Of a DNA stretch of 64,000 nucleotides, positions 1-64,000 are shown piece after piece. The position numbers and the translations under genes were made by a program. The notes beneath the pieces were generated by a model. It ran no database searches and had not been told where the DNA came from. It saw only the letters and a list, made by a program, of their open reading frames with translations. The stretch comes from Candidatus Methylomirabilota bacterium (lineage in GTDB: Bacteria; Methylomirabilota; Methylomirabilia; Methylomirabilales; Methylomirabilaceae): positions 1 to 64,000 of the forward strand of contig JACQQF010000046.1 in NCBI GenBank assembly GCA_016207095.1, read 5' to 3'. Within the stretch, counting starts at the first letter, position 1. Each line of letters opens with the position of its first letter.

Positions 1-162
1 CGCGGCGCGCCCCTGCTGGCGATACCGGGCCAGCCACTTGTAGCCCGTCTTCGGGCTGATGGTGTACCGGCGGCACAGCGCGCGCACGCTCGCGCCCTCG
101 GCGGTCGCGAGCATCACGAACTCCTGACGTAACAACACGGTCGACACCTCCTGCCAGGGCAT
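1..162 (-). CDS. IS481-type transposase, N-terminal part (cut by window edge)
   Basis: The 54 visible codons begin MPWQEVSTVLLRQEFVML and contain a helix-turn-helix of the kind used by IS481/IS3-group transposases to bind their ends (ALCRRYTISPKTGYKWLARY). The ATG at 162 has a strong AGGAGGA ribosome site about 7 bases upstream on the minus strand. The catalytic DDE core would lie beyond the left edge, so completeness cannot be judged. The family call comes from the recognisable N-terminus; IS481 is preferred over IS3 because no short orfA-type stop is seen, but this is not proven. Confidence 0.75.
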   Translation of the reverse strand, partial: MPWQEVSTVLLRQEFVMLATAEGASVRALCRRYTISPKTGYKWLARYRQQGRAA

Positions 163-240
163 GAGAGGTTCCTCCTTTCGAAGCTCATCATGCCAGAAAA
201 GGTGTTACCCATGTCTCCGAACATGTGTTACCTATCTCCC
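1..240 (-). mobile_element. End of an IS481-like insertion sequence
   Basis: Between the transposase start and about position 240 lies TGTTACCCATGTCTCCGAAC followed by a second TGTTACC at 222, the TGT-starting, repeated-word type of terminus seen in IS481 elements. The exact outer boundary and target duplication cannot be set because the other end is outside the window. Directly beyond it (255) begins a truncated copy of the long-hairpin repeat found intact at 61869-62042, so the insertion probably landed in or next to that repeat. Confidence 0.6.
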
Positions 241-254
241 CAGTCTATACACCG

Positions 255-302
255 TCGAGGGAGGGGGGATTTCTTAAGCGAACTTTAGACTCAGGACACT
301 AG
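255..302 (+). repeat. Truncated right half of the long-hairpin repeat
   Basis: The run TCGAGGGAGGGGGGATTTCT through GACTCAGGACACTAG matches the right-hand end of the complete element at 61869-62042 with few differences. Only the right arm is present here; the left arm is missing on the side facing the IS481-like element. Its terminal CTAG is shared with the next element at 299-441. Confidence 0.7.
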
Positions 303-441
303 TGTAGTGTCCCTAACGCTTCTTTACATTTACCGTTCACCCTAAGCCAGTCGAAGGGCAATGTTTTCAACGCCTTCCATCTGTGGTTCGACAAGCTCAC
401 CACGAACGGTCTGTAAAGGTATCTATGGGACACTACACTAG
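299..441. mobile_element. MITE-like element, family B (CTAGTGTAGTGTCCC termini)
   Basis: A 143-bp unit has perfect terminal inverted repeats, CTAGTGTAGTGTCCC at the left and GGGACACTACACTAG at the right, and carries imperfect inner inverted words (ACCGTTCACC... / ...CACGAACGGT, plus REP-like GTCGAAGGG / TTCGACAAG). It has no coding capacity. The CTAG at both ends fits insertion at TA within CTAG, the target preference known for IS630/Tc1-mariner type transposases; the transposase responsible is not in the window. Confidence 0.7.
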
Positions 442-483
442 CTCAGTGCGCCTCTGCTCCCTTCCCTGGTGAACGTGCCGACC

Positions 484-513
484 TTGACAATCGCTGGAAA
501 AACGTGCTAAGAC
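484..513 (+). promoter_or_regulatory. Possible sigma-70 promoter for the first glycosyltransferase operon
   Basis: TTGACA (484-489), 18 bases, then TAAGAC (508-513) preceded by TGC, an extended -10 arrangement. It lies about 85 bases before the ATG of the first sugar-transferase gene. The -10 is weak, so this is only a candidate. Confidence 0.35.
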
Positions 514-596
514 CGGTGCAATTGTCCTTTTGGAAGCCAGGGTTCCGCTCGGCGCCTACAGGAATTGCTACTGACGGTTGACACGGAGAAACAGTA

Positions 597-1589
597 ATGG
601 CGACTCCCCGGGTGGCGGTCGGGATCATCAATTATCATGACTACCGCCACCTGCCTGTGTGCCTGGACAGCGTGAAGCGCCAGAGCCTGAGACCCGATCT
701 GGTCATGGTGCTGGATAACCAGAGCAACATCGGAGAGATCAGGACTGTCGCCAGCGCCTATCCTGAGGTGCAGATGCTGTCGATGCAGGAGAATCTGGGT
801 TATAGTGGTGGGGCCAATCGCATCATTCGGGAAGCAGAGGGGTATGAATACATCCTGCTTCTCAATCCTGATGCGATCCTCGACCCTCGATGTCTGGAGG
901 AGATGGTCCGGGCGATGGAGTCGATGCCGGACGTGGGGGTCGTAGGAGGCAAACTCCTCCTGGGCGACTCCCAAGCCGATGAGGGGCCGGCCAGCTCAAC
1001 GCCGCGCCTCCTGGACAGCACCGGGCATCTCGTTTTCCGAAGTCGGCGGATCATCGACAGGGGACATGGCGAGCTGGATGTGGGGCAGTATGAGAGGCCC
1101 GAGCAGGTTTTCAGTATCTGCGGGGCGGCCGTTCTCTTGCGCAGGGCAATGCTGGAGGAAGTCCAGATCGATGGGGAGTACTTCGACGAAGACTTCTTTG
1201 CCTACAAGGAGGATGTGGACCTCTGCTGGCGGGCCCAGTTGCTGGGATGGAGTTCTTTCTATACCCCCGCTGCGATCGCCTATCACCTGAGGGGGTGGAG
1301 CCGTCGAGATGACCGTCGGAAGGTGCCCTGGATCCGGAAGTATCACTCCTTCAAGAATCACTACTTGATGATGATCAAAAATGAGATCCCTGCCCTGTTC
1401 TGGCGCGACATCTTGCCGATTCTCTGGCTGGGAATAGGGGCGATCGGCTACATCTCCATCATGGAGCCCGCCCTCTGGAAGTCCCTGCTGGATCTCAGGA
1501 AATACAGGCCCAGGGCCCAGTATAAGCGTCGAATCATTATGAGGCGCCGCCGAGCCTCTGCGGAGAGGATGGGCCGATGGTTCGTCTAG
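597..1589 (+). CDS. Glycosyltransferase family 2 (rhamnosyltransferase-like)
   Basis: This 330-residue cytoplasmic enzyme should add a nucleotide-activated sugar to an LPS or capsule intermediate. The GT-A fold is visible: an N-terminal VAVGIINYHDYRHLPVCLDS strand, LDNQSN near residue 41, the metal/sugar-binding LLLNPDA near residue 88, and the late EDVDLCWRAQLLGW motif near residue 205, typical of WbbL-type rhamnosyltransferases. A hydrophobic stretch sits near residue 270. The ATG at 597 follows GGAG. It heads the long plus-strand polysaccharide region. The sugar specificity cannot be read from sequence. Confidence 0.85.
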   Translation: MATPRVAVGIINYHDYRHLPVCLDSVKRQSLRPDLVMVLDNQSNIGEIRTVASAYPEVQMLSMQENLGYSGGANRIIREAEGYEYILLLNPDAILDPRCLEEMVRAMESMPDVGVVGGKLLLGDSQADEGPASSTPRLLDSTGHLVFRSRRIIDRGHGELDVGQYERPEQVFSICGAAVLLRRAMLEEVQIDGEYFDEDFFAYKEDVDLCWRAQLLGWSSFYTPAAIAYHLRGWSRRDDRRKVPWIRKYHSFKNHYLMMIKNEIPALFWRDILPILWLGIGAIGYISIMEPALWKSLLDLRKYRPRAQYKRRIIMRRRRASAERMGRWFV

Positions 1590-1697
1590 TGCCGGTCCAA
1601 CCCTATCCGACTAACGACACAATGACCCGAAGGCATCTGGATCTGTCGTCGCATAGTCTTGTCATTTGTCCGAACACGTTGGATCGGCGTTAGATCG

Positions 1698-3149
1698 ATG
1701 AGCCTCGCCAGGCGCGCCAGCCTGAATATCGCGCTCAAGGCGGTGGGCGAGCTCGGCCGTTTCGCCTGGGCCCTCCTCCTCATCTTGGTAGCGCGGCACC
1801 TCGGCGGTGAGTCGTTTGGCCGGATCGCCTTCGCCTACTCCTTCACGACCATCTTCGTGCTGCTTACGGACCTGGGCATGAACATCCTCGTGGTCCGTGA
1901 GGTGGCCAGAGACAGGGACGCGGCCGGCTACTATCTCGGAAACCTGCTCTCCCTCAAGCTGGTATCCGCCCCCGTGACGTTCGGGCTGATCGCGGCGGCG
2001 ATCACCCTGTCGGGCTATAGCTCCGACGTTGTGACGGTCGTCCTGCTCTTCGCGGGTATCGCTGTCGCTCGCGGGGTGCTGGAGTTGTACGGCGCCGTTT
2101 TCAGCGGCCTTGAGGTGATGGGTCGTGAGGCCGTCCTGAAGAATCTCTATCAGATGAGCCTCTTTCTGTCGGGGGGGATCGCCCTGGCGTGTGGGTATGG
2201 TCCGCTCGGGATGTCGGTCGCCCTGCTGATCGCGAGCCTCCTCGTGGTGGTCTTCGGCTCCCGGATGGTTTGGCGTACGATGCCCCATGTTCGCCTGCTC
2301 TGGGATGGAGCGCTTTGGCTCTCGCTGGTGCGGCGAGCTCTTCCCCTGGTGATGACAACCATCTTCATCGTCCTGTACAACGAGAGCGATGTGGTCCTCC
2401 TCAGCTACCTTGGAGAGGGGGAGCGCGAGGTGGGCGCCTACGCCGCAGCGAGCAAGATCCTCAAGACGCTCCACTTGATCCCGATGCTTATCGTGAGCGG
2501 CGTGTATCCTGTGTTCTCCGATCTCGCCATGGGTCCAAAGGACGCGCTCAACACAGCCTATCGCGGAACCCTGAAGCTTCTCCTCATGATCGCGATCCCG
2601 CTGGCGATCGTCGTGGCGAGCTTTGCCGACCTGTTCATCGTATTGATCTACGGGCAGGGCTTCATCCTGGCGATCCCGCCGCTTCGCGTGCTGGCGGTCT
2701 CGATCCCGTTCGTCTATCTGGGATATGTCCTGGTCAATGTCCTCGTCTCGTCGGATCACCTGGCTTGGGCCGCGCTGGTTACGGGTGCCGCGTGCGCCAT
2801 CAACGTCGCGATCAATCTCCTGCTGATCCCGGTCTTCGGGATCGCCGGATCGGCCATCGCCGCCACCGCGACACAGGTCGCCTTAGTCGTGATCGGCGCC
2901 CTCGCGACAGAGAGGGCCGTCACCCGGTCGGGATGGGTCCAGCTTGTCTCGAAACCGATGGTGGCGGGCGCTGCCATGCTCCTGACCCTATCGCTCGTCG
3001 GCCGCGCAAGCTGGATCCTTGCCTTTCCAGCAGGGCTGGGCGTCTATCTCCTGGCACTGGTTCTGACCGGGTCACTTCGTGAGGAGGAGTTCGCCGCGGT
3101 GAAAAGACTCTGGCGCGGTTTTAGACCGAGCGGGGTCCTCAATCCGTGA
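1698..3149 (+). CDS. Polysaccharide flippase, MOP/Wzx type
   Basis: The 483-residue protein is almost entirely hydrophobic helices and matches the Wzx/RfbX branch of the MOP exporter family, which flips undecaprenyl-linked oligosaccharide across the inner membrane. Typical segments are the N-terminal LILVARHLGGESFGRIAFAY, the acidic loop NESDVVLLSYLGEG in the middle, and the repeat-like second half. I chose ATG 1698; an in-frame TTG at 1659 lacks a ribosome site. It sits between glycosyltransferase genes, as expected for a repeat-unit export gene, and probably works with the ligase-like protein at 17534. Confidence 0.85.
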   Translation: MSLARRASLNIALKAVGELGRFAWALLLILVARHLGGESFGRIAFAYSFTTIFVLLTDLGMNILVVREVARDRDAAGYYLGNLLSLKLVSAPVTFGLIAAAITLSGYSSDVVTVVLLFAGIAVARGVLELYGAVFSGLEVMGREAVLKNLYQMSLFLSGGIALACGYGPLGMSVALLIASLLVVVFGSRMVWRTMPHVRLLWDGALWLSLVRRALPLVMTTIFIVLYNESDVVLLSYLGEGEREVGAYAAASKILKTLHLIPMLIVSGVYPVFSDLAMGPKDALNTAYRGTLKLLLMIAIPLAIVVASFADLFIVLIYGQGFILAIPPLRVLAVSIPFVYLGYVLVNVLVSSDHLAWAALVTGAACAINVAINLLLIPVFGIAGSAIAATATQVALVVIGALATERAVTRSGWVQLVSKPMVAGAAMLLTLSLVGRASWILAFPAGLGVYLLALVLTGSLREEEFAAVKRLWRGFRPSGVLNP

Positions 3150-3318
3150 CGAACCTGACACGCGTCTTTCCGGGAGGTGGAGTGGCGGGGGATCACCTTG
3201 TCCCGGTGATCATCCATCGAGTGGGACGCGCGCGGTGTTGTGAGTCATTGCTTCTAAAGTCTGCTGTGTAATTGTTACAGACTTTCATGCCCATTGGCGC
3301 GCCGAAGGCTCATGAGGT

Positions 3319-4290
3319 ATGGCGAGGTGGGTGAGAATGCCCTGTAGGATCTGTGGCAGCGTGGGCAATCACAGGACGTATGAAGCGCGAGAAATGATGA
3401 TCGGGCTGCGAGACCCCTTTCGTTATTTCCTGTGCGCCGCCTGTGGATGCTTGCAGATTGCCGAGATTCCAGGTTCGATGGCTCAATACTACCCGTCAGC
3501 GTACTACAGTTTTGTCCATGAGCCATCGGCTGACGGTCGGCTGATGAAGTGGGCGAGACGACAGCGCGCGAGGTATGCCGTGTACAACGAGGGTCTGATC
3601 GGGAAACTCATTTACGAGAAGGCCCCCAACCCCGCCCTTCGAAGCCTGTGGGGCCTCAGGATCACAACAGATTCCTCCATCTTGGATGTCGGATGTGGCT
3701 CGGGGTCAGTCCTGTACGCGCTGCAACAGATCGGCTTTAAGAACCTCCTCGGGATCGACCCCTACATCGAGGGGCCGACTGACCATGAGAACGGGGCGCC
3801 GGTGCTCAAGCGCACCATCCATGATCTCACGGGGCAGTGGGATATCATCATGTTTCACCACTCGTTCGAACACCTCGTCGATCCCCTTGCGACCCTCCGT
3901 GCCGCGTCGAAGCTGCTCTCCGAGGAAGGTCTCTGCATCGTCAGGACCCCGATCGTGTCCTCGTACGCATGGAAACGCTATGGAGTCCACTGGGTCCAAC
4001 TGGATGCCCCGAGGCACTTTTTCCTCCACTCCCTGGACAGCATCGCGCTCCTGAGCGAGCAGGCGGGCCTGATTGTCGAAAACATCGTGTTTGACTCAAC
4101 TGCGATGCAATTTTGGGGGAGCGAGCAATATCTCAGGGACATTCCGCTCTTTTCGGAGCGTTCATATGTGGTGAATCCCTCGAAGGCGATCTTCTCCAGG
4201 GGAGAGATCGATGCCTACGCGAAGGGGGCGCGCCAATTGAATCTCGAGCAGCAGGGAGATCAGGCGGCGTTTTATCTGAGGAAGCGATGA
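3319..4290 (+). CDS. Class I SAM-dependent methyltransferase with N-terminal zinc-ribbon-like segment
   Basis: The 323-residue protein starts with paired cysteines (CRICGS near residue 9 and CAACGC near 40), a zinc-ribbon-like head common in sugar C- or O-methyltransferases. The SAM-binding motif ILDVGCGSGSVLYAL follows near residue 119 and a HHSFEHL post-motif near 178. The substrate is probably a nucleotide sugar or glycan, inferred from context only. ATG at 3319; ATG 3337 with GAGGTGGGTGAG ahead is possible. It overlaps the next gene by ATGA. Confidence 0.8.
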   Translation: MARWVRMPCRICGSVGNHRTYEAREMMIGLRDPFRYFLCAACGCLQIAEIPGSMAQYYPSAYYSFVHEPSADGRLMKWARRQRARYAVYNEGLIGKLIYEKAPNPALRSLWGLRITTDSSILDVGCGSGSVLYALQQIGFKNLLGIDPYIEGPTDHENGAPVLKRTIHDLTGQWDIIMFHHSFEHLVDPLATLRAASKLLSEEGLCIVRTPIVSSYAWKRYGVHWVQLDAPRHFFLHSLDSIALLSEQAGLIVENIVFDSTAMQFWGSEQYLRDIPLFSERSYVVNPSKAIFSRGEIDAYAKGARQLNLEQQGDQAAFYLRKR

Positions 4291-5606
4291 CGAGGGGCCG
4301 CGATCCCGTGGAAGGCATGGCCGACCCTCTGCGCAGTCCACCTGGTCTTCAAGATCGCGCCGCGACGAGACGGGCCATGATCGCTGAGCCGAGGGTCGCC
4401 CTCGTCCACGACTGGCTGACCGGAATGCGAGGGGCGGAGCGCTGCCTGGAGGTCTTCTGCGAGCTCTTTCCCCGGGCGGATCTCTTCACCTTGCTTCACA
4501 TCCCTGGAAGCGTCTCGAGCATTATTGAGTCGATGAACGTGCGTACATCCTTTATCCAGCGGCTCCCGTTCCTCCAACAGAAATACCGCTATTACCTCCC
4601 CTTATTTCCAGCAGCGATCGAACGCTTTGACCTGCGCGGCTACGACCTGATCTTGTCCAGCAGCCATTGTGTTGCGAAAGGGGTGAAAAGACCTCCTGGT
4701 GCTCTTCACCTCGCGTACGTGTACACCCCCATGCGGTACATTTGGGATCTTCACGACGAGTACGTTGCCCCTGCGAGGATGGGCGTGTTGTCGCGCACTT
4801 TGCTGCGCGCCGAAGCTCCTCGCCTCCAGCGATGGGATCTGGCCTCCAATAGCAGGGTTGATTACTTTATCGCGGTCTCTGGACATGCGGCCGCTCGAAT
4901 CAGACGACACTACGGCCGGGAGGCGGACGTGATCTACCCCCCAGTCGATATTGCTAGATTTTACCCTTCGAAGAAAGTTGAGAACTATTACTTAGTGGTG
5001 TCGGGGTTTGCGCCTTACAAGCGTATTGACCTGGCCATCGAGGCGTTCAATCGATTGGGACGGCCACTGTGGATCGTCGGAGGAGGGCAGGAAGACCGGC
5101 GCCTTCGGCGCCAGGCCGGCCCCGGTATCAGATTTTTGGGCCGACTCCCCGATCCGGAAATCGCCGAGCTCCTTGCGCGATGCAAGGCCCTTGTCTTTCC
5201 TGGAGAGGATGAATTCGGCATAGTTCCCATCGAGGCCATGGCCTCCGGCCGACCGGTCATCGCTTATGGGCAGGGTGGCGCGCTGGAAACAGTCGTCCCG
5301 ATAAACAGTGCGACGTGCGAAGTGCGAAGTGCGAAGTGCGAAGTGCCGTCCGTTATACCCCGCACCTCGGACCTCGCACCGCCAACGGGCGTCTTCTTCT
5401 ACGAGCCGACATCCGATTCCCTGATGAACGCCCTCCGCCTGTTCGAGGAGCATGAAGGGGTATTCCAGACGGAGAGGCTCCGAGAACATAGCCTCCAGTT
5501 CGATCGGGCGATCTTCAGGGCACGGATTGAGTCGTTCATTCAGGGGACGTCCAAGGAATGGAGGGAAACACATCCACTCACCGAGAGGCCAGTCGCTTCA
5601 TGTTGA
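4287..5606 (+). CDS. Glycosyltransferase family 4 containing an in-frame repeat
   Basis: A GT-B retaining transferase of about 439 residues. The family's usual start, RVALVHDWLTGMRGAERCLE, begins about 33 residues in; I took the ATGA-coupled ATG at 4287 with GAGGA ahead, and ATG 4377 is the alternative. The acceptor half includes LAYVYTPMRYIWDLHDEY and the donor half PPVDIARFYP, SGFAPYKRIDLAIEAF and FPGEDEFGIVPIEAMASGRP (the E-x7-E region). Codons from 5308 to about 5391 are a heptanucleotide-repeat insertion (SATCEVRSAKCEV...) that keeps the frame, after which normal family sequence (GVFFYEPTSDSLMNAL) resumes. Confidence 0.85.
   Translation: MTRGRDPVEGMADPLRSPPGLQDRAATRRAMIAEPRVALVHDWLTGMRGAERCLEVFCELFPRADLFTLLHIPGSVSSIIESMNVRTSFIQRLPFLQQKYRYYLPLFPAAIERFDLRGYDLILSSSHCVAKGVKRPPGALHLAYVYTPMRYIWDLHDEYVAPARMGVLSRTLLRAEAPRLQRWDLASNSRVDYFIAVSGHAAARIRRHYGREADVIYPPVDIARFYPSKKVENYYLVVSGFAPYKRIDLAIEAFNRLGRPLWIVGGGQEDRRLRRQAGPGIRFLGRLPDPEIAELLARCKALVFPGEDEFGIVPIEAMASGRPVIAYGQGGALETVVPINSATCEVRSAKCEVPSVIPRTSDLAPPTGVFFYEPTSDSLMNALRLFEEHEGVFQTERLREHSLQFDRAIFRARIESFIQGTSKEWRETHPLTERPVASC
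5308..5391 (+). repeat. Heptanucleotide tandem repeat with inverted partner inside a glycosyltransferase gene
   Basis: One GTGCGAC is followed by four perfect GTGCGAA units (5315-5342) and then GTGCC. About 20 bases on, CCCGCACCTCGGACCTCGCA forms the complementary half. The unit length of 7 is not a multiple of 3, so gain or loss of a unit would shift the reading frame. The same word family occurs at 9316-9393, 13219-13297 and 50262-50346. Confidence 0.85.
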
Positions 5607-7018
5607 AAGAACGATTGGAGAATCTCAAACGGGTGGTCGTCACTCTGGATTTGATTCTTACGGCGGCCTCGTTGGTGATCGCGTACCATCTGAGGGATTT
5701 TCTGTTCCGTGGATACCGAGCGCCGCTCTACCCGTTGTCGACGTACCTCTGGCTGCTTGTAGTCATTCTCCCCTCGTGGTACTTCTCCCTCAATCTGGCA
5801 GGGGCATACGCCTTGGAAGAACCCCGATCACGGCGTCGAGTGGCTTGGGATGTTGCTAGGGGGGTATCGTTGGGGATCGGTTTCTACGGCGCCGTGACAT
5901 TCCTTGTGCACATCTATTACGTTAGCCGGCTGTTCATCGGGCTATTCGCCATCACCGATTTCTTGCTCCTCACCTCCGCTCGCCTTGTGATCTCCGCCGC
6001 CCTCGAAGCGTATGCGAGGAAGGGTGTGTACCGGAAGGCGATCCTCATTTTCGGTACGGGCGAGAAGGGTCGGACCCTTGTCTCAACCATCCAAGCCCAC
6101 CCAGAATGGGGACTACACATCGTTGGGTGCCTGGACCTCGATCCTGCAATGGTAGGAAAACAGGTGCTAGGCGTTCCCGTTCTAGGGAGCTCTTCCGACC
6201 TCGGCGACGTGCTTGAGAAGGAGGTCATCGATGAGGTGATCTTCGCCCTCCCATTGGACTCTCTCCATGAGGCCATCAGGTTGATAACTGTTTGTGAGGA
6301 GGTCGGCGTGCGCAGCCGCATCCTCACGGATTTCTATCGGCCTGCCATCGCCCGGATGCACTTCGATGAATTTCAAGGGATCCCCATGGTGAGCTTCAGT
6401 CCCACGCCCATCCAGCACGGGATGCTGTTCTGCAAGCGAGTGGTGGATCTACTTGGTTCCTCAATCGCTCTCGCCCTTCTCTTTCCGGTCGCCATCTTGA
6501 TCGCCCTCGCTGTCAAGCTCACGACGCCTGGCCCCATATGTTTTATTCAAGAGCGCTGTGGTCTCAACGGGCGCCTGTTCAAGCTGCTGAAATTTCGTAC
6601 CATGGTTCGCAACGCCGAGGAGCTGAAAAGCAGCTTGAGTCCCTATAATGAGATGTCGGGACCAGTGTTTAAGATGAGAGATGACCCTCGGGTAACATTC
6701 GTCGGGCGGTTCTTACGCAAGTTCAGCCTTGATGAGCTACCCCAGTTGATCAACGTGCTCAAGGGCGATATGAGTTTGGTTGGGCCACGCCCCCCAACGC
6801 CTGATGAGGTGCGGAAGTACGACCGCTGGCAGCGGCGACGCTTGAGCATGAAGCCGGGGCTCACGTGCCTCTGGCAATGCAGCGGCCGCAGCCGAGTCGA
6901 TTTTGATGAGTGGATGAAGCTCGATTTGGAATACATCGATCGGTGGTCGCTCGGCCTCGATCTTAAGATTCTCCTCAAGACGATTCCTATGGTCATTCTG
7001 GGGATCGGCGCCCGATGA
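5600..7018 (+). CDS. Undecaprenyl-phosphate sugar phosphotransferase (WcaJ/polyprenyl glycosylphosphotransferase)
   Basis: This membrane enzyme, about 472 residues, starts repeat-unit assembly by moving a sugar-1-phosphate onto undecaprenyl phosphate. It has four to five N-terminal membrane segments, a CoA-binding-like Rossmann section ([14 protein letters not shown] near residue 150) and the C-terminal catalytic domain ([60 protein letters not shown]). ATG 5600 overlaps the preceding stop; an ATG at 5558 is also open. It marks this region as EPS/O-antigen biosynthesis. Glucose or galactose phosphate are the usual donors; the actual one is not known. Confidence 0.9.
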
Positions 7019-7027
7019 GCTTTTGAG

Positions 7028-7258
7028 CGTCTCCGTTCCAGCGATGGCCACGACAAGACGAATTGCTTCGCTGAGACACAAGAAGGCTCCCGGGTACTGC
7101 GCCTTTGGGACAAACACGCGCCGGCGGATACTGACCTGATGGTGGAGAAGATCGCCGACGGGGTCACCGGCGCTTACCAGAGCCTTTTCGCTACAGGGCG
7201 GAGAGGGAAAGAAACAGCCAAACAAGAGCCTGAGGAACCTCTACAAGGAGACACGTGA
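7028..7258 (+). pseudogene. Remnant of a DUF559-type (endonuclease-fold) protein, C-terminal part
   Basis: An open frame without a start reads [20 protein letters not shown] and then [20 protein letters not shown] before ending at TGA 7258. The VLRxWD core followed by a short helix resembles the end of DUF559 (Vsr-like endonuclease fold) proteins, where RVLRFWN precedes the final helix. The part that would carry the N-terminal catalytic region is missing. Its stop overlaps the GTG of the next gene. The match is short, so the family is tentative. Confidence 0.35.
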
Positions 7259-8217
7259 AGATTTTGGTCACGGGAGGGGCTGGGTTCATCGGATCGCACG
7301 TGGTGGATGCGTTGGTGCGAGAGGGCCATCAAGTGGTTGTCGTGGACGACCTCTCGATGGGCCGGCGGGAACAGGTCAGTCCAGCCGCTCGCTTCCACCA
7401 GGTGGACATTCGCCAGCGAGACGCCATGGAGGAGGTCTTTCGCGCCGAACACCCAGAAGTGGTCAACCATCACGCGGCCCAGGGCAACCTGAGGCGGTCG
7501 ATGACCGAACCGTCGTTTGACGCCTCGGTAAATATTCTGGGTTCGCTGATTCTGATCGAGCTCTCCCTGGCGTACAGGGTCAAGAGGTTTGTCTATATCT
7601 CGTCGGGCGGGGCTGTGTACGGCAAGCCCCAGCGTTTGCCGGTTGACGAGGACCATCCGATCCGCCCGGTGTCCGCCTATGGGGTGAGCAAATACAGTGT
7701 GGAGCAGTACCTGGATCTGTACCGCTCTGTGTCGGGGCTGGACTACACGATCCTGCGGTATGGCAATGTCTATGGCCCACGACAGGACCCCCGGGGCGAA
7801 GCCGGTGTCGTAGCAATCTTCAGCCGGCAGATGCTGGTCGGCGAGCGCCCGACCATCTTCGGCGATGGTACCAAAACGCGGGATTACGTCCACGTGGACG
7901 ATATCGTCCGAGCGAACCTCCTCGCAATGGCGCAGAAGAGGGCCGTCGGTCGGGTGTACAACCTCGGCCGCGGCAGCGAGGTGAGCGATCGGCAGATCTT
8001 TGAGTTGGTGCGATCCTCGGTGGGCGTCACCATGGAGCCGATTCTGGCGGCCAAACGTCCGGGTGAGATCGACCGGATCTGCCTGGACCCCTCTCGCGCC
8101 AAAGCCACGCTTGGCTGGGAACCGAGCATTCCGCTGGAGGAGGGGATCGGCCGCACTGTGGAGTTCTATCGGGGTGGAGGAGGGCGCAGGCTCGCGCGGG
8201 ATAGTGATCGAGTGTGA
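7255..8217 (+). CDS. NAD-dependent sugar epimerase/dehydratase (UDP-glucose 4-epimerase-like)
   Basis: A 320-residue extended short-chain dehydrogenase. The NAD-binding GGAGFIGSHVVDAL lies at residues 7-20, the catalytic YGVSK (YxxxK) near residue 142, and RYGNVYGPRQDP and RDYVHVDDIVRA are the usual sugar-nucleotide site motifs. It should interconvert a nucleotide sugar such as UDP-Glc/UDP-Gal or UDP-GlcA/GalA for the surrounding transferases. GTG at 7255 with AAGGAG ahead. The exact substrate cannot be assigned from sequence. Confidence 0.85.
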   Translation: MKILVTGGAGFIGSHVVDALVREGHQVVVVDDLSMGRREQVSPAARFHQVDIRQRDAMEEVFRAEHPEVVNHHAAQGNLRRSMTEPSFDASVNILGSLILIELSLAYRVKRFVYISSGGAVYGKPQRLPVDEDHPIRPVSAYGVSKYSVEQYLDLYRSVSGLDYTILRYGNVYGPRQDPRGEAGVVAIFSRQMLVGERPTIFGDGTKTRDYVHVDDIVRANLLAMAQKRAVGRVYNLGRGSEVSDRQIFELVRSSVGVTMEPILAAKRPGEIDRICLDPSRAKATLGWEPSIPLEEGIGRTVEFYRGGGGRRLARDSDRV

Positions 8218-8362
8218 GGGGGCCCCGCGCGACGAGACACTGCTCGCACCCGAACAGAGAAAGCAATTGAATTTTCCGGAAACTTAAGGTAGCCTGGCTT
8301 CATTCGCGTAACTGTTAGAGGCTATTCTGCCGAGAGGTGCGCCAATCCGGTACCAGGAGATA

Positions 8363-11012
<2,650 letters not shown>

Positions 11013-11142
11013 GGACGGCGAGTCGGCGCGCGGAAGGGGAAGTCGATGGTGGGCGCATGGGCGTGGGGGGTCAGGCGAGAGAGGAAAGGGTAATCCTCCC
11101 TCCGGCCGCGGCAGGCCGAATGACAGGGGGACCTGATAGGTT

Positions 11143-12297
11143 ATGTCGGGGCACTGGATTGTCGGCCTTCGCGGGCGAAAGGCTGCGTGGGCGCTGTGGG
11201 CGCTCGTGCTGCTGGCCTTCACGGGGGTGACCATCGCAAGACCAGAGATGCGTTCAGTGACGTCGGTCTATCGGGAGGCGTCGTCCGCCTGGCTCTCTGG
11301 GAAGGATATGTACCCCCAGCGCGACGGCGCGATGAACTACCTGCCGCAGTTCGCCGTCCTGTTTTCGCCCTTTGCCAGCGCGCCCCAGCGGGTAGGTGAT
11401 ACCCTGTGGCGTTTCTTGCAGGTAGGTGTCTATGTGAGCTCAATCCGACGACTGGCAGAGGCGGCCCAGTCAGGCCCAAGAGACCTCTTTTTTCCCATCT
11501 CGATCCTCGCGCTGCCTGCCGCATTGGGAAGCGCAATGAATGGCCAATCGAACATGCTTCTGGCAGGGGCCATGACGCATGCAAGCGTGGAGGTGATCCG
11601 CGGGCGCCAGTGGGCTGTGGCGGCGTGGCTCATCCTTGGCCTGGTGGCCAAACCTATCGCAATTGTCATGATTCTCCTCCTGGCGATTTCGAATCCGGTG
11701 ATGATTCCGTGGTTCCTTGGCGGGATGGCCCTGGCTGCGGCTGCGCCGTTGCTCGTTGATTCGTGGCCCTCCGTAGCGGGGCAATACACGTCCTGGTACC
11801 GGCAACTCACCGTGGTTGGCGTGAGCCAGGAGCATCGCTTTGATGACATCAGCGGTCTGCTGCGGACGTTGAATGTGCACCTCCCGATCAAGGTCTCGTA
11901 TTATGTGCGACTCCTCGCGGCTGGGCTCACGCCGGCATTATGGTTGGTCTGGGCACGGCGACTGAGGCAACCAGATTACGCGATCGCGCTCCTGGGCTTG
12001 TCGGCTGCCTATCTGATGCTGTTTAACCCGCGGACAGAATCGAACAGCTACGTCATCCTTTCCCCCGCGATCGCGGTCATGGCGGCACGCCTGTTGCTCG
12101 TGGAAGGCCGCCGGGTGGGATGGCTGCTGGTGGGCTTGGCAGTCGCCCTGGGGAACGCTTCCTACGGCGATCCGATCTGGCCGCTGACCAAACTGTGGCT
12201 GAAGCCGATGGTCGCACTGACCTTTGCGGGGTTTTTGATTTACGATTGTGCTTGCCGGAGGCGAGAGAGCGGTGTGGCACGCCCCGCCTCTAACTGA
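11143..12297 (+). CDS. Membrane mannosyl/glycosyltransferase, GT87 (DUF2029) type
   Basis: A 384-residue integral membrane protein with about ten hydrophobic segments. The early periplasmic loop ([20 protein letters not shown] followed by [10 protein letters not shown]) and the late [13 protein letters not shown] correspond to the polyprenol-phosphate-sugar-dependent GT87/DUF2029 family, relatives of mycobacterial PimE. It would transfer a sugar from a lipid carrier outside the inner membrane. A polyprenol-P-mannose synthase exists at 25676-26386. Function is inferred from fold only. Confidence 0.7.
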
Positions 12298-12379
12298 TTT
12301 CTGGGTTAGAAGCCGGGGGTTAGATGATGCATTCAGGCGTTCAACTTCCCGGCCTTCGATCCCCGGGATCTCGAACCCA

Positions 12380-13216
12380 ATGAGAATGACCAAACAGGTA
12401 CGGATCGGCGAACTGACTGTTGGCGGGGGAGCACCGCTTCTCTTGGTGGCCGGCCCTTGCGTGATTGAGAGCGAGGACCATCTGCTCAGGACCTGTGAGG
12501 CGATCAAGGTGATTTGCGATGGCGAAGGGGTTCCCCTCATCCTCAAGTCGTCCTACGACAAGGCCAACCGATCCTCCGATCGGTCGTTCCGTGGTCCCGG
12601 CCTCAGGGAGGGGCTCCGCATCCTCCAGCGTGTGAAGGAGAAACTGGGGGTTCCTGTTCTTTCCGATGTCCACGAGGTGGCTCAGGTGTCCGCTGCGGCC
12701 GAGGTGCTGGACGTCATCCAGATCCCGGCGTTCCTATGTCGCCAGACCGACCTCCTCCTGGCCGCCGCCCGTACCGGCAAGCCCGTCAATGTCAAGAAGG
12801 GGCAATTCCTGTCGCCGTGGGATGCACGCAACATCGTCGAGAAGCTCAGGTCTGCAGGAACCGAGCAGATCGTGTTGACAGAACGTGGAACGAGCTTCGG
12901 ATACAACAACCTGGTGGTGGATTTCCGATCACTTCCGGTCATGCGCGGCTTTGGCTATCCGGTCCTCTTCGATGCCACCCACAGCCTGCAGTTGCCCGGT
13001 GGCGCTGGCCACGCCTCGGCAGGACAGTCCGAGTTCATCCCATACCTCGTCCGCGCCGCCGTGGCGGCGGGGGTCGACGGCCTCTTCATGGAGGTCCATC
13101 CTGAGCCGGCGAACGCGCCGAGCGACGGGCCAAACATGCTTCGGCTCGATGCGCTGCAGGGGCTCCTGCGGCAATTGGTTGGGATTCAGCGGGCTGTGGC
13201 GCCGTACATCAGATGA
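12380..13216 (+). CDS. kdsA: 3-deoxy-8-phosphooctulonate synthase (Kdo-8-P synthase)
   Basis: Condenses arabinose-5-phosphate (made by KdsD, 21986) with PEP to Kdo-8-phosphate; 278 residues. Motifs: [57 protein letters not shown] and [17 protein letters not shown]. The cysteine in AGPC (residue 27) is at the position that separates metal-dependent class II enzymes (Cys, as in Aquifex) from class I (Asn, as in E. coli), so this is predicted to need a divalent metal. ATG 12380 is chosen; longer frames upstream have no family support. Confidence 0.95.
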
Positions 13217-13218
13217 AC

Positions 13219-13297
13219 GGTGCGGGGTGCGAAGTGCTAGGTGCAACGTAAGTGAGGCTCCGTACCTCGGACCTCGCACATCGCACGTCGGACTCGG
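13219..13297 (+). repeat. Word-repeat hairpin, GTGCGGGGTGCGAAGTGC type, between kdsA and msbA
   Basis: GGTGCGGGGTGCGAAGTGCT is mirrored by TACCTCGGACCTCGCACATC and following bases. It fills nearly the whole kdsA-msbA gap. Confidence 0.7.
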
Positions 13298-13304
13298 CAT
13301 AGGC

Positions 13305-15131
13305 ATGCAGACCCCGTTCCAACAATTTGTCCGCCTCCTGGGATACGCTGCGCCCTATCGGGCGCGCATCATCCTTGCCATCTCATGTCTCTTCCTCATC
13401 GCCATCCTCAACGCCGTCTCCATCGGGTCGCTCCAGCCGATCTTCGACGGCCTCTTTGCCAGCGAGGGAAGCGGGTCCGGGATCAGCCTCCCGGGCCCGG
13501 TCAGAGCGGCGCTGGGCAACCGGCTGGTCCAGCTCCAGGAGTTCCTCCAAGCTCATCGAATCAGCGTCCTCACCTTCATCGGTGCCGCTCTCTTCCTGGT
13601 CTTCCTGGCCAAGGGCGCGCTGAGCTATCTTCAACAGCTCCAGATGCGGTACGTTTCGGAGCGAGTCCAGAGGGACATCCGGAACGACCTGTACGCGCAC
13701 CTGCAGACCCTGTCACTTGGTTTCTTCAGCCGACGCTCTACGGGCGAGATCATGTCCCGTCTCACTTCGGATATTGAGAGCCTTGGCGAGGCTTCGACTG
13801 AGCTCTTCCGAAACGCCCTCAGAGAGCCGCTCAACATCGTCGGACTCATCGCGTTGCTCTTCCTGATCAAGTGGCAGCTCGCGGTCCTTTCCCTTCTCGT
13901 CCTGCCCGTTGCCATCCTCCCGATTCTGAAGTTCGGGGCAAAGATCCGTCGGAGGGGAACTCGGGTCCAGGAGCGGCGCGCCGAGCTGAGTACGATCCTG
14001 CAGGAGACCATCTCTGGCGTCAGGATCGTGAAGGCCTTCGGCATGGAGGAGTACGAGAAGAGACGGTACTGGGAGGCAAGCGACAGGGTCTTCAATGCTC
14101 TCATGCGGATCGTCAAGGTTGACGCGCTTACCTCGCCTGTGCTGGAGGTCCTCGGTTCCGTGGGGATCGTCGTCGCCGTTTGGGTGGGCGGCTATCTGGT
14201 CTTCTCGAAGAGCCTCACCCCAGGGGCCTTCATGGCCTTCCTCGGGGCGCTGGCGTCGCTCTATCAACCCGTGAAGCGGATCAGCCAGACCAATAATAAC
14301 ATCCAACGGGGGATGGCTGGCGTGAAGAGAGTCTTCGAGCTGATGGACGCCCAGCCTGAGGTGGCCGAGCGGCCCGACGCCATGACGCTAGGGCGAATGC
14401 AGGAGGCGGTGGGGTTCCACAGCGTCTCCTTCGCCTACGAGCCTGATCGGCTTGTGCTCCAGGGAGTGAGTTTCACCGCAAAGCTGAGCGAGATCGTGGC
14501 CATCGTCGGCAGCAGCGGCGCTGGCAAGACCACCCTGGTCAACCTCATCCCTCGATTCTACGACCCAACCTCGGGGTCCATAACCATCGACGGAGTCGAT
14601 ATCAGCCGGGTGACCACCCGGTCACTAAGGGAGCAAATGGGGATCGTCACTCAGGACACGATCCTCTTCGACGACACCGTCTTCAACAACATCGCGTACG
14701 GCCAGCGTGAGGTCTCCCCGGACAAGGTCATAAACGCAGCCAGGATCGCCAATGCCGAGGAATTCATCCACGCGCTCTCAGAGGGATACGCCACCAGAAT
14801 CGGCGAGCGGGGTGTGCGCCTCTCGGGTGGCCAAAAACAGCGGATCGCTATCGCCAGGGCCATCCTCAAGAACCCGCCCATCCTGATCCTTGACGAGGCG
14901 ACCTCGGCCCTCGATGCGGAGTCGGAGCGGCTGGTTCAGGAAGCCCTCGATCGGCTCATGCAGAACCGGACCACCTTCGTGATCGCGCACCGACTCTCCA
15001 CCATCATCCGGGCCGATAAGATCCTGGTACTGGACGGCGGATGCCTCGTCGAGCAGGGGACCCATGCCGAGCTGATCGGGCGCGGCGGCGTCTATGGTCG
15101 ACTTTACGAGACATCGTATCGTGGGGCATGA
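13305..15131 (+). CDS. msbA: Lipid A / LPS export ABC transporter, permease-ATPase fusion
   Basis: A 608-residue half-transporter that would flip core-lipid A (or a lipid-linked glycan) across the inner membrane. Six N-terminal membrane helices span about residues 15-310. The nucleotide-binding domain has Walker A GSSGAGKTT near 403, the Q-loop VTQDTILFDDTVFNNIAYG, signature LSGGQKQR near 508 and Walker B ILILDEATSALD. ATG 13305 is used. The MsbA name follows family resemblance and the flanking kdsA and core glycosyltransferases; related exporters look alike. Confidence 0.88.
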   Translation: MQTPFQQFVRLLGYAAPYRARIILAISCLFLIAILNAVSIGSLQPIFDGLFASEGSGSGISLPGPVRAALGNRLVQLQEFLQAHRISVLTFIGAALFLVFLAKGALSYLQQLQMRYVSERVQRDIRNDLYAHLQTLSLGFFSRRSTGEIMSRLTSDIESLGEASTELFRNALREPLNIVGLIALLFLIKWQLAVLSLLVLPVAILPILKFGAKIRRRGTRVQERRAELSTILQETISGVRIVKAFGMEEYEKRRYWEASDRVFNALMRIVKVDALTSPVLEVLGSVGIVVAVWVGGYLVFSKSLTPGAFMAFLGALASLYQPVKRISQTNNNIQRGMAGVKRVFELMDAQPEVAERPDAMTLGRMQEAVGFHSVSFAYEPDRLVLQGVSFTAKLSEIVAIVGSSGAGKTTLVNLIPRFYDPTSGSITIDGVDISRVTTRSLREQMGIVTQDTILFDDTVFNNIAYGQREVSPDKVINAARIANAEEFIHALSEGYATRIGERGVRLSGGQKQRIAIARAILKNPPILILDEATSALDAESERLVQEALDRLMQNRTTFVIAHRLSTIIRADKILVLDGGCLVEQGTHAELIGRGGVYGRLYETSYRGA

Positions 15132-15137
15132 ACCGGG

Positions 15138-15938
15138 ATGGCTGAGCTCACGGCGACCGTTATCACCTACAACGAGGAAGAGAATATCCGGCAGTGCTTG
15201 GAAAGCCTCGCGTGGGTGAAAGAGATCGTGGTCGTTGACTCGGGCAGTCGTGATCGCACCACGGAGATCTGCCGGGCCTTTACCGACAAGGTTGTTATCA
15301 ACCCATGGCCGGGACACTTCGAGCAGAAGAATTACGCGGTCTCGTTGGCCTCCCATGATTGGATTCTGAGCATCGATGCCGACGAACGGGTCCCGGAGGA
15401 GTTGCGGCAGGCCATCGAGCGTGAGATGTCGGCGCCTCGTCATGACGGATACTGGATCTCGCGTAGGAATTACTTCCTGGGTCGGTGGATGAAGCACGGT
15501 GGGTGGTACCCCGACCGGGTCCTGCGGCTGTTTGACCGACGCAAGGGACGATTCGGCGGGGTGAACCCTCACGATCGGGTCATGATCCGGGATGGCTCCG
15601 TGGGCCTCATTCGTGGTTATCTGAACCATCTGACCTATAACGACTTCTCGCAGTATATCCGGAAGCAGAACTGGTATACGGGGATCTCGGCGGTGGAACA
15701 GGTGAAGCGTGGGCGACGGCCAGGATCGATCACCGCTGGGGAACTGGTATTGCGCCCCCTGGCCAAGTTCGTCCAGGCCTATGTCCTCAAGGGAGGCTTC
15801 CTGGACGGGTTTCATGGATTGATCGCAGCGGTCGGTGCCTCCTATTTTAACTTTATCAAGTACGCGAAGGTCTGGGAACAGGGGCTCCAGGGGGAGCTGG
15901 TGCCGGGGCCTGGAAAGCCATGGCGCCCCCATCGATAA
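15138..15938 (+). CDS. Glycosyltransferase family 2, LPS core type (WaaE/KdtX-like)
   Basis: A 266-residue GT-A enzyme. ATVITYNEEENIRQCLESL at residues 6-24, VVDSGSRDRTTEI, the DxD motif SIDADERVPEEL near 75-86, and the tail YAKVWEQGLQ match the WaaE-like core glucosyltransferases. It starts 6 bases after msbA and overlaps the next gene by 19 bases. Sugar and linkage are not determinable here. The third transferase of the series (16776) is a paralogue with the same motif order. Confidence 0.85.
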   Translation: MAELTATVITYNEEENIRQCLESLAWVKEIVVVDSGSRDRTTEICRAFTDKVVINPWPGHFEQKNYAVSLASHDWILSIDADERVPEELRQAIEREMSAPRHDGYWISRRNYFLGRWMKHGGWYPDRVLRLFDRRKGRFGGVNPHDRVMIRDGSVGLIRGYLNHLTYNDFSQYIRKQNWYTGISAVEQVKRGRRPGSITAGELVLRPLAKFVQAYVLKGGFLDGFHGLIAAVGASYFNFIKYAKVWEQGLQGELVPGPGKPWRPHR

Positions 15939-16771
15939 GCGGTTTCACCTTCTGTCGGAACGCCGTCGTCTTCGATTACCCCATCGTCGAGTCGATTCGC
16001 TCGATCCTCCCAATCGTCAATGAATACGTGGTGAACGTGGGGCGATCTGAAGACCAAACGCTCGACCTCATCCGATCCGTTCGGGATCCGAAAATCAGGA
16101 TTTTCGAGACCGAATGGGACGAAACCCTAAGGCGCGATGGCCTGATCTTCTCTCAGCAGACTAACCTGGCCTTAGCCCAGTGCAAAGGCGACTGGGCCTT
16201 CTACCTCCAGGCGGACGAGGTGGTACATGAGGACGATCTCGGCAAGGTATTGAAGTCTCTGGAGCATGTTCACCCCAGGCGCGATGTCCTCGGCCTGCTG
16301 TTCCGCTACCTACATTTCAAGGGTGATTACCGGTCGATCGATCCCTGGTCCTACCATTGGGAGGTCCGCCTTGTACGCAACGATGGGCGGCTGCGGTCGA
16401 TTGGCGACGCCTGCGGGTTCGGTCCCGTTGACGATCCCAGTGCGCGGAATCTCAAGGACGGGCCCCGCCGGCGCCTGGGAAGGTCTGGCGCCCGGATCTT
16501 TCATTACGGCCATGTCAAGGACCCGGCCGTTTTGGTCCGGAAGAAGCGTTACCAAGCTTCGAGGCAGGTGGTCCCGGAGTCGGAGCGGCGAATGCTGGAC
16601 CGTGAAGCTTGGGAGTTCGAGACCTATGACATCCTCAGGGAATTCAGGGGAACGCATCCGGCGGTCATGGTTGGACGCGTCTCGCGGAGTACTCGCCTTC
16701 GGCCCAGGAGAAACCGGTGGCTGAACTGGCGCTTCTACAGGGAGGTCTTCGCTCATGGTTTCAAGGGGTGA
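15920..16771 (+). CDS. Glycosyltransferase family 2
   Basis: A 283-residue GT-A protein: SGFTFCRNAVVFDYPIVESI at the start, an ADEVVHEDDL acidic motif near residue 94 in place of the usual DxD, and a basic C-terminus. The divergent FYLQADEVVHEDD site resembles a group of family-2 enzymes often found in LPS loci. It overlaps the upstream gene by 19 bases. Substrate unknown. Confidence 0.75.
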   Translation: MAPPSISGFTFCRNAVVFDYPIVESIRSILPIVNEYVVNVGRSEDQTLDLIRSVRDPKIRIFETEWDETLRRDGLIFSQQTNLALAQCKGDWAFYLQADEVVHEDDLGKVLKSLEHVHPRRDVLGLLFRYLHFKGDYRSIDPWSYHWEVRLVRNDGRLRSIGDACGFGPVDDPSARNLKDGPRRRLGRSGARIFHYGHVKDPAVLVRKKRYQASRQVVPESERRMLDREAWEFETYDILREFRGTHPAVMVGRVSRSTRLRPRRNRWLNWRFYREVFAHGFKG

Positions 16772-16775
16772 CGGG

Positions 16776-17537
16776 ATGACATTGTCAGTGCTCGTCATCG
16801 CCCAAAATGAAGCGGGGAGCATTCGGCAGTGTCTCGAAAGCGTGACCTGGGCTGATGAGATTGTGGTGGTGGATGCCCTGAGTGAAGACGGCACGGTGGA
16901 GGTCAGCCGGCAATTTACGGACAAGGTCTACTTGAGTGCCTGGCGCGGTGCTCCTGAGCAACGGAACTTCGGTCTCGAACGGACGACCGGGAAATGGGTG
17001 CTGATCCTTGACGCCGACGAGCGGGTGACGCCAGAGGTCAAAGAGGAGATTCTGGAGTGCATCGCGCGGGCAGATCAGGATGGGGTGGTGGCCTACCAGA
17101 TTCCCCGGAAGAACTATTTCTCTGGCCGGTGGCTACGCTGGGGTGGGGCGTTTCCCGACCTGCAGTGGAGTCTCTTCAAGTGGGGCTTCATGCGGTATGG
17201 GGAGACGACCGTAGATACGCCGATCATCGGGGGAGCGAGCGCAATCATGCGGAGTCCGATGGATCACCTCACCGACCAGACCATTCACCACCACCTCAAG
17301 AAGCTCGACGTCGAAACCGCCTTCAAGGCACGAGAGACTGTTGCCTGGCGCAGTCGGGTCGGTTGGTCAGATGTGGTCCTGAGGCCCCTGGCCGCCTTCC
17401 TGAAGATCTATCTCCTAAAGCAGGGATTTCGAGATGGCCTCCACGGATTGGTCTATGCCGCTCTTTGTAGCTTCCATACGTTCGCCCGCTACGCCAAGAC
17501 TTGGGAGGCGCTCACGCGGCCGGAGTCGGCCCGATGA
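16776..17537 (+). CDS. Glycosyltransferase family 2, LPS core type
   Basis: A 253-residue paralogue of the gene at 15138: VLVIAQNEAGSIRQCLESVT, VVVDALSEDGTVE, LILDADERVTPEV and a similar RKNYFSGRWLRWGG segment. I used ATG 16776 with AAGGGG ahead; ATG 16755 inside the preceding gene is possible. It overlaps the ligase gene by ATGA. It probably adds a core or O-unit sugar. Confidence 0.83.
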   Translation: MTLSVLVIAQNEAGSIRQCLESVTWADEIVVVDALSEDGTVEVSRQFTDKVYLSAWRGAPEQRNFGLERTTGKWVLILDADERVTPEVKEEILECIARADQDGVVAYQIPRKNYFSGRWLRWGGAFPDLQWSLFKWGFMRYGETTVDTPIIGGASAIMRSPMDHLTDQTIHHHLKKLDVETAFKARETVAWRSRVGWSDVVLRPLAAFLKIYLLKQGFRDGLHGLVYAALCSFHTFARYAKTWEALTRPESAR

Positions 17538-18802
17538 TCTGCGGCGGATCCGAGGGGGTGGGAGCCAGGGAGACGCAGCGCGACCCCCCCAAGATCGAAG
17601 GTCCAGAAGCCGGCTGGCTGGAGACGGTCCTGGCAGCCGCCATTATGGCCACGGTCTTTTTCCTCCCGATCTCTGAAGGGCTGAAGAACATCAGCTACGG
17701 CATTGCACTAGCGTGCTTTCTTGGGATGCTTTTCTGGAAGGACCCCGGCTGCTGGTCGATCCCGCCCGTCGGACGAGCGTTTCTGCTGTTCTTGGGCCTG
17801 GCGGTCCTGAGCGCGGCAACCTCTGCGTTTCCACGGAAGGCGTTCAGCGGGGCGTGGGAGGTGTTCCGCTACACGAGCTTCTTCTTCATCGTCCGCCGAG
17901 GGATTCGACGACCCGAGCAAGCGATTGCGGTTCTGTGGGCATCGGTGGCGGGGATCGGCGTGGCAGCCGCCGTGGTGCTGTACCACTATTTCATCGCCGG
18001 GATGGAGCGCTTCTCCATGCTTTCCCTCGGTGGAAAGAACGGGGCTGCCGAGTACGTCGTCATGATGCTCGCGCTCATGATCGGGATGTTCATAGAGCGT
18101 GAGGGCTCGAGGAAGGCTCGCATCTACCTTGGGATCGCCATGGGGGCAAACGTGCTGGTGCTCGGGGTGAGCAACGCAAGGACGATGTGGGGAGGTTTCC
18201 TAGCAGTTGCACTCTTCCTGTGGGTCTGGCGACGAAGCTGGGCCATTGCCGCGGCAGGTGGCCTCCTGTTGGCCATCGTCCTCGGCTTGGTCCTCGTACG
18301 GCCGGATATCTCCCAACGGACGGTGGCCTTGGCCAGGCCGGAGACCTACCTCGACTTCAACGAGCGGCGGGAGATATGGCGGGGGGCGCTCCGGATGTGG
18401 CAAGACCATTTCTGGCTTGGTATCGGGCCGAGGACTTTCAAAGTGAGCGACGACCTCTCGCTGGATGCGAACCGACGACGGTACGCGATCCCTGCGTCGG
18501 CCGGGCAGGCACACAACATGTGGCTGCAGGTCGCGGCTGAGATGGGAACACTTGGTCTCCTGGCCCTGGTCACCTGGATCGTTGCTGTGGCCGGCTTACT
18601 GATCCGGACGAGGAGGTCCCTCCGAGGATGGCCGTACGGGGCACTCTGGGCAGGCGTGGCCGCGAGTTTGCTCGCCATCCTCATTGCCGGGATCACTGAG
18701 CCCGGTATCGGATACGAACACTCAATGCTCTTTAACGGACTCGTTGGAATGGTGGTGGCAGCCGGTGAAGGGGTTGGCAGGAGTTCGATTGAAACGGCCT
18801 GA
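17534..18802 (+). CDS. O-antigen ligase/polymerase family membrane protein (WaaL/Wzy-like)
   Basis: A roughly 422-residue protein with ten or more membrane segments and the family's large periplasmic loop near residues 265-345. That loop begins DFNERREIWRGALRMWQDHF, continues WLGIGPRTF, and ends with AGQAHNMWLQVAAEMGTLGL, whose His is the conserved residue of the Wzy_C domain. It would join O-antigen to lipid A-core, or polymerise repeat units; sequence alone does not separate WaaL from Wzy. ATGA coupling with the upstream transferase supports the start. Confidence 0.85.
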   Translation: MICGGSEGVGARETQRDPPKIEGPEAGWLETVLAAAIMATVFFLPISEGLKNISYGIALACFLGMLFWKDPGCWSIPPVGRAFLLFLGLAVLSAATSAFPRKAFSGAWEVFRYTSFFFIVRRGIRRPEQAIAVLWASVAGIGVAAAVVLYHYFIAGMERFSMLSLGGKNGAAEYVVMMLALMIGMFIEREGSRKARIYLGIAMGANVLVLGVSNARTMWGGFLAVALFLWVWRRSWAIAAAGGLLLAIVLGLVLVRPDISQRTVALARPETYLDFNERREIWRGALRMWQDHFWLGIGPRTFKVSDDLSLDANRRRYAIPASAGQAHNMWLQVAAEMGTLGLLALVTWIVAVAGLLIRTRRSLRGWPYGALWAGVAASLLAILIAGITEPGIGYEHSMLFNGLVGMVVAAGEGVGRSSIETA

Positions 18803-19826
18803 CCTGAGCCTTGTGGTGGCTGTCAGGAATCAGCTGTCTCACAACCAACTCTTTCTAGAGTCGCTGGAGGCCCACCGTCGAATCCCGGGTGAACTGATCG
18901 TTGTGGACAACAGCTCGGCCGATGGCTCAACCGAGCTGTACCGCCGGCACGGAGCTGTGGTCATCTCGACAGGCGGGAACCTTTGTTACCCCGAGTCGAT
19001 GAACCTCGGCTTCCAGCGGACCACTGGACAGTTTGTTTGCTTCGTGAACAACGATGTCTACTTCGGGGCCGGTTGGGACGAGGCGATGGTCGAGGCGATG
19101 GAGCGTCACGACCTCGATGTCGCCTGTCCAAGTGGCATGGAGAAGATGCTCACACCGGGGATCACAGAGTACGTGTTTTCGCGCTGGGACGTGCTAAAGC
19201 GGGCCGAAGGCACCGTCCGCGACGTCGAACACCTCCGGCAGATGGTCAGGTCGATGTACGGCCATTGGGGACAGTTTTGTCATGAGATCAGGAGGGCGTT
19301 CTACGGGCAGCTTGTCCCGGGGATAGTGGGGAGCTGCGTCGTCGTTCGTCGGGCGATCATGCACTCCCTGGGCGGGTGGGATCCGCGTGTCCAGTCGGCC
19401 GACTGGGACCTCTACCTGACTGTCAGAGAGCGGGTTGAGCGGAGAAGACATGGGCGGCCGCCGATGGTGGTAGGGTGGGCCTACGTCCACCACTTCATCC
19501 GGGCGACGGTGAAAGGGGGGCGCGTTCCCTTCACGTGCCGGCATCCCCGCCTGGCGGTGGAGGAGAAGTGGGGGCGCGCCGCTGTGCAGCGCATGTGGTC
19601 CGATCCTGAGCAGGTGGCCGATCGTCCCCGTCTGTTCCGTGCTCCTGTGGCTTTCCTGCGTCGCCGCGCCGCGCGGACTCTGGCGAAGGGGCGACGGGCC
19701 ATGGTGTTGGCTCGAACGCGCCTGGTTGGCCCGCCAGGCCCGGAAGAGTTGCTCGCCTTTCTTCGCGCGGAGGCGGCGAAAATGGCATCGGTCGGGGCGC
19801 CGGCGGCTGCGGGGAGACCGCAATGA
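18789..19826 (+). CDS. Glycosyltransferase family 2
   Basis: About 345 residues. PDLSLVVAVRNQLSHNQLFL and VVDNSSADGSTELYRRHGAV, then CFVNNDVYFGAGWDEAMVEA (the NND metal site near residue 86) and GWDPRVQSADWDLYLTVRER give the GT-A fold. No ATG starts the conserved region; I chose TTG 18789 because CAGGAG lies 6 bases upstream and it overlaps the ligase stop by 14 bases. The C-terminal 70 residues are Arg-rich. It is coupled by ATGA to the heptosyltransferase gene. Confidence 0.78.
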   Translation: MKRPDLSLVVAVRNQLSHNQLFLESLEAHRRIPGELIVVDNSSADGSTELYRRHGAVVISTGGNLCYPESMNLGFQRTTGQFVCFVNNDVYFGAGWDEAMVEAMERHDLDVACPSGMEKMLTPGITEYVFSRWDVLKRAEGTVRDVEHLRQMVRSMYGHWGQFCHEIRRAFYGQLVPGIVGSCVVVRRAIMHSLGGWDPRVQSADWDLYLTVRERVERRRHGRPPMVVGWAYVHHFIRATVKGGRVPFTCRHPRLAVEEKWGRAAVQRMWSDPEQVADRPRLFRAPVAFLRRRAARTLAKGRRAMVLARTRLVGPPGPEELLAFLRAEAAKMASVGAPAAAGRPQ

Positions 19827-20899
19827 AGATGCTGCTGCTGGCCATCCGCGCGATGGGAGACGTTGTTTTGACCACGCCGATCTACCGGCTGCTAAAGAAC
19901 GCCTATCCGATGGGGACCCTCGACGTGGTGGTGGAACGCCCCTATGGCGACCTGCTGTTCGGTAACCCGAACCTCGACGCAATCTATGAGGTAGAGCGCA
20001 GCCGGAAAGGGCCCGGGTTTCTCCGCTGGCCGGCCCATATCAAGCTGATCGCTGCCTTACGCCGGCGGCGCTATGACATGGTAGTGGATCTGTTCAGCGG
20101 TCCAAGGAGCGCCATGATGGCCCGCCTCACCGGTGCCCGGTGCCGGATCGGTGAGGACACCCGACGCCGGGGTCGCGGCTTTCTGTACACCCATCCGGTA
20201 CCCGTGAAGCGTGAGGAGGAACACCTGGTGATGCAGAAGCTCCGCTTGATCCGGTCACTCGTGGGCGAGGTAGCAGAGGCGCCCCTCGAGCTGTTCATTC
20301 TGCCGAGGGAGCGGGAGGAGGCAGAGATGCTCCTGCGATCGGCTGGAGCTCGACAGGCGGCTCTCCGGGTCGGCCTCTTTCCGGGTGCTGGTTGGGCCCA
20401 CAAGCGCTGGCCTCCAGAATGCTTCGCGGCCCTTGGGGACATCCTTGCGTCTGAGCGCGCCGCCGATATTTTCCTGCTTGGCGGGGAAAGGGATGTTGCC
20501 GCTTGCGAAGCTGTGGCTGCCCGAATGCATCATTCCCCGGTCCTCGTATGCGAACGTCGTTCACTCAGAGCGACGGCCGCCCTCATTTCGATGATGGACC
20601 TCTTCGTCTCAAACGATACCGGACCGATGCACATGGCAGTGGCGTTGCAGGTGGCGACAGTGGCTCTCTTTGGCCCATCGAACATCCAGAAATATGCGCC
20701 CTGGGGAAATCGGTTTGAGGTCGTCTCCCGGTATCTCCCGTGTAGCCCATGTCCGCAGCACCAGGATACCTGTCACTTGGTTGGCCGTGTCCGACAGGAG
20801 TGCATGCTGGAGATTTCTGTGGAGGAGGTCCTTGGAGCTATCGCTCGTCTGACACCCGCTGCGACTGAAATGAGATGGCCTGCCGAGAAGACCTCTTAG
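19823..20899 (+). CDS. Glycosyltransferase family 9 (ADP-heptose:LPS heptosyltransferase-like)
   Basis: A 358-residue GT-B enzyme that should add heptose to the LPS inner core using ADP-heptose, whose precursor RfaE1 makes. MLLLAIRAMGDVVLTTPIYR at the start, FPGAGWAHKRWPPECFAAL near residue 187, VSNDTGPMHMAVALQVATVA near 264 and GPSNIQKYAPWG are the WaaC/WaaF signature blocks. Four cysteines near the C-terminus (CSPCPQHQDTC, ECM) recall the Cys cluster of many family members. Confidence 0.88.
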   Translation: MKMLLLAIRAMGDVVLTTPIYRLLKNAYPMGTLDVVVERPYGDLLFGNPNLDAIYEVERSRKGPGFLRWPAHIKLIAALRRRRYDMVVDLFSGPRSAMMARLTGARCRIGEDTRRRGRGFLYTHPVPVKREEEHLVMQKLRLIRSLVGEVAEAPLELFILPREREEAEMLLRSAGARQAALRVGLFPGAGWAHKRWPPECFAALGDILASERAADIFLLGGERDVAACEAVAARMHHSPVLVCERRSLRATAALISMMDLFVSNDTGPMHMAVALQVATVALFGPSNIQKYAPWGNRFEVVSRYLPCSPCPQHQDTCHLVGRVRQECMLEISVEEVLGAIARLTPAATEMRWPAEKTS

Positions 20900-20927
20900 A
20901 CGTTGGCATGATGTCTAGGGGGGAGCT

Positions 20928-21989
20928 GTGAAGATCGCCGTGGGGATTGGTGAGCCACAAAGGATACTTGTCATCAAACTCCGGTACCTCGGGGATGTGT
21001 TGCTCAGCACGCCCGTCGTGGCTTCGCTCCGGGCGAGATTCCCCAGGGCCTCTCTCTCAATGTTGGTCAACCCGGGCACCGAGGCGATGATCGCAGAAAA
21101 CCCTCACCTTGATGAGGTGCTGGTGGTGGTGCGGAGTCCCTCTCCGCTTCGCCAGCTTCAATTCGCGCTGGGGTTGCGTCGGCGTCGCTTCGATCTCGTG
21201 GTCGATCTCACCGATGCGGACCGGGCGGCGATCCTGAGTCGGTTCACGGGGGCGGCGATCAGGGTCGGCTTCAATCGAGAAGGTCGCTGGCGGGGAGGGC
21301 TGTATACCCACGTGGTGCCGGTGCCGGAGGGCCCCGTTCCGATGGTCCGCCAACACCTGATGGCTCTCGAGAGATTGGGGATCCGAGTGGCTGCGTCACA
21401 CCCGGTGCTCAGGGTTCGACCGCAGGACGAGGTGGCGGCGGGGGCCGCGCTTGCGAAGGCGGGGATCGAGGATGAGGAGCGCTTTGTCGGGGTGCATCCG
21501 GGCGCGCGATGGTGGTTCAAGAGCTGGCCCGCCGAGCGGTTTGCGGGTCTGATCGATCATGTGCAAGGCAAGCTCGGGGTGAAGGTCGTCCTCCTGGGGG
21601 CGGATCAGGATCGGGAGATCGCGGAGGTGATTCTCCGCCGGATCGGGACCGGCGGCCGGTCGCTCGTCGGTCACCTAAGGATGCTTGAGCTGGCTGCGCT
21701 CCTGCGGCGGGCAACGCTGTTTGTCGGAAATGACAACGGCCCGATGCATATCGCGGCCGCCATGGGCACGCCCGTGGTCGGTCTCTTCGGCCCTTCGGAC
21801 CCGAGGGTCTGGGGGCCCGCCGGGCGGGGCCACGCGACGGTCTACAAAGGGATCGATTGCCGGGCCTGTTTCCCGCGTGGGTGCCGGCGGGGGGAGGAAA
21901 ACTGCATGCGGTTGATTGGACTCGAAGAGGTGATTGCGCCGGTTGAGCGGTTGCTCGAGCAGTCGTCGAAAGGGGCCGGCACGCGATGA
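20928..21989 (+). CDS. Glycosyltransferase family 9 (heptosyltransferase II/III-like)
   Basis: A 353-residue second heptosyltransferase: RILVIKLRYLGDVLLSTPVV, HPGARWWFKSWPAERFAGLI, GNDNGPMHIAAAMGTPVVGL, GPSDPRVWGP and a CRACFPRGCRRGEENC cysteine cluster near the end. GTG 20928 with GGGGGAG ahead. Tandem to the previous family-9 gene, suggesting two successive heptose additions. Overlaps kdsD by ATGA. Confidence 0.88.
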   Translation: MKIAVGIGEPQRILVIKLRYLGDVLLSTPVVASLRARFPRASLSMLVNPGTEAMIAENPHLDEVLVVVRSPSPLRQLQFALGLRRRRFDLVVDLTDADRAAILSRFTGAAIRVGFNREGRWRGGLYTHVVPVPEGPVPMVRQHLMALERLGIRVAASHPVLRVRPQDEVAAGAALAKAGIEDEERFVGVHPGARWWFKSWPAERFAGLIDHVQGKLGVKVVLLGADQDREIAEVILRRIGTGGRSLVGHLRMLELAALLRRATLFVGNDNGPMHIAAAMGTPVVGLFGPSDPRVWGPAGRGHATVYKGIDCRACFPRGCRRGEENCMRLIGLEEVIAPVERLLEQSSKGAGTR

Positions 21990-22945
21990 TTACCGATCGA
22001 GGGCGGAGAGTGCTTCGGATCGAGGCCGACGCCATCGTTGCGTTGATCCCGAAAGTCGATGAGCAGTTCGGTCGAGCGGTCGAGATCCTCCGAGACTGCC
22101 GGGGTCGGGTGGTGTTGACTGGCATGGGGAAGTCAGGCTCCATCGCCCAGAAGATCGCCTCCACCATGGCCAGCACCGGAACCCCGGCCTTCTTTCTTCA
22201 CCCGGCTGAGGGGAGTCACGGCGACCTGGGAATGCTCGTTCGTGGCGACGTGGTGATCGCCATCTCTAACAGCGGAGAGACGGGCGAGCTGATCGAGTTG
22301 CTGCCCGCGATCAAGCGGCTGGGGCTGAAGCTGATCGCCCTGGTCGGCGATGTGTCTTCGGCGCTGGCGAGGCAGAGCGACGTGGCGATCGACGTGAGCG
22401 TCGCGGAGGAGGCCTGCTCTATCGTGGATGCCCCGACCGCCAGCACCACCGCGGCGCTCGCGATGGGCGATGCCATCGCCGTGGCGCTCCTCGAGGAGCG
22501 GGGTTTCACCGAGCAGGACTTCGCCCAGCTCCATCCGGCGGGACGCTTGGGTCGGCGACTCCTGTGGCGCGTGTGCGACCTGATGCATATCGGTGAGCAA
22601 CTCCCCGTGGTCTCCCAAGAGGCCCTGATGGGGGAGGCGGTCGCTGAGATCTCTCAAAAAAAATTCGGGATGACGGCAGTCGTGGATGGCGCCGGGAAGC
22701 TGACCGGGATTGTCACCGACGGCGACCTGAGGCGAGCGCTTCAGGGGGGGATCGATCTGCTGCAGCGACGGGTCGAGGAGTGTATGACACCTCACCCCAA
22801 GACGATTACCAGCGACGCCCTCGCTGCCACAGCGTTGGAGGTCATGGAGCGCCACGCGATCACCGCTCTCCTTATCGTGGATGCCGAGGGGCGCCCGGAG
22901 GGGGTTATCCACCTTCACCACCTCCTGAAGGCCGGCGTCGTGTAG
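21986..22945 (+). CDS. kdsD: Arabinose-5-phosphate isomerase (KpsF/GutQ family)
   Basis: Converts ribulose-5-phosphate to arabinose-5-phosphate, the first Kdo precursor. 319 residues: an SIS sugar-isomerase domain (VVLTGMGKSGSIAQKIASTM, FFLHPAEGSHGDLGM, ISNSGETGEL) followed by two CBS domains (residues about 200-319). With KdsA and KdsC it gives three of the Kdo pathway enzymes in this window; KdsB is not seen. Its TAG stop lies inside a sequence nearly identical to the end of the family A repeat (TAGTACCGTTCCAA at 22943). Confidence 0.95.
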   Translation: MITDRGRRVLRIEADAIVALIPKVDEQFGRAVEILRDCRGRVVLTGMGKSGSIAQKIASTMASTGTPAFFLHPAEGSHGDLGMLVRGDVVIAISNSGETGELIELLPAIKRLGLKLIALVGDVSSALARQSDVAIDVSVAEEACSIVDAPTASTTAALAMGDAIAVALLEERGFTEQDFAQLHPAGRLGRRLLWRVCDLMHIGEQLPVVSQEALMGEAVAEISQKKFGMTAVVDGAGKLTGIVTDGDLRRALQGGIDLLQRRVEECMTPHPKTITSDALAATALEVMERHAITALLIVDAEGRPEGVIHLHHLLKAGVV

Positions 22946-22956
22946 TACCGTTCCAA
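22943..22956 (+). repeat. Solo end of the family A MITE-like repeat at the kdsD stop codon
   Basis: TAGTACCGTTCCAA differs at one position from the terminus TAGTGCCGTTCCAA of the complete elements at 30033 and 62039. The TAG is the kdsD stop. No matching right end is visible within 150 bases, so it is probably a decayed copy. Confidence 0.45.
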
Positions 22957-23329
22957 GCCTGAATATGCCCCCTTCGTTTTGCGGCTAACGGCCTCAACCC
23001 CGTGATCCGCGGCGTCGCGGCGGCCTGTGGCGCGCTCGCGGCGCGGCACCCGAGGCTTCCTACCCGCCGACGTCCGGATGGGGGTGCTGATCGCCCGCCT
23101 CCAGGAACCTCGATGATGAACAGGCTGCCTCAACCCTTCGGGGCGGGAAGAAGACATGCGCGTCAACGATCGACGTGCTGCTGAGGTGGCAATTCCTGCC
23201 TCATTCCGCCCAATCCCAGGGGGCGGACCTCTTAGACGCTTTGCGATGGGTCTGGAGCGGGTCGCTCCTGGCAGGAGACATGAGGGGCGGCGAACAGCTC
23301 CGATTTGTAGTCTGTCCCAGGGGATCGGT
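22957..23329. other. Region without recognisable gene
   Basis: Both strands have open but unsupported frames. Codon pattern and position suggest decayed coding DNA continuing the GT87-like remnant to the right, but I could not match any family segment. Confidence 0.4.
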
Positions 23330-23786
23330 CCCGCCGCTGTGGCGTCCTGGGTTGCCCCAGGGGTCCAGGGCTGACGAAACCACCGGGCGGTTATGGCTGG
23401 CAGCAGGAAGCCGCTGCCGAAGACCAGGACTCTCAGAATTACCGATCCGCCCTCCGTCGGAGAAACCATCTCCACCCTGAGCCGCTCCCTCGACATCGGC
23501 AAGCCGAATCGTATGAAGCGATTGAACAGCCCTGCCAATGACTGGTTGAACAGGACATCGCTGAGCCATTGTCCCGGCGTGGAACGGCCAACCTGTCGCA
23601 ACAGTACGCATACCAGTCTGCCAGGTACAGGTGGCCCCGTGTCTGGGGCCACGGCAGATCCGGGAGTAGATTCAGGAAAACGGCCACAACGATGAGCAAA
23701 TAGGCGGCTTGGAGTTTTCCCTCCATAGCAGGTAGGGCACAAACAGCAGGGGAGTGCCCTTCATGGCGGCTGAGGCTCCCAGCCAT
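23330..23786 (-). pseudogene. Frameshifted remnant of a GT87/DUF2029-like membrane glycosyltransferase (middle part)
   Basis: Reading leftward, one frame gives EGKLQAAYLLIVVAVFLNLL and PDLPWPQTRGHLYLADWYAY, and after a shift near 23610 another frame continues LLRQVGRSTPGQWLSDVLFN then QSLAGLFNRFIRFGL and a hydrophobic stretch. The YLADWYxY plus FNQSLAGLxxR pattern is the middle of GT87 (DUF2029) proteins. No intact start or end is present. A likely N-terminal piece of the same kind lies at 25500-25673 on the same strand, with an intact GT22 gene between them. Confidence 0.5.
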
Positions 23787-23826
23787 GCTGCCCCGGCCAG
23801 GTCATGGCCCCGCCACAGTCGTATTC

Positions 23827-23937
23827 GGTACCGGAGAGGAGTGGTGGGTGGCCGGGCTCGCCGGTGCCATCACCGGCGCCGTCTGGAACTACGCTGTATC
23901 GTCGGTTTACACATGGCGAGCGTCTCGGAGGGCGTGA
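23827..23937 (+). pseudogene. C-terminal remnant of a GtrA-like membrane domain
   Basis: An open frame without a start reads GTGEEWWVAGLAGAITGAVW and then NYAVSSVYTWRASRRA before TGA 23937. The last helix with W-N-[YF] followed by SSVYTW is the end of GtrA-type domains, which are often fused to polyprenol-phosphate-mannose synthases. Only about 37 codons remain. Confidence 0.45.
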
Positions 23938-23971
23938 ATATGGAACAGGTCAATTCTGGTTAGATTGATCT

Positions 23972-25486
23972 GTGAGGATATGGCCGTACACAGAACACTG
24001 GAGTCTACTCCGCGTGCCTGATCTCGTCCGATGGGTGCGAAAAGCTTTCGAGCCGGGAGAGATTACGCTCGGCAACTGCTTGCTGTTCGCATTGCTCGCA
24101 CGACTGCCAGCCGTTTTCTTCAGCCGGGGATACCACTTCCTCGATCATCAGTTCCATTACATCGATCCGGCCTACTATATCGCGTTCGACGGCAGCTGGT
24201 ACCTCCCCCAGGAATATGTGTTGGGCTTACGCTCCTGGGTATATCCCGGTATTCTTGCCGGCATGTTCAAGACCATCGCATGGATCGGAATCACGGAGCC
24301 AAACCGTATGATGATCGCCACCCGCTTCGTGCACGGCCTGATATCCCTGCTCCCGGTTGCCGCGCTCTGGATGCTCATCGTTCGCTGGAAGGGCTGGAAC
24401 GGTCAGCGGCCGTTGCTTCTGTTCTTTGCATGCAATGCGTTCGCTGTCTACACGGCCGTCCAACCAACGGGTCTCGCGTTCGCAGCTGGACTGTCGCTTA
24501 CTGCGATTTTCCTCTTCCACGGTCCAGGTCCCCTCTGGCCGCTGCTTTCCGGTCTGCTCCTTGGACTTGCCTTCTCCTGCCGCTTCCAGGACGCGTTCTT
24601 TGGGCCCGTCCTTTTGGTCTTTGGCCTTGTCGAACAGCGATGGCGCGCCTGCGTGTTGTTGTGCCTCGGCGTCGGGATTACCGTAACTGTACAGGGCCTC
24701 GTCGATGTGTTCACGTGGGGTAGTTTTCTGCACAGCCCATTCCGATACGTCGCGTGGAACTTTTTCGAGGGCCACGCGTCCCGCTTCGGTGTTGAGCCGG
24801 TGTGGCTGTACTTGGCTTACGTCTGTGGCGTGCTGATCCTCGTCCCGCCGTTTGTACGTAGTGCGTGGGGTGCACTTGTGAAGGGGGGCCGACGGCTGCC
24901 GGTGGTCCTCGTCGCCTCCGTGTTCTACATCTTCATGCACAGTCTCGTGGGGCGGAAGCAACTCCGTTTCATCTACCCGGCCCTGATTCTCCTTCTCGTC
25001 GTGTATGCGTCCGCTCTTCTGTACCGCGAGCTGTCGGAGTCGCGGTTCCGGACGGCACATCGACGTCTTTTCGTGATTGGGCACCTCATGGCCTTCGTGT
25101 TCGTAAGCGTTTGGTATCCCAACCGGGGCGCGGTAGAAGCTGCGCTTGCACTCGGCCGCCAGGAAGACTTTAAGGACCAGCTTGTCGTAGTCGATGGTGG
25201 GCCGTTCCAAATGGGCGGGCACTATTACTTGAATCGTTCAAAGCTGAAGGTCCAAACGGTCAAGCGGGAAGAACTAGGCAACTGGCTGCGTGAGGAACGC
25301 CCGGCTACGCCGCTCTACCTATTAGTGGTCCGGGAGCCGCTGGAGGAAGGTGCGGTGCACGGGTACCGGCTTGACAAAATCGGGGCATACCACCAGTGGC
25401 CCGATTTCGCGCCCGGCGGGAGCCGCTATGTGTACCGTCTTCGTAACGCAGACACACCGAACACCAGCCTTCGCAACGTGCCGTAG
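23972..25486 (+). CDS. Alg9/PIG-B-like mannosyltransferase, GT22 family
   Basis: A 504-residue membrane protein with about ten hydrophobic segments. FLDHQFHYIDPAYYIAF near residue 57, then LRSWVYPGILAGMFK, and HSLVGRKQLRFIYPALILLL near residue 325 are the GT22 hallmarks (acidic first-loop motif, RSW-YPG, and HK-x-x-RF-x-x-P). These enzymes take mannose from a polyprenol/dolichol phosphate carrier. GTG 23972 has no good ribosome site. It is convergent with a polyprenol-P-mannose synthase that could supply its donor, and is bracketed by gene wreckage, which suggests transfer or insertion. Confidence 0.8.
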   Translation: MRIWPYTEHWSLLRVPDLVRWVRKAFEPGEITLGNCLLFALLARLPAVFFSRGYHFLDHQFHYIDPAYYIAFDGSWYLPQEYVLGLRSWVYPGILAGMFKTIAWIGITEPNRMMIATRFVHGLISLLPVAALWMLIVRWKGWNGQRPLLLFFACNAFAVYTAVQPTGLAFAAGLSLTAIFLFHGPGPLWPLLSGLLLGLAFSCRFQDAFFGPVLLVFGLVEQRWRACVLLCLGVGITVTVQGLVDVFTWGSFLHSPFRYVAWNFFEGHASRFGVEPVWLYLAYVCGVLILVPPFVRSAWGALVKGGRRLPVVLVASVFYIFMHSLVGRKQLRFIYPALILLLVVYASALLYRELSESRFRTAHRRLFVIGHLMAFVFVSVWYPNRGAVEAALALGRQEDFKDQLVVVDGGPFQMGGHYYLNRSKLKVQTVKREELGNWLREERPATPLYLLVVREPLEEGAVHGYRLDKIGAYHQWPDFAPGGSRYVYRLRNADTPNTSLRNVP

Positions 25487-25499
25487 ATCCAGAGGTCCT

Positions 25500-25673
25500 G
25501 GAGGGTCACATGAAATTGTATAGTTATCCCCGAGACGGTGGATCGGCTCGCGGGCCTGCAACTGATGGGCGGCGCGGACGAACACGTTCTGCCAATCGTT
25601 CACCTGTTCCCCACGCAAAAAGACGAAACCGAACATGACAAAGAACAGGATCCCGGAAAGCCTGCGAACATGT
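25500..25673 (-). pseudogene. N-terminal remnant of a GT87/DUF2029-like protein directly after the mannose synthase gene
   Basis: In the same frame as the synthase and immediately after its TAG stop, the minus strand reads KHVRRLSGILFFVMFGFVFL then RGEQVNDWQNVFVRAAHQLQ and AREPIHRLGDNYTI. The DWQNVFVRAAHxLQAxEPI loop is typical of the first periplasmic loop of GT87 proteins. Homology ends near 25500, close to the end of the GT22 gene. Confidence 0.45.
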
Positions 25674-25675
25674 TT

Positions 25676-26386
25676 CTAGATTCCCTGCACCCTAGAAAGG
25701 CGGAGGCGCCAGACGAGAACGGCCGCCTCGACTATCATCCGCTTCGACAGCTTGGAGATGCCTTTCTGGCGGCCATAGAAGGTGATCGGGACCTCGGCGA
25801 GGCGGCCCCCGGAGCGCCAGATGCGATAGGCCACTTCGATCTGGAAGCCGTAGCCGGCCGCCTGGAGTTGGGCAAGGTTGAGGGCCTCGAGCGCCTGCCG
25901 TCGAAAGCAGCGAAAGCCGGTGGTGATGTCCCGGACCGGAAGGCGGGTGACCGCGCGCGCGTAGCCGTTGGACATCCAACTGAGCAGAACGCGGCCGATT
26001 TCCCAATCGATGACCCTGACCCCGCCGATGTAACGGGACCCCAGCACCAGGTCGTGGTCCGACGCCGCCCGAATGAGGGCGGGGATGGCCGCGGGATCAT
26101 GAGAGAGATCGGCATCCATCTGCAGGATCCAGGCGTAGTCACCCTTCAGTGCGGTGCGGAACCCCTCGATGACGGCGCTCCCATAGCCGAGCTTCTGCTC
26201 ACGGCGAATCACCGAGATCTGCGGGTGCGACCGTGTCAGCTCATCGGCCAGCTTCCCCGTGCCGTCGGGCGAGCTGTCATCGACAAACACGACGTCGAGG
26301 GCGAGCGGGAGGGCCAACAGTCGTTCAGTGAGTTCGATCAGGTTGTCGCGTTCGTTATACGTGGGGATGATTACAATCGCTGACAT
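25676..26386 (-). CDS. Polyprenol-phosphate mannose synthase (Dpm1-like, GT2)
   Basis: A 236-residue GT-A enzyme that makes polyprenol-phosphate mannose (or glucose) from the GDP/UDP sugar. IVIIPTYNERDNLIELTERL, VFVDDSSPDGTGKLADEL, WILQMDADLSHDPAAIP (metal site near residue 93), LVLGSRYIGG and FYGRQKGISKLS follow the Dpm1 order exactly. No C-terminal GtrA or membrane domain is attached, though a GtrA-like remnant survives at 23827. Its product is the expected donor for the GT22 protein and the GT87 protein at 11143. Confidence 0.9.
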   Translation of the reverse strand: MSAIVIIPTYNERDNLIELTERLLALPLALDVVFVDDSSPDGTGKLADELTRSHPQISVIRREQKLGYGSAVIEGFRTALKGDYAWILQMDADLSHDPAAIPALIRAASDHDLVLGSRYIGGVRVIDWEIGRVLLSWMSNGYARAVTRLPVRDITTGFRCFRRQALEALNLAQLQAAGYGFQIEVAYRIWRSGGRLAEVPITFYGRQKGISKLSKRMIVEAAVLVWRLRLSRVQGI

Positions 26387-26454
26387 GGGGCCGCCCCTGT
26401 CACGTCCGGCTTTCTGAGAGCAACCGACGGGGGTGTCTCCCTTGAACTGAATGC

Positions 26455-26484
26455 TTGACGTGACCGTGTCTCGGAAACTAAGAT
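26455..26484 (+). promoter_or_regulatory. Candidate sigma-70 promoter upstream of kdsC
   Basis: TTGACG (26455-26460), 18 bases, TAAGAT (26479-26484), about 180 bases before the kdsC start. The 26387-26661 interval shows no other supported feature. Confidence 0.4.
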
Positions 26485-26661
26485 ATGGGACCCTGGCGGT
26501 AATCGAGCCTTGTGGCGCTCAGTGAGGGACGGTGATCGGGTCCCGAGATCAGGTTCGTTGGGCACCATGATGGAAGCGTTCTGGATGGAGCAGAACACGC
26601 GCCCCTCAGGTCCTGACGATGTCAACAGCGTGATAGACGTCGCTGGCAGGTGCAACCGCTG

Positions 26662-27219
26662 ATGCCCATCATAGCCGAACTGACCGAGAAAGCCAAGCAG
26701 ACCAGAATGATAATGATGGATGTGGATGGCGTGCTCACCGACGGGCGCATTCTCTATAGCTCTGACGGCGTGGAGATCGAGGCATTCCACATCAGGGACG
26801 GCGTCGGTCTTCGCGCCGCGCATCGGGCCGGGCTGCTGATAGCCCTTCTGACGGGGCGCGTCTCGTCGGCGGTTGCCCGCCGGGCGAAAGAACTGGGCAT
26901 TTCCGAGATCCACCAGGGGATCCCCGATAAGGTCGAGACCTATGAAAGCCTCCTTCGGCGCTACGGCCTGAGCGATGAGGCGGTTGCCTATGTGGGTGAC
27001 GACTTGAACGACCTTCCCTTGCTCGCTCGCGCCGGGCTCTCGGCGGCGCCGGCAGATGCCGCCGACGAGGTGAAGGCGCGAGTTACCTATGTGACGGCGC
27101 GCGGCGGTGGCCGAGGGGCAGTCCGGGAGGTTATCGAATTGATCCTGAAGGCGCAGGGCAAATGGGAAGAGGTTATCGAGAGCAGAGGTGTGTTGCCGGG
27201 GGACGAGGCTTTTCCTTGA
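26662..27219 (+). CDS. kdsC: 3-deoxy-D-manno-octulosonate 8-phosphate phosphatase
   Basis: HAD-family phosphatase of about 185 residues that removes phosphate from Kdo-8-P, following KdsA. MIMMDVDGVLTDGRILYSSD holds the nucleophile Asp pair, LLTGRVSSAVARRAKELG the KdsC-specific motif, and VGDDLNDLPLLARAG the Mg-binding aspartates. ATG 26662 is preferred over GTG 26650. kdsC lies apart from kdsA/kdsD and next to metK. Confidence 0.95.
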   Translation: MPIIAELTEKAKQTRMIMMDVDGVLTDGRILYSSDGVEIEAFHIRDGVGLRAAHRAGLLIALLTGRVSSAVARRAKELGISEIHQGIPDKVETYESLLRRYGLSDEAVAYVGDDLNDLPLLARAGLSAAPADAADEVKARVTYVTARGGGRGAVREVIELILKAQGKWEEVIESRGVLPGDEAFP

Positions 27220-27243
27220 CAAGCGGGAAGGGTGTGTTACAGT
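27216..27243 (+). promoter_or_regulatory. Candidate sigma-70 promoter for metK
   Basis: TTGACA (27216-27221) overlaps the kdsC stop; 16 bases on lies TACAGT (27238-27243). It would give a leader of about 100 bases that contains the hairpin at 27276-27304. Confidence 0.45.
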
Positions 27244-27261
27244 CGCCGACCTAGACACCTG

Positions 27262-27333
27262 TGTTCGGGTTTCGAGTAGGGGCGACCCGGCGGGTCGCCC
27301 CTACACCTGAAACCCCACACCCGAAACCCGGAG
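27262..27333 (+). repeat. Perfect hairpin flanked by CGGGTTTCG words in the metK leader
   Basis: GTAGGGGCGACCCG (27276-27289) and CGGGTCGCCCCTAC (27291-27304) are perfectly complementary around one base. Outside them, GTTCGGGTTTCGA is mirrored by CACCCGAAACCC. It has no T-run, so it is not an ordinary terminator, and it does not match a SAM riboswitch that I can recognise. Confidence 0.7.
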
Positions 27334-27351
27334 GGGGAGGAGGACGAATCT

Positions 27352-28512
27352 ATGCGGCCCAAACAATATCTGTTTACCTCGGAATCGGTCACGGAGGGTC
27401 ATCCCGATAAGATCGCCGATCAGATTTCCGATGCCGTCCTCGATGCCGTCTTCGCCCAGGACCCGTATGGTCGGGTGGCCTGCGAAACGCTGGTGACGAC
27501 GGGGCTGGCCTTTGTGGCAGGCGAGATCACCACCAAGTGTTATGTTGACATCCCGAAGGTTGTCCGGGAAACGATCCGGGACGTCGGCTACACGAGGGCG
27601 AAATACGGCTTTGATTACGAAACCTGCGCGGTCCTCAACGCGATCCAGGAGCAGTCGGCCGATATCGCGTTGGGCGTCGATATCCAGGGGGCGGGGGATC
27701 AGGGGTTGATGTTCGGCTACGCGACCGACGAGACACCCGAGCTGATGCCGATGCCGATCATGTTGGCCCACAAGTTGACCAGGCGCTTGGCGGAGGCTCG
27801 GCGCAAGGAGATCCTGGATTACCTCCGGCCGGACGGCAAATCGCAGGTGACCATCGAATACGTCGATAGAAAGCCGAGCCGGGTCGATACGGTGGTCATC
27901 GCCGCCCAACACAGCGCCGAGGTTGCGTTGAAGCAGATCCGGGAGGACATCATCGAGAAGGTGATCCTCCCGGTTCTCCCCAAGGATCTGGTGGACCTGG
28001 ACCTGATCAAGTATCATATCAACCCGACCGGCCGCTTTGTCATCGGCGGCCCGCACGGCGACACCGGGCTGACCGGCCGAAAACTGATCGCCGATACCTA
28101 CGGCGGGGTCGGGAGCCATGGCGGCGGCGCCTTTTCCGGCAAGGATCCGACCAAGGTGGACCGGTCCGCGTCGTACACCGCCAGGTACATCGCGAAGAAT
28201 TTCGTGGCAGCCGGGTTGGCCAAGAAGTGCGAGGTCCAATTGGCGTACGCCATCGGCGTCGCTGACCCCGTCTCGGTGTTGGTGGACACCAAGGGGACAG
28301 GTGCCGTTCCGGATGAGGAGTTGATGAAGATGGTTCGACGGTATTTCGAGTTGACCCCGGCGGGGATGATCAAGGCTCTCGATCTTCGGCGACCGATCTA
28401 CAAGCAGACTGCCTGCTATGGCCATTTCGGGCGGACTGAGCCGGAATTCACTTGGGAGCGGACCGACAAGGCCGAGGCGCTCAGGAAGGATGCCGGCAGG
28501 CTGGGGGCATAG
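27352..28512 (+). CDS. metK: S-adenosylmethionine synthetase
   Basis: Makes SAM from methionine and ATP; 386 residues, standard length. [20 protein letters not shown] near the start, [15 protein letters not shown], and the late [18 protein letters not shown] with the catalytic lysines are all present. ATG 27352 follows GGGGGAGGAGG. It precedes ahcY, pairing SAM production with recycling of its product. Confidence 0.97.
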
Positions 28513-29951
<1,439 letters not shown>

Positions 29952-29954
29952 CGG

Positions 29955-30032
29955 CGTCCACAGTTGACGGTTCACAGGGCACAGAGTCACCTGGTCTCAG
30001 TCCGTCATCCGTCACTGTGAACCGTGAACGTT
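29955..30032 (+). repeat. Word-repeat hairpin, ACGGTTCACAG type, after ahcY
   Basis: CCACAGTTGACGGTTCACAG on the left is mirrored by CACTGTGAACCGTGAACG on the right (shared core ACGGTTCACAG). It directly abuts the family A element at 30033. Confidence 0.65.
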
Positions 30033-30140
30033 CTAGTGCCGTTCCAACTATTTACGCCTAAGTGGTAAGGCCGGGGAAAGCGATAGTTCTTAGCACAACA
30101 CCTGTCGACAGTTAGCCGCAACAACTTGGAACGGCACTAG
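30033..30140. mobile_element. MITE-like element, family A (CTAGTGCCGTTCCA termini), 108 bp
   Basis: CTAGTGCCGTTCCAACT at the left is mirrored by ACTTGGAACGGCACTAG at the right. The interior is about 60% similar to the 107-bp copy at 62039-62145, sharing CCAACTATTT, GAAAGCGA and TTAGCC-CAACAA blocks. No coding capacity. Its right CTAG supplies the TAG stop codon of lptG (minus strand). Confidence 0.8.
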
Positions 30141-31210
30141 CCCTTGAGCGTCAGGAGGGAGCCGAGGCCGGCGGCGGTAAAGAGGGCATTGGGAAGCCAG
30201 GCGGCGATGAGAGGGTGGAGCACGCCGCCCCGGCCCAGAGAGACGCTGACCGAGAGAAGAATCCAGTAGCAGACACCCACCAAGACGCAAGCGCCCGCCC
30301 ACGCCATCACGCCTCCCTTGCCGGTCCTCAGGGCGAACGCGATCCCGATGATGGCCATGACCAAGCTCACAAATGCCGTGGACCCCTTCACCGCGAGGTC
30401 CACCTTGTACCGGATCGAGTTCACCCCACTCTTGACAAGCCGTTCGATGTACGCGCGTAATTCGGCAGAACTCATCTCCTCCGATTCCCTCACCACCTGG
30501 GCGAGATCCGCCGGTCTTTCTTCCAGCTCCAGCGCGAGGGTCGTGAAGGAGTCAACCCGATAGGTGCCATCGGGCCGCGTCAGCAAGACCTCGCCGTCCT
30601 TGAGCCACCATCGCCCCTCGTGCCACCGCGCCTCCTTTGCATCCACCTGCCGGATCAGTTGAAAATCCGGTGAGAGTTCGAACAGGGTAAATCCCCGAAC
30701 CGTGCCCGATGCCACCTCCATCAACGAGATGTGCAAGAACCGGTTGCCCTTGGCCCGGTACCAGATGTCGTTTTCCTTGGTCCGCTGGAAGGCGGCGACC
30801 TTCTTGACCTTGACACGGTACAGGTTGAGCGCGCGCTCGTTCATCCTCGGGACGATCGATTCACCCATCACCAGGGCCGCCAGGCTCCCTAGGAGGCTGA
30901 GGATCAAGAGCGGCCTGACAATTCGCAAGGAGCTCAAGTATCCCATCTTCATGGCCAGCAGTTCGTTGTGGCGCGCCAAGTTCCCGAGGCTGAGCAGAGC
31001 GGCAAGGAGCACCGAAACAGGCATCACTTGAAACGCGATCCAGGGGAGCCTGTAATAGTAATAGTGAACCACCACCCAGGCAGGTGCGTCGAGGAAACGG
31101 CCCAGGCGATCGAAGAGATCCACGATCACATACAGTGAAAGAAAGACGATCAGCGAGAAGGTGAAGACCTTGAGGAATTCAGAGGAGAGGTAGCGATCCA
31201 GGATTCGCAT
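30137..31210 (-). CDS. lptG: LPS transport permease LptG
   Basis: A 357-residue inner-membrane permease of the LptB2FG complex that extracts LPS for transport to the outer membrane. Three N-terminal helices, a periplasmic beta-jellyroll domain (residues about 130-260) and three C-terminal helices fit the YjgP/YjgQ family. ILDRYLSSEFLKVFTFSLIV and the coupling region LARHNELLAMKMGYLSSLRI are characteristic. It is the second gene of an lptF-lptG pair. Its stop TAG coincides with the end of the MITE-like element at 30033-30140. Confidence 0.93.
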   Translation of the reverse strand: MRILDRYLSSEFLKVFTFSLIVFLSLYVIVDLFDRLGRFLDAPAWVVVHYYYYRLPWIAFQVMPVSVLLAALLSLGNLARHNELLAMKMGYLSSLRIVRPLLILSLLGSLAALVMGESIVPRMNERALNLYRVKVKKVAAFQRTKENDIWYRAKGNRFLHISLMEVASGTVRGFTLFELSPDFQLIRQVDAKEARWHEGRWWLKDGEVLLTRPDGTYRVDSFTTLALELEERPADLAQVVRESEEMSSAELRAYIERLVKSGVNSIRYKVDLAVKGSTAFVSLVMAIIGIAFALRTGKGGVMAWAGACVLVGVCYWILLSVSVSLGRGGVLHPLIAAWLPNALFTAAGLGSLLTLKG

Positions 31211-31215
31211 AGGAT

Positions 31216-31312
31216 GAGAGCTTTCAGCCGTCAGCCTTCAGCGCTCAACGTTCAACGCTTTCTACGTGTACTGACGGCCGAGGGCTGATCCCTGACCGCT
31301 GATCTCTTGATC
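31216..31312 (-). repeat. Word-repeat hairpin, CAGCCGTCAGCCTTCAGC type, at the lptF-lptG junction
   Basis: TTTCAGCCGTCAGCCTTCAG is followed by CGCTCAACGTTCAACGC and then by the complement-like GACGGCCGAGGGCTGATCCC and CCGCTGATC. It covers the gap and the last ~20 codons of lptF (residues RSRDQRSGISPRPSVHVESV), so the LptF C-terminus is repeat-encoded. Confidence 0.7.
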
Positions 31313-32546
31313 GGAGTCTGGCAGGGACAAGCGCCTCCCGCCCCTCGGCCAGAACAAGGCCGATCGCAATGAGACCAAGCAGGATGTTTGGAGACCAGAT
31401 ACCGAGGGCAGGGTCGATCCAACCCCGCGAGCCGAGGCTCTCGCCGGCCGCGAGCAGGACATAGTAGAAGAGGGCAAACGCTACGCTGAGCGCCAGGCTG
31501 ATCCCGCGACTCGCCCTCTTGATCCGCATTCCGAGGGGGACGCCGACGAGGCTTAGGATGAGGCATGCGATCGGGAGGGCAAATTTCTTGTTCCATTCGA
31601 CCTCGAGGGGCGGGGCCTTGCCTCCTTCTTTCCTGAGCCGTTTGATCTGCGTCCGCAACTCGGCGAGGCTCATCTCCCTGCCTTCCTTTGTCCTCTCAAA
31701 CGTCTCGGCAAGGCGACCGGCGGCCTGAACCTGCAGCTCGTAGGTCTCGAATTTGAGGTTTCGATGCCGGCCGGGATTCTCCGCTGATGTCAGGTGGATG
31801 TGTCCTCGGGATAGCTGGATGGCGGTCCGCGATCCGCCCCCAGCGTTGTCACCGGGCATCTTCCCCTCTTGGGCGATGACGACGCGCTGGTTTGCGGGGT
31901 TCCTACGATCGATGATCAGAATACCGGCCAGTGAGTCGCTCCGTTCCTCCAGGCGATCGACGTAAACGATGAGCCCTGGGTAGTCTGTGTTGAAGATCCC
32001 CTCCTGAAGCGCCATGATCGCTTTGGTTTGATACAACCGATGGATCAGCGTGATAAGGGCCCTCGTGCTGCTGGGCTGGACCGAGATGGTGATCCAGAGT
32101 GTCACGAGCGTGGCCGCGATGCCGACGAGGAGGCCCGGCACCATGAGGCGATACAGACTGAGGCCGCTCGTCTTCAGCGCGATCGCCTCTCCCTCGGATG
32201 ACAGCCGGCCGTATGTGGCCAGGATGGCCAGCAACACCGACATCGGGATGGTCACGGTCAGCGAGAATGGAAGGATGTAGAGGAACAGGCGCAGGACGAT
32301 GCCGACCCCAATGCCCTTATTGATAATCAGACCCATCAGGCGAATCATCTGGTTCATCAGGAGGACGAACGTAAAGATGCCGAGCCCGAGGGCAAAGGAC
32401 GAGGCGATCTCTTTCAAAAGGTGCCGGTCGAGCAGAGAAAAAAGGCGCAGCCGCGTGGCGAAGGCCACAGGCGGCGCAGATGCGGCAACGAGGTGCCCCG
32501 ATGTTGAGGTATGGCGGATCACGCGTGATCCGCTCGGCGCCTTCAT
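31245..32546 (-). CDS. lptF: LPS transport permease LptF
   Basis: Partner of LptG, about 433 residues: LFSLLDRHLLKEIASSFALG opens the first helix, LMNQMIRLMGLIINKGIGVG follows, SSEGEAIALKTSGLSLYRLM is the coupling helix, and three C-terminal helices follow a periplasmic domain. I start at ATG 32546, which leaves about 35 residues before the family domain; a TTG at 32639 would add more. The C-terminus runs into a word-repeat hairpin. lptF and lptG are separated by 34 bases and are divergent from the DUF502 gene. Confidence 0.9.
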   Translation of the reverse strand: MKAPSGSRVIRHTSTSGHLVAASAPPVAFATRLRLFSLLDRHLLKEIASSFALGLGIFTFVLLMNQMIRLMGLIINKGIGVGIVLRLFLYILPFSLTVTIPMSVLLAILATYGRLSSEGEAIALKTSGLSLYRLMVPGLLVGIAATLVTLWITISVQPSSTRALITLIHRLYQTKAIMALQEGIFNTDYPGLIVYVDRLEERSDSLAGILIIDRRNPANQRVVIAQEGKMPGDNAGGGSRTAIQLSRGHIHLTSAENPGRHRNLKFETYELQVQAAGRLAETFERTKEGREMSLAELRTQIKRLRKEGGKAPPLEVEWNKKFALPIACLILSLVGVPLGMRIKRASRGISLALSVAFALFYYVLLAAGESLGSRGWIDPALGIWSPNILLGLIAIGLVLAEGREALVPARLRSRDQRSGISPRPSVHVESVER

Positions 32547-32682
32547 GGATGAATTGATGCGCTCCGACGCTTGCGCGATGGTTGTAGAAACGAAAGGATA
32601 GGCCGAGTCTAGTAGAAAGCCACGGGGGAGTAAACACAATTCGCTTGAAATGGCCCGATACGATTGGTATAACAGCGGCGAT

Positions 32683-33306
32683 ATGGCCGTTTCCGGGGTG
32701 CGTCGTCGGGTGCGCGAACTGTTTGTGGTGGGGTTGGCAGTTGTCCTGCCGCTCCTGGTGACCTACCTGCTGCTGCGGTTCCTGTTCGAGGCGCTGGATG
32801 GCCTCCTCGATCCGATGATCCAGGGGATCCTGGGACGGAGGATCCCGGGTCTGGGGTTCCTGGCGACTGTCGCCATCATCTTCCTGATCGGAGCGCTCAC
32901 CACCAACATCATTGGGCGCAAGCTGGTGGCGGTGACGGAGGATCTGCTTCTTCACATCCCGCTGGTGAAGAACGTGTATGCGGCCTCAAAGCAGCTCTTT
33001 GACGCCTTCACGTTGCCGGGAAGGGGGGCATTTCGCCAGGTGGTGATGCTGGAGTACCCGCGATCGGGATTGTACGCCCTCGGCTTCATCACGGCCACGC
33101 AGGCGGGCGGGTTCCAGGACCTCGTCGGCGAGCGCACCGTGAATGTGTTCATCCCCACCGCCCCCAACCCCACCTCCGGTTTTTTCCTCGTTGTCCCAGA
33201 GAAGTCCGTGATTCCCGTTCCGATCTCGGTGGAGGAGGCCTTGAAACTCATCGTCTCCGGCGGGTTGATTATTCCACCCGCGCTGCAGGCTCGTCGAGAG
33301 GGCTGA
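32683..33306 (+). CDS. DUF502 membrane protein
   Basis: About 207 residues with two N-terminal membrane helices (LFVVGLAVVLPLLVTYLLLR and FLATVAIIFLIGALTTNIIG) and a conserved soluble part with LVKNVYAASKQLFDAF, VVMLEYPRSGLYALGF, VFIPTAPNPTSGFFLVVP and a final VSGG. This is the DUF502 signature; the role of the family is not established. ATG 32683 is chosen; ATG 32650 would add 11 residues. Confidence 0.85.
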   Translation: MAVSGVRRRVRELFVVGLAVVLPLLVTYLLLRFLFEALDGLLDPMIQGILGRRIPGLGFLATVAIIFLIGALTTNIIGRKLVAVTEDLLLHIPLVKNVYAASKQLFDAFTLPGRGAFRQVVMLEYPRSGLYALGFITATQAGGFQDLVGERTVNVFIPTAPNPTSGFFLVVPEKSVIPVPISVEEALKLIVSGGLIIPPALQARREG

Positions 33307-33383
33307 GGTGGTGATCTTCGCCTGCTCTGGAGTCGGAGGGATGGGTGCGGTGGAGACGTCGCCAAGGATCATCTCCTTCCTTT

Positions 33384-33399
33384 AGCCTGAGCTCAGGCT
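33384..33399. promoter_or_regulatory. Perfect palindrome just upstream of the comEC sigma-54-type promoter
   Basis: AGCCTGAGCTCAGGCT is a perfect 16-base palindrome ending 11 bases before the -24 element at 33411. It could be an operator or a simple hairpin; no T-run follows. Confidence 0.4.
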
Positions 33400-33410
33400 C
33401 GTCATCTGCT

Positions 33411-33426
33411 TGGCACGAGGGTTGCT
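33411..33426 (+). promoter_or_regulatory. Sigma-54-type promoter before comEC
   Basis: TGGCACG, four bases (AGGG), TTGCT matches the -24/-12 consensus TGGCACG-N4-TTGCW at every position. Transcription would begin near 33437, only a few bases before the ATG at 33441. Confidence 0.6.
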
Positions 33427-33440
33427 TCTAGAACACGGCG

Positions 33441-35873
33441 ATGCGCCGACCTCTCGTGCCCCTCGTTGTCGTCTTTCTTTCGGGGATCGGGGCGGCGGAG
33501 CTTGCGGTCCTCCCGGCGCCTGTCTGGCTCACCGCTGCGCTCCTCGCGGTCGCCCTCTCCCTGCTGTTCGCCGCCTATGAGCATCCCCTCGTCGCCAGCC
33601 TTTTCCTCTTGCTCCTGTTCTTTGCCCTCGGCGCAGGTCGCCTTGAAGTCGAACGCCGCCTGCTTCCCTCCAATCACGTCGATCGCCTGCCTGAAGATGC
33701 GCTGGAGCAGCCGCTCTGGATCGAGGGGGTTGTCGTTTCGCCAACCGATCCACTGGCCTGGGAGTCACGAGGTACGGAGACCGAGGTTGGTAGGATTCGA
33801 ATCCTCCTTGACCTGCGGCGCATATGGCTGGACGGTCGGGAGATTGAGGTCGGAGGGCGGGCGCGCCTGACGCTTCTTCAGCGGCAGATCGTGCCTACCT
33901 ACGGGGATCGAGTCCGCGGGCTGTTCAAGCTCCGCCGCCCCAGAGGATACCTCAACCCCGCCGGGTTCGACTACCCGCTCTATCTCAAGACCGTGGGGGT
34001 GACACTGGAAGGATGGGCGGGCGACGGGGATGCCCTGGAGCGACGCGGAGCGGGAGAGGGGAACGTCATACACGCCTGGGCGTATGCGCTCCGGGCCCGG
34101 ATGATTCGCGCCGTCAACCAACTCCTGCCGCAGGACGAGGCTTCGCTATTGGCGGCGATAATCCTCGGTGAGCGGACCGGTATCCCTTCCCAGATCAGCC
34201 AGGCGTTCCTGGGCTCCGGAACCTATCATATCCTGGCCATCTCCGGCCTCAACGTCAGCCTGCTCGCCGGGGCGTTGCTGTTCGTTTTGAAGGCACTCCG
34301 CGTGCCGCTGCGTCTCAGGGCCCTCCTCTCGATGGGTCTCATCACGTTTTATGCAGCCCTTGCGGGTGGAAGCCCGTCGGTGGTGCGAGCAGCGGTCATG
34401 GCTGACGTCTACCTGTTGGCCGTGGTGCTCGACCGCGAGGCCGATCCCTTGAACAGCCTTGCTCTTTCCGCCGTGGCGCTGCTCCTCTGGCAGCCCCTGA
34501 TTTTATGGGATGTCGGATTTCAACTGACCTTCATCGCCACCTGGGCCATCTTGGCTGCCGTCACCTGGCGGCCGCTCCTACGGCTGTCTACGCCGTGGCG
34601 GTGGGGGATAGCCCCTCTCGTGCTCTCTGCGGCGGCCTTTCTTGGGACCGCGCCCATCCTGGCCTCGGCCTTTCATCGCATCTCGCCCGTTGCGATCCTG
34701 GCCAACCTCCCGATCGTCCCATTGAGCGGTCTACTGACCGGGGCAGGGATGCTCTTCGCCCTTCTGGCAACGGTGATCCCCCGGTCGCTCGGCCTATTCG
34801 CCGCGCTGATCGGGTTCCTGATCAACCTACTTGTGAACCTCGCCGACTGGTTCGCGCGGCTGCCCCTCGCCTCGGTCCAAGTGTTCCCCCCCTCTCCGGC
34901 GATGACGGCGTGCTACTACGTTGCCTTGTGTGCGTTGATCTTTGGCGCGGGACGGCGCTGGCCTCGATGGGTTGCACTCTCGACCACCCTCGCACTCGCG
35001 ATGCTCATTGGCGCTCGGCTGTTGCCAGATCGCGGGAACGAGAGGCTGCGTGTGACGGTCATTGACGTCGGTCAGGGCGACGGGATCCTGGTGGAGCTTC
35101 CAAGGCAGGGCGCCATCCTGGTCGATGGCGGCGGGCTCTTTGACGATCGGTTCGACATCGGAGAACAGGTGGTGGTTCCATTCCTCCTGTCCCGCTGGAT
35201 CGCTCGCCTGGACCTGGTTATCCTCTCTCACCCGCACCCGGATCACTTGAACGGCCTGGCTGCGGTCCTCCGGCACTTCCCGGTCGGCGCGGTGTGGGAT
35301 GGCGGGCAGCGGGTCGCCAACCCGTCCTATCTGTGGTTCGAAGAAGTGTTGCGTCACAAACGGATCCCGCACAAGATCCTACAAGCGGGGTATCGGACGT
35401 CGGAGTTTGAGCCGATCGAGATTACCGTGCTTCACCCTCCAACGACCCTGTTGCGCGGCTCTCCCCGCGGCCGCTCTTCCGACGTCAACAGCAACTCCTT
35501 AGTCCTCTTGCTCCGGTATCGGGACGTTCAGTTCCTGCTTCCAGGCGATATCGAGGAGGAGGCGGAGCGCCGGCTGCTCGAGCAGCGGACCGACCTGTCG
35601 GCGCAGGTGCTGAAGGTCCCCCACCACGGCGGCAGGACCAGCAGCAGCCTCCCGTTCCTTGAGCGGGTCCGCCCGACGGTTGCGGTTGTTTCCGCCGGCT
35701 ACCGGAACCGATTCCGACACCCGCATCAAGAGACGCTGGAGCGGTATCGCGCGATGGGCATCGAGCTGTACCGGACCGATCGGCACGGCGCGGTCACTAT
35801 CTCGACTGACGGCCACACCATCGATGTGGCGCCGATGCGTGGATCCAGCCGCAGGCGCGCGGATGCAAAATGA
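33441..35873 (+). CDS. comEC: ComEC/Rec2 DNA-uptake channel protein
   Basis: An 810-residue membrane protein predicted to pass single-stranded DNA across the inner membrane during transformation. Order: N-terminal helices and an OB-like periplasmic section, the competence domain (LLAAIILGERTGIPSQISQA, FLGSGTYHILAISGLNVSLL near residue 255), more helices, then a metallo-beta-lactamase-like domain from about 530 (VIDVGQGDGILVELP, LSHPHPDHLNGLAAVL near 597, LKVPHHGG). All metal ligands expected in ComEC are present. ATG 33441, downstream of a sigma-54-like promoter. Confidence 0.93.
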   Translation: MRRPLVPLVVVFLSGIGAAELAVLPAPVWLTAALLAVALSLLFAAYEHPLVASLFLLLLFFALGAGRLEVERRLLPSNHVDRLPEDALEQPLWIEGVVVSPTDPLAWESRGTETEVGRIRILLDLRRIWLDGREIEVGGRARLTLLQRQIVPTYGDRVRGLFKLRRPRGYLNPAGFDYPLYLKTVGVTLEGWAGDGDALERRGAGEGNVIHAWAYALRARMIRAVNQLLPQDEASLLAAIILGERTGIPSQISQAFLGSGTYHILAISGLNVSLLAGALLFVLKALRVPLRLRALLSMGLITFYAALAGGSPSVVRAAVMADVYLLAVVLDREADPLNSLALSAVALLLWQPLILWDVGFQLTFIATWAILAAVTWRPLLRLSTPWRWGIAPLVLSAAAFLGTAPILASAFHRISPVAILANLPIVPLSGLLTGAGMLFALLATVIPRSLGLFAALIGFLINLLVNLADWFARLPLASVQVFPPSPAMTACYYVALCALIFGAGRRWPRWVALSTTLALAMLIGARLLPDRGNERLRVTVIDVGQGDGILVELPRQGAILVDGGGLFDDRFDIGEQVVVPFLLSRWIARLDLVILSHPHPDHLNGLAAVLRHFPVGAVWDGGQRVANPSYLWFEEVLRHKRIPHKILQAGYRTSEFEPIEITVLHPPTTLLRGSPRGRSSDVNSNSLVLLLRYRDVQFLLPGDIEEEAERRLLEQRTDLSAQVLKVPHHGGRTSSSLPFLERVRPTVAVVSAGYRNRFRHPHQETLERYRAMGIELYRTDRHGAVTISTDGHTIDVAPMRGSSRRRADAK

Positions 35874-35877
35874 CGCT

Positions 35878-35917
35878 GTTCTCGAACCTGGAACGTGGAA
35901 CCTGGAACTTGGAACAC
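35878..35917 (+). repeat. Direct word repeat, GGAACxTGGAAC type, after comEC
   Basis: GAACCTGGAACGTGGAACCT followed by GGAACTTGGAAC: four near-identical units. No inverted partner is seen nearby, unlike the other word repeats. Confidence 0.65.
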
Positions 35918-35941
35918 CTCTCCAGTCGCCGGGGAAACGGT

Positions 35942-35969
35942 TTGACAAAGGGAGGGGCGTGTGTTAAGA
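35942..35969 (+). promoter_or_regulatory. Candidate sigma-70 promoter for xseA
   Basis: TTGACA (35942-35947), 16 bases, TTAAGA (35964-35969). The xseA ATG is 8 bases after the -10, which predicts a leaderless or nearly leaderless transcript. Confidence 0.45.
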
Positions 35970-35976
35970 AACCCGC

Positions 35977-37194
35977 ATGGCTGCTGTCACCCCGCCGAAA
36001 ATCTACACGGTGAGCGATCTCACCACCGAGGTTCGAGCCCTTCTCGAGGACTCCTTTGCCGGGATCTGGGTTGAAGGGGAACTCTCCAACTTTCACCACC
36101 ACTCGTCAGGCCATATGTACTTCACCCTGAAGGATCAGGAGAGCCAGATCCGGGCGGTGATGTTCCGGCAGCAGAACCGACAGCTCAGGTTCCAGCTCCG
36201 GGATGGGCTGGCGATCCTGGTGTACGGTGAGCTCAGCGTCTATGAGCGCCGGGGCGAGTATCAAATCGTGGTGGAGTACATGGAGCCGAAGGGTCTCGGC
36301 GCGTTGCAGCTCGCCTTCGAGCAGCTCAAGGAGAGGCTGCAGGCGGAGGGGCTGTTCGACGACTCCAGGAAGCGGCCGATCCCGATGTTGCCCGGGCGGA
36401 TCGGCGTGATCACGTCGCCCACCGGAGCGGCCATCCGCGACATTCTACAGGTCCTTCGCCGGCGCTTCGCCGGCGTGGATGTGCTGATCCATCCGGTGAC
36501 CGTTCAGGGCGAGCAGGCGGCCCCGGAGATCGTCGATGCCATTCGCGAGCTCAACCGACGTGGCGGGCTCGACGTCTTGATCCTGGCCAGGGGTGGCGGC
36601 TCGATCGAAGATCTCTGGGCCTTCAACGAAGAGATGGTGGCCAGGGCGATCGCCGACTCCAAGATCCCGATCATCTCGGCCGTCGGCCATGAGGTCGATT
36701 ACACCATCGCGGATTTCGTCGCTGACCTTCGCGCCCCCACCCCGTCCGCCGCGGCGGAACTGGTCGTGTCAAAGAAGGACGAGCTGACACAGCGCCTGGA
36801 CGACCTGCAGGCGCGGATGGCCGGCGTCGTCCGGTCCAGACTGGACGCGCTCATCGTGCGGGTGGGCGGGCTGGAGCGTCATCTGCGGCTGCTCAATCCC
36901 ATGGAGCGAATTCGCATGCAGCGCCGTCAGTTGACCGTGCTCTGGAAGGATCTGACCCGATGGGCTGATCGGCGCCTGGCGGTGTTGAACGGCGAACTGA
37001 AGGGTGCCGCCGGAAAGCTGGACTCCTTGAGTCCTCTCGCCATCCTGAGTCGAGGCTACAGCATCTGTATGCGGTTGCCCAGCCGGGAGATCGTGAAGGA
37101 GGGCGCCGGGCTGGTTGCCGGCGACGAGGTGGAGGTGCGCCTGCACCGCGGGAGGCTGCTGTGCGACGTTCGCCAGGTCACAGGAGAGGCTTGA
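35977..37194 (+). CDS. xseA: Exodeoxyribonuclease VII large subunit
   Basis: A 405-residue nuclease subunit that degrades single-stranded DNA with XseB. IYTVSDLTTEVRALLEDSFA and IWVEGELSNFHHHSSGHMYF open the OB-fold domain; the catalytic domain shows IGVITSPTGAAIRDIL, LARGGGSIEDLWAFNEEMVA and ISAVGHEVDYTIADFVADLR; a coiled-coil C-terminal part follows. Slightly shorter than E. coli XseA (456). xseB starts 5 bases after its stop. Confidence 0.95.
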   Translation: MAAVTPPKIYTVSDLTTEVRALLEDSFAGIWVEGELSNFHHHSSGHMYFTLKDQESQIRAVMFRQQNRQLRFQLRDGLAILVYGELSVYERRGEYQIVVEYMEPKGLGALQLAFEQLKERLQAEGLFDDSRKRPIPMLPGRIGVITSPTGAAIRDILQVLRRRFAGVDVLIHPVTVQGEQAAPEIVDAIRELNRRGGLDVLILARGGGSIEDLWAFNEEMVARAIADSKIPIISAVGHEVDYTIADFVADLRAPTPSAAAELVVSKKDELTQRLDDLQARMAGVVRSRLDALIVRVGGLERHLRLLNPMERIRMQRRQLTVLWKDLTRWADRRLAVLNGELKGAAGKLDSLSPLAILSRGYSICMRLPSREIVKEGAGLVAGDEVEVRLHRGRLLCDVRQVTGEA

Positions 37195-37199
37195 CGGAG

Positions 37200-37550
37200 A
37201 TGGACGTGGAAGAGGTCCGATTCGAGGAGGCGCTGAAGCAGCTTGAGGCGATCGTGTCCCGCCTCGAGCTGGGAGACCTCCCTCTCGAGGAGGCCCTCTC
37301 GATCTTCGAGGAGGGAATTCGCGTCACCAAGCTCTGTTCGCAGCGGTTGAGCGAGGCGGAGCGGCGGGTGAATATCCTGGTGCGAAACGCCGACTCTGCT
37401 ACGGGCGAGCTTGAGGAACGCCCCTTTCCTGTTACTTCGATAGACTCAGTACGCAGCCTGAGCGAAGTCGAAGCCTGCGCTGAGCCAAGTCGAAGCGGGC
37501 CTGCCCTGAGCCCTGCCGAAGGGGAGGAGGAGGCTGGGGAGGGGCAATGA
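37200..37550 (+). CDS. xseB: Exodeoxyribonuclease VII small subunit with a repeat-encoded tail
   Basis: The first ~75 residues are a normal XseB (FEEALKQLEAIVSRLELGDL, PLEEALSIFEEGI, LCSQRLSEAERRV). XseB is normally 70-85 residues; here 116, because codons from about 37437 read VRSLSEVEACAEPSRSGPAL and on, the translation of REP-like DNA with CTGAGC-GTCGAAG words. The tail is probably unstructured and dispensable. ATG 37200 with AGGAGAGG upstream. Confidence 0.9.
   Translation: MDVEEVRFEEALKQLEAIVSRLELGDLPLEEALSIFEEGIRVTKLCSQRLSEAERRVNILVRNADSATGELEERPFPVTSIDSVRSLSEVEACAEPSRSGPALSPAEGEEEAGEGQ
37437..37526 (+). repeat. REP-like sequence fused to the 3' end of xseB
   Basis: Reiterated CTGAGC-NNNN-GTCGAAG words: CCTGAGCGAAGTCGAAG, GCTGAGCCAAGTCGAAG and CCCTGAGCCCTGCCGAAG. 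Related words lie at 38485-38525 (tlyA start), 45815-45831 (riboswitch) and in the element at 299-441. Confidence 0.75.
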
Positions 37551-37551
37551 G

Positions 37552-38460
37552 GTGTCGTCCTTGACGCCGGAGGCGCTGGCGCGATACCTGGAGGAGCGGC
37601 GGCTTCAGGTCGATGCGGCGCTGGGACGATATCTGCCAGAGGCAGGCGACCACCCGAAGGAGATCCACGAAGCGGTTCGATATAGTGTGTTCGCGGGCGG
37701 CAAACGACTACGGCCGATTCTGGTCCTGGCCGCTGCGGAGGCCGCAGGCGGGCAGGTGGAGCATGCGCTCCCTGCCGCCGCCGCCATCGAGCTGATTCAT
37801 ACCTATTCGCTCATCCACGACGACCTGCCGGCCATGGACGACGATGATTTTCGGCGGGGGCGGCCGACCTGCCATAAGGTCTATGGCGAGGCGCTGGCGA
37901 TCCTCGCGGGCGACGCGCTGCTCACCCAGGCATTTATCTTGCTTTCAGGAGAGCCATCCTCCCTTCGTGCCGACACGGTGGCCCGCCTCCGGGTGATCAA
38001 CGAGATCGCCCAGGCCGCAGGCAGCAGGGGCATGGTCGGCGGCCAGGTGGTGGATATCCTGCAGGAGGATCGGGAGGTCGATCTGGCGACCCTCCTCTAT
38101 CTTCACACGCATAAAACCGGATCGCTCATCCGCGCGTGCCTGCGCGTGGGCGGGATCATCTCATCGGCCGGATCCGAACAGATGGAGGCGCTCACCCGGT
38201 ATGGCGACCGGATCGGTCTCGCCTTCCAGATCGTGGACGATATCCTTGACCTGGAAGGAAGTCTGGAGGCGCTTGGCAAGCGGGCAGGGAGCGACCTGCG
38301 CAAGAAGAAGGCCACATTCCCGGGCCTCCTAGGGCTTGAAGAGTCGCGGCAACGTGCTCGGTCCCTGGTGGCGGAGGCGAAGCACACCTTGAGTGTCTTC
38401 GGGGATCGGGGCACGGCGCTTGGGGCGATTGCCGACTACGTGGTTGCGCGACGGAGGTGA
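37552..38460 (+). CDS. ispA: Farnesyl/geranylgeranyl diphosphate synthase (polyprenyl synthetase)
   Basis: A 302-residue trans-prenyltransferase making C15-C20 diphosphates from IPP and DMAPP, feeding UppS (55413) among others. FAGGKRLRPILVLAAAEAAG, the first Asp-rich motif LIHDDLPAMDDDDFRRGRPT (with the extra two residues before DD typical of bacterial FPP/GGPP synthases), and the second motif FQIVDDILD are present. GTG 37552 overlaps the xseB stop region. Chain length cannot be fixed from sequence. Confidence 0.92.
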   Translation: MSSLTPEALARYLEERRLQVDAALGRYLPEAGDHPKEIHEAVRYSVFAGGKRLRPILVLAAAEAAGGQVEHALPAAAAIELIHTYSLIHDDLPAMDDDDFRRGRPTCHKVYGEALAILAGDALLTQAFILLSGEPSSLRADTVARLRVINEIAQAAGSRGMVGGQVVDILQEDREVDLATLLYLHTHKTGSLIRACLRVGGIISSAGSEQMEALTRYGDRIGLAFQIVDDILDLEGSLEALGKRAGSDLRKKKATFPGLLGLEESRQRARSLVAEAKHTLSVFGDRGTALGAIADYVVARRR

Positions 38461-38487
38461 TGCACTATCGCGGAGCTTGTCACTTCG

Positions 38488-39360
38488 ATGGACTCAGTGC
38501 GCAGCTTGAGCTCAGTCGAAGGGCTTACTCAGCCTGTCCGCTCGGCCCCCACGGGTCCCGCAGGGAGAAAGCTCAAGCGGATTCGCCTGGATCTCGCTGT
38601 GCTGGAGCAGGGTCTGGCATCGAGCCGGGAGCGGGCCAGGGCACTTATCCTGGCCGGGAAGGTGCTCGTTGGCGACCGGGTCGTGGACAAGGCGGGAGCG
38701 CTGATCGCCGCAGACTCACGGATCACCCTTCGGACTGCCGAACACCCGTACGTGGGGCGCGGCGGAGTCAAGCTTCAGGGCGCGCTGGAGACGTTTGGCG
38801 TCACGGTCGGTGGGCGCATCTGCCTTGATCTGGGGGCTTCGACCGGGGGGTTCACTGACTGCTTGCTCCGACACGGCGCCGCCCGGGTCTATGCCGTTGA
38901 CGTGGGACGCGGTCAGCTCGATCCGAAACTGAGGACTGATCCGAGGGTTGTGGTCATGGAGCGGACCCACGCGCGAACGCTCACGCCGGTCGACTTCCAG
39001 GAGCGGCCTGAGCTTGTCACCGTCGATCTCTCCTTCATCTCCTTCACGAAGATTCTTCCGGTCCTTCCGCTGCTGCTCGCAGGCTCCGGCGAAATCCTGG
39101 CTCTACTGAAACCCCAGTTCGAAGTTGGGAAGGGCGAAGTCGGAAAGGGTGGCGTGGTCCGTGATCCTGAGCAGCATCGCAGGGTCATCGCGACGGTCGG
39201 GCGCTTGGCGGTCGAGCTGGGGTTGCGGATCCTCGGGGCGGCTCCGTCCTGCCTGCTTGGGCCGAAGGGCAACCGCGAGTTCTTCATCCATCTGAGTCGT
39301 TTCGGGATAGGCCTTAACCCGGATCTGGTCGCCGACCTGGCAGTGAGGCAAAAAACATGA
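38488..39360 (+). CDS. tlyA: TlyA-type rRNA 2'-O-methyltransferase (S4 + FtsJ domains)
   Basis: The core begins KRIRLDLAVLEQGLASSRER (S4 RNA-binding domain), then YVGRGGVKLQGALETFGV, the SAM site CLDLGASTGGFTDCLLRHGA, and ALLKPQFEVGKGEVGKGGVV. Family members methylate ribosomal RNA; some are described as hemolysins. The 290-residue frame carries about 28 extra N-terminal residues (MDSVRSLSSVEGLTQPVRSA) encoded by REP-like DNA, which also provides the only usable ATG. Overlaps nadK by ATGA. Confidence 0.9.
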   Translation: MDSVRSLSSVEGLTQPVRSAPTGPAGRKLKRIRLDLAVLEQGLASSRERARALILAGKVLVGDRVVDKAGALIAADSRITLRTAEHPYVGRGGVKLQGALETFGVTVGGRICLDLGASTGGFTDCLLRHGAARVYAVDVGRGQLDPKLRTDPRVVVMERTHARTLTPVDFQERPELVTVDLSFISFTKILPVLPLLLAGSGEILALLKPQFEVGKGEVGKGGVVRDPEQHRRVIATVGRLAVELGLRILGAAPSCLLGPKGNREFFIHLSRFGIGLNPDLVADLAVRQKT

Positions 39361-40211
39361 AGCGGATCGGGATCATCGCCAAGCCGCACAAACCAGAGGC
39401 CCGAACGATCCTTCGGGAGTTGCTTCCCTGGCTGGAGGGCAGGGGCGTTGAAGCGATCCTGGATGAAGACACGGCCGGGCTGACCGGGAAGCCGGGCGGT
39501 CGGCCGAAGGCCGATCTCCCCGGGCTCGTGGATCTTCTCCTCGTGTTGGGGGGTGACGGAACACTCCTGTCGGTGGCCCGCCTGGTGGGAGCCAGGGATG
39601 TGCCGATCCTCGGCATCAACCTGGGCGGCCTTGGCTTTCTGACCGAGGTGACCTTGGAGGAGACCCACGCGACCCTCGACGCGGTCTTCCGGGGGACCTA
39701 CGGCGTCACCCAGCGGATTTTGCTGAGCGCCGCTCTGCGCCGACAGGGAGAGCGGATCGGCGAGTATATCGCGCTGAATGACGCCGTCATCAATAAGGGC
39801 ACGCTGGCCCGCATGATCGAGTTGGAGATCCATATCGATGGCCAGTTTGTGACCACCTTGCGGGCCGATGGCCTGATCGTCTCGACCCCGACCGGCTCGA
39901 CCGCCTATTGCCTGGCGGCGGGTGGCCCGATCGTCTACCCGACGCTCCGCGCCCTGGTACTTGCCCCGATCTGTCCCCACATGCTGACGTTTCGCCCGCT
40001 CGTCATCCCTGACACCGCAAAGGTGGAGATCGTTCAGGCGTCAGCCGATGAGAACGCCTATCTGACCCTGGACGGCCAGGTCGGCTTCACCCTCCGTCAT
40101 CATGATGTGATCGAGGTGGGCCGTTCAGACCATACGATCACGCTTATCAAGGCTCCCGGGAAGAACTACTTTCAGATCCTTCGGGCCAAGCTCAAGTGGG
40201 GCCAACGGTGA
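39357..40211 (+). CDS. nadK: NAD kinase
   Basis: Phosphorylates NAD to NADP; 284 residues. RIGIIAKPHKPEARTILREL at the start, LLLVLGGDGTLLSVARLVGA (GGDG motif near residue 64), NLGGLGFLTEV, and LIVSTPTGSTAYCLAAGGPI are diagnostic. Coupled to tlyA by ATGA and followed 4 bases later by recN, a common tlyA-nadK-recN order. Confidence 0.96.
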   Translation: MKRIGIIAKPHKPEARTILRELLPWLEGRGVEAILDEDTAGLTGKPGGRPKADLPGLVDLLLVLGGDGTLLSVARLVGARDVPILGINLGGLGFLTEVTLEETHATLDAVFRGTYGVTQRILLSAALRRQGERIGEYIALNDAVINKGTLARMIELEIHIDGQFVTTLRADGLIVSTPTGSTAYCLAAGGPIVYPTLRALVLAPICPHMLTFRPLVIPDTAKVEIVQASADENAYLTLDGQVGFTLRHHDVIEVGRSDHTITLIKAPGKNYFQILRAKLKWGQR

Positions 40212-40215
40212 CGCC

Positions 40216-41940
40216 GTGCTCCGCGAATTGAGCATCACGAACTTTGCCTTGATCGACGAGCTGCACGTTGAGTTCGGCCCGGGGCTCAATGTCCTCACGG
40301 GCGAAACCGGCGCCGGCAAATCGATCATCATCGACGCGTTGGGGTTGGCCTTGGGGACAAGGGGTGAGGCGGAGCAGATACGCACCGGGGCCGAGGAGGG
40401 CAGGGTAGAGGCCGCCTTCGATCTGGATGACGAGGAGGCTCGCCGTCTGCTGGCGGAAGGCGGGATCGAGTGTCCGGCTGACGAGTTCCTGGTGGTCCGT
40501 CGTCACCTCCTGCGAGAGGGAAAGAGCAAGGCGTACCTGAACGGCCGTCTCACGTCTGCGGCGTCGCTTCGCGGCCTCGCCGAACTCCTGATCGAAGTCC
40601 ATGGCCAGCACCAAGGGGCCCTCCTGACTCAGCCGCATCGCCAGCGCCTCCTGCTCGACGCCTATGCCGGGCTGGCCGGTGACGTGGCAGCCTTCCGCGC
40701 TCTCTACAGCCGGCGGCAGGCCCTTCGTGTGGAACTGGACTCCTTGGTGGCGGGGGAGCGGGAGAAGGCTCAGCGTCTCGACCTGCTTCAGCATCAGCGA
40801 GGGGAGATCGCTGCCGCCCGACTCATCGAGGGCGAGGATGAGGAGCTGATTCAGGAGCGGACGATCCTCGCCCATGCCGAGAAGTTGCATGCGGCGGCGC
40901 ACCTTGGATACGAGGGGCTGTACGGGGAGGAGGGCTCGGTGGCGGGTCGCCTCGCCGCGATCCTGTCGAGACTCCGCGAGGCGCAGGCGATCGATCCCCG
41001 GTTGAAGGAGGTAGTGGATGCCTGCGAGGCCGGCATCGCCTCGGTCGAAGATGCGGCACGCCAGCTCAGGGACTACAGGGAGCGCGTGGCGTTTGACCCC
41101 GAGCGCCTGGAGCAGGTGGAGGTGCGGCTCCATGAGATCGGGAAATTGAAGCGGAAGTATGGCGCCTCGATCGCGGAGATCCTCAAGTTTGCGGCGTCGG
41201 CTGAAGAGGAGCTTCAGCACCTGACGCGCTCGGAAGAGCGTGGACAGGAGCTCGAACGGGAACTCGCGTCCGTGGAAGCCCTGCTACAACAGCAGGCGGC
41301 GGCCCTCACGGAAGGGCGCGCGGCCGCAGCCGGCCGATTGGCGGGAGCGGTGCGCCAGGAGCTGCAGGCCCTGAAGATGGACAAGGCGGCATTTGCCGTC
41401 CTTGTCAAGCCGCGCCAGGGGTCAGCGGGCGTTCGTCTGGAGCCCAGTGGGGCCGACGAGGTGGAGTTCCTGATCGCGCCGAACCCCGGCGAGGAGCTGA
41501 AACCGCTCAGCCGGATCGCCTCCGGTGGTGAGTTGTCCCGAGTGATGCTTGCCGTGAAGGCGATCCTCGCGGCCTCAGATCAAATCCCGACGCTGATCTT
41601 TGATGAGGTAGACGTCGGGATAGGCGGCGGGATGGCCGAGGTGGTCGGACAGAAGCTCTGGACTATTGCCAGGCAGCGACAGGTGCTCTCCATCACCCAT
41701 CTTCCGCAGATCGCCGCGCTGGCCGATCGACATCTTGCGATCTCCAAGCGGGCGAAGGGGTCTCGGAGCGAAACCGCCGTGCGGGCGCTGGACGGGGAGG
41801 AGCGGGTCCGTGAGATCGCCAGGATGCTCGGGGCAAAGGAGAGGTCAGGAGGGACGCCCCTTCAACATGCCCAGGAGATCCTGGACGCCGGCAAGCGGTG
41901 GAAGGCAACGAAGCGCGGGCCGTCAGGACCCAAGACGTAG
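40216..41940 (+). CDS. recN: DNA repair protein RecN
   Basis: A 574-residue SMC-like ATPase for double-strand break repair. LRELSITNFALIDELHVEFG, Walker A GLNVLTGETGAGKSIIIDAL, a long coiled coil (about residues 150-380), the ABC signature LSRIASGGELSRVMLAVKAI, Walker B TLIFDEVDVGIGG and the final THLPQIAALADRH are all present. GTG 40216. Confidence 0.96.
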   Translation: MLRELSITNFALIDELHVEFGPGLNVLTGETGAGKSIIIDALGLALGTRGEAEQIRTGAEEGRVEAAFDLDDEEARRLLAEGGIECPADEFLVVRRHLLREGKSKAYLNGRLTSAASLRGLAELLIEVHGQHQGALLTQPHRQRLLLDAYAGLAGDVAAFRALYSRRQALRVELDSLVAGEREKAQRLDLLQHQRGEIAAARLIEGEDEELIQERTILAHAEKLHAAAHLGYEGLYGEEGSVAGRLAAILSRLREAQAIDPRLKEVVDACEAGIASVEDAARQLRDYRERVAFDPERLEQVEVRLHEIGKLKRKYGASIAEILKFAASAEEELQHLTRSEERGQELERELASVEALLQQQAAALTEGRAAAAGRLAGAVRQELQALKMDKAAFAVLVKPRQGSAGVRLEPSGADEVEFLIAPNPGEELKPLSRIASGGELSRVMLAVKAILAASDQIPTLIFDEVDVGIGGGMAEVVGQKLWTIARQRQVLSITHLPQIAALADRHLAISKRAKGSRSETAVRALDGEERVREIARMLGAKERSGGTPLQHAQEILDAGKRWKATKRGPSGPKT

Positions 41941-41943
41941 GAT

Positions 41944-42029
41944 CTCGGGTCTCAGGTCTTGGGTATTGGAGCTCCGGGAAGGACCGACCTCTAGCATCCA
42001 AGACCTATAATCCACGATCTAAAATCAAA
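41944..42029 (+). repeat. Word-repeat hairpin, GGTCTCAGGTCTTGGG type, after recN
   Basis: TCTCGGGTCTCAGGTCTTGG on the left and ATCCAAGACCTATAATCCAC plus GATCTAAAATC on the right. A sister copy lies at 42727-42803, on the other side of the small gene at 42297. Confidence 0.7.
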
Positions 42030-42056
42030 GAGCCTCCGTCCGACCAGCGCTACCCC

Positions 42057-42081
42057 AAATGGGGTAATTTATTCCCCATTT
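42057..42081. promoter_or_regulatory. Palindromic AAATGGGG-N9-CCCCATTT site, possible activator site
   Basis: Perfect 8-base arms (42057-42064 and 42074-42081) 9 bases apart, about 110 bases upstream of the sigma-54-like promoter at 42191. The position fits an upstream activator site for a sigma-54 enhancer-binding protein. The left arm also pairs with CCCCAAAT before it (42051-42066). Confidence 0.45.
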
Positions 42082-42190
42082 CGTTTAGATAGGTAGAAGC
42101 GTTGGTTCTCTCGACGCCTGATGTCGAAGGAAGGAAGTTGTAACTAGTTGGAGTTATTGTCTTTATCCTTTTTTCACTCGGGCTGAATGT

Positions 42191-42206
42191 TGGCATTCCG
42201 CTTGCT
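42191..42206 (+). promoter_or_regulatory. Sigma-54-type promoter of the Lys-rich secreted protein gene
   Basis: TGGCATT, four bases (CCGC), TTGCT has correct -24/-12 spacing and invariant GG/GC. It is about 92 bases before the ATG at 42297, in an AT-richer gap than the rest of the window. Confidence 0.6.
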
Positions 42207-42296
42207 TAATTTGTAACGATGTAATAGTTTGTTCTTTCTCTTCGTAGAGGTGATCACGCTCGTAAGTCGAAACCGGAAGGGAGGTGATTCCGACTG

Positions 42297-42584
42297 ATGC
42301 TAAGGAAACTGACGGTCCTGCTGATGGCAGCCCTCTTCAGCGTCTCCGTTGCTGGCCTGAGCTTTGCTGCTTCGCATGAGAAGAAGCCAGCCACGCCTGC
42401 CACTCCGGCCACGCCTGCGAAGAAGGAGGGCGCGGTCAATCCGTGTGCGGCCGAGACGAGCAAGAAGAAGAAGGCCAAGAAGAAAGTGGCCAAGAAGAAA
42501 GCGGCCAAGGATGAGAAAGGCATGACGATGGCCCCGGAGAAGCCGGCGCCTGCGAAGCCTGCCGCCGAGCCAGCGAAAAAGTAA
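42297..42584 (+). CDS. Small secreted Lys/Ala/Pro-rich protein
   Basis: A 95-residue protein with a clear signal peptide (KLTVLLMAALFSVSVAGLSF, cleavage likely after AFAA-like SFAAS). The mature part has PATPATPATPA repeats, one Cys, a run of KKKKAKKKVAKKKAAK and a final PAPAKPAAEPAKK. No enzyme family recognised; it resembles histone-H1-like basic tails, but exported. GGAGGTGATT ribosome site, its own sigma-54-type promoter and its own terminator make it a stand-alone unit. Confidence 0.8.
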   Translation: MLRKLTVLLMAALFSVSVAGLSFAASHEKKPATPATPATPAKKEGAVNPCAAETSKKKKAKKKVAKKKAAKDEKGMTMAPEKPAPAKPAAEPAKK

Positions 42585-42610
42585 TCCCTCCGACCGCTCT
42601 TGGACGGCAT

Positions 42611-42649
42611 AAAAGGCATCCCGCTTTAGGCGGGATGCCTTTTATTTTC
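42611..42649 (+). terminator. Strong intrinsic terminator after the Lys-rich protein gene
   Basis: AAAAGGCATCCCGC pairs with GCGGGATGCCTTTT around a short loop, followed by TTATTTTCT. It lies 27 bases after the stop codon. Confidence 0.85.
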
Positions 42650-42678
42650 TTGACAGTGGTTCACTGGTGGGATAGATA
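42650..42678 (+). promoter_or_regulatory. Sigma-70 promoter of the first cobalamin operon
   Basis: TTGACA (42650-42655), 17 bases, TAGATA (42673-42678). It directly follows the preceding terminator and precedes the cobalamin riboswitch leader. Confidence 0.6.
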
Positions 42679-42726
42679 TACGCTATCCCGCCAGAGTGAG
42701 GTGGGGCTGGGATCGCCTAGTTAGAT

Positions 42727-42803
42727 CATGGATGTTGGATGGTGGGTCTTGGAAGCGCCGCATGGACACCTCAAGATCCAAGACCTTGCATCTACGATCT
42801 AAT
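42727..42803 (+). repeat. Word-repeat hairpin, TTGGATGGTGGGTCTTGG type
   Basis: ATGTTGGATGGTGGGTCTTG on the left, AAGATCCAAGACCTTGCATC and TACGATCTAA on the right. It lies in the leader between promoter and riboswitch and is a sister of 41944-42029. Confidence 0.7.
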
Positions 42804-42805
42804 CA

Positions 42806-43066
42806 GGGCGGAAAGCAGGGAAAACGGTGATGTCCCGCACCTGAGATGGTTGGGACGAGGCCGTTGCTGCCCCGCAACTGTAAGCGGCGTTGAAATCTGC
42901 GAAAGGCCACTGGTGTAAGATCAGGGTATTAGGGTTTAGGGTATAGGGTAAACGCGAGGCGGATTGATCCTCCCTAGACCCTATACGCTCTACCCTCCAC
43001 CCTGTACTTCACTGGGAAGGCGCAGAGAGTAAGACAAGCCGCGAGCCAGGAGACCTGCCCAGCCCC
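42806..43066 (+). promoter_or_regulatory. Cobalamin riboswitch (first) with word-repeat hairpin in its variable arm
   Basis: The B12-box core is clear: GCCCCGCAACTGTAAGCGG (42870-42888), GGCCACTG (42905-42912), CACTGGGAAGGCGCAG (from 43010) and GCGAGCCAGGAGACCTGCCC (43041-43060). Between GGCCACTG and CACTGGGAAGG, normally a short variable hairpin, about 95 bases are inserted with AGGGTATTAGGGTTTAGGGT and a mirrored CTAGACCCTATACGCTCTAC arm. It should switch off the BtuF-like/CobQ operon when B12 is plentiful through the terminator at 43158. Confidence 0.9.
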
Positions 43067-43157
43067 GAGGTGCTGAGGACCTTCCGAGGGGAAGGGCGGC
43101 CTTCTCGCGCATTCGATCTATCGGGGCGCGGGTTCGTCATCCGGTTTAGGGACGGTT

Positions 43158-43190
43158 ACCCTAATCCTTCTCGGAGGATTAGGGTTTTTT
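43158..43190 (+). terminator. Intrinsic terminator between the riboswitch and its first gene
   Basis: CCCTAATCC and GGATTAGGG form the stem around TTCTCGGA, followed by six T. It sits about 15 bases before the ribosome site of the gene at 43209 and is the likely expression platform. Confidence 0.8.
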
Positions 43191-43208
43191 ATTCTCCCGG
43201 AGGGCTGT

Positions 43209-44123
43209 GTGCGGATCTGCTCCTTGCTGCCGAGTGCCACCGAGATCGTCTATGCCTTGGGCCTGGGCGACCAGCTCTACGGCGTCAGTCACGAGTGTGA
43301 TTATCCGCCTGAGGCCGCAGCCAAACCGACCCTGATTCGGTCCGCCTTCGATCAATCGTCGCTCAGCAGCCTCGAGATCGACCACGCGGTGATGAAGCGG
43401 CTTCGAAGTGGCGAGGGGGTCTACACGATCGACCTGGACCTCCTGCGGCAGGCCGAACCGGACCTGATACTGACGCAGGAGCTGTGCGATGTCTGCGCCG
43501 TTCCGTACAGCGAGGTCAAGCGGGCAGTCGATCAGCTCGTTAGCCAGCCGCGTCTGCTTCCTCTCTCTCCCTCCCTGTTGGGCGATGTCCTCCAGGACAT
43601 CAGCCGGGTGGGGGAGGCGACCGGAAGAGAAGAGCAAGCCGCGTTCCTGGTGCGTTGCCTTCGGGAACGGATCGATCGAGTGGCCGCAAGGACGGCGACC
43701 GCCGCGGAGCGGCCGGCCACCTTCTGCCTGGAGTGGGCCGATCCCCTCTATGTCGCGGGCCACTGGATTCCAGAGGTGGTGGAGGTGGCGGGGGGCATCG
43801 ACGGTTTGGGGATGAAGGGGAAGCCGTCCGTCCGGATCGAGTGGGAACGGGTGGTAGGCTATGCTCCGGAGGTTGTCATCCTGATGCCGTGCGGTTTCGA
43901 TGTGGAGCGGGCTGTCAAGGAGATGCCGCTTCTTACGAGGCTGTCGGGGTGGTCAGATCTCCCTGCTGTACAGCGGGGACAGGTCTACGCGGTCAACGCA
44001 ACCGCCTATTTCAGCCGCTCGGGCCCTCGTCTCGTCGATGGTCTCGAGCTGGTGGCGAAGATTCTCCACCCCGAGCTGTTTCCCGGAGCGATTCCGGGCG
44101 AAGCGGCGAGGCGGGTCGTCTGA
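43209..44123 (+). CDS. Cobalamin-binding protein, BtuF-like, without signal peptide
   Basis: A 304-residue substrate-binding-fold protein: RICSLLPSATEIVYALGLGD at the very start, GVSHECDYPPEAAAKP, LILTQELCDVCAVPYSEVKR, and GPRLVDGLELVAKILHPELF. These are BtuF/cobalamin-binding family blocks. There is no signal sequence; the fold starts at residue 1, so it is predicted cytoplasmic. A second BtuF with a signal is at 47910. GTG 43209 with GGAGGG. Under the first riboswitch with cobQ. Confidence 0.85.
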   Translation: MRICSLLPSATEIVYALGLGDQLYGVSHECDYPPEAAAKPTLIRSAFDQSSLSSLEIDHAVMKRLRSGEGVYTIDLDLLRQAEPDLILTQELCDVCAVPYSEVKRAVDQLVSQPRLLPLSPSLLGDVLQDISRVGEATGREEQAAFLVRCLRERIDRVAARTATAAERPATFCLEWADPLYVAGHWIPEVVEVAGGIDGLGMKGKPSVRIEWERVVGYAPEVVILMPCGFDVERAVKEMPLLTRLSGWSDLPAVQRGQVYAVNATAYFSRSGPRLVDGLELVAKILHPELFPGAIPGEAARRVV

Positions 44124-44124
44124 C

Positions 44125-45696
44125 ATGCCCGCCAAGGCACTCATGATCCAGGGCACCGCCTCCAATGTGGGGAAGAGCCTTCTGTGCACCGCCCTCTGTC
44201 GCCTTTTTTCCAGGGATGGGTACACTGTGGCGCCGTTCAAGGCGCAGAATATGGCCCTGAACTCATTCTCCACCGCGGATGGAGAGGAGATCGGTCGCTC
44301 CCAGGCGGTGCAGGCCGAAGCTGCGGGCGTCAGGCCGCTGGTGGAGATGAACCCGATTCTCCTGAAGCCGGACGCCAGGGCCGGCTGCCAGGTCGTTGTC
44401 ATGGGGCGGCCACTGGGCCTGATGTCGCCCGAGCGGTACGAGACGTTCAAGGACCATGCCTTCGGTGTCATTGAAGAGGCGTTCGGTCGCCTTGCCGCCT
44501 CGCACGACCTTATAGTCATCGAGGGGGCTGGCAGCCCGGTTGAAATGAACCTGAAGGACCGGGATCTCGCCAACATGCGTGTGGCGGCGATGGCGAATGC
44601 GCCCGTGCTCCTGGTGGGCGACATCGACCGTGGCGGGCTTTTTGCCGCCATCATCGGGACGATGGCGTTGCTCACCGACCAGGAACGTCGATTGATGAAA
44701 GGTTTTGTCGTCAACAGATTCCGCGGTGACCTCGAGCTGCTTCGACCAGGACTGCGCTTTATCGAGGCCGAGACGGGTCGCCCGGTCCTCGGGGTCATCC
44801 CGTACCTCGATGACCTGCCATTCCCGGCGGAGGACAGCCTTGCGAGAGTTCGTTGGCCTGCAGAAGGTCCCGGTCACACGCAACTTCGGATCGGCGTCAT
44901 GGCGCTTCCTCACCTCTCGAATGACACCGATTTCGATCTCCTGGCTCGGGAGCCAGGCGTCTCTCTCAGATTTCTTGATCGCCCGGAGGAAGCCGCTGAG
45001 GTCGATCTCCTCATCCTGCCCGGCAGCAAGAACACCATCGATGATCTCGAGTACCTCCGGACCCGGGGTTTCGAGTCGGCCATTCAGGACCATCGGCGAC
45101 GAGGCGGCGCGGTGGTCGGAATCTGCGGTGGCTATCAGATGCTTGGGCACCTGATTCGTGATCCATGTGGAGTCGAGGGCGAGATCAGGGAGGCGAAGGG
45201 GTTTGGCCTCCTGGATGTCTCGACGACACTCACCAGGGAGAAGCGAGTAGCTCAGGTCCGGGCAGTCCCATGCAATCATCTGGGGTGGCAGGTGAGCCCG
45301 CCGCTTGAGGGGTACGAGGTCCATCTCGGGGAGACCATGTTGGGCGAGCGCGCCCTGCCGATGTTCCGACTCCTCGGGGATGGTGGGGTGTCGGCCGAGC
45401 GCCTGGACGGCGCCGTCTCCAGCGATCGGATCGTTTGGGGAACCTATCTGCATGGACTGTTCGACCACCCGGGCCTCCGACGCCAACTCCTGAACGCCCT
45501 TCGCCGGCGCAAGGGGCTCGTGCCCCTGGAGGGCCCGCTTGGCGACAGGGGCGTGTCGTTCCGATCGGCGCTCTACGACCGGCTGGAGGAGGTGGTCAGA
45601 AGCCATCTCGATCTATCGCTTCTGTACGAGATCGTCGGGTTGCACATGCCGACCAGGAAAGGGGGTGAGAGAGGCGCGCAGCCGCGCGTAAGTTGA
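44125..45696 (+). CDS. cobQ: Cobyric acid synthase
   Basis: Amidates adenosylcobyrinic acid diamide at four side chains in late B12 synthesis; 523 residues. ALMIQGTASNVGKSLLCTAL (P-loop), FKAQNMALNSFSTADGEEIG, DLIVIEGAGSPVEMNL, LLILPGSKNTIDDLEYLRTR, and the glutaminase VVGICGGYQMLGHLIRDPCG (nucleophile Cys) then GTYLHGLFDHP are typical. ATG 44125, one base after the preceding stop. The last residues (GGERGAQPRVS) are variable. Confidence 0.95.
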   Translation: MPAKALMIQGTASNVGKSLLCTALCRLFSRDGYTVAPFKAQNMALNSFSTADGEEIGRSQAVQAEAAGVRPLVEMNPILLKPDARAGCQVVVMGRPLGLMSPERYETFKDHAFGVIEEAFGRLAASHDLIVIEGAGSPVEMNLKDRDLANMRVAAMANAPVLLVGDIDRGGLFAAIIGTMALLTDQERRLMKGFVVNRFRGDLELLRPGLRFIEAETGRPVLGVIPYLDDLPFPAEDSLARVRWPAEGPGHTQLRIGVMALPHLSNDTDFDLLAREPGVSLRFLDRPEEAAEVDLLILPGSKNTIDDLEYLRTRGFESAIQDHRRRGGAVVGICGGYQMLGHLIRDPCGVEGEIREAKGFGLLDVSTTLTREKRVAQVRAVPCNHLGWQVSPPLEGYEVHLGETMLGERALPMFRLLGDGGVSAERLDGAVSSDRIVWGTYLHGLFDHPGLRRQLLNALRRRKGLVPLEGPLGDRGVSFRSALYDRLEEVVRSHLDLSLLYEIVGLHMPTRKGGERGAQPRVS

Positions 45697-45711
45697 GAAC
45701 TGGGTGCCCCT

Positions 45712-45888
45712 GGATGTAAGGGAAGCTGGAGCGTCCCGCCGCGATGAGCGGCGGGGCAGAGCCAGCACGGTCCCGCCACTGTGAGTGGGGAGCCACCCTG
45801 CACGACGCCACTGTGCTGAGCTTGTCGAAGCATGGGAAGGCGCAGGGCCGGCAGCGATCCACGAGTCAGGAGACCTATCCAGGGGAAG
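45712..45888 (+). promoter_or_regulatory. Cobalamin riboswitch (second), upstream of btuB, with REP-like insert
   Basis: Core elements: CACGGTCCCGCCACTGTGAG, GCCACTG (45807-45813), TGGGAAGGCGCAGGG and the closing ACGAGTCAGGAGACCTATCC. The variable hairpin between GCCACTG and TGGGAAGG contains GCTGAGCTTGTCGAAGC (45815-45831), a REP-like word. Likely represses the btuB-btuF-cobB-btuCD operon when B12 is bound. Confidence 0.88.
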
Positions 45889-45927
45889 AGTGAGTGCGCA
45901 CTACCTTCGCGGATGAGGGGGCGGACG

Positions 45928-47913
45928 ATGAAACGCTGGACAGGGTTACTCAGTGGATGTTTGGGGGCAGTGGTTCTGTGGATCTTCGGGTCGGGTGGCG
46001 CGTCAGGGCAGATGATTGGGTTGGCTCCAGAGGAGCCCCTGGAGCTTGGACAGGTGGTGGTGACCGCCACCAAAACAGAAGTTCCCTTGAAGAACGTCGC
46101 GGCGTCGGTCACGGTGATCACCAAAGAGGAGATCCAGGCGCGTCAAGCGACCGAGATATCAAGCCTGCTCCGGGAGGTCCCAGGGCTGAACGTCACCCAG
46201 CAGGGCAGCCGGGGCAGCACCACCACGGTGTTTCCGAGGGGCGGCGAGTCCAACTTCAACCTGGTCCTCATCGACGGGATGAAGGTCAACGATGCCGGCG
46301 GGTTCTTCGACTTCGGCGATCTGAGCACCGACAACATCGAGCGGATCGAGATCATCCGGGGGCCACACAGCGCGCTCTATGGCGCTGACGCGATGGGATC
46401 GGTGATCCAAATCTTCACCAAGAAAGGGAAGGGGGCACCGCGTATCGAGGGCTCTTTCGCTGGTGGGAACCTGAACACGTTCGAAGAGAAGGTGAATCTT
46501 AGCGGGGGTGCCGGGCAAGTCGGTTACTCGCTGGGCGTAGCTAGGACCGACACCAATGGGAGCCTCCCGATCAACAACGCATTTCGTGAGACAACCGTCA
46601 GCGGCCGACTCGACTACGCCATTGAGAAAGCGCTCGATCTGAGCTTCACGGCCAGGTACACCGACAGCCTTTTCGAGTTCCCCACCGGCGGTGCGGGCGA
46701 CCGGTTTGGCCCGCTCGATCCGCACCAATTCAGCGATCGGCAGCGAGTGGTCCTGAGCGGGAGGGCCAATCACTCGCTCGCTCCTTGGTGGCAACAGACC
46801 TTCCAGCTCGGTTGGTACCAGCAAGATTTCGCCAGCAAGGATCAGTTTGACCCGTGCTGCGACTTCGCCACGTTGCAGAGCAGGAATGAGGAGCGACGCT
46901 TCTCGTTAGACTACTTCTGGAACCTGACTGCCCCGACGGTTCTCGGTATCTCCAATCTGGTGACGGCGGGCATCGGCTACGAATGGGAGGGGTTCGATCA
47001 GCGCACCGACGGCACCGATACCCCGTTTCCATTCTCGTCCTCAAACAACGATAGTCGGGACAACAAGGCGTTCTACCTCCAGGATCAGATTGAGTGGCAG
47101 AAGCGGCTCTTCTTGACCGCCGGTTTTCGAGTGGACGACAATACCAAATTCGGGACCGAGGTCACCCCACGATTCTCGGCGGCCTACGTCGTCCCGGTCA
47201 GTGAAACCAAGATTCGTGCGAGCTACGGTGAAGGGATCAAGGCGCCGAGCTTCATCGAAAACTTCGGCACCGGGAGCCCGTTTGTCGTCGGTAACCCGAA
47301 TCTACGGCCGGAGCAGTCCAGGAGCTGGGAGATCGGGTTCGATCAGCCGGTGCTAAAAGGCCTGGCCGACCTCTCCGTTACCTATTTTAATCAGCGTTTC
47401 ACGGACCTGATCGCCTTCGTTGGCGGCTCGCCGAGCTTCGAGAACGTCCAAAAGGCCAAAGCCGAGGGGGTCGAGTTCGCCGTCAAAATCCGGCCGGGCT
47501 ACGGGCTGACGATTGGCGGTACGTACACTTTCCTGGAGACAAAGGTGCTCGAGAACGAAACTGGAGGGACCGAGCTGGTCGTCGGCGAACCGCTGGTCCG
47601 TCGGCCAGCGCACAGCGGATCGCTGACGATCGATCAGATCTGGGACCCGCTGCACGCGACGCTGACTGTGACCTTTATTGGTGACCGGCAGGACCTCGAT
47701 TTCCGTACCTTCCCGGCCCCACGGGTGACCAATCCCGGTTACACCACGGTCGATCTTGTTGCATCTTACCGGCTGCTCACGGACCGGCTCCATCTGCGGG
47801 AGCTGACGGCGTTCGGAAAGATCCTGAACCTCTTCGACGAAAAGTACGAGCAGGTTTTCGGCTTCTCCTCCCCAGGGACCACCTTTCTGCTGGGCCTGAA
47901 GGGAAGCCTATGA
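45928..47913 (+). CDS. btuB: TonB-dependent vitamin B12 receptor
   Basis: A 661-residue outer-membrane receptor. Signal peptide (KRWTGLLSGCLGAVVLWIFG), TonB box ELGQVVVTATKTEVPLKNVA, plug domain (SLLREVPGLNVTQQGSRGST, LVLIDGMKVNDAG, ERIEIIRGPHSALYGADAMG), then a 22-strand barrel ending with FGFSSPGTTFLLGLKGSL (terminal aromatic pattern weak). Substrate B12 is inferred from the riboswitch and neighbours. ATG 45928; ATG 45913 is also open. Overlaps btuF by ATGA. Confidence 0.92.
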   Translation: MKRWTGLLSGCLGAVVLWIFGSGGASGQMIGLAPEEPLELGQVVVTATKTEVPLKNVAASVTVITKEEIQARQATEISSLLREVPGLNVTQQGSRGSTTTVFPRGGESNFNLVLIDGMKVNDAGGFFDFGDLSTDNIERIEIIRGPHSALYGADAMGSVIQIFTKKGKGAPRIEGSFAGGNLNTFEEKVNLSGGAGQVGYSLGVARTDTNGSLPINNAFRETTVSGRLDYAIEKALDLSFTARYTDSLFEFPTGGAGDRFGPLDPHQFSDRQRVVLSGRANHSLAPWWQQTFQLGWYQQDFASKDQFDPCCDFATLQSRNEERRFSLDYFWNLTAPTVLGISNLVTAGIGYEWEGFDQRTDGTDTPFPFSSSNNDSRDNKAFYLQDQIEWQKRLFLTAGFRVDDNTKFGTEVTPRFSAAYVVPVSETKIRASYGEGIKAPSFIENFGTGSPFVVGNPNLRPEQSRSWEIGFDQPVLKGLADLSVTYFNQRFTDLIAFVGGSPSFENVQKAKAEGVEFAVKIRPGYGLTIGGTYTFLETKVLENETGGTELVVGEPLVRRPAHSGSLTIDQIWDPLHATLTVTFIGDRQDLDFRTFPAPRVTNPGYTTVDLVASYRLLTDRLHLRELTAFGKILNLFDEKYEQVFGFSSPGTTFLLGLKGSL

Positions 47914-48806
47914 CATACAGGGCGTGGCCGGTGTTTGTCGCGTTATTGCTCGCGGCGGCCGTCCCCACAGGCGCAGCCACCCTCACGCTCCTCGATGATG
48001 TCGGGCGGTCCGTGGTCATGAACGGGCCGCCCGACCGGATCGTGGCGTTGGCGCCCAGCAACACCGAGATCCTGTTCGCGCTTGGAGCTGAGGATCGGAT
48101 CGTGGCGGTCGATCAGTGGAGCGACCACCCGCCTGCCGCGAAGACGAGGCCGAGGATTTCTCCGTTCAGTCCCAGCCTGGAGCAGATCGTCAAGCTCCGG
48201 CCGGATCTGATCCTGGCGGCCCAGGGCAGTGCTGAGCCGGTTTTGCCGCTTGATCGGCAGGGCGTGAAGATACTGGTGCTCGCGCCGCGAACGTTGGAAG
48301 ATGTCTACCGGAACATCCTGCTGATCGGACGGATCGTGGAGGCAGAGGGGCGGGCGAAGCGTCTGGTCGATGCGATGCGCCGGCGCGTTGCGGCGGTCCT
48401 GGCGAAGGTGCGGGGGGCTCCACGTCCAAAGGTGTTCGTGGAGCTCGACGCGACCGACCCGATCCGCCCATTCACCGCGGGCCCCGGCTCGTTCGTCGAT
48501 CTCCTGGTACAGCTTGCCGGCGGGGTGAATATCGCCGCATCCTCCCGGACCGCCTGGCCTCAGTTCAGCCTGGAAGAGCTATTGAGGGCTGACCCCGATA
48601 TGATCATCCTGGCCGATGAGCTCGTTACCATGAACCCGCAGACCCCACAGACGGTGGCCCGCCGACCCGGATGGAGCCTCTTGCGGGCCGTCGGTCGGGG
48701 GGCGATCTATTCGATCAACGCTGAACTGATCAGTCGCCCGGGTCCCAGGATCGTCGAAGGGCTCGAGCTGATGGCCAGGCGCCTCCACCCGGACCGATTC
48801 AGATGA
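47910..48806 (+). CDS. btuF: Periplasmic B12-binding protein
   Basis: A 298-residue binding protein with a signal peptide (RAWPVFVALLLAAAVPTGAA). The class III fold is seen as RIVALAPSNTEILFALGAED, VDQWSDHPPAAKTRPRI, LRPDLILAAQGSA and PGPRIVEGLELMARRLHPDR. It hands B12 to BtuCD (50194-52151). Same terminal motif as the signal-less protein at 43209, indicating paralogy. Confidence 0.92.
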   Translation: MTYRAWPVFVALLLAAAVPTGAATLTLLDDVGRSVVMNGPPDRIVALAPSNTEILFALGAEDRIVAVDQWSDHPPAAKTRPRISPFSPSLEQIVKLRPDLILAAQGSAEPVLPLDRQGVKILVLAPRTLEDVYRNILLIGRIVEAEGRAKRLVDAMRRRVAAVLAKVRGAPRPKVFVELDATDPIRPFTAGPGSFVDLLVQLAGGVNIAASSRTAWPQFSLEELLRADPDMIILADELVTMNPQTPQTVARRPGWSLLRAVGRGAIYSINAELISRPGPRIVEGLELMARRLHPDRFR

Positions 48807-50197
48807 CGGGGATTCAGGTTCCTCGAGTGGTGATCGGGGGAACCACGAGCGGCGTCGGCAAGACGACGATTGCGGTCGGCGTGATGGCGGCGCTTGTGCG
48901 CCGCGGCCTCAACGTCCAGCCTTACAAGGTCGGCCCCGACTACATCGACCCCAGCTACCATGCGGTCGCTGCCGGCCGGCCTTCTCGCAATCTGGATGCC
49001 TGGATGCTCTCCGAGGCGACCGTCCTCGAGCTGTTCGCTCGTTCGAGCGTGGGGGCCGACATCGCCTTGATTGAAGGGGTGATGGGACTCTTCGATGGTC
49101 TGAGCGGCCTGGACGAGGCCGGCAGCACCGCGCAGATGGCAAAGGTGCTCAGGGCGCCGGTCCTGCTGGTGCTGGACGTGAGCCGGACGGCTCGAAGCGC
49201 CGCCGCAATGGCCCTGGGCTATGCCAGACTGGACCCCGGGGTGAGGCTGGCCGGGATCATCCTGAACCGGGTCGCGGGACCGCGGCATCGCGACTGGACC
49301 AAGGAGGCGGTCGAGGGGCTGACGGGTCTGCCGGTGCTGGGCGCGCTGCCGGAGGTCCCGGACCTCGCGCTGCCGGAACGCCATCTGGGTCTGGTCCCGG
49401 CGACAGAGCGCCAACCCCTCGACGCCTTCCTGGAACGGTTGGTCCCGATTATCGAAGGACATCTCGATCTGGATCGGTTGATCGCGCTGGCCGTACAGGC
49501 CGAGCCGGTGCCGCTTGCATCGGCTTCACTGTTCAAGATCGAGGTCCCGACCCGTCCGGTCAGAATCGCTGTAGCACAAGACGAAGCCTTTTCATTCTAC
49601 TACGCCGACGGGCTGGACCTGCTCACCGCGGCCGGGGCCGACCTGGTCCGCTTCAGCCCGATTCACGATGCCTCGCTCCCATCCGGCGCGCAAGGGCTCT
49701 ACATCGGAGGAGGCTTCCCCGAGCTGTTCGGCGACCAGCTCGAGGCGAACGGGCGGATGCGACGGGAGATTCTGGAGAGTGCCCGCGATGGGATGCCGAT
49801 CTATGCCGAGTGCGGCGGCCTGATGTACTTGACCGAAGCGATCGTTGACTTCGACGGAACAACCTTTCCGATGGTCGGGGCTGTTCCAGGACGAGCGGTG
49901 ATGGAGCGGGGGAGACTGCGGATCGGCTATGTCGAGGTCGAGCCGTTGGGTGAGAATATCCTGGCCGGGCCGGGAACGCGGCTGCGCGGCCACGAGTTTC
50001 ACTGCGCGCGGTGGGACGGCGGGGGATCGGCGAGGCCTGCGTACAGGATCCTCAACCTGGACGGACGGTCGGAGGGGTACCAGTGGGGCAACCTGCTGGC
50101 GACGTTTGTCCACCTGCATCTGGCGACCGACCCAAGCCTGGCCGGTCGCTTCGTGGCCTCATGCGCCCGCTATCCGGGGAGGCGGGGTGGCCTGTGA
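48803..50197 (+). CDS. cobB: Cobyrinic acid a,c-diamide synthase
   Basis: A 464-residue glutamine-dependent amidase (CobB/CbiA): VVIGGTTSGVGKTTIAVGVM (P-loop), YKVGPDYIDPSYHAVAAGRP, DIALIEGVMGLFDGLSGLDE, and the amidotransferase part GLYIGGGFPELFGDQLEANG, MPIYAECGGLMYLTEAIVDF (nucleophile Cys) and SEGYQWGNLLATFVHLHLAT. Placed between uptake genes, suggesting salvage and late synthesis are co-regulated. ATGA overlap with btuF; GTGA overlap with btuC. Confidence 0.95.
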   Translation: MTGIQVPRVVIGGTTSGVGKTTIAVGVMAALVRRGLNVQPYKVGPDYIDPSYHAVAAGRPSRNLDAWMLSEATVLELFARSSVGADIALIEGVMGLFDGLSGLDEAGSTAQMAKVLRAPVLLVLDVSRTARSAAAMALGYARLDPGVRLAGIILNRVAGPRHRDWTKEAVEGLTGLPVLGALPEVPDLALPERHLGLVPATERQPLDAFLERLVPIIEGHLDLDRLIALAVQAEPVPLASASLFKIEVPTRPVRIAVAQDEAFSFYYADGLDLLTAAGADLVRFSPIHDASLPSGAQGLYIGGGFPELFGDQLEANGRMRREILESARDGMPIYAECGGLMYLTEAIVDFDGTTFPMVGAVPGRAVMERGRLRIGYVEVEPLGENILAGPGTRLRGHEFHCARWDGGGSARPAYRILNLDGRSEGYQWGNLLATFVHLHLATDPSLAGRFVASCARYPGRRGGL

Positions 50198-51366
50198 ATG
50201 ATCGTGCGAGGGGCAGCATACGAGAAGAGAAGCAAGATCCACATCTCGGCATGAGCGCTATGTCGGACCCCGCACGCCGCACCTCGGACTTCGCACCCCG
50301 CACCTCGCACGCTTCTCAGCGCACCCCGCACCTCGCATTTCGGACCTACGTGGGCCTCTCGATCTTCCTCCTGCTGGCGTTTCTGATCGGTGTCATGCAG
50401 GGCGCGGTCCTTCTGTCGCCGGTTACCATCCTCAAGATCCTGCTCAAGTGGGCCGGCGTGTCCGTCGGAACGGTGACCTGGTTGCCCGCCGACGAGACGA
50501 TCCTCCTTCAGCTCCGCCTGCCGAGAGTGCTGGGCGGGGCGCTGGTGGGCGCCGCGCTGGCGACGGCCGGCGTACTCTTTCAGGGGTTGCTTCGCAACCC
50601 GCTTGCTGACCCCTACATTATCGGCACGTCTGCCGGAGCGGGCTTCGCCGCGACGGTTGCCATGCTTCTCTTACCTCCGGCCTCTGTTCTCGGCTTCGGG
50701 TCGGTGGCGCTCTCGGCATTCGTCGGCGGCCTGTTCGCAGTGCTGCTGGTGTACCGGCTTGCGCGGGTCAGCGGGCAGATGTCGGTCGTGAGCCTGCTGC
50801 TCGCCGGAGTCGTCGTCAATACCGTTCTCGGGTACCTAGGCTCCTTGACCATCTTTCTTTTCGAGGGGAGCGAATTTCAGCTCCGCCGGGTCTTCACCTG
50901 GCTTATGGGCGGTATCGCGATCCACGACCCACGGCAATTGTGGGTGGTGGGTCCGATCATCGTCTGCGGGATCGCTGTCGCCTGCGGCTTCGCGAACTCC
51001 CTGAACGCCCTGGCGCTCGGCGAGGAGGGGGCCGTCGCGGTGGGCGTTGACCTTGACCGGGAGGCCAACAGGGTCATCGGGCTCGGCGCGCTGCTCACCG
51101 GCGCCGCTGTCAGCGTGAGCGGCCTGATCGGGTTCCTGGGGCTTGCCGTCCCTCACATCCTCCGTCTGGCAATCGGGCCGGAACACAGGCGGCTCTTGCC
51201 GGCCTCGGCGCTGGGCGGGGCGGCCCTCCTGATCCTGGCGGATGCGGCCGCGCGCTCCGTCGTTGCCCCGGCCGAACTTCCCGTCGGGATCTTCACAGCC
51301 CTCCTCGGCGGACCTCTCTTCCTGTTCCTGCTTCGGCGAAACGGGCGGGAGCGAACGTGGCGGTGA
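50194..51366 (+). CDS. btuC: B12 ABC transporter permease (FecCD family) with repeat-encoded N-terminus
   Basis: The permease proper (from about residue 52: YVGLSIFLLLAFLIGVMQGA, then LPRVLGGALVGAALATAGVL, FQGLLRNPLADPYIIGTSAG, GLIGFLGLAVPHILRL) is a normal ten-helix FecCD protein. The first ~50 codons are not: they include a GCACCTCGGACTTCGCAC word-repeat hairpin (50262-50346) translated as SDPARRTSDFAPRTSHASQR. I chose GTG 50194 (GTGA overlap); ATG 50251 is possible. The extension would lie in the cytoplasm. Confidence 0.88.
   Translation: MNDRARGSIREEKQDPHLGMSAMSDPARRTSDFAPRTSHASQRTPHLAFRTYVGLSIFLLLAFLIGVMQGAVLLSPVTILKILLKWAGVSVGTVTWLPADETILLQLRLPRVLGGALVGAALATAGVLFQGLLRNPLADPYIIGTSAGAGFAATVAMLLLPPASVLGFGSVALSAFVGGLFAVLLVYRLARVSGQMSVVSLLLAGVVVNTVLGYLGSLTIFLFEGSEFQLRRVFTWLMGGIAIHDPRQLWVVGPIIVCGIAVACGFANSLNALALGEEGAVAVGVDLDREANRVIGLGALLTGAAVSVSGLIGFLGLAVPHILRLAIGPEHRRLLPASALGGAALLILADAAARSVVAPAELPVGIFTALLGGPLFLFLLRRNGRERTWR
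50262..50346 (+). repeat. Word repeat, CCGCACCTCGGACTTCGCAC type, within the btuC start
   Basis: Reiterated CCGCAC/CTCGGAC/CTCGCA words read in frame as the N-terminal extension of BtuC. Related to the repeats at 5308, 9316 and 13219; the opposite-strand partner words (GTGCGAGG) are weak or missing here. Confidence 0.7.
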
Positions 51367-52151
51367 CGGCGGCGATGCATCTCGACGGGGTCGGGTTCGC
51401 CTATCCGACCGGCTTCGCCCTTGGTGGGATCGATCTGAGGATCGAGCAGGGAGAGATGGTTGCGGTCCTCGGGCCGAACGGCTCAGGCAAGACCACCCTC
51501 CTCAAGCTGATGCTGGGTATGCTTCATCCCGACGCGGGTGAGGTCCGCTTCAAGGGTCGCGTGCTGGGGGCGGTGAGGCGGCGAGAGCTGGCGCGGTCGA
51601 TCGCCATGGTTCCACAGGAGATCGCTCTTTCGTTCACTATGACAACGGCAGAGGTGGCGTTGCTCGGGCGGACGCCGTATCTCCGCCGCTTCCGCGGTCC
51701 TAACCGCGAGGATCGAGAGGCGGTCGGGGCTGCGATGGCAGCCACCGACGTCCTTCCCTTTGCGGGCCGGCCATACGACGCGCTGTCGGGAGGCGAGCGC
51801 CAGCGCGTCATCCTTGCCATGGCGTTGGCGCAAGAGCCGCGGCTGCTGCTCCTCGACGAACCGACCCGGCACCTCGATCTCAGTCACCAACTCCGGATTC
51901 TGTCGCTGATCCACCGGTTCAACCGAGCGCGAGGCCTCACGGTGGTCTCGGCCATGCACGACCTCAATCTGTGCGCGCTCTATTTCGACCGCCTGATCCT
52001 CCTGTCGTCAGGCCGGGTGGTCGCTGACGGCCCTCCGGACAAGGTCATCCAGCCGGATCTCCTCAAGGAGGTCTTCGGCGTGACAGTACAGGTCGAGCCC
52101 CATCCCACGCGCCATATCCCCTGGATCACCATCCTGCCGGACGATCTGTAG
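51357..52151 (+). CDS. btuD: B12 ABC transporter ATP-binding protein
   Basis: A 264-residue ATPase: Walker A VLGPNGSGKTTLLKLMLGML near residue 38, MVPQEIALSFTMTTAEVALL, signature DALSGGERQRVILAMALAQE and Walker B LLLLDEPTRHLDLSHQLRIL with SAMHDLNLCALYFDRLILLS. The Pro-Thr-Arg-His-Leu-Asp D-loop area is slightly unusual. GTG 51357 overlaps btuC by 10 bases with GGGAG ahead. Completes the BtuCDF uptake system. Confidence 0.93.
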   Translation: MAVTAAMHLDGVGFAYPTGFALGGIDLRIEQGEMVAVLGPNGSGKTTLLKLMLGMLHPDAGEVRFKGRVLGAVRRRELARSIAMVPQEIALSFTMTTAEVALLGRTPYLRRFRGPNREDREAVGAAMAATDVLPFAGRPYDALSGGERQRVILAMALAQEPRLLLLDEPTRHLDLSHQLRILSLIHRFNRARGLTVVSAMHDLNLCALYFDRLILLSSGRVVADGPPDKVIQPDLLKEVFGVTVQVEPHPTRHIPWITILPDDL

Positions 52152-52195
52152 GGGCACCTTCCACGAACAGGCCGCCCTCGCGTCATGAGATTGGG

Positions 52196-52370
52196 TAGTG
52201 GGTCAGTTTGCCAGAGATCCTTCACGGAGCTTGTCCTGAGACTCTTCGCTTTGCTCAGAGTGACAGTCGAAGGATTAAGGATGACAAGTCTCGCTAGTGT
52301 CATTCTGAGCGGAGCGAAGAATCTGAACTCCTGTCGCGCAATGACTCGCAAGTCTCAAACTGACCCACTA
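52196..52370. mobile_element. MITE-like element, family D (GTAGTGGGTCAGTTTG termini)
   Basis: TAGTGGGTCAGTTTG at 52196 is perfectly mirrored by CAAACTGACCCACTA ending at 52370; one further base matches on each side. The 175-bp interior carries words such as TCATTCTGAGCGGAGCGAAG and a near-complement CTTCGCTTTGCTCAGAGTGA. No coding capacity. TA at both ends, as in families A-C. Confidence 0.75.
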
Positions 52371-52545
52371 CATGAGATTGTTGTCACTTTCACCCGACGA
52401 CTGCCAACCGGGGCGGAGCAAGCGGGTCCCTGCGACCTTGACAAATGCGGCGCCGGAGGACTATTCTAGCCTTGAGCGCTGTCGCTCGTGATTGAGCAAA
52501 CAGTTCCCCGAGTCGTCACAGAACTGGGGTGCCACGCCGCATCAG
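52371..52545 (+). other. Upstream region of the TonB-like gene, no clear signal
   Basis: I see no convincing promoter, riboswitch core or small gene here. An in-frame TTG at 52492 would extend the next protein by 18 residues. Confidence 0.4.
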
Positions 52546-53682
52546 ATGTTTGCCGAACGGTCGCAGTTCCAGACGTTCATCGCGCTGTCGGTCCTGGCCC
52601 ATCTGTTCTTCGTTGGCCTGTTAGCCGTGGTGCGGGTCTCCGTCCCGTTTCCCTCCGAGCGTCCCCTTCGAGTTCGCCTCGTTCAGCAGCCGGCCCCGCA
52701 AGTGATCCGGCCTCCTGCTGAACCGCGGAATCTCGGCGAGTCTAGTGGGCGCGCACAGCGGCCGGCGCGGATCGAGGGTCCAGCGAGGACGCCGGACAGT
52801 TCCGGGATTCCAGGCCTGGAATCGCCGCCCGCTCGTTTGGCGATCCCACCCCAGCTTCCGCCACCCTCGCGGGTTCCTGCGGCCCCTTCGCCCCGCATGA
52901 TCCCCACCCCACCGGTTGCGGCTGTGCCGCCTGCGTCGCCCCTGCTTGCCGAGGCGCCCCCACCCCCTTCTCCTCCGTCGGCTCGCGCGGTCCCCAGCCC
53001 GTCGATCCTACCGCCAGCCCGGCCCAGAGTGGCGAAGGCGCCCGTCGGGCCTGCCACAAAGGGTGAGTCGGCAGGCGAGCCCCGTGATGGGAAGGGCGCA
53101 CGCACGCAGGGCCCCTCGCCGTCACTCAGCTCGGAGCGCGGCGGCAAGGGGAGTGCGCCACGCGCGGGTAGTGCTGAGCCGGAAGGGGCCAGAGGAGCGC
53201 GACCTGAGGCCGATCGCGCCGAGGGACCGACCCGTCCGTTCGACCTGAGAGGGCAGGTGGCCATGCTCTGGAAGAGCCTCGATCCCACCAAGTATCCTCA
53301 CCAGGAGGCCGACACCGGAGAAGATGGTGACACCGGTTCTCCGACTGAGCGGACGATCTCGTTGGATAGCCAGGATTCCCGATACGCCTCCTACCTTCTT
53401 GGCGTCAAGCGCCGGATCGAGAGTCGGTGGGGGTATCCTGAGGGGGCTCGAGGGCTCACAGGGGATCTGCTGGTCACCTTCGCCATCACGCGCGATGGCC
53501 GCTTGACCGACCTCAACCTGACCGAAACCTCCGGGATCGCTCCGCTCGATAACGAGGCGATCCGGGCGATCAGGGAGGCGGCCCCGTTCGCTCCATTTCC
53601 CGAGCGGATGAAGTTCGAGCGCCTGAAGATCCGAGCGGCCTTCTATTACTATAACACCCGAGCCCGTGTCAGGGGGGAATGA
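52546..53682 (+). CDS. TonB-like energy-transducing protein
   Basis: About 378 residues: an N-terminal membrane anchor (FQTFIALSVLAHLFFVGLLA), a long Pro/Ala/Ser/Arg-rich periplasmic spacer (about residues 45-240) and a C-terminal TonB domain (YASYLLGVKRRIESRWGYPE, LLVTFAITRDGRLTDLNLTE and the ending APFAPFPERMKFERLKIRAA). It would transmit proton-motive force to outer-membrane receptors; BtuB lies 5 kb upstream. No ExbB/ExbD genes are in the window. ATG 52546 chosen. Confidence 0.85.
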   Translation: MFAERSQFQTFIALSVLAHLFFVGLLAVVRVSVPFPSERPLRVRLVQQPAPQVIRPPAEPRNLGESSGRAQRPARIEGPARTPDSSGIPGLESPPARLAIPPQLPPPSRVPAAPSPRMIPTPPVAAVPPASPLLAEAPPPPSPPSARAVPSPSILPPARPRVAKAPVGPATKGESAGEPRDGKGARTQGPSPSLSSERGGKGSAPRAGSAEPEGARGARPEADRAEGPTRPFDLRGQVAMLWKSLDPTKYPHQEADTGEDGDTGSPTERTISLDSQDSRYASYLLGVKRRIESRWGYPEGARGLTGDLLVTFAITRDGRLTDLNLTETSGIAPLDNEAIRAIREAAPFAPFPERMKFERLKIRAAFYYYNTRARVRGE

Positions 53683-53724
53683 CCCCGCCTCTCCGAACCT
53701 TCTGCGAAACGGGGGGGAAAGGTT

Positions 53725-53753
53725 TTGACGGGGCGCCGGGCGCGTGGTATAAG
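53725..53753 (+). promoter_or_regulatory. Sigma-70 promoter predicted to give a leaderless M50 protease transcript
   Basis: TTGACG (53725-53730), 17 bases, TATAAG (53748-53753). The ATG at 53760 is 7 bases after the -10, at the expected transcription start. Confidence 0.55.
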
Positions 53754-53759
53754 CAATCC

Positions 53760-54848
53760 ATGCCCACTTGGCACCAACCGGCAAGCCCTCCCCTGGCAGT
53801 TCTCGAGCGAGAGATGGCGGGGGTCTTCGCCATCACCGAGTCGCAGCCGTACGACGGGACCGTCCGCTTTACGGGAAGGTTGTTGATCGATCCCGCGACG
53901 GCACTCGCCGTCCTGACGGCTCGGTTGGGCCCGCATGGCTACTACCCGCTGATCAGAAGCGAAGAAGAGCTGGCGGTTGTCCCGGCGGCTCATCCGCGGG
54001 AGCACGCCGGTTCTCGCCCGTGGGTGAACGTCCTCCTCCTTCTGGCCACCCTGGTCACCACCGTGTTCGTGGGTGCCACCAACCGCGGCGCCGATCCCTT
54101 CGACAATCCATGGAGCCTTGTGCTGGGGCTGCCGTTCGCGGTCACGCTTCTGTCGATCCTTGGCGTCCACGAGCTGGGGCACTACTTTACCGCTCGCCGA
54201 TACGGTATCACCGTGACCCTTCCCTACTTTATCCCCGCCCCGGTCGGGCTCGGGACGTTCGGGGCGTTCATCAAGATGAAGTCGCCGGTCACCGATCGCC
54301 AGGCCCTCTTTGATGTGGGGATCGCCGGGCCCCTCGCGGGTCTCTGCCTGGCGCTGCCGGCCATCGTGGTGGGGCTCTCCTGGTCGGAGCTGGTGCCCGA
54401 GGCGTCGGCCCGTCAGGTTGGGATCATGCTGGGGACCCCGCTCTTGTTCTCTCTCCTCCAGTGGGTCACACTGGGATCGCTCCCGCAGGGTGCTGACCTC
54501 CTGCTTCACCCGGTGGCATTTGCCGGCTGGATCGGTCTCCTCGTGACGGCGCTCAATCTCCTGCCGATTGGGCAATTAGATGGCGGCCACATGGCCTACG
54601 CGCTCGTGGGGAGGCATCACCGCAAGGTGGCGATCTTCACCCTGTTGACGCTTGCGGGCATGGGGATCGCCTACTGGCCCGGCTGGCTGTTCTGGGCAGG
54701 CCTTTCATTGATCCTTGGACTGAAACACCCGCCGCCCCTGGACGACCTGACCCCTCTGGATGAACGGAGGAGGCTTGTGGGCTTCCTCTCTCTGGGGCTC
54801 CTGCTGAGCTTGATCACCCCATCCCCCTTCAGCTTCCCTTCACCGTAG
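53760..54848 (+). CDS. Site-2-type intramembrane metalloprotease (M50 family)
   Basis: About 362 residues. After a ~90-residue soluble head, membrane segments carry the zinc site LGVHELGHYFTARRYG (HExxH near residue 136) and the second site LNLLPIGQLDGGHMAYALVG near 280 (the DG motif). These belong to the S2P/FtsH-independent EcsP-like M50 group of plants and bacteria, whose substrates here are unknown. ATG 53760 is chosen because a promoter ends just before it; an ATG at 53679 coupled to the previous stop is also open. Confidence 0.85.
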   Translation: MPTWHQPASPPLAVLEREMAGVFAITESQPYDGTVRFTGRLLIDPATALAVLTARLGPHGYYPLIRSEEELAVVPAAHPREHAGSRPWVNVLLLLATLVTTVFVGATNRGADPFDNPWSLVLGLPFAVTLLSILGVHELGHYFTARRYGITVTLPYFIPAPVGLGTFGAFIKMKSPVTDRQALFDVGIAGPLAGLCLALPAIVVGLSWSELVPEASARQVGIMLGTPLLFSLLQWVTLGSLPQGADLLLHPVAFAGWIGLLVTALNLLPIGQLDGGHMAYALVGRHHRKVAIFTLLTLAGMGIAYWPGWLFWAGLSLILGLKHPPPLDDLTPLDERRRLVGFLSLGLLLSLITPSPFSFPSP

Positions 54849-55032
54849 GTGCTCTCTCAGTCAAGACCCTGCCCCGATCAGATTGACGCGCTTCGGACCG
54901 ATCGGCTTCGACGGCTGATCGGCCTGGGCCGATGAACGGAGCCCCTCGTTCTGGAGGGTGGGGATACCGAGCTGTTCGGGAAGGCCCTGCAGAGGGCAGG
55001 CCATCGCGCATTCGGGCGCGCATGAGTCGCGC
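54849..55032. other. Intergenic region without recognisable content
   Basis: No gene, terminator or repeat could be supported between the protease stop and the promoter at 55033. Confidence 0.4.
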
Positions 55033-55060
55033 TTGACACTGTGAGCAATTCTGGTTATCT
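55033..55060 (+). promoter_or_regulatory. Sigma-70 promoter of the 59-residue membrane protein
   Basis: TTGACA (55033-55038), 16 bases, TTATCT (55055-55060), about 45 bases before the ATG at 55106. Confidence 0.5.
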
Positions 55061-55105
55061 TCATTCGAACCGTCGGGGTCTCACGATCACAGAGAAGGAG
55101 GGCTG

Positions 55106-55285
55106 ATGACCATGATGACCATGATGAGTGTGTTCTTTTTTGTGCTGTCCTCAATTACGCTGCTGTTTGGTGTGTTGGGGAGGTTGACCGAGCGTCCGGT
55201 CCTGGGGATCACGCCCAGGGCACTCCTCGATCTCACCCGCACGTGTCTTTTGTTTTCGATCGCGGCGAAACTGCTGCTCCGATAA
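55106..55285 (+). CDS. Small membrane protein, 59 residues
   Basis: ATG 55106 follows AGAAGGAGGGCTG and the frame reads MTMMTMMSVFFFVLSSITLL, then FGVLGRLTERPVLGITPRAL and LDLTRTCLLFSIAAKLLLR before TAA. Two hydrophobic helices flank a short basic loop. The start offers three nearby in-frame ATGs. A promoter precedes it and the cis-prenyltransferase gene follows. I know no family for it; codon use and the ribosome site make it a likely real gene. Confidence 0.7.
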   Translation: MTMMTMMSVFFFVLSSITLLFGVLGRLTERPVLGITPRALLDLTRTCLLFSIAAKLLLR

Positions 55286-55412
55286 GGGAGGGAAGGGCGA
55301 TCCGTGAGGTCCTGTCACTTCGATCGCATGGGCTTGGCATGACGACACACCATTGGAAGGATCGTCGGGGAGTGGCCAAGGCGCGCAGCGAACGCTTACG
55401 CAGGGATGCGGT

Positions 55413-56219
55413 ATGATTGCAGCGGGGAAGTGGCGGAAGGGGATGGTGAAACATCTCCTCTATCGCCTGTACGAGGGGCGGCTATTCCAGGAGGTGCAGG
55501 GGGGAGAACTGCCCCGGCACATCGGCCTGATCTTGGATGGGAATCGGCGGTATGCCAGAGCGCACGGCTACTCCAATATCCTGGAGGGGCATCGACGGGG
55601 TGCCGACAAGCTGGAGGAGGTGCTGAACTGGTGCGAGGAGCTCGAGATCAGGATGGTCACGGTGTGGATCTTCTCGACCGAAAACACGTCGCGGAGCCAG
55701 GAAGAGGTGGATGGCCTGTTGGAGCTGATTGAGAAAAAGATGTACGAGATCGCCCTGGATCCCAAGGTGCATCGCAAACGGATGCGAATCAGGGCCATCG
55801 GCAAGATGGAGCTTCTCCCCCCCTCCACGGTCAAGGCAATCAGGGAGGCAGAGGAGGCAACGCGAGAGTACGACGGCTTCTTTCTCAATGTGGCGGTCGG
55901 ATATGGCGGGCGCCAGGAGATCGCGGATGCGGTGGCCGCCATGGTCAGGGACAAGTCGGAGAAATCGATCCCGCTGGACCGGATCATCGATGAGATCTCC
56001 ATCGATGAGATCGGCAAATACCTCTACACCGATGATCTGCCCGATCCCGACCTGATTATCCGGACCAGCGGCGAGGTTCGATTGAGCGGCTTCCTTCTGT
56101 GGCAGAGCGTATACAGCGAGTACTACTTTTGCGACGCGTACTGGCCGGTCTTCAGAAAGATCGATTTTCTTCGGGCCATTCGGAGTTATCAGCAGCGCGA
56201 GCGCAGATTTGGGGCGTGA
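55413..56219 (+). CDS. uppS: Cis-prenyltransferase (undecaprenyl diphosphate synthase family)
   Basis: About 268 residues. HIGLILDGNRRYARAHGYSN holds the catalytic Asp near residue 42; LNWCEELEIRMVTVWIFSTE NTSR, LNVAVGYGGRQEIADAV, and DPDLIIRTSGEVRLSGFLLW QSVYSEYYF complete the family order. DGNRRY replaces the usual DGNGRW, as in some actinobacterial short- and medium-chain enzymes, so chain length is open. It would make the polyprenyl carrier used by the LPS and mannose genes here. ATG 55413; ATG 55443 is possible. Confidence 0.9.
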   Translation: MIAAGKWRKGMVKHLLYRLYEGRLFQEVQGGELPRHIGLILDGNRRYARAHGYSNILEGHRRGADKLEEVLNWCEELEIRMVTVWIFSTENTSRSQEEVDGLLELIEKKMYEIALDPKVHRKRMRIRAIGKMELLPPSTVKAIREAEEATREYDGFFLNVAVGYGGRQEIADAVAAMVRDKSEKSIPLDRIIDEISIDEIGKYLYTDDLPDPDLIIRTSGEVRLSGFLLWQSVYSEYYFCDAYWPVFRKIDFLRAIRSYQQRERRFGA

Positions 56220-56303
56220 GAGAAGAGCGGTGCGGGGTGCCAGGCGCGCGCGGGCGTGGGAAGGATGGCTTGGCGGGGAAGCCGGAGATGATGGGGCGCG
56301 GCG

Positions 56304-56687
56304 ATGCTCCGATTTCTGGTCAGGGTGGTGCTCTTGGCGACGGTGCTCTATGTGGGGGGAATAGTGGGGTTTCCCTATTACCAATACGTCATGATGAAGC
56401 GAGCGGTCGAGGAGGCCGCGGACGTCGGTCTCACCCGACTGGGAGGCATGCGACAGGGTACGTTGGGAGAAAGGATGGCGTCAGGAGACGTGACGGGGGC
56501 CGTGACCGTTCTGATGCAAGCTCGAGCGATTCGACTTGGCCTCGATCTGCCGGCGCAGGGCGTCCAGGTCGTGCTGGAGCCGGATCTCTTGCGTGTCTTA
56601 GCGAATTGGGAGGCGGAGGCCAAGCTTCCCGGCTACGCCCAGCGCTTTCAGTTTCGCGTCGAGGGGAGACGGATCCTGGTCCATTGA
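56304..56687 (+). CDS. Membrane-anchored protein of unknown function
   Basis: A 127-residue protein with an N-terminal anchor (LRFLVRVVLLATVLYVGGIV) and a ~95-residue soluble part ending WEAEAKLPGYAQRFQFRVEG RRILVH. No family recognised. It begins 84 bases after uppS. Confidence 0.6.
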   Translation: MLRFLVRVVLLATVLYVGGIVGFPYYQYVMMKRAVEEAADVGLTRLGGMRQGTLGERMASGDVTGAVTVLMQARAIRLGLDLPAQGVQVVLEPDLLRVLANWEAEAKLPGYAQRFQFRVEGRRILVH

Positions 56688-56736
56688 TGATCGGAAAGGC
56701 GGCCTCAGAGCGTTGAGGAGGCAGGAGGGAGGGGGC

Positions 56737-57075
56737 ATGGGACGGAACAGGGCGGTGATCGCGATGATGGCGTTGTGGCTATTGGTGCAGATGGGAGCGC
56801 CGTCCGGCGCCAAGGCCGAGGAGCCTCGCCGCGGGGCGGATATCGCGGCTGGCGCGATCAGCGCGCTTGCGACGATCTTTGCGTTCCCCGCACGGGTTGC
56901 CGCCTGCGTGGCGACGGTCGCCCTCGGAGGGGTGACCTACGGCCTCACGCTGGGCACCAGCGAGCTGCTGCGGCAGGAGATCGTCGCGGGCACGAACTAC
57001 ACCTGCGGGGGAAGGTTCTACATCACGCCGGAGGAGGTCAAGCAGTTCGCCAAGGAGCCGGAACGGCGAATGTGA
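56737..57075 (+). CDS. Secreted small protein of unknown function
   Basis: A 112-residue protein with a signal peptide (RNRAVIAMMALWLLVQMGAP, Ala-rich cleavage region), a Gly/Ala-rich hydrophobic middle (AISALATIFAFPARVAACVA) and a final CGGRFYITPEEVKQFAKEPE. It resembles the next gene product in general layout. ATG 56737 follows GGAGGGAGGGGG; an upstream in-frame start at 56713 is weaker. Confidence 0.65.
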   Translation: MGRNRAVIAMMALWLLVQMGAPSGAKAEEPRRGADIAAGAISALATIFAFPARVAACVATVALGGVTYGLTLGTSELLRQEIVAGTNYTCGGRFYITPEEVKQFAKEPERRM

Positions 57076-57184
57076 GCCTCACCTCCCTGGCCTCACGGCC
57101 CGTCGTTCCGATCGAGAACAGACCGCGGGGCGATGCTCGCATGGAACGGCCATAATAGCCTCCTTAACCCCTTTGGGACGGTTG

Positions 57185-57583
57185 ATGAACACGACATTGC
57201 GCCTCATCGTGCTCTCCGTTGCCCTGTGCATGGCACTCCCTGCTCAGGCCGCGGGCGAAGAGTTGACGAAATCGACGCCGGGGCAAAAGGCCCTGAGGGG
57301 CGCCACCAACCTCTCCCTCGGCCTGGTGCTTGAGTTACCCAGGACGATCTACTACGAGACGAAGGAGCAGGGTCCACTCCGAGGGATCCCCGCCGGCTTC
57401 CTCGCCGGTTTCGGCTTGGGGCTGATGCGAACCGCGGTCGGGGCCTACGAGCTCCTCACCTTTCCAATCGCGCTCCCCGACGATTACAAGCCGATTCTCA
57501 GCCCTCAGTTCCCCTTCGAGCAGGGCCGTACGAAGGTGTCGCCTGCCCTGATCGAGCGCCCGAAAGAGGCCACCCAGCCTTAG
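57185..57583 (+). CDS. TIGR04073-type exosortase-associated protein
   Basis: A 132-residue exported protein: signal peptide ending PAQAA, then LRGATNLSLGLVLELPRTIY, KEQGPLRGIPAGFLAGFGLG, VGAYELLTFPIALPDDYKPI and LSPQFPFE. This N-x-x-x-G-x-x-ELP plus YELLTFP layout is the TIGR04073 family, noted in genomes with exosortase systems. No exosortase is visible in this window. ATG 57185. Confidence 0.7.
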   Translation: MNTTLRLIVLSVALCMALPAQAAGEELTKSTPGQKALRGATNLSLGLVLELPRTIYYETKEQGPLRGIPAGFLAGFGLGLMRTAVGAYELLTFPIALPDDYKPILSPQFPFEQGRTKVSPALIERPKEATQP

Positions 57584-57733
57584 CGTCATGACTCTTGGGT
57601 GCCCCGCCATGGTACCCCAGATTTCACCACGTTTCTCCCGTTCCGCCCCTTGACCCCTGACGTTCGAATACCTATACTGAGACAACAGCAAGTTTTCTAA
57701 TCTTCTAAGTGAGATGCTATGGGAGGAGCCGCG

Positions 57734-57982
57734 GTGCCACTGGTCAAGATCAAACAGAAATACCAGGTGACGCTGCCCGCCTCCGTTCGCAAAAAAGTTA
57801 AGGTCGCGGTAGGAGATCTCCTGGAAGCCCGGGTGCGCGGCAAGACAAGCACCCTGACCCCGAAGATGGCCATTGATCGTGATATTGACCTTGCGCTCGA
57901 GGATTTCAAGCGGGGTCGCTTCATCGGCCCATTCCGCACCGCCAAGGCTGCCATCCGCGCCCTCCGCCGCGCGGCAAAATGA
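57734..57982 (+). CDS. AbrB/MazE-type antitoxin
   Basis: About 82 residues. PLVKIKQKYQVTLPASVRKK VKVAVGDLLEARV is a swapped-hairpin AbrB DNA-binding domain, followed by a toxin-binding tail. GTG 57734 follows GGGAGGAG with 6-base spacing; ATG 57719 is the alternative. The stop overlaps the toxin start by ATGA, typical of a type II toxin-antitoxin pair. Confidence 0.75.
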   Translation: MPLVKIKQKYQVTLPASVRKKVKVAVGDLLEARVRGKTSTLTPKMAIDRDIDLALEDFKRGRFIGPFRTAKAAIRALRRAAK

Positions 57983-58223
57983 AGGCGGCGTTCTCCCAAC
58001 GATTCACCCATCAGTACAAAGCCCTCTCCCCTGAGCGCAAGGCCAAGTTCGACAAGCAGCTTGGCTTTCTTTGTCCAACTTGCAGCACCCTTCGCTCCGG
58101 GCTAAGAAGTACGACGAAGCCCGCGATGTCTGGCAGGGGCGCGTGGATGAGGACTACCGCTTCTACTTCAAGATCGAGGGAGACACCTACCGGATCCTCG
58201 CTATTCGCCACCACCCGAAATAG
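57979..58223 (+). pseudogene. RelE/ParE-type toxin with a 1-base frameshift
   Basis: Frame 1 reads KAAFSQRFTHQYKALSPERK AKFDKQLGFL; after about 58068 a second frame continues SNLQHPSLRAKKYDEARDVW QGRVDEDYRFYFKIEGDTYR ILAIRHHPK. Together they form a full RelE-fold toxin (HPSLRxKKxxG/EA-WxxRVxxxYRxxF core). The length between ATG and TAG is one base short of a whole number of codons, so one base was lost in TTTCTTTG. The toxin is probably inactive unless this is a sequencing error. Confidence 0.7.
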
Positions 58224-58379
58224 CCACGCCGGTTCGGCGGCACACGCCAGAGGAGGTTTTGGGACTCGGAAGGGCAGGAGAAGTGCTTAACGAGATCGAA
58301 GAAATGTTAGTCTCAAAATTCGACTGGTCTGCCAGGGACGCGCGCGAGACCATTCCCCCCCATTTCAATACCAGCACCC
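58224..58379. other. Intergenic segment with no supported feature
   Basis: An in-frame GAGGAGG is present near 58250 but no coding frame of note follows. Confidence 0.35.
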
Positions 58380-58411
58380 GAAACAAAAAGGGCCTCAGGA
58401 AACCGAGGCCT
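58380..58411 (-). terminator. Intrinsic terminator read on the minus strand, next to the tRNA-Leu fragment
   Basis: On the minus strand AGGCCTCGG, TTT, CCTGAGGCC is followed by CTTTTTGTTT. It lies just beyond the 3' end of the tRNA-Leu fragment (58434), where the tRNA terminator would be expected. Confidence 0.75.
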
Positions 58412-58433
58412 GCGAGTTCTTGAGTATGTGTTG

Positions 58434-58485
58434 TGCCGAAGCGGGGACTCGAACCCCGATGAGCGCACGCTCACTGCGCCCTGAA
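58434..58485 (-). repeat. 52-bp duplicate of the 3' half of tRNA-Leu (attachment-site-like)
   Basis: Identical to 60403-60454 except for two bases in the variable arm. It covers acceptor 3' strand, T arm, variable arm and the anticodon stem, and stops at the anticodon-loop region. This is the usual footprint left by integration into a tRNA gene. It lacks the encoded CCA (ACA instead) and cannot be a functional tRNA. Confidence 0.8.
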
Positions 58486-58538
58486 GGGGGGGTTGGGCAT
58501 CTCGCACGCCGACACGCATGGTGACCCGAACCTGATAA

Positions 58539-59923
58539 TTATTTGGGCCGCTTTGAGAGCCACGGGGTAAAGTCGATGGTCCCGATTGCGGTGTCGCAGC
58601 TCGGCTGGTTGGGACCTTCCTTGCAGCCCCACCAGTTGTTTTCCGCGTTGACGCTGGTGTCGGGCATACCATCGGCGCCAGTGCCGTTGCGTTTGATCAC
58701 ATTGTTATGAGCGTAGCTGTGGCCTGCCCGCCTCCGCTCGCGCAATCGTTGAAGATGCTAACGAAGAGTTCGCAATGTTGCTCAACATACACGCCGGTGT
58801 TGAAGCGCCGGATCACGTTATCCGTGAACGAAGCCGAGACGTCGTTGGCGCCGAAGCCGAGCCGATCCGTCGAGACGATCACGCCGAAGCTGTTCGATGT
58901 ATCGCTGCTCGATGCGCCGGCGCCGTTCAAATGGTTGTCCGTGAATAGGATCGTCACCGGGTTCCCCTGTCCGAACGCAGCCAGGCCAACCGTGCAGCCG
59001 TGAATCTCGTTGTTTTTCACCACCGGGGCGATGTAGGGTACGAACACCCAGATGCCGTAGCCGTCGGTCTGGCAGTGTGTGACCGTGTTGTCCTGGATCA
59101 GGTCGGCTGTCCCGCCCCCGTCGCCGGCGTTGTCGGTGTGCAGGCCGCTGGCCGAGTGGGTGACCGTGTTGTTCAGGAACTGGATGCCCGTTGAGTGGTT
59201 AGAAGAGATGGCGTCGTTTGCGAAAGACACCTTGTTGTCCTTCATCACGCCGGCCCCACCGAAGTTGAACATCGCGATCGAATTACTGTCTCCCTGGACG
59301 TTGGTTACGGTGTTGTCGTGGAAGTCAAAGGTCCCGCCACTGGAGGCGTAGATGCCCCGCAGGTAGATGTTCTTCATCGTAACGTTGGAGACCGTCAGGT
59401 CATTCCACACGCCTGTGAGATAATTCGTGATGATGCCGTTGCGGGCGTCGAGATCGGCGTCGCCCCGGATGATGCCGCTGGTCAGGCTTGGGTTGTCGCC
59501 GTCGAGGGTGAACCCATCGATGGTCACGTTGTCGGCCTCCACCAAGATGATGTTGCTGGCGGCGCCTCCGCACAGTGACGAGCCGGGACACGGGTTCGCG
59601 TTCGAGATGGCCGGTAAGATCGTCACCTTCTTAGGATCGTCACCGTCTCTGTCTCGATGGTGACCTTCTCTTTTGTCCCGCCCCCTGTGTCTCTCCCCCT
59701 GGAGCGTCACTGATTTGTTGACCACCACGTTCTCGATGTAGGTGCCACCGCCCACGGCGACTGTGTCACCAGGTGTCGCCGCGTTGATCCCGGCCTGGAT
59801 GCTCGCATACGGGCATCCCAACGGGCAAACTGCGACAGTGCCGCCCATAGCAGGAGAGGCTATGAGCGCGAGCGCTCCCGCGACCGTGCCGAGCGCAAAA
59901 CCGAATATGCCGTTTCCCTTCAT
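58539..59923 (-). pseudogene. Secreted parallel beta-helix (NosD/pectate-lyase-like) protein, frameshifted near its end
   Basis: From ATG 59923: signal peptide ending AMGG, CPYASIQAGINAATPGDTVAV, then repeats of DNTVTN/NNTVTH/NEIHG type typical of a right-handed beta-helix. About 398 residues in, the frame breaks near 58713; the other frame continues AHNNVIKRNGTGADGMPDTS, NAENNWWGCKEGP and ends LSKRPK at 58539. The whole is one base short of an integral codon count. An unusual RHRGRDKREGHHRDRDGDDP insertion replaces the usual LQG-x-G turn near residue 77. Probably binds or cleaves a glycan; function unknown. Confidence 0.75.
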
Positions 59924-60399
59924 TTCTTCTCCATTTTCTGGGGAGCTTTTCAGCTCCGCCGAAATAGAGCTGTTATGAAAACGGTACCTCGCAACCTCCG
60001 CGGTTCTTTGCTTCCGAGCGCCACAAACACAACCGCCCTCTCAAGCACACTTACACAAAGTGGAGAACATCAAAATGATGATGGCCGCGATTCACCTCCG
60101 GCAATCGTTGCGCCAAAGGGGTTCATGCCGCTGTTTTCAATCCCTTCAGACCAAAGTCGCTAGCAATCCATTAATTAGCACGATCGTGTCAAGGCCTCAT
60201 TCTTGGCCAAACACTGCAAGAGGTTGCCGCGCGCGGAGCGGACCGCGAGGGGAGCGCACAAGCGCGGCCCTGCGAGGGTGAACAGGGGGACGCGCCAAAG
60301 CGCGTGGATCAAGAGGCGACGGGCATGCCTACGGGCGTACAAGAGGGCATGGGGGTCGTGGGAATTCTGAGGAGTGGGAGCTAAGTATGTGATATGATG
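59924..60399. other. Non-coding part of the tRNA-bounded segment
   Basis: No supported gene. Minus-strand frames read cysteine/arginine-rich text with no family match. It includes the presumed promoter region of the beta-helix gene. Confidence 0.4.
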
Positions 60400-60486
60400 T
60401 GGTGCCGAAGCGGGGACTCGAACCCCGATGAGCATACGCTCACTGCGCCCTGAACGCAGCGCGTCTACCAATTCCGCCACTTCGGC
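60400..60486 (-). tRNA. tRNA-Leu (anticodon CAG)
   Basis: Read on the minus strand: acceptor GCCGAAG pairs CTTCGGC; D-arm with TTGGTAGACGC; anticodon stem CTGCG/CGCAG around loop TTCAGGG, giving anticodon CAG; a long variable arm TGAGCGTATGCTCA; T-arm GGGGTTCGAGTCCCC; discriminator A and an encoded CCA. Class II tRNA as expected for leucine. Its 3' half is duplicated at 58434-58485. Confidence 0.95.
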
Positions 60487-60568
60487 ATGTGCGGCGCGAA
60501 TAAGGTGCGGAGATTATTTCTAAGGGGTCCACCCCGAAAAGTCAATGAAAAAGCGCGGGGAACGGGTC

Positions 60569-60976
60569 ATGGAGTACGACAACGATCAGATGTGTTTCGT
60601 GTGCGGCAAGCGAAACGGAGACGGCTTGCAGCTTGACTTCGAGCTTGTCGGTGAGGGTGGCATCCGGACCGAGTTCACCCCGGCCAAGCGCTATCAGGGC
60701 TGGAAAGACATCGTTCATGGCGGGATCATCGCCACGATCCTGGATGAAGTCATGGTCAACGCCGCCTACCTTCGTAAGATCGTCGCAGTGAGTGCCAAGC
60801 TGGAGATCAAGCTCCGAAGGCCTGCCGCCGTCGGAGAACGGCTGATTTTCCACGGCCGGATTGTGAGGCAGGGTGCCAAGACGCTCAACGTGAAGGCTTG
60901 GGCCGAGCAGGAGAACGGAGATGTCGTGGCCGAGGCAACCGGCCTCCTGATGAAGGTGGGAGTGTTGAATGGGTGA
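60569..60976 (+). CDS. PaaI-type hotdog thioesterase
   Basis: About 135 residues: MCFVCGKRNGDGLQLDFELV near the start, WKDIVHGGIIATILDEVMVN (active-site region with HGG) and a beta-sheet tail. A generic acyl-CoA thioesterase; substrate unknown. The CFVCG-x-N-xxGL start is common in this subgroup. ATG 60569 chosen; ATG 60545 also open. It overlaps the SAM hydrolase gene by 8 bases. Confidence 0.8.
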   Translation: MEYDNDQMCFVCGKRNGDGLQLDFELVGEGGIRTEFTPAKRYQGWKDIVHGGIIATILDEVMVNAAYLRKIVAVSAKLEIKLRRPAAVGERLIFHGRIVRQGAKTLNVKAWAEQENGDVVAEATGLLMKVGVLNG

Positions 60977-61796
60977 TGACGCGCGCCGGGTCATCACGCT
61001 GCTCACCGACTTCGGAGGGAGCGATCCCTTCGTCGGTGTGATGAAGGGCGTGATTCTCGAGATCAACCCCGACGCAGTCATCGTCGATCTGTATCACGGA
61101 ACGACCGCGCACGACCCTTCAGAGGCCGCGTTCGTCCTGGTCACCTCCTACCGGTACTTTCCCAAAGGGACCATCCATGTTGCCGTGGTCGATCCGGGGG
61201 TTGGTGGGCCGCGCCGGCCGATCCTGGCCACCTGCGACGGCCACCTGTTCGTCGGCCCGGACAACGGTCTGCTTGGCCCGATCGCGGAGAGGGGTGGACC
61301 GTCGAGCGTGCGGGCGATCACGGCTGCCCGGTATTTTCTGCAACCTGTCAGCGCCACGTTTCACGGGCGCGACGTCTTCGCGCCGGTTGCGGGTCATCTC
61401 TCGCTTGGGGCCGAACCGGATCGGTTCGGGCACCCGATCGAGGATTATGTTCGTCTGACACTTCCCCGCCCGTCGCAACGCGGGGCGAGATCGATCACGG
61501 GAGAGATCCTTCACGTCGACCGCTTTGGCAACCTGGTGACCAACATCGCCGGGGGCGACCTCGAGCTCCTGGCCTCGGAACGTCCTATGACGTCGCTGGT
61601 GGTGCAGATCGCGGGCCGCACGGCCCCGATTGTTGCCTACTACGCCCAGGTCGCACCCGGCGCGCCGGGGGCGGTCATCGGCAGCGCCGACTATCTCGAG
61701 ATCTTCGTGCATCAAGGTGACGCCTCTCGGCTCCTTCGCGTAGGTCGAGGAGCCGAGCTGGTGATCAGCAGTGAGAAAGCAGAACCTGGAGCGTGA
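60969..61796 (+). CDS. SAM hydrolase (adenosine-forming; DUF62/SAM hydroxide adenosyltransferase)
   Basis: A 275-residue trimeric-fold enzyme that splits SAM to adenosine and methionine with water. VITLLTDFGGSDPFVGVMKG, DLYHGTTAHDPSEAAFVL, VAVVDPGVGGPRRPIL, VGPDNGLLGP, TFHGRDVFAPVAGHLSLG and HVDRFGNLVTNI are the family blocks. It lacks the extended loop of fluorinase/chlorinase relatives. With metK and ahcY this is the third SAM-handling enzyme in the window. Confidence 0.9.
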   Translation: MGDDARRVITLLTDFGGSDPFVGVMKGVILEINPDAVIVDLYHGTTAHDPSEAAFVLVTSYRYFPKGTIHVAVVDPGVGGPRRPILATCDGHLFVGPDNGLLGPIAERGGPSSVRAITAARYFLQPVSATFHGRDVFAPVAGHLSLGAEPDRFGHPIEDYVRLTLPRPSQRGARSITGEILHVDRFGNLVTNIAGGDLELLASERPMTSLVVQIAGRTAPIVAYYAQVAPGAPGAVIGSADYLEIFVHQGDASRLLRVGRGAELVISSEKAEPGA

Positions 61797-61868
61797 TACC
61801 CCGGCATCGATTCTCCAACCTTCCTCCACACCCCTCTCCGACAAGCTCGCCCTCAGCTTTCTTCTAAA

Positions 61869-62042
61869 CCAGTGTCCCGAGTCAGAAATTCGGACCATAA
61901 TGTTTCCCCTCCCCCTGAGATGGGGGAGGGCTTGGGTGGGGGTGAAGGCGGCAGATGCCTGATACTCACTCACCCTCCCCCACGCCCCCTCCCATCGAGG
62001 GAGGGGGGATTTCTTAAGTGAATTTGCGACTCAGGACACTAG
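61869..62042. mobile_element. MITE-like element, family C: 174-bp near-complete hairpin
   Basis: CCAGTGTCCCGAGTCAGAAA at the left is mirrored by ATTTGCGACTCAGGACACTAG at the right; inside, CCCTCCCCCTGAGATGGGGG and AGGGCTTGGGTGGGGGTGA mirror TCACCCTCCCCCACGCCCCC and TCCCATCGAGGG. The whole unit can fold as one long hairpin. A half copy lies at 255-302. It overlaps family A by its final CTAG. Confidence 0.8.
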
Positions 62043-62145
62043 TGCCGTTCCAACTATTTTCGCCGAATCAGTCAAGCCTCGCTGAAAGCGACATATGTGC
62101 TGCATAGCTCTCTTCCATTAGCCACAACAAGTGGAACGGCACTAG
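62039..62145. mobile_element. MITE-like element, family A, 107 bp
   Basis: CTAGTGCCGTTCCAACTATT at the left, AAGTGGAACGGCACTAG at the right. Partner of the copy at 30033-30140. It directly abuts family C, sharing CTAG (62039-62042), so one element inserted next to the other's target site. Confidence 0.8.
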
Positions 62146-62249
62146 CAGGCGGTCGCGCTGGCCGAAGAGACGAGCGGGGTGTCCTGGGAAGGCCCGTCAC
62201 GCCGCGCCAGGCGGATTGGATGAGACGGCCACGGGGCGTTCGGGCCGCT

Positions 62250-62279
62250 TTGACAATATCCGGAGCAGTGTGGTACGCT
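62250..62279 (+). promoter_or_regulatory. Candidate sigma-70 promoter of the sigma-factor gene
   Basis: TTGACA (62250-62255), 18 bases, TACGCT (62274-62279), 27 bases before the chosen ATG. Confidence 0.4.
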
Positions 62280-62306
62280 GTGTCATCTTGAGAGTGTGGC
62301 GTGACG

Positions 62307-63209
62307 ATGGCGAGTGCATTTAAGCCTGACCACGAGAGGTTGGACAGAGTGGCGAAGGGATCGTTTCCAAGTTTTTACGAAGGGGTGTCAAACGACGCGC
62401 TCGGCGCCTACCTGAAGCGGATCGCTCAGGTTCCGCTCCTCAAGAAGGAGGAGGAGCTTGCCTTAGGCAGGGCGATCCAGCGGGGGGATGAAAAGGCCTT
62501 GAAGCGACTGGTTGAGGCCAACCTCCGCTTCGTGGTCAAGGTGGCGCTCCGCTATCGAGGGTGCGGTCTATCGCTGCTGGATCTCATCAACGACGGGAAC
62601 ATCGGCATGCTCGAGGCGGCGCGCCGTTACTCCCCGGAATATAACGTGAAGTTCATCACCTATGCCGTGTGGTGGATCCGGCAGGCGATCATGCAGGCGT
62701 GTGCCTCGGGCGGAGGGGCGGTGAAGCTTCCGCTCCGCAAGGCCCGCCTCGCATCCCAGGTGAGCGACATCCGCGCCGATCTCTCCCAGCAGTTGCAATC
62801 CACGCCGACCGACTCGGAGGTCGCAGAGGAGCTGGACGTTCCCGCGAGCGACCTGGAGGGGGCATTGCACCGTGGAGGACGGCCGGCATTTCTCAGCGAT
62901 GAGATCGGCCTGGAACAGCGGATTGGGATGGAGTTGTACGAGTCGAGGCAGATTCCTCCCGCTGACTACGAGCTGATCCGAAGCTCATTCCGTGAAGAGG
63001 TGGAGCGGATGCTGGCGAGGCTGCAACCGAGAGAGCGGCTCATTATTGAGCTGCGCTTCGGCTTGGGAGTGGACGATTCGATGACCCTGGAGGGTGTCGG
63101 CAAGCGGCTCCACCTATCACGGGAGCGGGTGCGCCAGATCGAAGAGCGCGCCAAGCAGAAATTGCGGGTGATGGCCAAATCCAGACACCTTAAAGATTAC
63201 TTGAATTAA
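62307..63209 (+). CDS. Sigma-70 family sigma factor, group 2 (RpoS/RpoD-related)
   Basis: About 300 residues with regions 1.2 (LGAYLKRIAQVPLLKKEEEL), 2 (LVEANLRFVVKVALRYRGCG, GNIGMLEAARRYSPEYNVKF, ITYAVWWIRQAIM), 3 (KLPLRKARLASQVSDI, TPTDSEVAEELDVP) and 4 (MLARLQPRERLIIELRFGLG, LEGVGKRLHLSRERVRQIEE). No region 1.1, so an alternative rather than the primary sigma. ATG 62307; GTG 62301 is in frame. It precedes pcm, an order reminiscent of the pcm-nlpD-rpoS neighbourhood of proteobacteria. Confidence 0.88.
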   Translation: MASAFKPDHERLDRVAKGSFPSFYEGVSNDALGAYLKRIAQVPLLKKEEELALGRAIQRGDEKALKRLVEANLRFVVKVALRYRGCGLSLLDLINDGNIGMLEAARRYSPEYNVKFITYAVWWIRQAIMQACASGGGAVKLPLRKARLASQVSDIRADLSQQLQSTPTDSEVAEELDVPASDLEGALHRGGRPAFLSDEIGLEQRIGMELYESRQIPPADYELIRSSFREEVERMLARLQPRERLIIELRFGLGVDDSMTLEGVGKRLHLSRERVRQIEERAKQKLRVMAKSRHLKDYLN

Positions 63210-63289
63210 CTCGTCTAAGTGGTTACAATTAATAGTAAATCTATCGTTCTATTGGAACGTAAGTGACGTGGCCTTGTTCGCGTCAGGAC

Positions 63290-63331
63290 CGACAAGCCCT
63301 GACCCTCCGATGAGGATCGGGGCTTATCTGT
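63290..63331 (+). terminator. Possible terminator after the sigma-factor gene
   Basis: AAGCCCTGACCCTCCGAT and GAGGATCGGGGCTT form an imperfect stem followed by ATCTGTTT. The T-run is weak. Confidence 0.4.
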
Positions 63332-63359
63332 TTCGGCCGGCAGCTCGTGGTGAGAGACG

Positions 63360-64000
63360 GTGAAGGCTGGCATCGTTGCCCCACGATCCCTCTGCTTCGT
63401 CGTCACCTCGCTGTTAAGTCTGATGATTTCAGGGGGATGCATGGCAGGCGGAAATGAGACCGCCGAGGTCGCGCGGCGGCGGATGGTGGAACAGCAACTG
63501 AGGGCGCGAGATATCTTCGATCCGAGGGTCCTCGCGGTCATGGGGAAGGTCCCGCGCCACCTCTTTGTTGAACGCTCTCTGGAGCCATTCGCCTACGAGG
63601 ATCGTCCGCTGTCGATCGGGGAGGGGCAGACTATTTCTCAGCCCTACATCGTCGCGCTCATGACCCAATTGCTCCAGGTCCAGCCATCCCATCGGGTTCT
63701 TGAGGTCGGGACCGGCTCCGGCTACCAGGCGGCCGTGTTGGCCGAGCTGGCCGCCGATGTCTATACGATAGAGATCATTCCGTCACTTGCGGAAGCGGCC
63801 CGTGCCCGCCTGGAGGTCCTGGGGTATCGGAACGTTCATGTCCGGCAGGGGGACGGCTATGAGGGGTGGCGCGAGTTCGCTCCCTATGATGCGATCGTGG
63901 TCACTGCCGGGGCTCCGCAGGTCCCACCTCCGCTGATCGAGCAACTGCGCGAGGGTGGACGGATGGCGATCCCCGTGGGCGGAGCGATGATGACACAGGA
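63360..64000 (+). CDS. pcm: Protein-L-isoaspartate O-methyltransferase, with predicted export signal (3' end cut)
   Basis: The core begins ARRRMVEQQLRARDIFDPRV and shows VPRHLFVERSLEPFAYEDRP, the SAM site VLEVGTGSGYQAAVLAELAA, and LREGGRMAIPVGGAM near the window edge. It repairs isoaspartyl residues with SAM. From GTG 63360 the frame adds KAGIVAPRSLCFVVTSLLSL and MISGGCMAGG, a lipoprotein-type signal with SGGC; ATG 63441 would give the usual cytoplasmic enzyme. The family name is sure; the export signal is inference. The last part lies beyond the window. Confidence 0.85.
   Translation, partial: MKAGIVAPRSLCFVVTSLLSLMISGGCMAGGNETAEVARRRMVEQQLRARDIFDPRVLAVMGKVPRHLFVERSLEPFAYEDRPLSIGEGQTISQPYIVALMTQLLQVQPSHRVLEVGTGSGYQAAVLAELAADVYTIEIIPSLAEAARARLEVLGYRNVHVRQGDGYEGWREFAPYDAIVVTAGAPQVPPPLIEQLREGGRMAIPVGGAMMTQ

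Follow-up and report, generated by a model that had tools for sequence, protein, structure and literature searches.

The acid-shock chaperone Asr of Escherichia coli is rich in Lys, Ala and Pro, and its gene is controlled by the RstA route. In the available part of the published account, Asr is an inducible, intrinsically disordered chaperone that serves outer-membrane integrity (PMC10746267). A second point of reference is provided by Dickeya, where, according to the accessible sections of the source, the Braun lipoprotein Lpp and OutB both terminate in KK and are joined to peptidoglycan by L,D-transpeptidases (PMC12274547). The same source states that a C-terminal Lys is carried by more than 20% of the periplasmic proteins and lipoproteins of E. 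coli. With regard to regulation, the available text of Francke et al. 2011 (PMC3162934) describes sigma-54 control of the bacterial exterior, with promoters of this type on envelope genes and peptidoglycan as a theme. The locus analysed here lies in a 64,000-nucleotide stretch of DNA (the window; contig C20 of genome G000, 2.9 Mb in 103 contigs) from a Candidatus Methylomirabilota bacterium, and is a real, conserved sigma-54 unit of the known kind represented by that control of the exterior. Unlike the cases treated by Francke et al., its activator site and protein family go without mention in the part of that paper available, where Methylomirabilis has 0 occurrences. The protein family is named by none of the libraries searched, and a literature search of partial coverage found, among the best-ranked matches, no paper that deals with this gene or with targets of sigma-54 in Methylomirabilis.

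Re-scanning the window returned the dyad, promoter, ribosome site, 95-residue reading frame and terminator of a preliminary description of this DNA at the coordinates given there. The unit (42052–42645) begins with a predicted upstream activator region (42052–42086, no strand assigned), a 35-bp imperfect dyad consisting of two tandem CCC-N5-GGG sites at 42053–42063 and 42075–42085, the second having a degenerate outer half in the window. The inner part of this dyad is the palindrome AAATGGGG-N9-CCCCATTT (42057–42081). A second conserved block at 42140–42174, likewise without strand, reads GTAACT..TGAGAT.TATTG in many relatives and includes invariant or near-invariant positions 94–127 of alignment A3. 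About 110 bases after the inner palindrome starts the sigma-54 -24/-12 promoter TTGGCAT-N5-TTGCT (TTGGCATTCCGCTTGCT, read as TTGGCAT-TCCGC-TTGCT; 42190–42206, + strand), in which GG and GC are separated by 10 bp and from which transcription would be expected to start near 42217. On the same strand, a ribosome binding site, GGGAGGTGATT (42279–42289), stands upstream of the ATG at 42297 that opens the reading frame of a predicted exported, Lys/Ala/Pro-rich protein of 95 aa (42297–42584, ending with the stop), and an intrinsic terminator follows at 42609–42645 (stem of 17 pairs by scan, then a T-rich stretch). To judge from the ribosome site and the terminator, expression of the unit may be high.

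The upstream neighbour in the window is a recN-like gene (40216–41940, + strand), and a cobalamin riboswitch (42789–43076, + strand) belongs to a separate downstream locus outside the unit. Within the riboswitch, a variable stem carries an extra stretch of about 90 nt with TAGGGT-type inverted repeats (42931–42996); cobalamin riboswitch matches are also long in several relatives, with two in tandem at each of L005 and L009. The riboswitch excepted, Rfam matches (sX6, mir-750, HepC_CRE, BSnc120 and ncS011) fell below the gathering score and were rejected. On either side of the unit (41928–42036 and 42721–42802) lie dispersed repeats of the ATCCAAGACC...ATCTAA type, in both orientations, and similar stretches are present upstream of the unit in genome G011.

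Taken alone, the inner palindrome is unremarkable, to judge from simulated sequences and from the real window. When 2000 first-order Markov sequences were modelled on the same 255 bp, 104 of them contained a perfect 8-bp inverted repeat with a 3–20 nt spacer (4 of the 2000 with a spacer of exactly 9), and the 64-kb window holds 57 such 8-bp seeds, equivalent to 0.23 per 255 bp. The promoter pattern TTGGCAY-N5-YTGCW is rare, being found in 0 of 20000 sequences simulated in the same way. Across G000, this strict motif occurs 11 times, compared to 4 for its reversed control, and CCCCAAWTGGGG with at most one mismatch occurs 27 times, compared to 18. Elsewhere in this genome, a -24/-12 element precedes a PII-like gene, behind which comes a frame resembling glutamine synthetase (L038 on contig C27; names assigned by eye). 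This locus is a useful internal positive control. Three strong -24/-12 elements on contig C99 (L041, L042 and L043) stand before short ORFs, two of them secreted-looking and starting MTRT; L041 and L043 share upstream sequence that contains a TCCACAC...GTG.AT-like dyad, and the contig also carries an activator-domain match.

Judged from sequence, it is conservation that decides the reality of the switch, with the dyad-to-promoter region aligning in 13 copies. A search with model R1, which was built from the same 13 copies that it recovers, located this region at 13 places, one per genome and two in G009, which together cover 12 of the 15 genomes of the genus (own included). Scoring was confined to 150 of the first-look candidates in 12 of these 15 genomes, and additional weak copies could have escaped detection. 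The preliminary description had made its reading depend on the gene and promoter recurring in related genomes, which they do. TTGG.A and TGC are invariant in all 13 aligned promoters, and the sigma-54 DNA-binding domain occurs in 14 of the 15 genus genomes (once in G000), in line with the sigma-54-type control proposed earlier. Activator domains were detected in all 15 genomes, with at least 20 matches in G000. Of the features that define a sigma-54 promoter, the 10-bp GG/GC spacing, genes for sigma-54 and activators in the genome, and a putative upstream activator site are present.

The majority consensus of the relatives, ACCCCAATTGGGA-N9-TCCCAAWNCGGGT, suggests that the palindrome, although present where it was first described, is better read as the inner part of the 35-bp dyad, whose two CCC-N5-GGG sites are 22 bp, or two helix turns, apart. 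In the dyad register 74.0% of cells are paired, compared to 22–56% when it is slid, and covariation is weak: of 500 shuffles, 10 reached the observed covariation score, 88 the paired percentage, 298 the count of pairs altered at both positions and 476 that of further pair types. The dyad spacer is one base shorter in L003. From the compared start to GG, the distance is 142 in eight of the 13 copies, 144 in one and 145 in four. Alternatively, the dyad could terminate the gene upstream of it or bind a repressor, given that a scan returned a weak terminator-like hairpin at 42051–42066 and that in relatives the dyad lies close behind the stop codon of a class A penicillin-binding protein (PBP) gene. 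This we regard as highly improbable, since the near-fixed distance to the -24 element is kept behind PBP, recN and another gene as well as in the second G009 copy, the relatives have no T run after the first stem, and sigma-54 promoters require an activator.

A search of the genus with a long pattern of the putative activator region, which tolerates up to two mismatches and misses the divergent sites of G000, G002 and G011, matched the unit in 9 of 15 genomes and one further place, G009:C39, and tied no activator to the site. This extra switch copy precedes a small secreted basic protein starting MKRLFMV. A protein that starts likewise is encoded directly behind the switch of G011, ahead of the Lys-rich gene, present there in two copies, so that more than one small secreted protein seems to be served by the switch. 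Behind a -24/-12-like element, G002 encodes another protein whose signal peptide is of the same kind but whose mature part differs.

Homologues of the gene were found in Candidatus Methylomirabilota MAGs, in Methylomirabilis sp. and in a 'Methylomirabilis oxygeniifera' MAG. The family alignment matches 13 of 15 genus genomes (own included) at E ≤ 0.01, among them G012 with a weak gene match (8.4e-4) and no promoter match. No gene match was obtained for G003 and G014 in this 15-genome search; absence from these two genomes is not claimed because their contigs end in or just after the usual neighbour gene, the G014 contig 13 bases after the PBP match and the G003 match running to the contig end. 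The unit had been called stand-alone, which holds for the single copy in G000 and does not extend to the other 11 unit-bearing genomes, where two or three copies stand in tandem. L022 and L024 are longer paralogues that carry a tandem duplication within the mature part.

A wider search over 95 genomes of the phylum gave matches at E ≤ 1e-5 in 16 of them, comprising 12 of the genus and four of one other family of the order, and a fifth genome of that family, G025, matches the window protein at 4.3e-5. Three of the five proteins of this other family (L122, L124 and L125) have a -24/-12 element with a CCCAAA-type site, CCCAAACGGGG, CCCAAACGCGG or CCCAAATGGAG, 113–115 bp upstream, and by eye a weaker copy of the site 21 bp further upstream, amounting to a tandem arrangement. 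Of the other two, one showed neither element nor CCCAAA-type site (L123; no promoter by the scan in G022), and the stretch examined in G025 contained neither a canonical promoter nor recN. Outside the phylum, two Deltaproteobacterial MAGs (L102 and L104) encode a similar basic exported protein, that of L102 being a sub-threshold Asr match. As switch carriers they were not counted, their element reading TTGGCAC-N5-TTGGA with GG for GC in the -12 part (by eye, not by scan), and neither was L105 (Nitrospiraceae), where the scan gave no element.

The window protein has a signal peptide at about residues 1–25 (by eye), a single Cys in an NPC motif, a K-rich centre, an A/P-rich tail and a terminal KK. 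Its AlphaFold model contains one helix (residues 2–26) and no structure thereafter, with a mean pLDDT of 60.5, the pattern that a signal peptide ahead of a disordered chain should give, and the mature protein is accordingly predicted to be disordered. Among 26 aligned genus members, the eight invariant residues all fall in the first 24, the mature part (counted from residue 27) is net positive in every member with a charge of +7 to +14, and 15 have one Cys, in most cases within NPC. The predicted signal peptide supports the export already proposed for this protein. Chance composition, that is, a Lys-rich frame on repetitive DNA for which a 121-aa antisense frame (42254–42619) would be an equally good candidate, has a practically negligible probability: the antisense frame is longer than the sense frame and there is repeated DNA inside the gene, but start, ribosome site and signal peptide are conserved, and changes at third codon positions are in excess (146, 130 and 251 at positions 1, 2 and 3 over 817 codons, in 10 author-chosen pairs).

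The view that the protein belongs to no known family held, as no curated family model reached its own cut-off; Pfam matches such as LYRIC were below cut-off and are probably compositional. Against the NCBIfam Asr model NF033636, E ≤ 0.1 is reached by five of the 26 members (best 1.7e-6, 28.8 bits), and the window protein gives no match at all. Membership was rejected, all scores being below the 50-bit cut-off, and biased composition alone can give scores of this kind. The exported, basic and disordered character of Asr is nevertheless predicted for the family, which like E. coli Asr would be small, Lys/Ala/Pro-rich and inducible. Unlike E. coli Asr, the unit is under sigma-54, the proteins end in KK, the genes occur in tandem copies and the scores stay below the family cut-off. 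The preliminary description had suggested an exported polycation that might bind LPS, DNA or polyphosphate. Taken as a secreted or surface polycation that binds LPS, the S-layer, extracellular DNA or polyphosphate, this proposal agrees with the strong positive charge and the signal peptide (seen by eye, and as a helix in the AlphaFold model). We consider it unlikely, as nothing singles out any of these partners.

The PBP neighbour is the one genomic pointer to function, and it points toward peptidoglycan synthesis. In 8 of the 12 unit-bearing genomes the class A PBP gene lies directly upstream of the unit, and in the G008 copy both the transglycosylase and the transpeptidase domain were found. 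Close to its start (chosen by script), each of the eight adjacent PBP genes carries the -24/-12 element TGGCAYGATA.TTGC, and TGG[CT]A[CT]-N6-TGC is found upstream of all 11 PBP orthologues of at least 67% identity, which are these eight, the G000 copy and two at contig ends (G014 and G003). The G000 orthologue, 67% identical, is on another contig and has the upstream element TTGGCATGCCCATTGCT. An activator common to PBP and the unit is not supported, because no CCC-N5-GGG pair is visible by eye in the PBP promoters. Nor is the PBP link universal, since the unit stands behind recN in G000, G002 and G011 and behind another gene in G009. In the other family recN is upstream in four of five cases (L122–L125), and the order recN–unit is probably ancestral given its presence in these four genomes and in G002 and G011.

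The C-terminal residue is K in 25 of the 26 full ORFs and the last two are KK in 23, compared to one K in 156 residues at positions -3 to -8. These ends resemble those of Lpp and Dickeya OutB, which together with the PBP neighbour makes it attractive to think of a covalent or tight peptidoglycan tether, in which the terminal Lys would be linked to the stem, the A/P-rich tail would span the mesh and the PBP would supply the wall. A YkuD L,D-transpeptidase, as such a linkage would use, is present in seven of the 12 unit-bearing genomes. It was not found with Pfam YkuD in G000, G001, G002, G010 and G011 (in G000 also not with a genus YkuD protein), of which three are 80–83% complete, G000 95% and G001 99%. 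Unlike Lpp and OutB, moreover, the family has no lipobox and no membrane anchor was seen after the signal peptide. Terminal Lys is in any case frequent among E. coli periplasmic proteins and lipoproteins, as noted above, and two of the five other-family proteins end in S. In the available part of a study of M. lanthanidiphila, SDS-boiled patches gave one matching protein, an S-layer protein (PMC8671808), although Lys-rich proteins yield poor tryptic peptides. Overall we judge a tether to be quite unlikely, and very unlikely the bolder version in which an NC10 sigma-54 activator deploys disordered, Lys-terminated polycations fixed to new peptidoglycan beside a co-regulated class A PBP, where they would serve on induction as a wall tether or charge cushion that is not a lipoprotein and has no known counterpart.

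With moderate confidence, we favour a reading in which a conserved sigma-54 switch controls an intrinsically disordered polycation of the periplasm that would protect or remodel the envelope in an Asr-like manner. The part of this mechanism that can be read from the DNA comprises tandem putative activator sites at a near-fixed distance to a canonical -24/-12 promoter, a gene for a secreted protein and a terminator. A bacterial enhancer-binding protein would bind both sites on the same helix face, loop to RNA polymerase–sigma-54 and open the promoter on an envelope-related signal. The protein would then be exported by Sec and lose its signal peptide, and the flexible polycation could protect or remodel the envelope from the periplasm, working like Asr and acting alongside a class A PBP that is itself apparently sigma-54 driven in the genus. 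Such regulation suggests on-demand envelope protection or remodelling in a methane-oxidising NC10 bacterium. The unit offers a sigma-54 envelope circuit that is open to experiment and is retained by two families within one order, which consists of uncultured methane oxidisers and related bacteria. With it comes a family of periplasmic, disordered and probably inducible proteins, and the conservation of their C-terminal Lys is directly checkable on purified sacculi.
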